Assembly (NCBI GenBank): GCA_030427935.1
Contig: JAUICI010000015.1
Span: 1-37,860, forward strand
Length of the DNA: 37,860 nucleotides
Direction: 5' to 3'
Source of the DNA: Bacteroidia bacterium
GTDB lineage: Bacteria > Bacteroidota > Bacteroidia > Flavobacteriales_D > Crocinitomicaceae
Shown here: positions 1 to 37,860 of the stretch, piece after piece
Layout of the letters: every line of letters starts with the position of its first letter
How positions within the stretch are numbered: position 1 is the stretch's first letter
The notes under the pieces: generated by a model
The model's input: the letters and a program-made list of their open reading frames with translations, nothing else
What the model was told of the DNA's origin: nothing
Databases searched by the model: none
Position numbers and translations under genes: made by a program

Positions 1-1
1 G

Positions 2-550
2 GGAGCCTACGCATTCACAACAGGTCTTTTGAAAAAGATTGGAATCAAAAATGAGATTGAAAATTGGAGAAAAATTAAGGATGAGAAAAAAACAGAATCC
101 TTTACAATTTATCATATCCTAAAAGATCTGGAAGAGGAAAAAATGATCAAAGAATTGGGTTATTCAGATGATAGTATCGCCTATGCTGCGCTGACTCAAA
201 GATTGAAATTGGATGAAGAAGAAAAGGATAGTTTAGAGTTTAAAAAACTACTGAAATTGGAATATAAAAATCAGCCTTTCCATATTTATGTCTACAAATA
301 CAAAAAGCACATCGACAAGAAGTATGCTTATGCAAAATCCAAAAATGAATGGGCTCTTGCGATGGTAGGCATCATGCCAGAAAACGAAGAGAAAAAGATT
401 CTTCCCGGATTAATTGAAATTGGAATTACTGTAAAAGTCAATGAGACAGAAGAGGAAGTCATCCAAGAAAAACTAAAAACCCTCCGATTTCTGGAAAGAG
501 AACGTGTTAGTTTGAATGATCGGGATTATGGGTATATGTATGATTATTAG
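2..550 (+). CDS. 3' end of an unidentified protein (5' truncated by window edge)
   Basis: The reading frame is open from base 2 and runs to TAG at 548-550, so the TTG at 29 is probably internal and the true start lies outside the window. The visible part (about 182 residues) begins GAYAFTTGLLKK and is rich in Lys and Glu, with helical-looking segments, no membrane segment and no signal visible in this part. It ends in RDYGYMYDY. I do not recognise a domain or catalytic motif. It is followed at once by a 7-nt tandem repeat and faces the minus-strand cysE operon, so it is the last gene of its transcript. Coding is likely from length and composition, but the function is unknown. Confidence 0.7.
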   Translation, partial: GAYAFTTGLLKKIGIKNEIENWRKIKDEKKTESFTIYHILKDLEEEKMIKELGYSDDSIAYAALTQRLKLDEEEKDSLEFKKLLKLEYKNQPFHIYVYKYKKHIDKKYAYAKSKNEWALAMVGIMPENEEKKILPGLIEIGITVKVNETEEEVIQEKLKTLRFLERERVSLNDRDYGYMYDY

Positions 551-558
551 GGGAGTTC

Positions 559-610
559 TAGGTTTTAGGTAATAGGTAATAGGTAATAATTAATAGGAAA
601 TAGGTATTAG
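559..610. repeat. Heptanucleotide tandem array, TAGGTAA family
   Basis: Consecutive 7-nt units all beginning TA can be read in register: TAGGTTT, TAGGTAA three times, TAATTAA, TAGGAAA, TAGGTAT. The array begins 8 nt after the stop of the upstream gene. The same word occurs as six perfect copies at 37031-37072, also directly after a plus-strand stop and between convergent genes. Confidence 0.9.
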
Positions 611-638
611 TCTGATTTATTTTTTTTGAATGATTTAA

Positions 639-701
639 ATGGGTAGGATTTTATTTTTGATGGCTTGTTTTATTCTGGGATGTTCTTGTGAATCGTTATA
701 A
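639..701 (+). CDS. Possible 20-aa micro-lipoprotein or lipoprotein remnant
   Basis: An ATG at 639 opens a 20-codon frame ending in TAA at 699-701. The peptide has a short basic start (MGR), a hydrophobic core, and a lipobox-like LGC at residues 13-15, leaving only six residues (CSCESL) after cleavage. This is either a very small lipoprotein, the 5' remnant of a decayed lipoprotein gene, or chance. Nothing downstream continues the frame. There is no clear promoter. It lies in a convergent intergenic gap between a heptamer array and a pyrimidine-rich tract, which argues for caution. Confidence 0.2.
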   Translation: MGRILFLMACFILGCSCESL

Positions 702-754
702 TGAAAATCTTTCCATTCACTTTTTCCTTTTCCCCTTTTACTTCTTACTTCATT

Positions 755-1585
755 TCACACTAAAGCAATCCCATCTGCTTCAATCTTGATAAGCTTTTGC
801 TTGTAGAGGTTCCCAATGGCTCTTTTGAATGCTTTTTTACTGATTCCGAATTCGGTATTGATGTCTTCGGGGTCTGACTTATCGTTAAATGCTAAGTAAC
901 CTTCGGCTTCTTTTAATTTATCCAAAATAAGTTGCGAATGAGGATCCACGCTTGCTTTATAGCCTATAGGGTCTAAAGAAATATCAATTTTACCGTCTTC
1001 TCTGACCTGTTTAACATAGGCTTTCATTTGATCCCCAACACGCACATTCTTGTGCAAGTCTGAATGAAAAACAAGCCCTCTGTAGAGGTCATTTACAATA
1101 CAAAAAACACCCAAATCAGAAACTTCATAGAACATGATATCTACTTCTTGTCCTGCTTCAACTTTGATATCTTCGAAATACAGGAAATCATTGACTTTAC
1201 AAGATCCTATCAATCGATCCGTTTCTTCATCCAAGGTTAAAAAAACGACATGCTTTTCACCTTCATGCATTTCTTTGATCTGCTCAGCATAAGGAACCAT
1301 GAGGTCTTTCGGCAAGCCCCAATCCATGAACACGCCATATTGCGAAACCGCTTTCACTTCTAACAAAGCAAATTCCTCAAGCAACATCTTAGGTCTTTTG
1401 GTAGTGGCAATGATTCGGTCCTCGGAATCTGTATAAACAAAAACCTCTACCTCACTACCAATAGTCATGTCTTCCGTCACATAAGCGTTTGGAAGCAAAA
1501 CTTCTTTTTCTTCATCGTCAATCAAGTACAAACCATTCTCCGTTTGTCTTGTGACTTTCAATTTATTGATCAGACCTAATTCCAT
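755..1585 (-). CDS. cvfB: CvfB/YitL-family S1 RNA-binding protein
   Basis: Predicted 276-aa cytoplasmic protein of the CvfB (conserved virulence factor B) family. The visible architecture is consecutive OB-fold/S1-like units (GLYLIDDEEKEVLLPNAY; VSQYGVFMDWGLPKDLMVP; SDLGVFCIVNDLYRGLVFHSDL followed by VKQVREDGKIDISLDP) and a C-terminal winged helix (GISKKAFKRAIGNLYKQKLI). In Staphylococcus and Streptococcus relatives the family binds RNA and affects expression of other genes; the precise role in Bacteroidota is not established. The frame is open to a TTG at 1606, but the ATG at 1585 (MELGLINKL) is the more credible start. The cysM stop is only 6 nt from the TTG and 27 nt from the ATG, so this is the third gene of the cysE-cysM operon. 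Confidence 0.88.
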   Translation of the reverse strand: MELGLINKLKVTRQTENGLYLIDDEEKEVLLPNAYVTEDMTIGSEVEVFVYTDSEDRIIATTKRPKMLLEEFALLEVKAVSQYGVFMDWGLPKDLMVPYAEQIKEMHEGEKHVVFLTLDEETDRLIGSCKVNDFLYFEDIKVEAGQEVDIMFYEVSDLGVFCIVNDLYRGLVFHSDLHKNVRVGDQMKAYVKQVREDGKIDISLDPIGYKASVDPHSQLILDKLKEAEGYLAFNDKSDPEDINTEFGISKKAFKRAIGNLYKQKLIKIEADGIALV

Positions 1586-1612
1586 ACTGTTGGCAAAGGT
1601 AGTCAAAGGATT

Positions 1613-2506
1613 TTAGGCATCAAACAGGTCGGACGACAAATAGCGGTCTCCCCGATCACAAACAATGCTGACGATTACTCCTTTTTTCAATTCTTGAGCC
1701 AATTTCAAAGCAACAAAAGCCGCTCCACCAGAACTCATCCCGGCGAAAACCCCAGCTTCTACTGCCAATGCACGAGCCTGTTCCCTAGCCTGATCTTCTG
1801 AAACATCGATGATCTGATCCACTTTTGAGGCATTAAAAATTTCGGGCAAATATTCTTTTGGCCACCTTCGAATACCTGGGATTTTGGAATCTTCTGTGGG
1901 TTGAACCCCAACTATTTGAACCTTTTTATTCTTTTCTTTTAAAAAAGTTGAAGTCCCCATGATCGTTCCAGTAGTCCCCATTGCCGAGACAAAATGTGTG
2001 ACTTTACCTTTGGTGTCTTTCCAGATTTCCGGACCAGTTGACTTAAAATGTGCTTTCCAATTATCATTATTGGAAAATTGATTCAATAAAGTATAACCTT
2101 CTTCATCCGCCAATTTCATGGCAAAATCTCTTGCCCCTTCTATTCCTTTATTGGCATCGGTCAAAATAACATTTGCGCCATAAGCTCGCATTGTTTTCAC
2201 TCGTTCAATCGTAGAATTTTCGGGCATAACCAAAGTCATTTTAACCCCAAGTTGTGAGCCGATAAGGGCTAAAGCAATCCCAGTATTTCCGCTCGTAGCC
2301 TCTACTACTGTGTCTCCCTTTTTTAGTTCGTTTCTTTTTAAGGCCGATTGGATCATGTTTAATGCAGCACGATCTTTTACCGAACCACCGGGATTATTCC
2401 CCTCCAATTTGACATACCATTTTACTTTTCGATTTCCAGTTAAATGACTCAAATCCACCAAGGGGGTTTTCCCAATTTGCTCAATGATTCCTTTAGCTTG
2501 CGACAT
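1613..2506 (-). CDS. cysM: Cysteine synthase B (O-acetylserine sulfhydrylase)
   Basis: 297-aa PLP-dependent enzyme of fold type II that makes L-cysteine from O-acetyl-L-serine and sulfide (CysM enzymes can also use thiosulfate). Visible motifs: PLP lysine K44 in [10 protein letters not shown], the substrate-binding TSGNTG loop at 71-76, and the phosphate-binding GTTGT loop at about 177-181. Length and the short, ungapped sequence fit CysM rather than the longer CysK. The ATG start at 2506 lies inside the end of cysE (14-nt overlap), so the two are translationally coupled, pairing the serine acetyltransferase with the enzyme that consumes its product. Regulation is expected from the attenuator upstream of cysE. 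Confidence 0.95.
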
Positions 2507-3233
2507 TTTTCTTTTTAATTATGTTTTCATATTTATGGATCACATTCGAATAGGCAGGAACGGATTCCGTAATCCAAACATTGGCACCGATAGTACTATT
2601 CTCTCCAATAATTGTATCTCCTCCTAAAATAGTAGCATTTGCGTAAATAACGACATTATCTTCCACTGTGGGGTGTCTTTTCTTTCCAAGCATTCCCTTT
2701 GAAATATGAAATGCTCCTAGAGTCACTCCTTGATAAATCTTGACATTATTTTTTATGATTACCGTCTCTCCAATAACAGTTCCCGTCGCATGATCAATGA
2801 AAAATGAATCTCCAATTGTAGCTCCAGGATGAATATCCGTTCCGGTAACACTATGTGCATACTCTGTCATCATCCGTGGTAAAACTGGAACATCCAATTG
2901 ATACAAGACATGCGCTAACCGGTAAATCGATATTGCTTGAAAACCGGGATATGCCAAATACACCTCATCCAAAGACTTTGCTGCCGGATCATTCGCTTCA
3001 ATTGCTCGTGCATCCAAATCCAATTTCACTCGAACCTCATCTAATTGCTCAAAAAACCTTCCCCAAACTGTTTCTGCATCGGCTAAACCAAGTTTTTCAA
3101 AAACATTTAAGAAGTTTGATCGAACCTCATCATAATGATACTCTCGCTCAACCTCATCTTCAAACAAACCGTAAAATAGGTCTTCCGTTAATTCATCAAC
3201 TTCTCTTTTGACTCGCAAATTATACTTCTTCAT
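2493..3233 (-). CDS. cysE: Serine O-acetyltransferase
   Basis: 246-aa left-handed beta-helix acetyltransferase that converts L-serine and acetyl-CoA to O-acetylserine, the committed step of cysteine synthesis. The N-terminal helical part (residues 1-110) is followed by hexapeptide repeats from about residue 133 ([20 protein letters not shown] to PAYSNV). The catalytic-type Asp/His pair is visible at D147-H148 in [12 protein letters not shown]. The C-terminus (IIKKKNVAS) does not end in the Ile that docks into CysK in enterobacteria, so a classical cysteine synthase complex is not predicted. It is the first enzyme gene of the operon; its ATG lies about 120 nt downstream of the attenuator terminator and 16 nt downstream of a 10-bp hairpin. 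Confidence 0.93.
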
Positions 3234-3249
3234 ACTTTCCCATTAAACT

Positions 3250-3298
3250 AGCGCTCGTTTCCAACGAGTGCTAAAAATTCCAGGCGATTCAAACGCCC
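3250..3298. repeat. REP-like hairpins in the cysE 5' leader
   Basis: AGCGCTCGTT at 3250-3259 pairs with AACGAGTGCT at 3263-3272 around a 3-nt loop (10 bp with one wobble). Next to it, GGCG at 3283-3286 and CGCC at 3295-3298 form a second short dyad. Both lie in the transcribed leader between the attenuator and the cysE ATG. They look like a dispersed palindromic repeat rather than a terminator, since no U-tract follows on the minus strand. Confidence 0.6.
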
Positions 3299-3352
3299 CT
3301 AATAAAAATAAATACCAAACACTAAAGCAGTAAAAACAAAAAACACTTAAAC

Positions 3353-3384
3353 AAAAAAAAGCCCCTGATTTCTCAGAGGCTTTT
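3353..3384 (-). terminator. Intrinsic terminator of the cys attenuator
   Basis: Reading the minus strand, AGCCTCTGA (3381 to 3373), loop GAAA (3372 to 3369) and TCAGGGGCT (3368 to 3360) form a 9-bp stem with a single G-U wobble, extended by three A-U pairs, followed by an uninterrupted T-run to 3353. It lies 26 nt downstream of the stop codon of the Cys-rich leader peptide and upstream of cysE, on the same strand. Its 5' arm is also complementary to GGAGGCT inside the leader coding sequence (3432 to 3426), so the hairpin can be disrupted by an alternative pairing. Confidence 0.9.
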
Positions 3385-3410
3385 GATATATAATTAATCT
3401 TTTAAAAAAA

Positions 3411-3485
3411 TTAAATACAGTGCTTAGCCTCCGTTCGGGGGGAACAAAAACAAAGACAACATGTATTTAATTTTAAAGCGTTCAT
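3411..3485 (-). CDS. Cysteine-rich leader peptide of the cysE-cysM attenuator
   Basis: A 24-codon frame from ATG (3485) to TAA (3413-3411) that contains five UGU cysteine codons, at residues 9, 10, 12, 14 and 23; the cluster reads NTCCLCFCSP. The start codon lies about 18 nt downstream of a consensus promoter, so the RNA leader before it is very short. The sequence around the Ser-Pro codons (CCCCCC, 3442-3437), the Thr-Glu-Ala codons (GGAGGCT, 3432-3426) and the terminator 5' arm (AGCCTCT, 3381-3375) supplies segments 1, 2 and 3 of a classical attenuator. The inferred role is sensing charged tRNA-Cys by ribosome stalling, not making a functional peptide. It is too short for normal gene callers. 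The inference rests on sequence alone. Confidence 0.82.
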   Translation of the reverse strand: MNALKLNTCCLCFCSPRTEAKHCI

Positions 3486-3502
3486 TTCTACTTTCTTGGA
3501 GA

Positions 3503-3532
3503 CAAAGTTAATTCAATTTTTTTTCTTGTCAA
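3503..3532 (-). promoter_or_regulatory. Promoter of the cys leader/cysE operon
   Basis: On the minus strand, TTG (3532-3530, in GGGTTGAC) and TAACTTTG (3510-3503) are separated by exactly 19 nt. This matches the Bacteroidota -33/-7 consensus (TTG and TAnnTTTG) without mismatch. Transcription should begin a few bases before the leader ATG at 3485. Confidence 0.85.
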
Positions 3533-3575
3533 CCCGATGATAAAAATTTAACATAAAAGTTAAGTTCTATTTTTA

Positions 3576-3667
3576 GTTGCGTCCCAAAAGCTATCGCGAC
3601 AAATTGTTAGTTCCGATTTGTAATCGGGACAAAACAGCACATAAGGTCCGGATTAAAAATCCGAACC
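3576..3667. repeat. REP-like cluster with two strong hairpins
   Basis: GTTCCGATT/AATCGGGAC (3610-3618 with 3622-3630; 9 bp, one wobble, loop TGT) and GGTCCGGATT/AATCCGAACC (3645-3654 with 3658-3667; 10 bp, one mismatch) stand side by side, preceded by GCGTCCCAAAAGCTATCGCGAC at 3579-3600. They sit between the end of the M42 peptidase gene (3681) and the cys promoter. Neither has a T-run. They resemble dispersed palindromic elements and may also stabilise the 3' end of the upstream mRNA. Confidence 0.65.
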
Positions 3668-3680
3668 AACTTAGATCCAA

Positions 3681-4604
3681 CTATAGCTCTCGCATCAACA
3701 ACTCATACATCGCAATCATGGATTCGATATCACTTTTATGAACAATCTCATCTGGCGTATGCACGTGATCTTCTGGAGCACCAATAAAACACCAATCAAT
3801 TGGCAAATAGGATTTTTGTAATGCGGTACCATCACTTCCTCCTGCACTTTCCACTTCCAATTGGTATTTGATATCTGATTTTGATGCGATGTCTACTATT
3901 CTGTCAACATATTTCTTTCTCGGAATCCCTGAATCTCTCAATGAAATAGCTACTCCTCCATTATGTTTTACTCCGTTTGTAACCCAAGTAATATCGGATA
4001 TCAGCGCTTGTCGACAACCATATTCCTCATACAAATACTTTGCACAGAAAGCCACACTTACACCTCCATGTTCTTCATAAGTTGAAAAAACAATCGCCCC
4101 ATTCTCAAGTGTTTCAGCAACCTTTAATGCAGAATACACACCTAAACGGTTATCCATGTAGGGTGACTGAATATATTCTTCTGTTTCTCGGAAATTTGGT
4201 TTGAAAGACAAGCAGGTTCCTCGATCAATTTCGCGGTCAAAAACATATTGGATTTTCATCTCATTATTGTCGTTCTCCAAGACCATCAATTCGGTTTCGA
4301 TCTTTCCTTTTGAATCCTCTCCAACCAAGGCTTTTCCATCAATAATTTTTGGTCCTCCTACCTTGATCAACTCTTTCTCATAACCTGTTGTATAACCAAT
4401 CGTATCAGTATGCGCATAAATAGCGGTTCTTGGTTTGCCAAAAACTAAGATCAGACAATCCTGAAAATCTTCTCCTTCAACAATTTTAGGTTGAACTTTC
4501 CAATTGGATGCGTGCGCTTTCACGTAGTTTAAGATAAAGTCTTTTATCCGACTCTCGTCTCCAGACACTCCTTGTACTTCTACTAATTTCTTTAATAGTT
4601 CCAT
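3681..4604 (-). CDS. M42-family metallopeptidase
   Basis: 307-aa cytoplasmic protein with the metal-ligand pattern of the M42 (glutamyl aminopeptidase/tetrahedral aminopeptidase) family: H65-x-D67 in AHTDT, bridging D151 in SPYMDNR, catalytic Glu pair E177-E178 in TYEEHGG, D204 in SDITW and H282 in VHTPDE. Family members remove N-terminal residues from peptides as large self-compartmentalised complexes; the substrate here is not evident. It is somewhat short for M42 (often about 340-360 residues). ATG start at 4604 overlaps the stop of the YigZ gene by one base, so the two genes form an operon. Two REP-like hairpins follow its stop codon. Confidence 0.85.
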   Translation of the reverse strand: MELLKKLVEVQGVSGDESRIKDFILNYVKAHASNWKVQPKIVEGEDFQDCLILVFGKPRTAIYAHTDTIGYTTGYEKELIKVGGPKIIDGKALVGEDSKGKIETELMVLENDNNEMKIQYVFDREIDRGTCLSFKPNFRETEEYIQSPYMDNRLGVYSALKVAETLENGAIVFSTYEEHGGVSVAFCAKYLYEEYGCRQALISDITWVTNGVKHNGGVAISLRDSGIPRKKYVDRIVDIASKSDIKYQLEVESAGGSDGTALQKSYLPIDWCFIGAPEDHVHTPDEIVHKSDIESMIAMYELLMREL

Positions 4605-5212
4605 TATATGATTTCTTGTTTTATCAAGTCTACGCTCTCAAATCCCTCCAATTTCGATTTTATGAAATCTACTTGATCCAATTCAATTTCTACTCCCAAG
4701 GTACAATCTGCTTCCATTATCTGCTTCACAATATTCAATTGATTTTCTTTCAAGAGATTCATCACCATGGGCATGTCTTCATAATTACAGTTAAACTCAA
4801 TCATTTGTTTAACGGTATCCTCAAATATATCGGCTTGTTCAAGAGCATCTTTAGCTGCAGCTTTATATGCCGTAATTAAGCCTCCTACTCCCAATTTTGT
4901 TCCCCAAAAATAACGTACTACGATTATTAAGACATTGGTTAACTCGAAGGACTCGATCTGACCTAAAATGGGTTTTCCAGCAGAATTTGAAGGTTCTCCA
5001 TCATCATTCGCTCTAAAGTGATTACGATCATAACCCAACATCCAAGCATAACAGTGGTGACGCGCATCGTGGTATTCCTTCCGGATTATTTCCTGAGCCT
5101 CCTTGATTTGCTCTTCCGTTCTCACAGGAAGCGCTATTCCAATAAATTTGGACCCTTTCTCCTTGTAAAAACCTTCTGACCTATTTTTTATGGTTTTATA
5201 TCTTTTCGTCAT
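4604..5212 (-). CDS. YigZ/IMPACT-family protein
   Basis: 202-aa protein with the UPF0029 (Impact N-terminal) domain in residues 1-120, shown by SKFIGIALPV, YHDARHHCYAW, DDGEPSNSAGKPIL and RYFWGTKLGVGGLITAYKAAA, followed by a small C-terminal DUF1949-like ferredoxin-like domain (CNYEDMPMVMNLLKE). This is a widely conserved family; eukaryotic IMPACT regulates GCN2, but the bacterial biochemical function is unsettled. It is the promoter-proximal gene of a two-gene unit with the M42 peptidase (1-nt overlap, TAATG). A TAAATTTG box lies 14 nt upstream of the start. Confidence 0.92.
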   Translation of the reverse strand: MTKRYKTIKNRSEGFYKEKGSKFIGIALPVRTEEQIKEAQEIIRKEYHDARHHCYAWMLGYDRNHFRANDDGEPSNSAGKPILGQIESFELTNVLIIVVRYFWGTKLGVGGLITAYKAAAKDALEQADIFEDTVKQMIEFNCNYEDMPMVMNLLKENQLNIVKQIMEADCTLGVEIELDQVDFIKSKLEGFESVDLIKQEII

Positions 5213-5225
5213 CTTGGATATCCCG

Positions 5226-5233
5226 CAAATTTA
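5226..5233 (-). promoter_or_regulatory. Candidate -7 box for the yigZ-M42 unit
   Basis: TAAATTTG on the minus strand fits TAnnTTTG perfectly and ends 14 nt before the yigZ ATG. No TTG sits at the expected 18-21 nt spacing, so only half of the promoter is convincing. Confidence 0.4.
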
Positions 5234-5300
5234 AATAAATTGTCCTTGCATGAATAAAGACTGAATGAACTAAAGACTTTTTAACCAATAACCAAGAACC

Positions 5301-5352
5301 CGTTCGACAGGCTCAGGGCAAGCTTAGAACTTAGAACTTAGAACTTAGAACC
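5301..5352. repeat. TTCGACAGGCTCAGGG element plus (CTTAGAA)4 array
   Basis: CGTTCGACAGGCTCAGGGC (5301-5319) is followed directly by four copies of CTTAGAA (5323-5350). The block ends within 9 nt of the ATG at 5359. The first part recurs in inverse orientation at 33812-33830, again followed by 7-nt periodic DNA and again just upstream of a start codon. Confidence 0.8.
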
Positions 5353-5358
5353 AATATA

Positions 5359-5868
5359 ATGAAATACACATCCTTCATCCGTGGAATTAATGTATCCGGA
5401 AAGAACATTGTAAAAATGGCTGATTTTAGACTTGAATTGGAAAAAGCAGGCTTAGAAGATGTCCAAACTTATATTCAAAGTGGCAATGTTGTGAGCAACA
5501 GCAAGAGTGAGAGTGAGGAGGTTTCGAAGACAATTGTGGGGGTATTAAAAGATCATTTTGATGTAAACGTGCCCGTGATGACAATGGATTTGGACTATTT
5601 GAAAAAGGTTATAGCATCCAATCCATACAAAAATGAGGACCCAAAGAAAACGGCCATTGGCTTTCTTAATAAAACACCAGAAATGATGGATTTACCAGGA
5701 ATAAAAGATGAGAAATATGCGATTGGTGATCAATGCATTTATCTTTTTTACCCGAGTGGAATGGGAAAGTCCAAGTTGAGCAATGCGCTAATTGAAAAGA
5801 AAATGGAGGTTGTCTCCACCATGCGAAATTTGAATACTTGTAATAAAATGCTGGATTTGATGGGTTGA
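5359..5868 (+). CDS. DUF1697 family protein
   Basis: 169-aa cytoplasmic protein matching the DUF1697 signature: N-terminal SFIRGINVSGKNIVKMADFR, central VQTYIQSGNVVSNSKS, and a C-terminal STMRNLNTCNKMLDL, which corresponds to the family's TxRNWxTxxKL. The structure is known from structural genomics (two alpha/beta modules), but no function is established. The full expected length is present. Its 5' flank is made of a repeat element and heptamer array, so the native promoter is not obvious. The next gene starts 34 nt downstream. Confidence 0.93.
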   Translation: MKYTSFIRGINVSGKNIVKMADFRLELEKAGLEDVQTYIQSGNVVSNSKSESEEVSKTIVGVLKDHFDVNVPVMTMDLDYLKKVIASNPYKNEDPKKTAIGFLNKTPEMMDLPGIKDEKYAIGDQCIYLFYPSGMGKSKLSNALIEKKMEVVSTMRNLNTCNKMLDLMG

Positions 5869-5901
5869 TGTTTTAATGTGAAAATGTGCTAATTTTGGAT
5901 T

Positions 5902-6357
5902 ATGAGTAAACTTCACCTATCTGCTGTAATCGTTGGACTTCTTCTTGGTTATTTTTATTTAGATATAATTTCACAGGGTGTCTATTTATTTTTTGGACCA
6001 CAGTTGATGACACCTTTATTAAGCTTTGGAAATTGGGTAAATTTATTAGCCTTATTTCTATTTATTATTGTACCTCATGTTCTAGCGGTATTTATTTTTT
6101 CTAGAATAGCTTTGAATTCGATGAAAAAGACTGATCCTTTTAAATTGTCCATCGTTTATTTTGGAATTTCAGAAACAATTGGGACTCTTCTAAGACAAAG
6201 AATCGAAAATCCTGACATAGATTTCAAAATGATTCTAATGCAACTTTTCGTAGTTTTTTTCTTTGGGTCAATATTCTCCATTATAATCGCTTCATATTTT
6301 GGAAACAAACGAAAAAAGAAACTATCCAAAAACTCAGAAATCATCGATGAAAAATAA
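5902..6357 (+). CDS. Hypothetical four-helix membrane protein
   Basis: 151-aa integral inner-membrane protein of unknown family. Hydrophobic segments lie near residues 6-28, 44-70, 86-98 (weaker) and 106-134, and the tail is strongly basic (FGNKRKKKLSKNSEIIDEK). No catalytic motif or recognised domain. Its end overlaps the ATG of the following small membrane protein by 11 nt, suggesting the pair is translated and possibly acts together. A TAATTTTG box lies only 4 nt before the ATG, so a leaderless message is conceivable but unproven; that same stretch is part of a 7-nt periodic tract. Confidence 0.75.
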   Translation: MSKLHLSAVIVGLLLGYFYLDIISQGVYLFFGPQLMTPLLSFGNWVNLLALFLFIIVPHVLAVFIFSRIALNSMKKTDPFKLSIVYFGISETIGTLLRQRIENPDIDFKMILMQLFVVFFFGSIFSIIIASYFGNKRKKKLSKNSEIIDEK

Positions 6358-6766
6358 AACCTTACTTATCTTATATTCGGCTCTTTCTTTTCCTTTCTTT
6401 TTGCTTGGACTGTTCAACTATGGGAAAGAATTGGATATTTCCATGCATGACACCTATATCGTGGTTGACACGATGCCATTCTTCTTCTTTTTTGGGGTAT
6501 TTGGTTTAATTCATTTGGTGATTTATGGTTTACTGAGATCGAGACAAACCCTTAAATTGCTGGATAGGATTATTCTTTTTGTTCATCTAACAAGTCTATT
6601 TTTAATTGTATATGCGATTTATGGGATACTCTCCATCACACTAGAAAACTACAGAAGTAATTTTCAAATCTATGATTACCTTTTTATGACTGGCTTCATT
6701 GGATTGATTGGAAATCTCTTTCTTCAAATTCCGAATGCTCTGTTTTCAAAAAGAAAGAAAATTTAG
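6347..6766 (+). CDS. Small membrane protein with a cytochrome-oxidase-like HDTY-VV motif
   Basis: 139-aa integral membrane protein. The frame is open to an ATG at 6299, but the ATG at 6347 (MKNKTLLILYS), which overlaps the upstream gene by 11 nt, is preferred because it starts directly at the first hydrophobic helix. Four hydrophobic segments are seen. After the first helix the sequence DISMHDTYIVVDTMPFFFFFG recalls helix X of heme-copper oxidase subunit I (D-x-x-HDTYYVVAHFHYVL), but the heme-ligand HFH is replaced by TMP, so a heme site is not predicted. The function is unknown. It converges on the TPR gene with a 16-nt gap. Confidence 0.78.
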   Translation: MKNKTLLILYSALSFPFFLLGLFNYGKELDISMHDTYIVVDTMPFFFFFGVFGLIHLVIYGLLRSRQTLKLLDRIILFVHLTSLFLIVYAIYGILSITLENYRSNFQIYDYLFMTGFIGLIGNLFLQIPNALFSKRKKI

Positions 6767-6782
6767 TTCTTCGCCTTTTCGA

Positions 6783-8048
6783 TCAATCACTACAAACATA
6801 TTTCTGAAACTGTTCAGCTTTTTTATACCCCAACTGAATACTGGTTTCTACATCCAAACAACCATTCTGAGATCGGTTGCTCATATAATAAGCCAAACCT
6901 CTGTTGTAATAAGCTTCAGCATATTCCAAATTCAAAGAAATTGCCTCTGTATAACTATCTATAGCGTCATCGTATTTCCCAAATAACAACTCCACATTTC
7001 CTTTCAAATTCCAGTTTTCAGCTTTGTCGGGATCCATGGCTACTAATTCTTGGGCATCAATCATGGCTTGGGCTTCATTCCCCAAAACTTTATTGGTAAA
7101 TGCAAGATTGTACAGGGCCTCTGAATATTCAGGATTATTTTCCAAAACCTGATTGTAGTCTTCTAGAGCTCCTTTCATATCCCCCATTTCTTTCTTTACT
7201 ACGGCTCGAGCCAAAAAAGAATTTCGCTCATTTTTACTTATCTCAATTGCTTTGTTCAAGTCTTCTAATGCCTTTTTTTGGTTTCCTTGAGCGCGGTAAT
7301 TAAGACTTCTATTGTAATAGGCCATCGCAAAGTCAGGATCAATTGAAATGGCCTTTGAATAGGCCTCAAGGGACTCATCGTACCTTTCCTGACCAAACAG
7401 CAACATCCCTTTCAAATCATAAGCTACAGCCAAAACAGTATCCGCATTGAATACAGAATCCAAGTTTAACTCGGCTTGATCCCAGTCTTTTTTGAGTATG
7501 CAAATATACGTTCGTTTCAGTGGCTCTAAAAATCCTAGACTATCCTGATCATATTCAATCGTATCCAATACTTTCAAAGCCTGATCGTATCTTCCAAGCG
7601 CAATAAGATCGTCAATTTGCAATTCTCTGGATTCGGTATTCTCTGGGTTCAGACTAATCGCTTTTGAAATATCTTCCATGGCTCCTTTATAATCCATGGC
7701 CATCATTTTCAGTTTAGCTCTTTCGTTATAGATATACTCCGAATATGGATTAATCCTTAAGGCGTATTGATAATCAATATTAGCTTCTTGAAATCGTTGC
7801 AAAAAACGATATACAAGAGCTCTTTTCATGTAAGCTCTAGCATATGATCTGTCAATACTAATCGCTTTGGTATAATAGGTTAAAGCATTATTCCAATCAC
7901 CACTACTTAGAAAATTATCTCCGGTCTGAATGTGCTTTTCGGCTTCTTGTCTAGGACCGAATTGTCCATATGCAATCGAACTCGAGCATAGCATGAGAAA
8001 AATTGCAAAACGAAAGACTGAGATATATTTGATATAATTACTAGCCAT
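6783..8048 (-). CDS. Secreted tetratricopeptide-repeat protein
   Basis: 421-aa protein with an N-terminal signal peptide (hydrophobic segment about residues 10-28, ending AYGQ) and about ten TPR units over the rest. Examples of the TPR signature are WNNALTYYTKAISIDRSYARAYMKRA, YDESLEAYSKAISIDPDFAMAYYNRS and YDDAIDSYTEAISLNLEYAEAYYNRG. TPR arrays bind protein partners; the location is predicted to be the periplasm. No enzymatic domain is present. It is on the same strand as the metallophosphoesterase downstream of 8169, but the 120-nt gap suggests a separate promoter, which I could not identify confidently. Confidence 0.9.
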   Translation of the reverse strand: MASNYIKYISVFRFAIFLMLCSSSIAYGQFGPRQEAEKHIQTGDNFLSSGDWNNALTYYTKAISIDRSYARAYMKRALVYRFLQRFQEANIDYQYALRINPYSEYIYNERAKLKMMAMDYKGAMEDISKAISLNPENTESRELQIDDLIALGRYDQALKVLDTIEYDQDSLGFLEPLKRTYICILKKDWDQAELNLDSVFNADTVLAVAYDLKGMLLFGQERYDESLEAYSKAISIDPDFAMAYYNRSLNYRAQGNQKKALEDLNKAIEISKNERNSFLARAVVKKEMGDMKGALEDYNQVLENNPEYSEALYNLAFTNKVLGNEAQAMIDAQELVAMDPDKAENWNLKGNVELLFGKYDDAIDSYTEAISLNLEYAEAYYNRGLAYYMSNRSQNGCLDVETSIQLGYKKAEQFQKYVCSD

Positions 8049-8168
8049 TATGATAGTTTTACTATTAACAAATTAATTTCGCATAAGTTCACTCTTCTCT
8101 AAAGTTAGTGAATGATCTCAAATAATTTACAAGGAAAAATTTAGGATGTGATAGAAGAATTTCAATTC

Positions 8169-9458
8169 TTACCCCCTCTTCTTAGCTACATTATGCCGAA
8201 TTTTTTCAGTTGATTTTTCGAATTTTTTATGTGGATGAGAAGTCAGCTTTAATACAGTAATTTCACTAGGAATGCCTATTCTTCCCGGGTAACCTAGAAA
8301 ACCAAATCCGCGATTCACATATAAATACCGATCGTTCTCTTCATACAAGCCTCCCCAATACTTATACTTGATTCTAGCCGGTGAAATTTTAACATATTTC
8401 GTCTCCACTCCCATCTGAAATCCATGGGTATGACCGGCTAAAGTCAAATGCATTTTCTTTGGGTGATGCTGGACAACTTCGGTAAAATGAGAAGGATCGT
8501 GTGATAATAAAATAGTCACATTCACATCTTCCATTCCCTTAATCGCTTGCTCAAAATCTCCAGACTGTCGGAAACCTTTCCCCCAGTTTTCAACCCCAAC
8601 TAATCCTACTTTTGAATTCCCTGATTTTAAGATTCGATGCTCATTCAAAAGCAAATCCCAGCCCATTAGTTGCTGACCCAATTTGATGTTCTCGATATCA
8701 TCTAAATGTTGCTCTTCATCTGGCCAATTGGTATAATCGCCATAATCGTGGTTTCCTAAAACCGAAAACACCCCTTCTTTGGCCTGTAATTGACTCAAAA
8801 TATTCTCAAAACCTTGCAATTCATCTGATCTGAAATTCACAAGATCTCCAGTGACACATATCAAATCTGCTTCTTCTTGGTTTACGAGTTCAACTCCATG
8901 GGCAATTCGACTTCTACGAAAAAAACTACCTAAATGAATATCTGATAATTGAACTATTTTAAAGCCCTCCAAATCTTCTGGTAGATCTCGAATATAAATC
9001 TCTACATACTCTTTCTTAATTCGAATGCCTCCACTAATAATTCCTCCAAATAAAAAGATAGCTGGCACAAAAGAAAATCCAAGATTCCACCACATGAGAT
9101 TCCCTGCTCGTGCAACACTGTAACCATCCAGCGAAGCGAGTGCATTGGTTGTCAGTTTAAAGTCAAATAAAATGCCATCGATCAATAAAGAACCTATTAA
9201 AAACAGCCCTTTAACCGAAAAATAAGAAACGATTACAGAAACCATCACGTTTTGATATCGCGCTTTCAAAGGTTTGATGAAGTAAAATTGCAAAATGGCA
9301 TAAACCGTTACGATCGTCAGCAAAATATACTGGGAATACCAAATTCGAATTCCGAAATCAGAAAAATTTTGAAGTAAAAGCTTGACCGGAAAATACAAGT
9401 ATATATCAGTAAGCAATACCAATAGAAGAACAAATGCTATGCTTTTTTTCCTTTTCAA
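8169..9458 (-). CDS. Membrane-anchored calcineurin-like metallophosphoesterase
   Basis: 429-aa protein with four hydrophobic segments in the first 145 residues, followed by a calcineurin-like phosphoesterase domain (about 165-405). Metal-binding motifs are complete: SDIHLG (D173, H175), GDLVNF (D205), GNHDY (N236, H237, D238), LLSHDP and AGHTHG. This arrangement resembles the YkuE/YaeI type with an added membrane region; some relatives hydrolyse UDP-diacylglucosamine (LpxG/LpxH-like), but the substrate here cannot be told. The catalytic domain position relative to the membrane is uncertain. The basic tail (HKKFEKSTEKIRHNVAKKRG) is notable. It is divergent from the subtilase gene, with 86 nt between starts. 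Confidence 0.9.
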   Translation of the reverse strand: MKRKKSIAFVLLLVLLTDIYLYFPVKLLLQNFSDFGIRIWYSQYILLTIVTVYAILQFYFIKPLKARYQNVMVSVIVSYFSVKGLFLIGSLLIDGILFDFKLTTNALASLDGYSVARAGNLMWWNLGFSFVPAIFLFGGIISGGIRIKKEYVEIYIRDLPEDLEGFKIVQLSDIHLGSFFRRSRIAHGVELVNQEEADLICVTGDLVNFRSDELQGFENILSQLQAKEGVFSVLGNHDYGDYTNWPDEEQHLDDIENIKLGQQLMGWDLLLNEHRILKSGNSKVGLVGVENWGKGFRQSGDFEQAIKGMEDVNVTILLSHDPSHFTEVVQHHPKKMHLTLAGHTHGFQMGVETKYVKISPARIKYKYWGGLYEENDRYLYVNRGFGFLGYPGRIGIPSEITVLKLTSHPHKKFEKSTEKIRHNVAKKRG

Positions 9459-9544
9459 AATGCGCGAATTGAATCTAAATTTCCTTTTGCCAAACTAATA
9501 ATAAAATTTCTTCGTTTTATATTTACAGAGACTAAATTTACTCG

Positions 9545-12184
9545 ATGTTGCGAAAATTACTTCTTAGCCTTATCATAGGCTTTTCTATGTTTTCTTATGG
9601 ACAAGAAAAACAAGCTCATGTCCCTGGGGAAGTTTTGTTTCAATTGAAAACGGAATATTCGATTGAAGCGTTCCAAAATAAATTGGCGCGTAACAGCCTG
9701 TTTTCAGGTGAATTATTTAATCTTCGGCTTATAAGTAAGAATGTCAATATCTTCAGTTTAAAATTTGACCCAAATTCTTTTGAACACGAAGAAGTATTGC
9801 ACTATTTGAGAATTCAGAAGGAAATTTCCTATGCGCAGAACAATCGCTATGTTCAAACTCGAGCAACCACACCAAACGATCCTGAGTTCACGAATCAATG
9901 GCATTTGGAAAACACAGGACAAACTGGTGGAACTATAGGCTCTGACATTAGTGCAACCGATGCATGGGACATCACAACTGGCGGTCTTACGGCGCATGGA
10001 GATACAATTGTTGTTTGTGTCATTGAAGAACAAGGAGCAAACTTAACTCTTCCAGAATTAGCTCCGAATGCCTGGAAAAATATTCACGAAATTCCCAATA
10101 ATGGAATCGATGATGATAATAACGGCTATGTCGACGATTATCTTGGATGGAATATTCAAAATAGTACCGATGATATTGGAAATGGAAACCATGGAACTCA
10201 AGTTTCTTCAGTAATTGGAGCAAAAGGCAATAATAATTCTGGAGGTTCAGGCATAAACTGGGATATTCAAATCATGATGATAAAAGGTGTCGTTCCTGCG
10301 AGTGAATCTAGTGTGCTTGCGGCTTATGACTACCCACTTACCATGAGAAAAATGTACAATCAATCCAATGGAACACAAGGTGCTTTTGTTGTAGTAACGA
10401 ATGCTTCTTGGGGTGTGGATAATGCGGATACAGCCTCTTATCCTCTTTGGTGTGCTTTTTATGATTCCTTAGGGGTTCATGGTATTCTGAATGTTGGTGC
10501 AACGGCTAATAATAACGTAAATGTGGATATCGCCGGGGATATGCCGACCATGTGTGGAAGCGATTATTTGATCTCCGTTACAGCCACAGACCACAATGAT
10601 GCCCGAAACTTTTCTGGATATGGAGCTGTCAGCATCGATTTAGCAGCTCCTGGTCAGAACGTTCACATGATGAATGCTGGAGGAAGTTGGGGACCTTCAA
10701 CAGGGACTTCATTTGCTTGTCCTGCTGTTGCCGGTACCGTAGCCCTGATGTATTCCATCGATTGTCCTTCATTCATGGCCTTGGTCAAATCCGATCCTGC
10801 TGCTGCAGTTCTAATGGTAAGACAAGCGCTTCTAGATGGGGTTGATCCTGTTGCCGGACTTGCTGGTGAAACCGTCACTGGGGGTCGATTAAATACTTTC
10901 GAAGCCCTGAATGAATTACTCGATCAATGTGATACAAATGAATGCTCATATGCCTATAGTATTCAATTAGATAGCATAACCGATACAACGGCCAGAATTG
11001 ATTGGGATGGTATTTCAGAAAGCTATTGGTTTTACTTTAAAGAAGCTACTGCCTCGTCTTTTGATTCCGTTCAGGTAGACACCAATTTTGTATTTCTGGA
11101 CACCCTTGTATTTTGCACGGAATACGATTTTTATTTGATCACGGATTGTGATACAGCTTTCAGCAATCCAACGGTTACTTACGGATTTACATCAGACGGA
11201 TGTTGTGAAAGCCCAAATATTCTGGTCGATACAATAGCTTCAACGACGGCATCTTTTTATTGGGACCCCATTTATTCTGCAAATGATTACTCGATTCGTT
11301 ACAGGATTTTAGGAACCTCAACGTGGACCGAACAAACGGGGATTTCCGATACGTTTCATCTGATCTCTGGATTAGTTGAATGTGAAGATTATGAAATTCA
11401 GATTCAAACCAATTGTAGTCAAATTACCACCAGCTACTCCAGTTCCTTTGAGTTCAAAACAAAAGGCTGTGGAGCTTGTTACGATCAACAATATTGTGAT
11501 GTACAAGCGGGAAATTCGAATTTAGAATGGATTGAGCGCGTACAATTAAATTGGATGGATTACACTTCTGGAGATAATAATGGCTACTTATTCAATGACA
11601 CGGTCACAACAACTTTAGTTGCTGGGGATCAATACACCATCGCGGTAACACCAGGTTATGCTGGTTTCAATTTTACTGAGAACTTTGGTGCTTGGATTGA
11701 TTTCGACCAAAACGGTGTTTTTGATGCATCTGAAAGAATACTAGCTGGATTTGAAAATGGTCTGATTAACGATGTATTTACAGTGCCCGCTAGTGCTGTT
11801 TTAGGTCAAACTAAAATGAGGATTACCATGGTTGGCCAATCTGGAGGTGGAGATCCTTGTCCTTCTATTCAAATTTCCGGTGAAATTGAAGACTATTGTA
11901 TTTGGATTTCCGATGTAGCTTCTACTTCTGAACCATTGAATGAAACTGAAGTAAAAGTCTACCCGAACCCTACGAATGGCCTTATTCAAGTTCAATTGAA
12001 TAAAGTGAGCGCAAACAATCACCTTGAAATTTATGATGCACAAGGAAAGCTTGTTTTGAATGCAAATCTGAACGACACACATAATCAATTAGATATTAGC
12101 CATTTGCAGAATGGTGTATATTATTTGAAAATAAAAAATAGACAAGCAATTCTAAAAATTGAGAAGTTGATCAAACTCGAATAG
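9545..12184 (+). CDS. T9SS-secreted subtilisin-like (S8) peptidase with Glu at the catalytic-Asp position
   Basis: 879-aa multidomain exoprotein. Signal peptide 1-20 (MFSYGQ), an inhibitor-like propeptide to about 105, S8 domain about 110-460, two fibronectin type III-like units (about 465-555 and 555-645), a GEVED domain (about 645-785; WIDFDQNGVFDASERILAG and GEIEDYCIWI) and a type A T9SS sorting domain (about 805-879; KVYPNPTNG, LQNGVYYLKI). His (H216 in GNGNHGTQV) and Ser (S389 in GTSFACP) of the triad are present, but the canonical VIDTG motif reads VIEEQ, with Glu at 161. Insertions such as NGIDDDNNGYVDDYLGW are typical of bacterial S8 enzymes. It is predicted to be exported by Sec and anchored or released through T9SS. 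It is probably monocistronic. Confidence 0.93.
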   Translation: MLRKLLLSLIIGFSMFSYGQEKQAHVPGEVLFQLKTEYSIEAFQNKLARNSLFSGELFNLRLISKNVNIFSLKFDPNSFEHEEVLHYLRIQKEISYAQNNRYVQTRATTPNDPEFTNQWHLENTGQTGGTIGSDISATDAWDITTGGLTAHGDTIVVCVIEEQGANLTLPELAPNAWKNIHEIPNNGIDDDNNGYVDDYLGWNIQNSTDDIGNGNHGTQVSSVIGAKGNNNSGGSGINWDIQIMMIKGVVPASESSVLAAYDYPLTMRKMYNQSNGTQGAFVVVTNASWGVDNADTASYPLWCAFYDSLGVHGILNVGATANNNVNVDIAGDMPTMCGSDYLISVTATDHNDARNFSGYGAVSIDLAAPGQNVHMMNAGGSWGPSTGTSFACPAVAGTVALMYSIDCPSFMALVKSDPAAAVLMVRQALLDGVDPVAGLAGETVTGGRLNTFEALNELLDQCDTNECSYAYSIQLDSITDTTARIDWDGISESYWFYFKEATASSFDSVQVDTNFVFLDTLVFCTEYDFYLITDCDTAFSNPTVTYGFTSDGCCESPNILVDTIASTTASFYWDPIYSANDYSIRYRILGTSTWTEQTGISDTFHLISGLVECEDYEIQIQTNCSQITTSYSSSFEFKTKGCGACYDQQYCDVQAGNSNLEWIERVQLNWMDYTSGDNNGYLFNDTVTTTLVAGDQYTIAVTPGYAGFNFTENFGAWIDFDQNGVFDASERILAGFENGLINDVFTVPASAVLGQTKMRITMVGQSGGGDPCPSIQISGEIEDYCIWISDVASTSEPLNETEVKVYPNPTNGLIQVQLNKVSANNHLEIYDAQGKLVLNANLNDTHNQLDISHLQNGVYYLKIKNRQAILKIEKLIKLE

Positions 12185-12287
12185 AGTTCAATTATTGGAT
12201 TTGTAAGGAATCGGGAATCTTTTAGAATACTTCCATTCTTTAGAAAATTTGTCTAAATTGCCAATTGAAAACCGAAACGAAAACGAC

Positions 12288-12315
12288 ACCCCAAACATGC
12301 TTGTATTTGAGGGGT
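12288..12315 (+). promoter_or_regulatory. Hairpin just upstream of a start codon
   Basis: ACCCC (12288-12292) pairs with GGGGT (12311-12315), and ACA (12295-12297) with TGT (12302-12304), around loop TGCT. The hairpin occupies the leader immediately before the ATG at 12325 and would bury the purine-rich GAGGGG. It could modulate translation; this is an inference from pairing only. Confidence 0.35.
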
Positions 12316-12324
12316 AACAATGCA

Positions 12325-13746
12325 ATGAGATTACTATTTGTTTACTTTCTGATGTTTGCTATTGCTCCTGTATTCACACAGGAGTTTCAGTCTGTAAATA
12401 AAAATCCTATTGAAAATTCATTTAACACCCGTTATCTAGGAAGCATTGGAGAACAACATTTTGCTTTAAATTTTAATGTAAATGTCTTCAGAAATGAAGT
12501 CAAAGATATCGATGAGGATAAAATAGATCCCAAAACGGAATTGTTCCTTTTGGTTTTTGACAAAGAAGCCAATCTTCAAAAGAAAGTTGTCCTTGATTAT
12601 GAATACAAATTTCAAGAAATCCTATTTGCTGGAATCATCCAAGATCATGTTAGTCTAATTTACTCTTCCAAAAAAGGAAAAGGTACAATTCAAGAAAATT
12701 TTGATGTTACGGGAAACAAAATGGATTTCTCAATCTTCTCAGAAGAGAAAAAGAAAAACTACATAAAAGCTACGGCCTCCAATAATTTCATTCTCCACAT
12801 CACAAAAGAAGATTGCAATGTTTACAATTCGGAACTGAAAAACATAGACAAATTCACTTTTCAAACGGATAGCATTTTGGAAGTAATTGATTACAACGGT
12901 GGTTTTCTGATGTTGCACATTAAGGACAATCAACCTGAATTGATTCAGTACACCAATGGAAGTTTGAAAAAAAGCAGTCCACAAGTAAGTAAAACTTGGG
13001 TTTGTAAAAGTCCTAAAATCAGTATAGATCCAGATAAGCCAGAAATATTTTATCTGACTTATTTGATTGGAAAGACTACAGGCAAGCCAGGAGGATGGGA
13101 TTTTTACGATACACGTTTAGACATGAACTATCGTTCGAAAGGTGCTCAAATAGTCTACTACAATGGTGTGGATGACATCCAGAAAGAAAGATCTTTGCTG
13201 TTCGAATCAAACATCGTTTATGGAACGAACCCAAATGCCAATTCAGAACAAAACATGGGTTGCACAAACCTGAGAAATCTAGGATTGGTAAAATTTAATA
13301 ATGCCCTACTCCTCCTTTTTGAAGAACAAACCATGAAAATTACAGTTACAGTGAATCAATTAACTGGAACTAAAAAAGTAAATCACCATTTTAAGTACCA
13401 CGACATCATCTTCCTAAAAGTGGGTGAAATGACATCCATACAAAACTTCCTGATTAAAGCTTGCGAAACCAATATGGATGAAAATCAATTTGGTTCTTTT
13501 GATGTTTTGATAAAAGAAAACAAACTGAATTTATTGTTTAATCAAACCTATATTAGAGAAAACAAACACAAACTGCTAACCGCAGGAATTGACTTGTATT
13601 TAGAGACTCAAGATAAAACTTTAAACGAAACCTTCAACCAACACGATCTTAATCTCGTTCTAAATCCTACCCGAAATTATGTAAAGTCTAAATACTTTTT
13701 AGCTTTGCAAAACGGATTTTTTGATTTGACTTTCTTGGAAGAATAA
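12325..13746 (+). CDS. Hypothetical secreted protein
   Basis: 473 residues from the ATG at 12325, which opens directly with a signal peptide (RLLFVYFLMFAIAPVFTQ); an in-frame TTG at 12265 would place 20 polar residues before it and is rejected as the start. The mature protein is soluble-looking and mixed alpha/beta with many Lys and Asn residues and no recognised motif, T9SS tail or lipobox. A periplasmic or exported location is inferred. It lies one base upstream of the acyltransferase gene, so it heads a tight plus-strand run that continues with rarA. Confidence 0.8.
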   Translation: MRLLFVYFLMFAIAPVFTQEFQSVNKNPIENSFNTRYLGSIGEQHFALNFNVNVFRNEVKDIDEDKIDPKTELFLLVFDKEANLQKKVVLDYEYKFQEILFAGIIQDHVSLIYSSKKGKGTIQENFDVTGNKMDFSIFSEEKKKNYIKATASNNFILHITKEDCNVYNSELKNIDKFTFQTDSILEVIDYNGGFLMLHIKDNQPELIQYTNGSLKKSSPQVSKTWVCKSPKISIDPDKPEIFYLTYLIGKTTGKPGGWDFYDTRLDMNYRSKGAQIVYYNGVDDIQKERSLLFESNIVYGTNPNANSEQNMGCTNLRNLGLVKFNNALLLLFEEQTMKITVTVNQLTGTKKVNHHFKYHDIIFLKVGEMTSIQNFLIKACETNMDENQFGSFDVLIKENKLNLLFNQTYIRENKHKLLTAGIDLYLETQDKTLNETFNQHDLNLVLNPTRNYVKSKYFLALQNGFFDLTFLEE

Positions 13747-13747
13747 G

Positions 13748-14617
13748 ATGCTGAAAGTTGTATATTATACCATACTGATTCCATTTTCGTACTTACCGTT
13801 CAAGGCTTTGTGGTATATGGCTGACGTGGCCTATTTTATACTTTATTATGCCTTAAACTATAGAAAGGATGTCGTTCGAAACAATCTGAAAAATGCCTTT
13901 CCAGAAAAATCCTGTGAGGAATTAAGAACAATCGAAAGAAAGTACTATCAACATCTGTGTGACCTCTTTTTTGAAATAATGAAAACCATTTCATTCAACA
14001 AAAAATTAGTCGACAAACACTTTGAAATTGCACCAAATAAAGATCTTCAAGAATCTTATCAGAATGGTCGAGATGTCATCTTCATGTGTGGTCACTTCAA
14101 TAATTGGGAACTTTGGGCTTCGGCCATGCCATATATGATTGACCACAAATGTGTGGCGGTATACAAACCTTTAACGAATGATTTTGCAGAAGAGAAAGCA
14201 AAAGAAGTTCGAGAAAAGCACGGTATGAAAATGGTGTCCATGAATGAATCTTTGAAGTATATGTACAAAAATAAAGGTTCCAAATCGGCCTATATTTTCT
14301 TAGCTGATCAATCACCTTCCAATATGTCTAAGGTTCGATGGAATACATTTCTAAACCAAGATACTCCATGGATGCTTGGGGGAACTAGTATTGGTAAGAA
14401 ATTGGAAATGGATTTTTATTTCGCCCACATTGAAAAACTAAAAAGAGGAAAGTTTAAAGTTCATTTTAAAAAGATTTCTGATGCAAAGGATGATCTTAAA
14501 GATTATGAAATCATCGATATCTATAGTCAGAATCTAGAAAAAGTAATCACTGAAAATCCTCAGTATTGGCTTTGGTCACACAAAAGGTGGAAACACAAAA
14601 AGCCAGAAAATGTCTAA
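13748..14617 (+). CDS. LpxL/HtrB-family lysophospholipid (lipid A) acyltransferase
   Basis: 289-aa inner-membrane-associated acyltransferase. The N-terminus carries a hydrophobic anchor (about residues 5-36) and the family HX4E catalytic motif is seen as H116-FNNW-E121. Further family features are the FLADQSP segment near residue 193 and the C-terminal YWLWSHKRWKHKKP, which corresponds to the conserved QYxWxHRRWK block. Family members transfer an acyl chain from acyl-ACP to a lipid A precursor, or act on related lipids. It starts one base after the upstream stop and overlaps rarA by 8 nt, so all three are probably co-transcribed. Confidence 0.92.
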   Translation: MLKVVYYTILIPFSYLPFKALWYMADVAYFILYYALNYRKDVVRNNLKNAFPEKSCEELRTIERKYYQHLCDLFFEIMKTISFNKKLVDKHFEIAPNKDLQESYQNGRDVIFMCGHFNNWELWASAMPYMIDHKCVAVYKPLTNDFAEEKAKEVREKHGMKMVSMNESLKYMYKNKGSKSAYIFLADQSPSNMSKVRWNTFLNQDTPWMLGGTSIGKKLEMDFYFAHIEKLKRGKFKVHFKKISDAKDDLKDYEIIDIYSQNLEKVITENPQYWLWSHKRWKHKKPENV

Positions 14618-15887
14618 TATCCCTTTAGCTGAAAGACTCAGACCCAAAACAGTAGAAGAATATATTGGGCAGAGCCATTTAGTTTCGGATGACTCTCCTC
14701 TTTTGAAATCCATTAATTCAGGTTTGATCCCTTCCATGATATTTTGGGGACCTCCAGGTGTTGGAAAAACGACATTGGCAAATCTAATTGCAAATCAGTT
14801 GGATCGATCCTTTTTTACGCTTTCAGCAATAAATTCTGGCGTAAAGGATGTTAGAGAGGTCATACAAAAAGCATCTACAGAAGGCATGTTTTCTAAAGGA
14901 ACTCCAATTCTGTTTATTGATGAAATTCACCGTTTTTCAAAATCGCAACAAGATTCGCTTCTTGGAGCAGTTGAAAAAGGCAAGATTATCTTATTTGGAG
15001 CAACTACTGAAAATCCTTCTTTTGAAGTTATTTCTGCCTTGCTCTCCAGATGTCAAGTCTATGTACTGAAACATCACACAAAAGAAGATTTAGAACGGAT
15101 TATTGAAAACGCCATCTCTAAAGATTCCATTCTCTCCAAATTGAAAATCGAAATTCAAGAGACGGAAAGTCTGATTCAATATTCAGGAGGAGATGCTCGA
15201 AAAGTGCTTAATTTATTGGAGATTGTAATCAATTCTCAAAATCAAAATGATCCAATTATCGTTTCCAATGCGATTGTAAAACAAACTCTAGAAAACAATT
15301 ACGTTTTATACGACAAAGGTGGCGAACAACATTACGACATTGCATCAGCCTTAATTAAATCCATTCGTGGTTCTGATCCCAATGCGGCGGTTTATTGGTT
15401 GGCAAGAATGATCGAAGGAGGAGAAGATCCTAAATTTATCGCTCGAAGACTTCTAATTTCAGCCTCCGAAGATATTGGTCTTGCAAATCCAACAGCATTG
15501 GTAATTGCCAATAATTGCTTTCAAGCTGTGTCCGTTATTGGAATGCCCGAATCTCGCATTATTTTATCTCAATGCGCCATCTATTTGGCTTCTTCTGCTA
15601 AAGGAAATGCTGCTTACATGGCCATAAATAAAGCTCAAGAAACTGTTCGAAACACTGGAAACCTGAGCGTTCCTTTGGATTTAAGAAATGCACCCACCAA
15701 GTTAATGAAAGAACTAGGCTATGGGGAAGACTATAAATACGCTCATGGTCATGCCGGAAATTTTGTGGATATGGAATTTCTTCCAAAGGAAATCAAAGGA
15801 ACTAATTTTTTCGAGCCGGGATCCTCAGCGAAAGAGCAGGAGATTTCAAAAAACATAAAAGAACTTTGGAAAGGAAAGTATGATTAA
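14610..15887 (+). CDS. rarA: Replication-associated recombination protein A (AAA ATPase)
   Basis: 425-aa RarA/MgsA protein, a relative of clamp-loader ATPases that acts at stalled replication forks. Visible parts: N-terminal LAERLRPKTVEEYIGQSHL, Walker A GPPGVGKT (47-54), Walker B FIDEIHRF (about 102-109), sensor 1 GATTENPSF, sensor 2 SGGDARKVLN, and the C-terminal tetramerisation region (YDIASALIKSIRGSDPNAAVYWLARMIEGGEDPKFIARRL). Length is as expected. The ATG lies within the last codons of the acyltransferase gene (8-nt overlap), giving translational coupling to a functionally unrelated envelope gene. Confidence 0.97.
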   Translation: MSNIPLAERLRPKTVEEYIGQSHLVSDDSPLLKSINSGLIPSMIFWGPPGVGKTTLANLIANQLDRSFFTLSAINSGVKDVREVIQKASTEGMFSKGTPILFIDEIHRFSKSQQDSLLGAVEKGKIILFGATTENPSFEVISALLSRCQVYVLKHHTKEDLERIIENAISKDSILSKLKIEIQETESLIQYSGGDARKVLNLLEIVINSQNQNDPIIVSNAIVKQTLENNYVLYDKGGEQHYDIASALIKSIRGSDPNAAVYWLARMIEGGEDPKFIARRLLISASEDIGLANPTALVIANNCFQAVSVIGMPESRIILSQCAIYLASSAKGNAAYMAINKAQETVRNTGNLSVPLDLRNAPTKLMKELGYGEDYKYAHGHAGNFVDMEFLPKEIKGTNFFEPGSSAKEQEISKNIKELWKGKYD

Positions 15888-15963
15888 TCCATTTCTCTAC
15901 TCACCTACTCCAATATTAATTCGTTATTCTTAAGTAGAATTGATACTTTTACGACCATCCTTT

Positions 15964-17541
15964 ATGATTCAACGGATTTACATATTCAATTTAATCTTGA
16001 TTTCTGTTATCTTTTTCTCTTGTAAAAGAAATGGAACCAGCTGGGATACAAGGTGGGCGGCTCCAATAGCCTATGGAACTTTGAGCATAGATGACTTGGT
16101 TCAAGACCCCATTTTTGCAACGAATCCGGATTCAACGCTTCAACTTATTTATACAACGAATATTGTGGATTTGGATTTTGACTCTCTATTCAAAATTCCA
16201 GATACCACGATCACTGAAAAAATTGCTCTGGCCATTAGTTTGGATGTGCCTCCCGGAACTTCTTTCATCAATCAAATAGACGAAAGAGAATTTGATATTG
16301 AAAACGCCCAAATTAAAGAGCTTGGAATCAAATCAGGTGGAGCTGAAATTAAGGTATTAAACCCCATCGAAACAGGTGTTTATCTCACAATCACTTTGCC
16401 GGGAGTTCAAAAACAAGGAGTTGATTTGGAGGTCACTTCATTTGTTCAAGCAGGGACAAGTTCAAATCCAACTGAATTTAATTTATCAGTTGATTTTTCG
16501 GGTTACATTATGGATTTGAGAGGTGCCGATGGCAATTCTTGGAACACCCTGATTTCTGTATTTGAGGTACAATCCGACCCGAATGGCGATACGGTTTATG
16601 TTACAAACCTTGATTCCATTCAAATTGATGTCGCTTTTAAAGATCTAGTTCCAGATTATGGACGAGGTTATTTTGGAAATCGAGTTCTAAGTTCCAACGA
16701 TACCATCGACTTGGAATTCATGAAAAAGTTTGTGGATGGGTCTGTACTTATCGATTCTGTCAATCTGAATCTGAACATTGTAAATGGCGTAGTTGTGGTG
16801 GCTTCTGGTGTGGTCAATCAGCTAACTTCAATCAACAGTACTACAAACACAAGTATCAATTTAAATCACTCTATTATCGGGCAAAACATTAATATTAATC
16901 CCGCCTCAGGTTCATGGAATACGGTTACTCCTTTCATCTATCCAATAAATATTAATTCAGCTAATTCAAATATTCAACCTTTTCTTGAAAATCTTCCAGA
17001 TCAATTAATCATGGATTACGAATTTGAAATCAATCCATTGGGCAATATTAGTGGCGGAAACGATTATTTCTATCCGCTTTCGGAAATGGGAGTTGAATTG
17101 CAATTGGACATGCCAACGAAATTTAGTGTGAATCACCTGAAGTTCATTGATACTTTTGATTTGGAAATCAACCAGAATCCAGAAGCAACTAGAATTACGG
17201 ATGGAGAGTTAATTCTAACCGCCGATAATTTCTTTCCTTTTGCTTTAGATGTTGAATTGATTTTCCTGGACGAAATGGGTTTACCGATTGACACTCTATT
17301 TTCAAATGGTTATTTGCAAGCAGGAATTCCAGATGGAAATGGAAAGGTGAATACACCTACAAATTCTCAAATTATTTACTTGGTTGATCAAAATTTCATG
17401 CAAGTAATTGAAAATTCAAAACAAATCATGATTTGGGCTGACCTCAATAATTCAAGTCATCCCATGTCTTATGATTTATACAATCATTATCTCATCGACT
17501 TTAAACTTCGATCAAATATCGGACTGAACATTCAATTCTAG
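15964..17541 (+). CDS. Hypothetical lipoprotein
   Basis: 525 residues from the ATG at 15964; the longer frame begins with TTG at 15940 and adds eight residues before the signal. The signal peptide ends in a lipobox-like FFSC with Cys20, followed by KRNGTSWDTRW, so an SPII lipoprotein is predicted. The rest is beta-rich with repeated ILTADNFFPFALDVELIFLDE-like segments resembling late-embryogenesis or immunoglobulin-like folds; I do not recognise a named domain. Its TAG overlaps the GTG start of the outer-membrane barrel gene, the first of three 1-4 nt overlaps, so lipoprotein, barrel and T9SS protein are probably made together. Confidence 0.8.
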   Translation: MIQRIYIFNLILISVIFFSCKRNGTSWDTRWAAPIAYGTLSIDDLVQDPIFATNPDSTLQLIYTTNIVDLDFDSLFKIPDTTITEKIALAISLDVPPGTSFINQIDEREFDIENAQIKELGIKSGGAEIKVLNPIETGVYLTITLPGVQKQGVDLEVTSFVQAGTSSNPTEFNLSVDFSGYIMDLRGADGNSWNTLISVFEVQSDPNGDTVYVTNLDSIQIDVAFKDLVPDYGRGYFGNRVLSSNDTIDLEFMKKFVDGSVLIDSVNLNLNIVNGVVVVASGVVNQLTSINSTTNTSINLNHSIIGQNININPASGSWNTVTPFIYPININSANSNIQPFLENLPDQLIMDYEFEINPLGNISGGNDYFYPLSEMGVELQLDMPTKFSVNHLKFIDTFDLEINQNPEATRITDGELILTADNFFPFALDVELIFLDEMGLPIDTLFSNGYLQAGIPDGNGKVNTPTNSQIIYLVDQNFMQVIENSKQIMIWADLNNSSHPMSYDLYNHYLIDFKLRSNIGLNIQF

Positions 17542-18782
17542 TGAAAAATCTCCTGTTTTATATAGCATTCATTTTTACTGGATTGATTCAGGCTCAGATG
17601 TATCATGATTTTCCAATCGACAGTGTATATGAAGACCGTATTCTAATGATTGATTTCCAAACAGAAGATTATTATGGAACTTTAAATATTCAAAATTCCA
17701 TCATTGAAAAATTTGCCTTTGGAGGATACATCGATGAAGACAATAAAAATAGAACAAGTCATAAGCTTACTCAAAACAATAGACTTGGTGGGGAAACCTA
17801 TACTCAGCTCAATTTCTATGATTACAAAACAAAACTCTTCAAAAAAGAAAGGCTGGGTTATTATCTTGGAATCGGATACCGAAACTATGTAAATGGAAAT
17901 ATTCCTCAAGACCTTTTCAATCTAGCCATGTATGGAAATGAACCCTATTTAGGTGAGAACATGAACCTAAATAATACAAGAGCTCAGAACTTGGCTTATT
18001 GGAAATTGAATATTGGATTGTATGATAAAAAGTATAAATCCGGAGCCAACATCTCTTTTCTATATGGAAACCGCTTTTTTAAAGGGGAATTATTGAACGG
18101 GGATTTTTATGCTAATGACGAAGTGGTTAATCTAAAAGCAAACGGACAAGTTAGTTTTTCAGATGGCAGCAAATCAGGTCTTGGCGCATTTAACGGATGG
18201 GGACTGTCTGTTGACTTTAATTGGAATATACCGATCAAATGGTTTAAATCAAAAGCCATCATCCAAATTAAAGGTGAGAATATTGGTTTCCTTAGTTGGA
18301 ATAAAAATACGACGACCTATCGGGTAGACTCCACCTACTCATTTATTGGATTTAATGTGAATGATCTCATCAATGGAAATTCAGCCTTAAATGGAAATGT
18401 AGATTGGATGGATTCTTTAAATATTCAAGAAAGTAAAGGTCGCGTCATGACTTGGATTCCTGCAAGAATAACCATAGCGAAAGTAATAGATGAACTAAGT
18501 GATCGAAAACTGCAATCGACATTTGGAGTGCGAATGATTACAACAAAAGATTATTTCCCTCAAGTGTTTGCTGGGATTTATTACCGACCGGTTAACTGGT
18601 TTGCCTTTTGTGCAACTGTAAGATATGGAGGATTCGATAGCTTTGATGGTGGTTTGAGACTTGATTTCATCGCAAAAGATATCTTTGCTGTGACCTTGTC
18701 AACTTCGAGTATTTATGGCACCTTTTCTAACAAAGGCTATGGTAGATCCGTTAATTTAGGTATTAGAGGTATAATTAGATGA
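17541..18782 (+). CDS. Outer-membrane beta-barrel-like protein (DUF5723/PorP-SprF-like)
   Basis: 413-aa protein starting with GTG at 17541, directly overlapping the upstream stop; the signal peptide ends LIQAQ. The mature chain is made of alternating amphipathic strands with aromatic ends (GYYLGIGYRNY, WGLSVDFNWNIP, VFAGIYYRP, FCATVRYGGF, FDGGLRLDFI), typical of outer-membrane barrels, and the tail ends in a short strand (RSVNLGIRGIIR). Similarity to Bacteroidota DUF5723 or the PorP/SprF group is suspected from the overall pattern, not a decisive motif. PorP/SprF proteins often pair with T9SS cargo, and this gene does overlap such a gene by 4 nt (ATGA). Confidence 0.75.
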   Translation: MKNLLFYIAFIFTGLIQAQMYHDFPIDSVYEDRILMIDFQTEDYYGTLNIQNSIIEKFAFGGYIDEDNKNRTSHKLTQNNRLGGETYTQLNFYDYKTKLFKKERLGYYLGIGYRNYVNGNIPQDLFNLAMYGNEPYLGENMNLNNTRAQNLAYWKLNIGLYDKKYKSGANISFLYGNRFFKGELLNGDFYANDEVVNLKANGQVSFSDGSKSGLGAFNGWGLSVDFNWNIPIKWFKSKAIIQIKGENIGFLSWNKNTTTYRVDSTYSFIGFNVNDLINGNSALNGNVDWMDSLNIQESKGRVMTWIPARITIAKVIDELSDRKLQSTFGVRMITTKDYFPQVFAGIYYRPVNWFAFCATVRYGGFDSFDGGLRLDFIAKDIFAVTLSTSSIYGTFSNKGYGRSVNLGIRGIIR

Positions 18783-20236
18783 TTAGAATTCTTTACATAG
18801 CATGCTTATTAATCCTTTCATCCTCGATTGATGCACAAACTTTGAATTGGGCTAAAACCTATGGAGGACAAGGATACGATAAAGGTAATTCAGCTGTTCA
18901 ACTTGCTGATTCTTCTTATGTTATTGTGGGAACTTCCTCTTCATTTTATAATTCAAATCAGAATATATTATTCCTAAAGGTGGATAGTGCTGGTAACTTT
19001 CTTTATTCAAATTTTCTAGACAATGGTCTCTGGGATAATGGCCAAAAAATCATTGCTCGAAATGATGGAGAATTCTGGATCTGTGGACATACGAATTCAA
19101 TTGGAGCTGGTGGTTTCGATGGCTATCTGACAAAAGTAGATTCCTTAGGAAACAAGATTTCTGATTTTACTTTTGGAGGTAGTGATTGGGATTTTATTCA
19201 TGACATGATTATGCTTTCAGACTCGAGCTTGGTTTTAGTTGGTGAAACACAAAGCTATGGTCTAGGAAATAAAGATGCTTATATCATTCATACAGATAAG
19301 TTTGGCGACACGCTTTGGACCAAAACAATTGGTTCTACTAAAGATGATTGGGCAAGTGCTATAACTGAAAGAAATGATACGCTTTATATCGCTGGTGCCA
19401 TTGGAGACGATTCAAATGATACAACTTACGGACTTCTTCTAGGACTTGATTTAAGTGGAAATACTTTATTTGAAAACAAAGTCGCTGAAACAGATTTCCA
19501 ATATTTTAATGACATCCACCAATACAATGCCTTCAATCTTTACCTTGTTGGTGGTAAGCAAGTGAATAGTCAAATGATGGCTTATACTGATATTTCTGAT
19601 TATCAAGGCAATTTCACAGGTGGACAATATTGGTTTACAGCTGATGGAAATACAGCTATTAAAGCAATCACAAATTATCCTGGTACATTTTACATGATGA
19701 ATTGTATCGAAACCAATGCCTCTAGTTTATCCAATTACTCGCCCTCAGTTGACATGCACATAGCAAAAACAACACCGGGAGCTTACTGGAACTATGGTCA
19801 AATCTATGGTTTTCAAGATGATGAAGAAGCTAATGACCTTATTGAGACTATCGATAATGGAGTACTTGCAATTGGCTCAAACGGAGATCTTGCTACAGGA
19901 GGAAGCAATGTATTTTTGATTAAAGTGGGGGCTCAAGACTCTTTTCCTTCTCCTTTAATAGACAGCTTATACCCAGTGCACACATCGATTAATGAATTGG
20001 AAATTGAAGATTTAGAAGTTTACCCAAATCCGACTAATGGTATCATTTATTTTCAAATTCAAGATCTCAATCAAGAGAACTATCAATTTCAGTTGATCTC
20101 TTCAGAAGGAAAATTGATTCGAAATGAAGAGTTAACCCAATCCATGATCAACATTTCAGACTTTAGCAAAGGACTTTATTTCCTTAGAGTGTGGTCTGAT
20201 AAAAAACGATTCCAAACTCGAATAATCAAAGAATAA
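18779..20236 (+). CDS. T9SS type A sorting protein with propeller-like repeats
   Basis: 485-aa secreted protein. Signal peptide 1-20 (SSSIDAQ). Residues 20-400 carry repeats of about 50-60 residues of the type W(T/A)KTxGGxxxDxxxSxxxxxDSSYVIVGxTxS (LNWAKTYGGQGYD; FTFGGSDWDFIHDMIMLSDSSLVLVGETQSYG; LWTKTIGSTKDDWASAI), as in Bacteroidota beta-propeller surface proteins. A type A T9SS sorting domain occupies about 408-485 (LEVYPNPTNGIIYFQI, SKGLYFLRVWSD). It has a 4-nt ATGA overlap with the barrel gene upstream and a 1-nt overlap with the NUDIX gene downstream. A surface or extracellular location via T9SS is inferred; no enzymatic site is visible. Confidence 0.88.
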   Translation: MIRILYIACLLILSSSIDAQTLNWAKTYGGQGYDKGNSAVQLADSSYVIVGTSSSFYNSNQNILFLKVDSAGNFLYSNFLDNGLWDNGQKIIARNDGEFWICGHTNSIGAGGFDGYLTKVDSLGNKISDFTFGGSDWDFIHDMIMLSDSSLVLVGETQSYGLGNKDAYIIHTDKFGDTLWTKTIGSTKDDWASAITERNDTLYIAGAIGDDSNDTTYGLLLGLDLSGNTLFENKVAETDFQYFNDIHQYNAFNLYLVGGKQVNSQMMAYTDISDYQGNFTGGQYWFTADGNTAIKAITNYPGTFYMMNCIETNASSLSNYSPSVDMHIAKTTPGAYWNYGQIYGFQDDEEANDLIETIDNGVLAIGSNGDLATGGSNVFLIKVGAQDSFPSPLIDSLYPVHTSINELEIEDLEVYPNPTNGIIYFQIQDLNQENYQFQLISSEGKLIRNEELTQSMINISDFSKGLYFLRVWSDKKRFQTRIIKE

Positions 20237-20664
20237 TGCGTTTCAATGTCCGCGTATACGGCTTATTGATCCATGATGAATCCATTCTGGTAACCGATGA
20301 AAATCGATTTGGAACCCAATTCACCAAATTTCCCGGTGGTGGTCTGGAATTCAAAGAAGGAACTGTAGAATGCTTATTGAGAGAGTTTCAAGAAGAATTG
20401 GCTATTGAAGTGCATAGTCCAACCCTGTTTCATATTAATGAAAATTATGTTGAATCCGCTTTTCACAAGGATCATCAAATTCTTTCAATCTACTACCTTG
20501 TCGAAACGGATGAAATTGCTTCCATTAAAACAAAACAGGACAAATTTGACTTTGATGGTCAGGAACAGATATTCAGATGGATTCCTCTCGAAGAACTAAA
20601 AGAGTCTTGTTTTAACTTACCTATCGACAAACAAGTTGTCCAAAAATTAATGACTTTCATCTAA
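20236..20664 (+). CDS. NUDIX hydrolase
   Basis: 142-aa cytoplasmic protein with a near-canonical Nudix box, GGGLEFKEGTVECLLREFQEEL, giving G-x5-E-x7-R-E-x2-E-E; the usual Gly after the EE-x is Ala. Family members hydrolyse nucleoside diphosphates linked to another moiety, with metal bound by the box glutamates; the substrate cannot be assigned. The start ATG overlaps the stop of the T9SS protein gene (TAATG), so it is the last gene of that run. It converges on the next gene with no gap between the two stop codons. Confidence 0.92.
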   Translation: MRFNVRVYGLLIHDESILVTDENRFGTQFTKFPGGGLEFKEGTVECLLREFQEELAIEVHSPTLFHINENYVESAFHKDHQILSIYYLVETDEIASIKTKQDKFDFDGQEQIFRWIPLEELKESCFNLPIDKQVVQKLMTFI

Positions 20665-21234
20665 TCAAGGTCCTATTCTTTTGGAAACGATTTGCTTTAT
20701 TTTGTAGTACATGGTACTCGGGTGTTCGGTTCTCCAGGCTATATCTTCCATTTCACCGCCACAAACGAAATATTGATCAATATTGGCTCTACAAAACTCT
20801 TCTATCACATGCTCCCGGAAGTTCACCATTGCAATCCACCCATCTTCCAATTCATCAAATAATTCCTCGTAGTAACAATCGTCCGACTCATGGTAATTCA
20901 AAACATTCTCTCCAATGAAAATGAATTTATCAATTCCATCTTGCATGATTGTCTCAAGAATATCTCGCTTCAATAACATGATATCGTTGTGGATGGCATC
21001 ATTCCATTCTCCCAAAAACTCAATCACTGCATAGCCCTCATCGTAATCAACAAATAAAATTTTCAATAAGAGAGTTGGGGAACCGATCGAATCCCATTGA
21101 GGATGAATGTAAAAATTATAAATCCTATTTGTAAACTCAAATTCAGAATATTCCCTTTCGTAAAAAGGTGAACTCGGATCCTCCTCCGCTACATAATAAT
21201 TTCTCCAACCATAAAAGGGCTCTAACTCGTGCAT
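20665..21234 (-). CDS. Hypothetical protein
   Basis: 189-aa acidic, aromatic-rich protein (HELEPFYGWRNYYVAEEDPSSPFYEREYSEFEF at the N-terminus; GGEMEDIAWRTEHPSTMYYKIKQIVSKR at the C-terminus). There is no signal peptide, membrane helix or known motif, so it is predicted to be cytoplasmic. The compact sequence without low complexity and the precise tail-to-tail junction with the NUDIX gene support a real gene. It resembles uncharacterised conserved proteins of Flavobacteriales in general character, but I cannot name a family. Confidence 0.75.
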   Translation of the reverse strand: MHELEPFYGWRNYYVAEEDPSSPFYEREYSEFEFTNRIYNFYIHPQWDSIGSPTLLLKILFVDYDEGYAVIEFLGEWNDAIHNDIMLLKRDILETIMQDGIDKFIFIGENVLNYHESDDCYYEELFDELEDGWIAMVNFREHVIEEFCRANIDQYFVCGGEMEDIAWRTEHPSTMYYKIKQIVSKRIGP

Positions 21235-21309
21235 ACAGCAAAATTAGGGAATTTCACATCAAAGAAATTCCGTTCATATAAAAATAAATAAGTTTTTAGC
21301 TCTAATGTT

Positions 21310-21349
21310 TTGATTTTAACCGAATACGCGTATTTTTGCTCGGTTAAAA
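21310..21349 (+). promoter_or_regulatory. Promoter embedded in nested palindromes
   Basis: TTG (21310-21312), an 18-nt spacer and TATTTTTG (21331-21338) make a consensus promoter for the lipoprotein gene at 21378. The perfect inverted repeat TTTTAACCGA (21314-21323) / TCGGTTAAAA (21340-21349) brackets the -7 box, and the spacer also contains the 10-bp palindrome ATACGCGTAT (21324-21333), which overlaps the -7 box. This is an operator-like arrangement; the binding factor is unknown. Confidence 0.75.
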
Positions 21350-21377
21350 CTATCATAACAAAAAACCCTTAAAAAAA

Positions 21378-22976
21378 ATGAAACTAAGTTTAAAAATTCT
21401 ATCCCTTTTCTTGGCTTTGACCATGATTTCATGCGGTGGTAAAGAAGAAGGAAAAGAAGAGAAGAAAGATTCTGCGGCAAGTGCTGAAGGATTTGAAGGA
21501 CTTTTGGCAGGTGCTTACAATTCTATGGAGAACCCAATGATGGTTCTAACAATGGATATTGATAAGCTACAAGACAAGTCGGATCTTAAGAACACATTGG
21601 CTAAGCAAATGGGGCCAAACCCACAAGCAGAAGAAGCTATTGATCAGTTCAAAGGAATGATCAAAAAGATTCACATTATTGCTTCTATGCAAGAGTTTGA
21701 TCCTACAATGGAATCAGATCCTAAAGGAAATGCAATCATCCTAGCGAAAGTAGAGGACAAAGATAAATTTGAAATGGCCATGGGAATGGCTGGTGCAATG
21801 ATGCCAGACGTTGATGAAATCAATGGATTTAAATTGAAAGACCTAGGTGGACAAGCCGTTTTAGGGTACAGCGATGGAGCAATCATCCTAACAGCAGATG
21901 CTGACGGAAAAGCCATGGACATGATGAAAGCTGCTCTTGAAGGTGGAAATACAGAAATGAATGAATTGCTTGCTAATTCAGTAGGGACTTCATCTGATAT
22001 TTCAATGTACATGAACATGGGGAACTTCATGTCTATGTATTCTGAGGTTATGAAGAAAATGGAAAATAATCCTGCAATGGAAGGATTTGATCCTGCAATG
22101 ATCGAGAAGTACATGGATATCTACAAAGAAGCTTCTACAGTAGTAGAAATCAACTTTGAAAATGGAAAATTAACAACGACACTTCACAATGATTTAGTTG
22201 AAAAAGCCGGTGATGCTTTTGACCTATTAGGTGATGCAGGAGTATCTGCAGATATCATGGGGAAAGTAGCTAATAACCCAATCGCAATGTTCTCTTTGAA
22301 TTTCAAATGGGATAAAATGTGGGAGATGGTGAAGCCTTTCATGAACGAAGATCAAATGGCGAAGTTGAATTCAGACCTAGAGAAAACTGGTTTGAAATTT
22401 GACGAATTGATGGGATTATTCAACGGAAAATTAGCGTTTGCTTATAATGGTCAAATGGCTGATGGAGCGACTCCAAAAATCGGATTCTACGTTGGACTTA
22501 CTGATCCTTCAAAGATCGAAGCTATTTTACCTGCTGACAAAGTAACGAAAGACGATGCGGGAATTTACTCTGCTGACGGAGCAAATATGATGTTCGGAGA
22601 CGACTTTATGTTGATCAATACAGACAAAGAATTCATCGCTGCAGTTGCTGGAGGAACAATGGGAGAAGTAGACTTGGGTGATCAAGCGAACATCATGAAT
22701 TCTCCTGTGAACTACTTCGTAGACTTCAAAGCACTTATGGCTAATGAAATGGTAAAGTCTGCAATTTCTGCAGGAGCACCTGAAGCTGTTGAAATCTTGG
22801 GTATGCTTGATAAAGCTTATGGTCATGGAACAGCAAACAAATTTGAGTACGTTTTGGAAACAAACGATAAGTCTTCAAATATCTTAGTTCAAATGATCGA
22901 TATGATCACAAAAGCAATGAATGCTAAGAACCAAGAAATGGCAATGGACATGGAAGCAATTGAGAAAGAATTCTAA
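21378..22976 (+). CDS. Methionine-rich surface-type lipoprotein (DUF4836-like)
   Basis: 532-aa lipoprotein: signal peptide with lipobox ISC (Cys19), then a charged tether GGKEEGKEEKKDSAASAEG, a pattern associated with surface export of Bacteroidota lipoproteins. The body has two similar halves with segments such as PMMVLTMDIDKL and AIILTADADGKAMDMMKAALEGG; overall it resembles the DUF4836 family, whose role is unknown. About 50 of 532 residues are Met, clustered in places (EMAMGMAGAMMPD; MYMNMGNFMSMYSEVMKKM). A strong consensus promoter with a palindrome upstream and a strong terminator downstream mark an independent, probably highly expressed unit. Confidence 0.85.
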   Translation: MKLSLKILSLFLALTMISCGGKEEGKEEKKDSAASAEGFEGLLAGAYNSMENPMMVLTMDIDKLQDKSDLKNTLAKQMGPNPQAEEAIDQFKGMIKKIHIIASMQEFDPTMESDPKGNAIILAKVEDKDKFEMAMGMAGAMMPDVDEINGFKLKDLGGQAVLGYSDGAIILTADADGKAMDMMKAALEGGNTEMNELLANSVGTSSDISMYMNMGNFMSMYSEVMKKMENNPAMEGFDPAMIEKYMDIYKEASTVVEINFENGKLTTTLHNDLVEKAGDAFDLLGDAGVSADIMGKVANNPIAMFSLNFKWDKMWEMVKPFMNEDQMAKLNSDLEKTGLKFDELMGLFNGKLAFAYNGQMADGATPKIGFYVGLTDPSKIEAILPADKVTKDDAGIYSADGANMMFGDDFMLINTDKEFIAAVAGGTMGEVDLGDQANIMNSPVNYFVDFKALMANEMVKSAISAGAPEAVEILGMLDKAYGHGTANKFEYVLETNDKSSNILVQMIDMITKAMNAKNQEMAMDMEAIEKEF

Positions 22977-22998
22977 ACTCAATTCCATTACAATATTG

Positions 22999-23027
22999 AA
23001 AGCCTCGACTTAGTCGGGGCTTTTTTT
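22999..23027 (+). terminator. Intrinsic terminator
   Basis: AAAGCCTCGAC (22999-23009) pairs with GTCGGGGCTTT (23013-23023) with one G-U wobble, followed by T7 (23021-23027). It lies 22 nt after the lipoprotein stop codon. Confidence 0.92.
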
Positions 23028-23035
23028 GTGCCGAA

Positions 23036-23317
23036 TTATTCCTGACTCCTTCTATTCTTTTTGTGGACTAGTCGAATAAACCAAACAGCATTTATGGGTA
23101 TAATGAACAGAAATATCAACCAGCTCAGGTAATAATAAAAATCTTTCCAATATTGTAAATTTTGAACCTCAGCAGAGATAGATTCAAAATGCGTATATCC
23201 CATGGTTAAATCTCTTTGAAGTGCTGCAAGATTGATAAATTGGATTATCGATAATACTAATATAATGGGAAGGGCAAAGAGTAGCAAAAAGGAAAGCGAA
23301 AGGGCTAAATTTTTCAT
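23036..23317 (-). CDS. Small two-helix membrane protein
   Basis: 93-aa protein with two hydrophobic helices (about residues 5-31 and 57-82) separated by a polar loop (RDLTMGYTHFESISAEVQNLQYWKD) and a basic tail (RLVHKKNRRSQE), consistent with both termini in the cytoplasm and the loop outside. No family was recognised. It lies downstream of the TPR-SpoIIE gene on the same strand with a 111-nt gap, and just beyond the terminator of the convergent lipoprotein gene. Confidence 0.65.
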   Translation of the reverse strand: MKNLALSLSFLLLFALPIILVLSIIQFINLAALQRDLTMGYTHFESISAEVQNLQYWKDFYYYLSWLIFLFIIPINAVWFIRLVHKKNRRSQE

Positions 23318-23428
23318 TTTTTGCTTTAAGGTAACCTCGATGATCTAAAACAGCTAAAGCTCAATAAGAAATAAAAAATGTGATTTATTATTCGGGTAGC
23401 TCAGGTATAAATACGCTAAATTCGAATT

Positions 23429-25774
23429 TTATATTCGAATTCCAATTACACAAACATCGTCGAGTTGCTCCAAGTCGCCTTTCCAACTTTCAAATTCCTT
23501 TTCCAATAATTTACCTTGCTCCAACATAGTCGTGTTCTGAATAGAAAGAAGAAACTTTTTGAAATACGGCGTTTTATACTTTTTCCCTCCTTGTGAACTT
23601 TTGGGTCCACCAAATTGATCCGAAAATCCATCGGTAAATAAATAGATCGTATCTCCTTCTTTCAAATCAACTTCATGTGAATCGTAACTGACACTATTGT
23701 CAAATTTTCCGATTGGTTGTTTGGTGGCTTTATACTCCTCTACCTCATCAGCTCCTTTTCGAATGACCCAGAGTGGGTTATTCGCACCAGAATAACAAAG
23801 TGTAATTTCACTTTCAGCTTTTTGCTCCAGTGCTATTAGCGCCACATCCATCCCATCTTTAATCGAATCCTCTTGTAATTGGACCAAACTGGAATCTTCT
23901 TCGGATTTCTCAAATTCTTCAATTACAATTTCCCTTGTTTTATCTAATATTTTCCCCGGATTAGTCAATCCATGTTCCCTCACAGCTCTATTCAGTCCAT
24001 TATTACAAACTACCGAAACCATTGCGCCCGGAACGCCGTGTCCGGTGCAATCACAAGCTGCTACAAGAATCTTTCCTTCTCTTTGTTCTAACCAATAAAA
24101 ATCACCTGCTACGATGTCTTTAGGTTTATAAAAAATAAAAGAGTTTGGAATCAATTTCTGAACACGACCTTTTGGAGGTAATATGGCATATTGAATTCTC
24201 TTGGCATAATTGATTGAATCCAGAATTTCTTTATTCTTTTCTTCTAATTCCTGAAATGCCACATCCACCTGAGACTTCTGCTCCTCAATAATATCCTTCT
24301 GTTGATTAGTTATGCGAAAACGGTTATAAATAAAACCTCCAAAAATCAAAGCCAAAGCCAATACACCAAAAAGAAAATACATTTCGAGATCCTTCTGACG
24401 ATTTTCCGCCTGCTCAGCATGTAATTCAGCATCTTTTACTCGGGCTTCCTCAGCTGAACGAATACTATCGGCTGTCGATTGCTTTTGATATTCATACTCT
24501 ATTTCTTGCCGTACAATCTCCATTCGATTTTCCTCACTCATGAGACTATCTTTTGAAGCTGTATACAATTCATGCATTTCAAGGGCTTGCATGGGCTTTC
24601 CTAATTTTCGGTAGACTTTCCAAAGCGTTTCCGACGCATCTAATATGCGTTGTAAAGACTTGATCTTTTGACCTATCCCCAAAGACTTTTCCGACAATTG
24701 AGCTGCGGTCAGGTAATCTCCCTTTTGCATATAAATGATGGCCAGATTATTCATGGCTGAAGCCACACCTTTCTGTCCTCCAATTTCCTCCTGAAGCGCC
24801 AAAGCTTTTTCAAAACACTCTTTCGCCTTATCAATTTTACCTTGGTCGTTATAAATTGTCCCTAAACCATTGATCGCATCCGCAATTCCTCTTTTATTCT
24901 CATTGTTTGTATGAATTTCTAGACTACTGTTGAAACTCTGAATTGCTTTTTCGGTTTCTCCCATTTCCTGGTAAATATTCCCAAGATTAAAATGACAAAC
25001 CCCAATCCCATTATCATCCTCCAGTTCTTTGTAAATCTTCATGCTACGCTGATAATAACTAATGGAGTTCTCATAGTCTTTTAAGTCCAAATAGATGTTT
25101 CCGATATTATTCAAAGTATTGGCCATACCAATTTTTTCACCGGCCTCTTCTTTGGCTTTTAAACTGCTAATCCAATATTCAATAGCTGACTTATAATCTC
25201 CTTGGTAATAATGAATATTCCCCAGATTATTGAAGGCATTGGCCATTCCTTGAACATCATTTTCCTGTTCATAGATCTCCAGACTTTTCAGAATATACTT
25301 TTTACACTCATCATAATTGGCTTGAATTCCATGGACAATTCCAATATTATTGTAAGAACTTGCTATTTGCTTTGGAATGCCTAAATCTTTGTTGATCTCT
25401 AAACTTTTGGTATAAAACTTTAAGGCATCTTCATAATCACCTCTTCTTCTTCCCTGATCACCCCTTAGATTCAGAACTTTACTTTTTGCCGTCTTGTAAA
25501 AAACTTGTTCTTTGAAGGTCGTTTCTTTGATGAGATTTTGATCCGAAAGATCTTCTATTTTCTGAAGTAGATGACCAAAACGGGTTTGATCCGACTTTTT
25601 GACCAAGCCAGCCCAATAAAACCAAGCATTGATTTTAACTGAATCATGTGAAGCCTCAGCAATAACATTTTGAATGGAATCAATTTTTTGAATTGGGCTA
25701 GTTGACTGACCCAGAACAGCTTGAGGCAGAATGAAAATACAAACTAAAATAAGTTTAATGAAGTTGGTTTTCAT
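23429..25774 (-). CDS. TPR sensor with SpoIIE/PP2C phosphatase output
   Basis: 781-aa membrane signalling protein. Signal peptide 1-23 (AVLGQ); periplasmic TPR array of about eight units, residues about 90-430 (repeated GMANTLNNIGNIYLDLKDYENSISYYQRSM-type units); coiled coil rich in Glu/Arg/Gln before a single transmembrane helix (about 465-487); second coiled coil (QQKDIIEEQKSQVDVAFQELEEKNKEILDSINYAKRI); and a cytoplasmic SpoIIE domain from about 530. Metal-binding motifs are GDFYW, ACDCTGHGVPGAMVS and FTDGFSDQFGG, so a PP2C-type Ser/Thr phosphatase is expected. The class is common in Bacteroidota; the partner, probably an anti-sigma-factor antagonist, is not encoded nearby. Confidence 0.93.
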   Translation of the reverse strand: MKTNFIKLILVCIFILPQAVLGQSTSPIQKIDSIQNVIAEASHDSVKINAWFYWAGLVKKSDQTRFGHLLQKIEDLSDQNLIKETTFKEQVFYKTAKSKVLNLRGDQGRRRGDYEDALKFYTKSLEINKDLGIPKQIASSYNNIGIVHGIQANYDECKKYILKSLEIYEQENDVQGMANAFNNLGNIHYYQGDYKSAIEYWISSLKAKEEAGEKIGMANTLNNIGNIYLDLKDYENSISYYQRSMKIYKELEDDNGIGVCHFNLGNIYQEMGETEKAIQSFNSSLEIHTNNENKRGIADAINGLGTIYNDQGKIDKAKECFEKALALQEEIGGQKGVASAMNNLAIIYMQKGDYLTAAQLSEKSLGIGQKIKSLQRILDASETLWKVYRKLGKPMQALEMHELYTASKDSLMSEENRMEIVRQEIEYEYQKQSTADSIRSAEEARVKDAELHAEQAENRQKDLEMYFLFGVLALALIFGGFIYNRFRITNQQKDIIEEQKSQVDVAFQELEEKNKEILDSINYAKRIQYAILPPKGRVQKLIPNSFIFYKPKDIVAGDFYWLEQREGKILVAACDCTGHGVPGAMVSVVCNNGLNRAVREHGLTNPGKILDKTREIVIEEFEKSEEDSSLVQLQEDSIKDGMDVALIALEQKAESEITLCYSGANNPLWVIRKGADEVEEYKATKQPIGKFDNSVSYDSHEVDLKEGDTIYLFTDGFSDQFGGPKSSQGGKKYKTPYFKKFLLSIQNTTMLEQGKLLEKEFESWKGDLEQLDDVCVIGIRI

Positions 25775-25856
25775 AGCTTAGTTCAACAACGATTAATTGC
25801 AGAACTTAAAATAAGAAATATTCTTGATATGTCGTTAAAACAAACTTCTTTCAAAT

Positions 25857-25888
25857 AAAAAACCCTGACAAAAACAATTGCCAGGGTT
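25857..25888 (-). terminator. Intrinsic terminator of the outer-membrane barrel gene
   Basis: On the minus strand AACCCTG (25888 to 25882) and CAGGGTT (25867 to 25861) form a 7-bp stem with a 14-nt loop, followed by a T-run (25862 to 25857). It lies about 20 nt after the stop of the gene at 25910. Confidence 0.8.
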
Positions 25889-25909
25889 CAAATATTCTTG
25901 ATACAACTA

Positions 25910-26584
25910 CTATCTCAAATTCACTCCAAAAGAGAATCTCAGATATCTGTTGTATACTTTTTCGTCGAATCTATATAAATCTGGAATTCCAAATTTATAA
26001 TCCACTTTAAACAAAAGATCCAAGCCTTTTACAGGAACTCGTGCTCCTAAACCAGCATTGAATCCGTAATTGAAGAAATCTAAATTTGCATCCTCATCTA
26101 CAACTACATCCATTGGAATCCCATCACCATCTGTTGTCTTGTAAACACCTTTTCTTCTATCACTCACATTAAAATCCATGAATGCACCTGTCTCGATGAA
26201 CAATTTAGTTGATTGACCAAATGTAAACCTTACTGCAACAGGAATCGATATATTGTGCATCTTGATTAACGCATTGTCGTAATAAGCATAAGAGCTTCCT
26301 TCGTAAATTCTATTCTTCGTCTGGGACGTATAGTTGTATTCAATCCCATGAACAATATTCACGATTTTGTCATTTCTCCATGATCTATAGATTCCAAATC
26401 CTCCACCAAAACCATTCTTGGTATTGGAGTTTTGAACCATGCTCATGTTAGCAGAAACTGTAAATTCATTGAAGAATAAGTCCACTTCAGGAACTTCGTC
26501 AGTTTTGTTGTTTTCGTTTTCCTGAGAAAACAAGGCAAAAGGAGTAAGGATGAGTAGCAATGAAAGGGTTTTAAATAATGTCAT
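25910..26584 (-). CDS. Outer-membrane beta-barrel protein (PorT-like/OmpA-like barrel)
   Basis: 224-aa protein with a signal peptide (LLLILTPFALFSQ) and a barrel-type body: NEFTVSANMSMV, GGGFGIYRSWRND, HGIEYNYTSQ, ISIPVAVRFTFGQSTKLFIETGAFMDFNV, FNYGFNAGLGARVPVKGLDLLFKVDYKFGI, and a terminal strand RYLRFSFGVNLR ending in an aromatic/hydrophobic alternation typical of outer-membrane proteins. The pattern matches the Bacteroidota porin family with outer membrane protein beta-barrel domain. No substrate can be assigned. It has its own terminator and is therefore separate from the TPR-SpoIIE gene downstream. Confidence 0.85.
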   Translation of the reverse strand: MTLFKTLSLLLILTPFALFSQENENNKTDEVPEVDLFFNEFTVSANMSMVQNSNTKNGFGGGFGIYRSWRNDKIVNIVHGIEYNYTSQTKNRIYEGSSYAYYDNALIKMHNISIPVAVRFTFGQSTKLFIETGAFMDFNVSDRRKGVYKTTDGDGIPMDVVVDEDANLDFFNYGFNAGLGARVPVKGLDLLFKVDYKFGIPDLYRFDEKVYNRYLRFSFGVNLR

Positions 26585-26701
26585 AGCTAATTAATTTCTT
26601 AAAAATGATGTGCGAAATTACTCATTCATTTTTGATTGAGAATCAATTAATTAAAAAAATGATGTTTTGTTTACGATTTCTTTACAAAGTATCTAGGAAT
26701 C

Positions 26702-27910
26702 CTATCTACCTATTTCACCTAAGGTTCGGTCTTTACTCGAATAAATGAAATTATCTTGCAAGGAATTCGGAAGTGCTTTGCCTGAATACACATTTTTAAA
26801 CTGCTCATACACCTCATCGACGCTGATAATCTGCATACAGGCATTCTTTCCTTTACAGGGTGGAATTTCAAAATCATGGACACAAGGAGAACAATAAACG
26901 GGTTTGTATATGGTATAAGCATTTTTTGAAACGCCGTATTGGTCAGGAGAACAAGGTCCGAACAAAGCAATCACAGGTGTATTGGTACAAAATGAAATGT
27001 GCATGGGACCTGTATCATTTGAAACCATGATTTGAGCATTGGCAATAAGATTAATTAAGCCTTCAATGTTTGTTTCACCAGCCATGTTTACACATCTCTC
27101 CTCTCTTACTCCGGTTACGACCAAGTCAGCATAAGCTCTTTCACTTTTAGATCCTATGACCACAACCTTCAAGTCCGAAAATTCATGAAGTACTTTTTTG
27201 ATTAAGGCAATATAATTTGCCTCTCCCCAGCGCCTTTCCAATCTTAAATCTGAAGCATTTGGATTAACGACCATGTACTTTTCCTTCAATATGGGTTCCC
27301 CTAAAGTTTCTTTTTCGAATTGATGCAGTTCGGTGTCAGAATCATCACAACCAATCAGCTTACTTGCTTGTAAATATACTTTGGATATCGGTGCACGCGA
27401 ATTAAATAGCATCATATGCGTATATATTCCCATTCGGAAAGTACTTGATCTTAAATAAAAACCTACTCGGTTAACAGATAGTGTAAACAAAGTGAATAGA
27501 GTACTGTAATCAGAATAAATCTCTAAATCGAAATAGATTTGAGGTCGGATTCGCATGAGTTTAAATATTGCTGAAAAATTAGATCCTAAAAACTTGAAGA
27601 ACCCCGAATCATCAACGGTTACAACCTCATCAATGAGATCAATTTTATTAAGAATAGCCAAATTGGATTTCGTACTCACAAAAATGATGCGCGCATTCGG
27701 GTATTTTCTGCGAATCGCTTTCAGCATTGGGGTTGCCTGAAGAATACTCCCCATTCCTTTAAACTTACATACAGCAATCTTTTCAAAATCTCGATCTAAA
27801 TTGTGATTGATCCGTAATATTTTACCGAGCAAACGCACAAAGAAATTCAGGAAGAACGAAATACTCTTCGCTACATATTTATCCAATATAATCTGCGTTC
27901 TGACTCTCAA
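26702..27910 (-). CDS. Glycosyltransferase family 9 (heptosyltransferase-like)
   Basis: 402-aa protein with GT-B fold features of GT9: N-terminal domain KFKGMGSILQATPMLKAIRRKYPNARIIFVST, C-terminal domain with nucleotide-sugar site SNDTGPMHISFCTNTPVIALFGPCSPDQYG, and VVNPNASDLRLERRWGEANYIALIKK. A cysteine-bearing segment, YCSPCVHDFEIPPCKGKNACMQ, is a frequent GT9 feature. GT9 enzymes add heptose or related sugars to lipopolysaccharide core or surface glycans. The N-terminus begins with an amphipathic or weakly hydrophobic stretch (SISFFLNFFVRLLGKIL) that may associate with membrane. It overlaps the upstream giant membrane protein gene by 4 nt (ATGA), implying joint function in surface glycan assembly. 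Confidence 0.92.
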   Translation of the reverse strand: MRVRTQIILDKYVAKSISFFLNFFVRLLGKILRINHNLDRDFEKIAVCKFKGMGSILQATPMLKAIRRKYPNARIIFVSTKSNLAILNKIDLIDEVVTVDDSGFFKFLGSNFSAIFKLMRIRPQIYFDLEIYSDYSTLFTLFTLSVNRVGFYLRSSTFRMGIYTHMMLFNSRAPISKVYLQASKLIGCDDSDTELHQFEKETLGEPILKEKYMVVNPNASDLRLERRWGEANYIALIKKVLHEFSDLKVVVIGSKSERAYADLVVTGVREERCVNMAGETNIEGLINLIANAQIMVSNDTGPMHISFCTNTPVIALFGPCSPDQYGVSKNAYTIYKPVYCSPCVHDFEIPPCKGKNACMQIISVDEVYEQFKNVYSGKALPNSLQDNFIYSSKDRTLGEIGR

Positions 27911-30759
27911 AATCTTTTATCCTTTACAAGCTGAATCCCTCTTAATTTCATTCGTTGTTTTGACAAATGACCTGGAATGATTCGAATTCCATCCACATTT
28001 CCTCTTTGCCAATTATAATAATTCGACAACCTGATCGTATAAACTTCATGATTCTCAAATCCTTCAAATCTGGCGGTACCAACTACTTTTTTCCCATCCA
28101 TCAATTGAACCGTCCAATCTAAAAATTCTTCTGGATACATTTCTGTTTTGAGATCAAAAGATAATTGTAAAAAGCAAGCTCTCGATTGATTTAATAGATC
28201 TTCTGAAACTTCTACTTTAGAATACGCACCTTTTTGCTTTTCTTCAAAAATGAGTGTTATCGGAGCAAGAACACTCCCCTCTTTTTTCAAATATTCTGTC
28301 CACAAACCAGCTGATTTTCCATAATCAACGAAACGATAGGTTTTCAAATTGGTTTTTCTTTCCTTTCCTTCGAATGCAGACGCTTTCCATACCCACTTCG
28401 TCCCGACAATCGTATCTGGTTCATAATTTTGAAACAAGTATTCTGCAATCAGATAATATCTCAGAGTATTATCCACATTATCCGTTCTGTCCCAAAAATT
28501 CATGGGCTCATTCGAATACAGCAAAAGAGGAACATCGGCTTTTTTCAAGTCTTCAATCTGCTTTAATTGCAGAAAATCTCCGACCGTATTCTGTAAGTTT
28601 TGGCAGAAATAACTCGGCTGAGACTTTTGAGTTAAATAATATAATATTGGCGTATTTGTAAAATCATAAAAAGTTTCTTCCCCTTCCAATTCTTCCTTTA
28701 AATAATTCACAATCCATTCATATTCGGCTTTGAGTTCGTCTTCGATTTCTACTCGGTTATCATACATCGATTCAACCAAATGCTGTTTGAATCCAAGATG
28801 GGTGGGATAAGCAATTGCCGTTTCAATCATCATCTTTCTTTGACCTATGGGAAAGGCTTTGAAAAACACAAACAAACACAAGTTTCCAAAGAGTAAAAAA
28901 GCAAAAATTCGATTCCGTTTTCCTTTTCCAAACCAATGAATCAGGAAGAAAATCAAACCGGTAAAGAAAAAAGACGACCAGAAAAAATCCAGACCTTCCA
29001 TGAAGGAATGACGCACTAATCCTCTTTGAAAATTCCCCAAGAAAAAGAGCATAAAAAAGATTCCAGCCAAATGAACGAAACTAACTTTTTGTTTGATTTC
29101 CCCACTTCGCATTTCAAATAAAGACACCAAGACCAAGAGAATAGCAATCAAAGGCATGAAAACATAGTGGATATAAAAGTTCTGATCCACTTCCCAGGTA
29201 AGCTGACTAAAACCATGCGCTTGTCCTGCTTTAAAATAATGCAAGGCAGCCGTCATGTTTTCCATCACATACTCAGGGCTTCTCAGGATAAAAGTTAGAC
29301 CTAAACCTAGTCCCAAAATCACAATCGTAATCGCCAGAGAAATTGCAACCTCTTTGAATTTGAATTCGATTTGTTTTCCAATCCATAAAAGAATCAAACC
29401 GATTGAGGAAGCCACCAAACAGGCAAAACCTGTGTCTAGTTTCCAAAACACCATGAAAATGACCACCCAATACAATTTGAGATAATCGATAATAGAGGTT
29501 TTTCGGATAAGATTTCTTAAATAAAAAATTGGCAAAACTCCAAGCAATAAGGAAGGATTGAATAACTCTCCTAAAAAGGGTAAGCAAATGATCACAACTA
29601 GCGCAGTCAAATGATCCTTCAAAATCTCCTTCAAAAGGAAAAATAAGAGGATTAAAAAGAGGACGTCATTGAAAAAGAAGTAAGCCATGAAAGAGAAGTC
29701 TCCGGAGTACCCATGAATCAAATGATAAATCCAGCCCGACCACTGCTCTTGAACCATATGCGAACTCATGAAATCAACAAAAGGAATTTCACCGTATTCA
29801 AACAAGCGCATTTGAGCATTTGCAGGATTCGCCGATTCAAATAACTCCAGCGGATAGTGTACAATTGGAGAATAGAAAGTAAAAATGGCTAGTGATGACA
29901 AAACACCAATCACAAAATATTTCGAAACCAATCCCTTGAATGACAGCCGATACAATTTCTTGCGAAAAACAGTAAGTGTAAGGACATAAGTCAGTACAAA
30001 CAGGATCAAGAAAATGATTTGATAATCCATCAAAGGATTTCCCGAATACTTAATGGAAATGACAACCTCTGCGCTTAAAAAAGTAATGATTGGCACCCAT
30101 ATCAATGGTTGAAATACCAATAAAGCCTTTCGACTTCCCAATTTCTTTTCAAAAAGCAGGTACAAAATCGAAATGTGGATTAATGCAAGTAAAAACCACC
30201 AAATCGAGCCTGCAACAGTATCTTCATTGATCGCAACCAGAAAAATAACACCGGAGTAAAGTAAAAAGGAGTATATCAATAAACTGATTAGAATAGTAGG
30301 ATTCAATAATGGGCGAAGTAATGACTCTCTAGCAAATAGGTTGATCAAAAAGATCAAAACAAAAAGGAATAGCAATATTCCCGTAAAGTTCTTTGAGTCG
30401 GCTCCGAAAATATTGACCAAAGCCAAAACGCTTCCTAATCCCGCTAGATAAAAGGGTGTTTGAATACGGATTTTAGAAGGATTAAATCTCCGAATCAGAA
30501 ATTTGAAGAGAAAATAAAAGGCTGAAAAAAGCCCAGCAAAAGCGAACATTCCATTATAAAAATAACTGATTCGCCTTCCGATACTTACATTTCTTGAAGT
30601 AGCTTCTCCAAAAAGAAAGCTGGAAAAATCATTTACTCTAAAATCAGGAAATTTAAACAACTGCAAAAGAAGATACACGCTAACAAATAGCGCAAAAACC
30701 AATACTTCCTTTTCCCTTCTGATAAAATTGAAAAATGTATGTCTCGTACTTTCTTCCAT
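27907..30759 (-). CDS. Very large polytopic membrane protein linked to a GT9 enzyme
   Basis: 950-aa protein with at least a dozen hydrophobic segments over residues 15-650 and a soluble C-terminal domain (about 650-950, beginning QRKMMIETAIAYPTHLGFKQ and containing YDNRVEIEDELKAEYEWIVNYLKEEL). The arrangement of many helices with a large soluble tail recalls GT-C type glycosyltransferases or other polyprenyl-linked sugar enzymes, but I cannot point to a decisive motif. The 4-nt coupling with the GT9 gene supports a role in glycan or cell-surface polysaccharide formation. The start ATG at 30759 is followed by a basic cytoplasmic leader (EESTRHTFFNFIRREKE). Confidence 0.78.
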   Translation of the reverse strand: MEESTRHTFFNFIRREKEVLVFALFVSVYLLLQLFKFPDFRVNDFSSFLFGEATSRNVSIGRRISYFYNGMFAFAGLFSAFYFLFKFLIRRFNPSKIRIQTPFYLAGLGSVLALVNIFGADSKNFTGILLFLFVLIFLINLFARESLLRPLLNPTILISLLIYSFLLYSGVIFLVAINEDTVAGSIWWFLLALIHISILYLLFEKKLGSRKALLVFQPLIWVPIITFLSAEVVISIKYSGNPLMDYQIIFLILFVLTYVLTLTVFRKKLYRLSFKGLVSKYFVIGVLSSLAIFTFYSPIVHYPLELFESANPANAQMRLFEYGEIPFVDFMSSHMVQEQWSGWIYHLIHGYSGDFSFMAYFFFNDVLFLILLFFLLKEILKDHLTALVVIICLPFLGELFNPSLLLGVLPIFYLRNLIRKTSIIDYLKLYWVVIFMVFWKLDTGFACLVASSIGLILLWIGKQIEFKFKEVAISLAITIVILGLGLGLTFILRSPEYVMENMTAALHYFKAGQAHGFSQLTWEVDQNFYIHYVFMPLIAILLVLVSLFEMRSGEIKQKVSFVHLAGIFFMLFFLGNFQRGLVRHSFMEGLDFFWSSFFFTGLIFFLIHWFGKGKRNRIFAFLLFGNLCLFVFFKAFPIGQRKMMIETAIAYPTHLGFKQHLVESMYDNRVEIEDELKAEYEWIVNYLKEELEGEETFYDFTNTPILYYLTQKSQPSYFCQNLQNTVGDFLQLKQIEDLKKADVPLLLYSNEPMNFWDRTDNVDNTLRYYLIAEYLFQNYEPDTIVGTKWVWKASAFEGKERKTNLKTYRFVDYGKSAGLWTEYLKKEGSVLAPITLIFEEKQKGAYSKVEVSEDLLNQSRACFLQLSFDLKTEMYPEEFLDWTVQLMDGKKVVGTARFEGFENHEVYTIRLSNYYNWQRGNVDGIRIIPGHLSKQRMKLRGIQLVKDKRF

Positions 30760-30835
30760 CCGATTCCCAAATCATACGAAAAATAAGGGATTTGGATACA
30801 GTTTTAAATGTGCCGAAAATTTCAAAGAAAAAATA

Positions 30836-30866
30836 CTTAGAACTTAGAACTTAGCACCTAGAACTC
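30836..30866. repeat. Degenerate CTTAGAA heptamer array
   Basis: Units CTTAGAA, CTTAGAA, CTTAGCA, CCTAGAA follow each other in 7-nt register just after the stop side of ychF. The same word forms four perfect copies at 5323-5350. Confidence 0.75.
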
Positions 30867-30871
30867 AACAA

Positions 30872-31969
30872 CTAAACATTGAACCTAAAATGCATGATAT
30901 CACCATCCTCGACAACGTATTCTTTACCTTCAACACCCATTTTACCCGCTTCTTTAACTGCGGCTTCAGATCCTAATTCTGTGAAATCAGCGTACTTCAT
31001 AACCTCAGCACGAATGAATCCTTTTTCGAAGTCGGTATGAATTACTCCTGCAGCTTGTGGCGCTTTCATCCCTTTTTTGATTGTCCAGGCTCTTACTTCT
31101 TTTACTCCAGCAGTGAAGTAAGTTTCAAGGTTTAATAATTTATAGGCTGATCGAATCAATCGATTTACTCCTGGTTCTTCAATTCCTAGATCTTCGAGGA
31201 ACATTTGTCTTTCCTCATAGGATTCAAGTTCTGCAATATCCGATTCAATCTTAGCTCCAAGAACCAATACTTCAGCGTTTTCGTCTTTAACGGCTTCCAT
31301 TACCGCATCTACATATTTGTTTCCCGTTCTTAATGAAGCTTCATCCACATTACATAGATACAAAACAGGCTTCATTGTAATCAACTGCAGTTTGGAAACA
31401 ATTTCCATTTCATCCTCATCCAACTCAACAGTTCTTGCAGATTTCCCCGACTCTAATGCAGCTTGAAGTTTTTCAGCAATAGCCATCGTTTTAACAGCTT
31501 CTTTATCGCCACTTTTGACAACCCTAGCCAAAGATTGGATTTGTTTTTCAACGGTCTCCAAATCTTTCAATTGCAATTCGATATCGATAATTTCCTTGTC
31601 TCTTATTGGATCAACAGAACCATCTACATGCACGATATTTCCGTCATCAAAACATCTTAAAACATGGATGATTGCATCGGTTTCTCGAATATTAGCTAAG
31701 AATTTATTTCCTAAACCTTCTCCTTTGTGAGCACCTTTTACCAAACCGGCAATATCCACAATTTCGATAGTCGTTGGCACTACTTTTTCAGGATTTACAA
31801 TTTCTTCTAACTTTTCTAGTCGAGGGTCTGGAACTGTAATGGTTCCCAAATTTGGTTCAATCGTACAAAAAGGAAAGTTTGCACTTTGCGCCTTTGCATT
31901 GGACAAACAATTAAATAAAGTTGATTTACCCACATTTGGTAATCCTACAATCCCACACTTTAAAGCCAT
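30872..31969 (-). CDS. ychF: Redox-regulated ATPase YchF (Obg family)
   Basis: 365-aa translation-associated P-loop protein. G1 motif GLPNVGKS near residue 8, G3 DIAGLVKGAHKGEGLGNKFL, and in place of the guanine-specific NKxD a CNVDEAS segment at the G4 position, which is why the family prefers ATP. A coiled-coil insertion follows (DLETVEKQIQSLARVVKSGDKEAV) and the C-terminal TGS-like domain ends FRAEVMKY..GKEYVVEDGDIMHFRFNV. Length and motifs are those of complete YchF. It appears to be monocistronic; a TATTTTTG box lies 17 nt before the start. Confidence 0.97.
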   Translation of the reverse strand: MALKCGIVGLPNVGKSTLFNCLSNAKAQSANFPFCTIEPNLGTITVPDPRLEKLEEIVNPEKVVPTTIEIVDIAGLVKGAHKGEGLGNKFLANIRETDAIIHVLRCFDDGNIVHVDGSVDPIRDKEIIDIELQLKDLETVEKQIQSLARVVKSGDKEAVKTMAIAEKLQAALESGKSARTVELDEDEMEIVSKLQLITMKPVLYLCNVDEASLRTGNKYVDAVMEAVKDENAEVLVLGAKIESDIAELESYEERQMFLEDLGIEEPGVNRLIRSAYKLLNLETYFTAGVKEVRAWTIKKGMKAPQAAGVIHTDFEKGFIRAEVMKYADFTELGSEAAVKEAGKMGVEGKEYVVEDGDIMHFRFNV

Positions 31970-31986
31970 AATCGTAAATTTTCCCG

Positions 31987-31994
31987 CAAAAATA
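31987..31994 (-). promoter_or_regulatory. Candidate -7 box of ychF
   Basis: TATTTTTG on the minus strand fits TAnnTTTG and ends 17 nt before the ychF ATG. There is no TTG at 18-21 nt upstream, so the call rests on the -7 element alone. As at yigZ, the box is followed by CGGG. Confidence 0.4.
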
Positions 31995-32122
31995 AGCTTA
32001 ATATTTCAAACTTCTATCTTCCTCGAACTTCGAAGTTTTATTATTGGAAATTCACATCTGTATTCAGACTTCTTAATCCTGCATGAAATTTCCTTATCTT
32101 TAATTCTCAAACACGAACAATC

Positions 32123-33220
32123 ATGACGCAATCCAAATCAATTTCGACACTAATCTTCTCCATAGCACTCCTGCTTTTCAGTACTTCATGTAAGAAAAAC
32201 AACAATAATGATGATGATAATACTGATAACAACACGGATTCGTGTGCTGTAGCCTTAACGGCAAGTTATAATGTTGAAGGGTTTGGGATACTGAATAAAT
32301 TGCCTGGGATTTGGAACGGCCCTGTGTATTCCCCTACTCCTCTCGGAAGCTACCCAGAATGGATTGTCGATTTTAGACCAATTTCGGCCGGACAAATATC
32401 CGCCAAAAACGAGCTGGATTCCTTAAACGACATCTTTATGAGCTTCTTCATTGTCAAATATGATTGCGATTATAAAATGGCCTTTAGAAACGGAGGAGGT
32501 TTTGCTGGGAATGTCCGCTCTTCCTACATGATTTTAGATAGTTTGAATGAAGGAACCCAAGAATCTTATTATCGATTTGTAGATCCTGTGTCGGGAGGAA
32601 CAAGAGTATACACTGAAATTACCTTTAAAGATGATAGTTTGATCATGCACACTTATACGAATCAATACAATACTCTTCAAGAGCCTGTAACACATATGCG
32701 ATGGACAGCAAGTTTAAGAGATGCAAGCTCAACACAAAATGCCATTACACATCATGGCTACCCGGAAAAAATCTTGACGAAAGATTTCTCGACAACTTTT
32801 GACGGATTATCTGAGGCGGTTTTCTACAATAGCTCAACAGATCCCTATCCTGAAACGGAACAACCTTATCTAGGAGTATCAACAATAAATGTAAACATTA
32901 CAAATCCGGCATCACCCGACCCAGCAAAGAAAATCCTGTACATCATTACCACGCAACCTCTTTTCTCAGGAATGGTGTTTAACTCAGCAAATCTGAAATA
33001 CAGAAGCCGATATGTTCTGGTTTCAGCTGCTAACTCCACAAGTTTCAATTTCAATTACATGCATCCGGGAACCTATTATCTAAATGCCGTTTATGATGCC
33101 AACGGAGACCTGAATTTCAATTCCGGAGATTATATCAATAGCAATTTCGATATTCCGTTCACACTAACAGCAGAAGGAACGACAAGCGCAACAGCCACAA
33201 TCAATTTTCAGATTCCGTAG
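32123..33220 (+). CDS. Hypothetical surface lipoprotein
   Basis: 365-aa SPII lipoprotein: signal peptide with lipobox STSC (Cys23), then KK followed by an Asn/Asp tract (NNNNDDDNTDNNTD), a flexible acidic tether of the kind seen on Bacteroidota lipoproteins exposed on the cell surface. The mature region has a first beta-rich part (ALTASYNVEGFGILNKLPGIWNGPVYS to RMRWTASLRD-like) and a C-terminal domain of about 120 residues (PASPDPAKKILYIITTQPLFSGMVFNSANLKY; YYLNAVYDANGDLNFNSGDY) with a DxNxDxxxxxGD calcium-loop-like segment. I do not recognise a named family. It is an isolated transcription unit. Confidence 0.82.
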   Translation: MTQSKSISTLIFSIALLLFSTSCKKNNNNDDDNTDNNTDSCAVALTASYNVEGFGILNKLPGIWNGPVYSPTPLGSYPEWIVDFRPISAGQISAKNELDSLNDIFMSFFIVKYDCDYKMAFRNGGGFAGNVRSSYMILDSLNEGTQESYYRFVDPVSGGTRVYTEITFKDDSLIMHTYTNQYNTLQEPVTHMRWTASLRDASSTQNAITHHGYPEKILTKDFSTTFDGLSEAVFYNSSTDPYPETEQPYLGVSTINVNITNPASPDPAKKILYIITTQPLFSGMVFNSANLKYRSRYVLVSAANSTSFNFNYMHPGTYYLNAVYDANGDLNFNSGDYINSNFDIPFTLTAEGTTSATATINFQIP

Positions 33221-33505
33221 ATTGGATTTTTGGATAGCTGGACATTTGGATTTCTAGACTTTTAATTGAGGTAATATAAAACGCAAAGTAATTCTTAATC
33301 CTTAATCCTCAATTTTTCATCTTTCATTTTTAATTTTTAATTAAACCCCTGTTACTTATTTTTTTTTCCACATTATTAAAACGAAGTTTTAAAGTTTCAC
33401 TAGTGAATTAAATACATAAATTTCTTAGGTAAATATTTGGAAATACATAACTTTCTTATGTATATTTGTCTTAGGTAATTTATTAATCTTTAAAAACAAG
33501 TAATT
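33221..33505. other. Intergenic region with 7-nt periodic DNA and an operator/promoter
   Basis: No gene is seen. 33221-33265 and 33295-33347 are 7-nt periodic: the second reads CTTAATC, CTTAATC, CTCAATT, TTTCATC, TTTCATT, TTTAATT, TTTAATT in register. A T-rich stretch follows, then the duplicated operator-like block and promoter at 33410-33470 that serve the 66-aa gene. Confidence 0.7.
33410..33470 (+). promoter_or_regulatory. Tandem-duplicated operator with overlapping -7 box
   Basis: Two about 30-nt blocks starting AAATACATAA (33410 and 33441) repeat with period 31. The second contains a perfect dyad, ATACATAA (33443-33450), 5 nt, TTATGTAT (33456-33463). The -7 box TATATTTG (33461-33468) overlaps its right arm, and a TTG lies 21 nt upstream (33437-33439). 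The ACAT...ATGT core is reminiscent of PadR-type dyads (usually ATGT-N8-ACAT), and padR is encoded 400 nt downstream, so autoregulation is a reasonable inference. Confidence 0.65.
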
Positions 33506-33706
33506 ATGAAAGCAACGATGTATTTTCTAGGGTTTATCTCCCTATTTTTAATCACAACAGGAATGACATTTAAAATCATGCACTGGCCAGGAGCTAATAT
33601 TAGTTTAGTGGCAGGAGTGTTTCTTTTGAATGTCGGTTATTTACCATTGTATTTTATAGACAGATACAAAAGATCGATTCAAGAAAAAGCAGAAAAACCA
33701 GTCTAA
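33506..33706 (+). CDS. 66-aa GldL-like membrane hairpin protein
   Basis: Two hydrophobic helices (about 4-22 and 31-50) joined by the motif FKIMHWPGAN, then a basic tail DRYKRSIQEKAEKPV. The FKIMHWPGA segment resembles the start of the motor protein GldL/PorL of the type IX secretion apparatus, but the cytoplasmic GldL domain is absent. It is a stand-alone copy of the C-terminal membrane module of the HAAS protein at 34203: 33 of 55 aligned positions are identical, including FK-MHWP-AN and YF-DRYK-SI. It is expressed from a promoter with an operator-like dyad and followed by a hairpin terminator. Its function is unknown; interaction with the HAAS protein is inferred from the homology. Confidence 0.85.
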   Translation: MKATMYFLGFISLFLITTGMTFKIMHWPGANISLVAGVFLLNVGYLPLYFIDRYKRSIQEKAEKPV

Positions 33707-33727
33707 TTTTTAACTCAAAGCAACAAG

Positions 33728-33754
33728 TTGGGGGTAGATTCAAATCGCCCCCAA
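33728..33754 (+). terminator. Hairpin downstream of the 66-aa gene
   Basis: TTGGGGG (33728-33734) pairs with CCCCCAA (33748-33754); inside, GATT and AATC can add four pairs. Only a weak T-run (ATTT) follows, so termination may be partial, and read-through into padR is possible. Confidence 0.6.
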
Positions 33755-33811
33755 TTTCCAAAAACCAAATTGAAAGAATGAACTTAGAAAACATCAAAAT
33801 CCCATTTAGGT

Positions 33812-33862
33812 CCCTGAGCTTGTCGAAGGGTTCATCTTTAATTTTTCATTTTTAATTAAAAC
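33812..33862. repeat. CCCTGAGCTTGTCGAAGGG element plus TTTAATT-type heptamers
   Basis: CCCTGAGCTTGTCGAAGGG (33812-33830) is the inverse-oriented partner of the element at 5301-5319. It is followed by 7-nt units TTCATCT, TTAATTT, TTCATTT, TTAATTA, and the ATG of padR begins a few bases later at 33865. Confidence 0.75.
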
Positions 33863-33864
33863 CC

Positions 33865-34206
33865 ATGGTTTACTCAAAAGATTTAATCAAAGGCACTTTA
33901 AAACCCATCATTCTTAAATTATTGAGAGATAATGGAAGAATGTATGGCTACCAAATCACTCAGGAAGTTCGGGAATTATCCAAAGGCAAAATAGAAATCA
34001 CGGAAGGAGCACTCTACCCGCTTCTTCACAAATTAGAAGCTGAAAAAATTGTCGTCGTTGAAAAAGAAATGATTGGCAAGCGCGTGAGGAAATATTACAG
34101 CTTAAGCAAATCCGGTAAAACTGTTACAACAGCTACTGTAAACGAACTTTCAGATTTTCTGGGAACACTAACTGCATTATTAAAAACTAAACCAAAAACG
34201 GCATGA
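33865..34206 (+). CDS. PadR-family transcriptional regulator
   Basis: 113-aa winged-helix repressor: GTLKPIILKLLRDNGRMYGYQITQEV, the family signature KIEITEGALYPLLHKLEAEKIV, then the wing EMIGKRVRKYYSLSKSGKTV and a C-terminal dimerisation helix. PadR proteins bind short ATGT/ACAT-type dyads and respond to small ligands or to partner proteins. The padR TGA overlaps the ATG of the HAAS-domain gene by 4 nt (ATGA), a pairing commonly seen in bacteria where HAAS proteins are membrane partners of PadR. The probable target is the dyad at 33443-33463 and possibly its own promoter, which is interrupted by repeats here. Confidence 0.95.
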   Translation: MVYSKDLIKGTLKPIILKLLRDNGRMYGYQITQEVRELSKGKIEITEGALYPLLHKLEAEKIVVVEKEMIGKRVRKYYSLSKSGKTVTTATVNELSDFLGTLTALLKTKPKTA

Positions 34207-34628
34207 TACTTACGGATGAACAAGTAATTCAGATCGAAAAGCATATTTCGAAAAGAGGAGTTGAAATCAAGGATCTATTTGAAAGTATGGTAGACCATAT
34301 TTGTTGTCAAATTGAAAACTCAAAACACTATGATTTCAATCGAGCGCTTGAAGAGGCCATGGAAGACTTTGATGCGGAAGAAATGAACGAGGTTCAAAAT
34401 GAAATTCAAATTCAGATGGCTTTCAAAAAATTCAAGAAATCAAAAAAATGGCAATTTACTCTGGGATTCATAGCTACATTTTTCATGTCGACAGGAATCC
34501 TATTTAAGCAAATGCACTGGCCTTCAGCGAATATTTGTTTGCTATTTGGTGTTTTCATCTTGAATTTCGGATTTCTCCCGATGTACTTTTTCGATCGCTA
34601 TAAAAATTCGATAAAGACTTCAAAATAA
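34203..34628 (+). CDS. HAAS-domain protein with GldL-like membrane hairpin
   Basis: 141-aa protein with an N-terminal HAAS-like signalling domain (about 1-60; LTDEQVIQIEKHISKRGVEIKDLFESMVDHICCQIE and FNRALEEAMEDF), a charged linker (about 65-82), and a C-terminal two-helix module containing FKQMHWPSAN and ending YFFDRYKNSIKTSK. HAAS domains are partners of PadR regulators, so a membrane-bound sensor or sequestration role is inferred. The membrane module is 33/55 identical to the stand-alone 66-aa protein at 33506. It has a 4-nt overlap with padR and a 29-nt gap to the outer-membrane receptor-like gene, so all three probably form one operon. Confidence 0.85.
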   Translation: MILTDEQVIQIEKHISKRGVEIKDLFESMVDHICCQIENSKHYDFNRALEEAMEDFDAEEMNEVQNEIQIQMAFKKFKKSKKWQFTLGFIATFFMSTGILFKQMHWPSANICLLFGVFILNFGFLPMYFFDRYKNSIKTSK

Positions 34629-34657
34629 TATCTTTGTCTCTCCATTAAAGCAACAAC

Positions 34658-37024
34658 ATGAAGAATTTAATTGGCTTATTAGCTATTTTTTGGGCTTTTA
34701 CAGTTCAATCTCAATATACCATTTCGGGGAAAATCGTCGACGAAAAAGACAGCTTGGTTCCCTTTGCAAATGTTTTAGTTCTAAATCCATCCGATAGCTC
34801 TATTGTAAAAGGAAGTATTTCTGAAGATGGTAATTTCTCGATTGACGGACTAAATCTGACTACGGGACTACTAAAAGTTGCCGCTATCGGATATGATCCA
34901 GTGTACAAGAGGTTTCTCAAACCTACAGGCAATAAATTGGATTTAGGAACTCTCAGCATCAATACGACTGAAATGAAGGGTGTGGAAATTGTGGCCACCC
35001 GCCCTATCTTTGTCTCAAAAGGAGATCGAATCGAAGTTGATGTGGAGAATTCTTCCCTTTCAGCACAAGGAAATGCCTTTGAGGTTTTAAGGTCTTCTCC
35101 CAAAATCATGATCGGTTCCAATGACAATATTACCGTGATTGGAAAAGGAACTCCCATGATCTATATCGATAACCAACCGATTAATTCAGTTGAAATATTA
35201 AAATCCCTGCCTTCATCAGAAATCAGATCTATTGAGATTATTGAAAACCCTTCTGCTAAATACGATGCTGCAGGTAGTGCCGTAATTCTCATCAATACGA
35301 AAAAGCAAAACTTAAACGGTTATCAGATCAGCTTATTAAACAACACAAAACTTGGACGAAAAGTGAGTAATTATTCGTCCATTAGTGCGGATTATAAATC
35401 TGGGAAATTCGGAATTCAGGGATTCTACGGATTCTTTTTTGGAAGAAACTGGAATATCAATAATATCAATCGATCAGTATATAATCCAACCGACACTATT
35501 GACATGGATAATGATGTTCAAAATGTAAAACATTATAAAGGCAATCATTCCTATCGATTAAGCTTGTTTTATAATCCTGATAGTGTTTCCAATATCAACC
35601 TGAAATACAACGGATATGTGAGAAATATCGGCTCGAGCGTTGATAATTCGAACTATCTGACTTCGAAAAATTTTGGACAAACCTTGATCTACTCCAATAC
35701 GCAAGGACAATTTGATGCTTTTGGAAATACAGTTCAATTAAACTATTCCAGAGATTTGGATACCAATGGATCCATGATCTATATCGGTGGACAATATTCT
35801 CAATACGCTGGAGAAAACAAAGATTCGATTTCTGAAAACAATGAATTTCTTTACCCAAACAGACTAAACCTGAACAATTCTAACATCAATTTCACAAGTG
35901 GAAAAATAGACTACGAAAAGAAATGGGCAAAAGGCTGGGGAATCGACATAGGAGCAAAATATACCTATGTTTTTAATGAAGGTGACAGTAGGTTTAGCGA
36001 TATCGATATTAATGGAAACCCTGTTGTGGGTACTATTTTTGATGATGACTTCCAATACAATGAGCATATTTTAGCAGGTTATATTGAAGGATCCAAAACC
36101 TGGGATAAATTATTCATTAGGGCTGGGGTTCGGACGGAATGGACAAGAACAAAAGGAAATTCGCAACAATTTAACCAAGCCATTGCGGATACAGGCTACA
36201 TCAATTTCTTCCCAAATTTCCTTCTAACATGGGATTTTGCAAAAGACTGGGAATTAAGTATGAATTATGGACGTCGTATCAATCGTCCTTCCTTTCAAGA
36301 CATGACACCTTATGTTGATTACGTCGATTCTTTATCGGCTTTTATTGGAAACCCGTTTCTGACCCCTTCTTATTCTCACGAGGCGGAATTGTCGATCATT
36401 TTTAAAGAGTTTGCTTCACTTGAGCTTGGCTATACCTATACTGAAAATGCGATTACCCTTTTTGTTGAAAAAGACCCAACTTCAAACGCTTTCATCGCTC
36501 AAGAGAGAAATATTGATTATCAGCAATCTCTTTCTGTTGGCTTAAACCTCCCTTATCAACTGAAATGGTGGACGACTTATAATGGATTTGGAATGAATTA
36601 CAATATTTCTAGATTTGAATTAGACAATGGTCTCGCCAACCCAAGGAAACCGATGTTCTATGTCTACCTCTACAACAAATTAGCGATACCGAAAGCATTG
36701 GATTTAGAAATCACCTATATCTACCACTCAAGCGGTCTTCAAGGTGTTTTTGAGTTTTTCCCTTCACATAATTTAATCGTCTCCCTATCAAGAAAATTCT
36801 TGGATGACAAGCTTCAAATCCGAGTTACTGGAAGCGATCTTCTGCGCTTGCAAAATCAAGGTGGTGAATCGACTTTGGATGGCTTTAACGTTAGATATCA
36901 AGAATTTTGGGACAGCTTCAATGCTAGAATCTCAATATCCTATCGATTCGGTGAATTGAAAAAGAAAGGAGACAATTACAAGTCTAAACTTGACAGAGAC
37001 GAAGAGAAGAGGATTAAGAATTAG
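34658..37024 (+). CDS. TonB-dependent-receptor-like outer-membrane protein (OMP_b-brl_3 type)
   Basis: 788-aa protein: signal peptide (FWAFTVQSQ), a CarboxypepD_reg-like beta-sandwich (about 20-105; ISGKIVDEKDSLVPFANVLVLNPSDSSIVKGSISEDGNFSIDGL), a plug-like domain (GVEIVATRPIFVSKGDRIEVDVENSS; VLRSSPKIMIGSNDNITVIGKGTPMIYIDNQPI; EIRSIEIIENPSAKYDAAGSAVILINTKK), and a long beta-barrel (RLSLFYNPDS, ELSMNYGRRINRPSFQDMTPYVDYVDSLSAFIGNP) with a barrel-closing SFNARISISYRFGELKKKGD. No clear TonB box is seen, so a receptor in the OMP_b-brl_3 group rather than a proven transporter. It follows the HAAS gene by 29 nt and is probably controlled by PadR. Confidence 0.9.
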   Translation: MKNLIGLLAIFWAFTVQSQYTISGKIVDEKDSLVPFANVLVLNPSDSSIVKGSISEDGNFSIDGLNLTTGLLKVAAIGYDPVYKRFLKPTGNKLDLGTLSINTTEMKGVEIVATRPIFVSKGDRIEVDVENSSLSAQGNAFEVLRSSPKIMIGSNDNITVIGKGTPMIYIDNQPINSVEILKSLPSSEIRSIEIIENPSAKYDAAGSAVILINTKKQNLNGYQISLLNNTKLGRKVSNYSSISADYKSGKFGIQGFYGFFFGRNWNINNINRSVYNPTDTIDMDNDVQNVKHYKGNHSYRLSLFYNPDSVSNINLKYNGYVRNIGSSVDNSNYLTSKNFGQTLIYSNTQGQFDAFGNTVQLNYSRDLDTNGSMIYIGGQYSQYAGENKDSISENNEFLYPNRLNLNNSNINFTSGKIDYEKKWAKGWGIDIGAKYTYVFNEGDSRFSDIDINGNPVVGTIFDDDFQYNEHILAGYIEGSKTWDKLFIRAGVRTEWTRTKGNSQQFNQAIADTGYINFFPNFLLTWDFAKDWELSMNYGRRINRPSFQDMTPYVDYVDSLSAFIGNPFLTPSYSHEAELSIIFKEFASLELGYTYTENAITLFVEKDPTSNAFIAQERNIDYQQSLSVGLNLPYQLKWWTTYNGFGMNYNISRFELDNGLANPRKPMFYVYLYNKLAIPKALDLEITYIYHSSGLQGVFEFFPSHNLIVSLSRKFLDDKLQIRVTGSDLLRLQNQGGESTLDGFNVRYQEFWDSFNARISISYRFGELKKKGDNYKSKLDRDEEKRIKN

Positions 37025-37030
37025 GGAATT

Positions 37031-37072
37031 TAGGTAATAGGTAATAGGTAATAGGTAATAGGTAATAGGTAA
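37031..37072. repeat. Six perfect TAGGTAA heptamers
   Basis: TAGGTAA repeats six times without error, followed by TAGGAAG. The array starts 7 nt after the TAG of the receptor-like gene and lies in a convergent gap, as does the related array at 559-610. Confidence 0.97.
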
Positions 37073-37155
37073 TAGGAAGGTAAACAAACACCTCGGAAAT
37101 AAGTCGTTTATTTTCGAATACGCATCCTTTTCCTTTTTACTTTTTCCCTTTTACT

Positions 37156-37740
37156 TTAATCCACGATTTCAATCTCCATGCCTTTGCTGCAAATGGAATA
37201 CAAATCATTCACATCTTTATTCGTCATGGAAATGCAGCCCCAAGTCCAATTGGAGCGGTCTGTAATAAGATGATCTTTGCCCTCAGGCACACCATGAATA
37301 CCAACTTCTCCTCCAATAGTGGCGTCCTTTGGTATTTCACCTTTTCGTTTCGATTCTTTAAACTTTCTTTCTGAATCGGCCGTTGGATAGTCAATCCAAA
37401 TAAATTTCGCCCATTTTTTATGCGGATAAAGATCTCGAATTTTAAAATGACCTTCAGGGGTACACATATCCCCTTCCCTTCGTTTATCGTCAACCGGATT
37501 CTCCCCGAATACAACAGGGTACTCTTTCAGAATTTTATCCCCATATTTCAAACTCAACTTATAAGCGGATTTGTCGATATAGATTCGAATATCCTTGGCG
37601 GCAAGTTTTTCATCTTTCAATAGTTCCCTCGCTGAACGATCGTAATTCTTGAAATCTTTTAAATCAACGCTACCTTGTTTTTCCTCCTCGGAGCAAGAAA
37701 AGAATAGCATTACCGTCAGAAATAAAATGAAACTTTTCAT
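37156..37740 (-). CDS. L,D-transpeptidase (YkuD domain) lipoprotein
   Basis: 194-aa SPII lipoprotein: signal peptide with lipobox FFSC (Cys16) and acidic tether SEEEKQGSVD. The YkuD-type catalytic domain occupies about 45-194, with IRIYIDKSAYKLSLKYGDKILKEYPVVFGENP at its start, His in GIHGVPEG and the nucleophile Cys in SNWTWGCISM (the family's HGx..SxGCI/VxM pattern). Such enzymes form 3-3 or lipoprotein-peptidoglycan crosslinks in the periplasm. It is short compared with LDTs that carry LysM or peptidoglycan-binding domains, but the catalytic core appears complete. It converges with the receptor-like gene and is separated from it by the heptamer array. Confidence 0.92.
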   Translation of the reverse strand: MKSFILFLTVMLFFSCSEEEKQGSVDLKDFKNYDRSARELLKDEKLAAKDIRIYIDKSAYKLSLKYGDKILKEYPVVFGENPVDDKRREGDMCTPEGHFKIRDLYPHKKWAKFIWIDYPTADSERKFKESKRKGEIPKDATIGGEVGIHGVPEGKDHLITDRSNWTWGCISMTNKDVNDLYSICSKGMEIEIVD

Positions 37741-37845
37741 ACCTTAAAATTAACAAATGAATCAATTCAAAACTTTTCCTTTTGACTTCTTACATTTTAC
37801 TTTATTTTAGTGTAATTGAAATTTAAAACACACAAAGCTCTAATA

Positions 37846-37860
37846 ATGAAAAAACTAGCA
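37846..37860 (+). CDS. Possible start of a further gene (3' cut by window end)
   Basis: ATG at 37846 followed by AAAAAACTAGCA (MKKLA) looks like the first codons of a signal peptide. Upstream, TTG (37782-37784) and TATTTTAG (37803-37810) are 18 nt apart and nearly match the promoter consensus. Only five codons are visible. Confidence 0.35.

Follow-up and report, generated by a model that had tools for sequence, protein, structure and literature searches.

Ribosome-mediated transcription attenuation is the classical mode of control of the trp, his and leu leaders of Proteobacteria. In these leaders a short ORF with codons for the product of the pathway is combined with antiterminator and terminator hairpins, and a stalled ribosome acts as the switch. 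Sulfur amino acid genes are also known to be under terminator-based control by S-box/SAM riboswitches and T-boxes. The Trp leader of Bacteroidota, Bacteroid-trp, is present in Rfam as RF01692 (PMC2864571), and a map of Flavobacterium psychrophilum reports that amino-acid operons are preceded by attenuators of the leader-peptide type, with no cysteine case named in its text (PMC9723704). Cysteine codons are found in mycobacteria, in which Cys-codon leader ORFs lie upstream of cys genes without obvious terminators (Seliverstov 2005, PMC1262725); attenuation by a leaderless polycysteine sORF in mycobacteria (Canestrari 2020) is cited as translational in PMC13236596. A described sensor for cysteine regulation in Bacteroidota was not found in the literature.

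The DNA analysed here (the window) is a stretch of 37,860 nucleotides from a bacterium of the Crocinitomicaceae (Bacteroidota; contig JAUICI010000015.1), in which a leader element precedes cysE and cysM (Table 1). On the strand of these genes, a sequence-only reading had recognised a promoter, an ORF of 24 codons (five of them UGU) and, after it, an intrinsic terminator. Re-reading of the window sequence confirmed all three, and the identities given to cysE and cysM were borne out by profile matches. The two genes lie on the leader strand downstream of the terminator, with cysM overlapping the end of cysE. Near the start of cysE the promoter is the sole exact match to the pattern. The distance from its -7 box to the leader ATG is 17 nt, from which a short 5' UTR is predicted, with a length of about 10 nt. 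The UGU codons of the leader are codons 9, 10, 12, 14 and 23; it contains no Trp codons, and its stop codon is separated from the terminator by 26 nt. At the Cys frequency of the window (0.85%), the probability of at least 5 Cys among 23 residues by chance is 1.3e-6. The window contains 301 ATG ORFs of 15–50 codons, four of which have a terminator downstream, and this leader alone is Cys-rich. At the gathering threshold no Rfam model matched the window, RF01692, the SAM riboswitch and the T-box included.

Table 1. Leader element and downstream genes in the window (roles in regulation are predicted)
Feature	Position	Strand	Basis or remark
Promoter TTG-N19-TAACTTTG, Bacteroidota primary-sigma type	3503..3532 (TTG 3532-3530, TAACTTTG 3510-3503)	-	exact TTG-N19-TAnnTTTG match
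Leader peptide ORF MNALKLNTCCLCFCSPRTEAKHCI, 24 codons	3411..3485	-	ORF reading; kept in congener
Putative regulatory Cys cluster UGU UGU CUU UGU UUU UGU (codons 9, 10, 12, 14)	3444..3461	-	sequence
Segment 1 UUUUUGUUC	3442..3450	-	pairs with 3436-3428; MFE fold; kept in congener
Segment 2 CGGAGGCU, within the ORF, after the Cys cluster and before the stop	3426..3433	-	
Segment 3 AGCCUCUG	3374..3381	-	partner: segment 2 (antiterminator) or segment 4 (terminator)
Intrinsic terminator stem-loop, 12 bp, loop GAAA, then U-run; 3' arm is segment 4	3357..3384	-	
cysE, serine O-acetyltransferase, putatively controlled gene 1	2493..3233	-	NF041874 EpsC above cut-off, TIGR01172 E = 1e-50
cysM, cysteine synthase B, putatively controlled gene 2	1613..2506	-	NF008735 and TIGR01138 above cut-off

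In the helix of segments 2 and 3, CGGAGGCT (3433-3426) is complementary to AGCCTCTG (3381-3374) over eight pairs, one of them G-U. The pairing GGAGGCT/AGCCTCT proposed earlier for these segments was right, and is one pair longer than proposed. The hairpin proposed for segments 1 and 2 had to be revised: such a hairpin exists, but CCCCCC is not the partner of segment 2. In the fold, UUUUUGUUC (3450-3442) pairs with GAACGGAGG (3436-3428) around a loop CCCCC. The rejected candidate, CCCCCC (3442-3437) with CGGAGG, makes an unclean helix with C-A and C-C mismatches. Segment 1 shares nucleotides with the third and the fourth Cys codon, and this position is where the partner of segment 2 should be. 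The folding energy of the window leader corresponds to z = -4.7.

It is very probable, judging from the sequence, that this element is a ribosome-mediated transcription attenuator specific for cysteine, sensing charged tRNA-Cys. Translation of the leader peptide would begin as soon as transcription had started from the promoter. When charged tRNA-Cys is scarce, the ribosome would stall at the UGU cluster and cover segment 1, leaving segment 2 free. Segment 2 would then pair with segment 3 ahead of the synthesis of segment 4, so that the terminator could not form and transcription would read through into cysE-cysM. When Cys is plentiful, the ribosome would reach the stop codon and partly cover segment 2, the hairpin of segments 3 and 4 would form, and transcription would end. 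With no translation, the 1:2 hairpin would leave segment 3 free, and termination would be the default.

Such an attenuator would differ from those of trp, his and leu in its cysteine specificity, in the position of segment 2 within the ORF and in its Bacteroidota promoter; the related units described below also occur in tandem and inside operons. With the Bacteroid-trp leader it has the phylum and the general layout in common, but that leader has Trp codons and trp genes. Mycobacterial polycysteine attenuators share the runs of Cys codons upstream of cys operons and cysteine as the signal. However, they are leaderless and lack an obvious terminator hairpin, whereas the window has a predicted 5' UTR, an intrinsic terminator and a predicted antiterminator. 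In contrast to S-box/SAM riboswitches and T-boxes, no aptamer or specifier domain was found in the window, and the predicted sensor is translation itself.

The sole other genome of the genus compared (G003) carries a unit upstream of cysE with a promoter, the peptide MNALKLNTCCLCFCSPRTEAKRCI and a terminator. Its promoter is of the TTG-N19 type, ends in TACCTTTG and is present at the corresponding place. All five UGU codons and segment 2 are kept, and the peptide differs by one residue. The terminator hairpin is present in both the window and the congener, unlike in the mycobacterial polycysteine ORFs. Alignment of the pair showed a conserved island bounded by the -33 box and the U-run. The sequence-only reading depended on conservation of the short ORF and its Cys codons in close relatives; the congener keeps both, with diverged flanks. 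Comparison of the ORFs (loci L015 and L063) gave 4 synonymous changes and 1 non-synonymous change, i.e. 4/5 synonymous versus 21% expected, counts that are small and mixed in other groups. One of the synonymous changes, from ACG to ACA in the congener, turns the G-U pair of the 2:3 helix into A-U and keeps the 1:2 hairpin paired (U-G to U-A). The window's own unit was found in this one congener only; at cysE of a neighbouring genus (G002) there was no unit, and a promoter lies directly before cysE.

Similar units (approximately 30 distinct sequences) were found in Bacteroidota, often in tandem. The genes downstream of them are cysE-cysM, cysteine synthase, sulfate-assimilation operons, metY, metB-like genes and metX, several being named by recognised sequence resemblance and a subset checked with profiles. 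Units of other genera and families, upstream of sulfur genes, follow a common order, with the Cys cluster first, then segment 2, the stop codon, 20–35 nt and the terminator. Outside the Cys/Met codons the peptides are poorly conserved between lineages. This equivalent layout with different sequences, together with exact complementarity, lends support to the attenuator function that had been proposed from the window alone.

Operon heads, reached via CysE and CysD, were scanned with a strict filter for short ORFs that contain a Cys/Met cluster and have a terminator downstream. Because cysE ends the cysDN operon in most of the family, the CysE-linked search missed most of the family's units, and CysD was followed instead. 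Sulfate-assimilation operons preceded by units were detected in family f1 and elsewhere in Bacteroidota, and with the strict filter at least 12 of the 60 CysD regions carry one. Two units in series are present in L103, L121 (F. limnosediminis), L133 (F. urocaniciphilum), L174 and L044. The genome of the window itself contains a second unit, MNTHFKYCCFCWMNCMKVPKRKWYVI with a terminator, between cysN and sir (sulfite reductase; L173 9268-9348). In L160, from another lineage, MINKLFCCACCCTP and a terminator immediately precede cysE and a gene for cysteine synthase. Within the first genome-contig set, CysE loci outside Bacteroidota (spirochaetes, planctomycetes and others) gave no convincing unit. 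Matches opposite to the sulfur-gene strand in the same set were weak and were rejected; the clear ones are on the operon strand.

A covariance model (R1) was built from six homologous units, with the terminator as its sole structure and without a Cys filter, and was run against 299 genomes from the order and 340 from the phylum. The strongest matches were again Cys/Met-rich leaders, on cysteine synthase, metY, metX and sir. Among them were MLFTLNTCCCCCPLKGGSLI before cysteine synthase (L235 and L236; gene family checked with profiles) and MMLFVCNMCCMMWKNPQSITIA before a cysE-cysteine synthase pair (L267 and L268; genes named by sequence resemblance). R1 also matched MNHSTKNMCCMCCMKPRTPEVICCGMF, MCCMMCRLIYANGIVI and MVSLQDQKHEKMIFNSVCMMCCMHQRKGV before metY, MKFTVCNMMSCKMPELSAETLL before a TonB-receptor-like gene, and Met-rich leaders before metB-like and metX genes (L133 and L265). 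Units were also detected in two genomes outside the class (L270 and L286). Matches weaker than approximately 1e-3 were unspecific (plain terminators, serS and trp leaders), so the R1 tally of 226 of the 299 genomes was not used. Trp leader units were detected by R1 in L121 (6286-6421, minus strand), L174 (2790-2927, minus strand) and L241 (Bacteroid-trp, or MKNLKLNNYWWWSTKHNVS), which suggests a general attenuator architecture common in the phylum.

In 19 dissimilar units, the duplex of the 3' half of the leader with the 5' arm of its own terminator averaged -12.1 kcal/mol, versus -8.6 kcal/mol for cross pairs (p = 6e-6). In a control set of 123 ordinary genes whose terminators are similarly spaced, the values were -7.4 (own) and -7.6 (cross; p = 0.85), and the duplex excess of the units over these gene ends was significant (p = 8e-11). 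Column-wise pair counting on A4 was dropped because rows were one or two bases out of register, and a register-free helix search was used instead. This search showed the antiterminator helix to vary on both sides between units (GAGGC/GCCTC, GCAGAG/CTCTGC, GCAGGGG/CCCCTGC, TGAGGAG/CTCCTCA, GCAAAGG/CCTTTGC and GAAGGAT/ATCCTTC), with the complementarity kept.

Masked folding was performed on the RNA up to but excluding segment 4, with the ribosome footprint masked at the values of E. coli. For the window, the predicted probability that segment 3 is captured was 0.23 when untranslated, 0.96-0.97 with the ribosome at the first Cys pair and 0.17 with the ribosome at the stop codon; the model thus agrees with the earlier supposition that a stall would free segment 2 and a ribosome at the stop would occlude it. 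Mean capture in 28 units was 0.83 untranslated, 0.94-0.96 stalled and 0.46 at the stop, and the stalled value exceeded the stop value in 26 of them. The corresponding means for control gene ends were 0.44, 0.42 and 0.36, and the switching pattern of the window occurred in 1 of the 123. In L054, L121b, L174b and L193 the mask at the stop codon leaves segment 3 unreleased, and the 2:3 pairing is weak in L044b and L193. Since most other units would, unlike the window, antiterminate when untranslated, the 1:2 hairpin seems to be a local refinement.

The codon content of the leaders differs between pathway classes (Kruskal p = 0.005). The mean of Cys/(Cys+Met) is 0.86 at cysE/cysM/cysK (n = 4), 0.54 over sulfate assimilation (n = 18) and metY (n = 5) together, and 0.12 at metB-like/metX (n = 4). 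The Met class differs from the shared class with p = 0.0009 and the Cys class with p = 0.03, the representatives being hand-picked, with 4 in the Cys class and one exception: the cysE leader of L267/L268 has Met besides Cys and departs from a Cys-only rule at cysE. A codon content that tracks the pathway in this way would be expected if the codons act as the sensor. It is likely that Bacteroidota possess a sulfur-amino-acid regulon governed by leader-peptide attenuation, in which the codons would be tuned to the branch: Cys at cysE-cysM; Cys and Met at sulfate assimilation, metY and the TonB-receptor-like gene; and Met at metB-like genes and metX. In such a regulon tandem Cys/Met units would act as logic gates, and the leader of the window would derive from a Cys/Met ancestor, MxxxxxNMCCMM.

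Control could also be exerted at translation, a stall in the Cys ORF opening the cysE start site and the hairpin being no working terminator, as has been proposed for the polycysteine ORFs of mycobacteria, where Cys-rich ORFs upstream of cys genes lack obvious terminators (PMC1262725). This appears very unlikely, given that every unit has a strong hairpin and T-run at a near-fixed distance and that the leader complements the 5' arm of the hairpin; moreover, the cysE start lies 123 nt beyond, across extra sequence found in the window and not in the congener. It is still less likely that the terminator serves as the expression platform of a riboswitch for SAM, cysteine or another sulfur compound, with the ORF incidental. 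SAM-II riboswitches do occur elsewhere in the phylum (e.g. L133), but the Rfam search of the window gave none, the space between promoter and terminator beyond the ORF leaves little room for an aptamer, and what the units share is an ORF with Cys/Met codons, segment 2 and a terminator, the remainder being variable.

The motif CCxCxC is in general metal-binding, and R1 also matches unrelated terminators; the short peptide or a small RNA might therefore have a function of its own (e.g. as a metal-binding Cys peptide) before an ordinary terminator, with cysE-cysM expressed from elsewhere. We give hardly any credence to this, as the peptide is poorly conserved apart from its Cys/Met codons, the genes downstream are sulfur genes and the complementarity of leader and terminator is specific; in addition, the pattern scan of the window found no second exact promoter between the terminator and cysE. 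A DNA-binding regulator of the Rrf2/CymR type could be the main cysteine sensor and the leader contribute little, since the sulfate operon is preceded by a gene of the Rrf2 family both in the genome of the window (L173 5462-5878) and in several relatives. This is very unlikely: no Rrf2 gene was seen adjoining cysE-cysM in the window, and layers of regulator and leader can coexist.

No publication was found that describes terminator-bearing Cys or Cys/Met leaders in Bacteroidota, with the reservation that the case table of the F. psychrophilum map (PMC9723704) may list a cys or met case; nor was an Rfam family found for them. Judged by the literature searched, which was mostly open-access, a cysteine-specific attenuator with a terminator may be new for Bacteroidota. 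The leader would provide a concrete candidate for the cysteine sensor of Bacteroidota, in the form of a switch addressable by single codon changes. One codon-based logic would link cysE-cysM, sulfate reduction, methionine synthesis and perhaps the uptake of sulfur compounds. The leader would also be a transcription-terminating counterpart of the polycysteine attenuators known from mycobacteria, which would suggest convergence in the use of Cys codons.

Several other elements were observed. The Rrf2-family gene of L173 (G000:C69) adjoins the cysH-cysD-cysN-sir operon, and the same arrangement is present in L052, L193 and L207. Its nearest named NCBIfam equivalog by E-value is CymR, below cut-off, and its product is a candidate for a second layer of cysteine control. 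In genus g76 of family f17 (L269, L275, L277-L280, L282 and L283), Cys/Met units immediately precede either metY or a TonB-dependent-receptor-like gene; the receptor-like gene is a candidate for the import of a sulfur amino acid or a sulfur compound. R1 matches in L292 (G000:C222, 1339-1463) and L255 are terminator-like elements upstream of seryl-tRNA synthetase-like genes, with no obvious Ser-rich leader ORF. From approximately position 2718, L294 (G690:C34) contains two leaders in tandem, MKNLFTVCMPCNCCAKCGEVAAMV and MKIVTNITANTTTTKCCMMCCMQNPAESRMLCCCCCC, the latter with six Cys at its end. The gene downstream of them is uroporphyrin-III methyltransferase-like, a function that supplies siroheme to sulfite reductase. 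Finally, the gap between terminator and cysE in the window contains about 70-80 nt (3236-3305, minus strand) that are absent from the congener. Parts of this sequence are repeated at two other places in the genome (89% and 77% identity) and it contains the inverted repeat GCACTCGTTGGAAACGAGCGC; it is possibly a REP-like mobile repeat within the operon leader.
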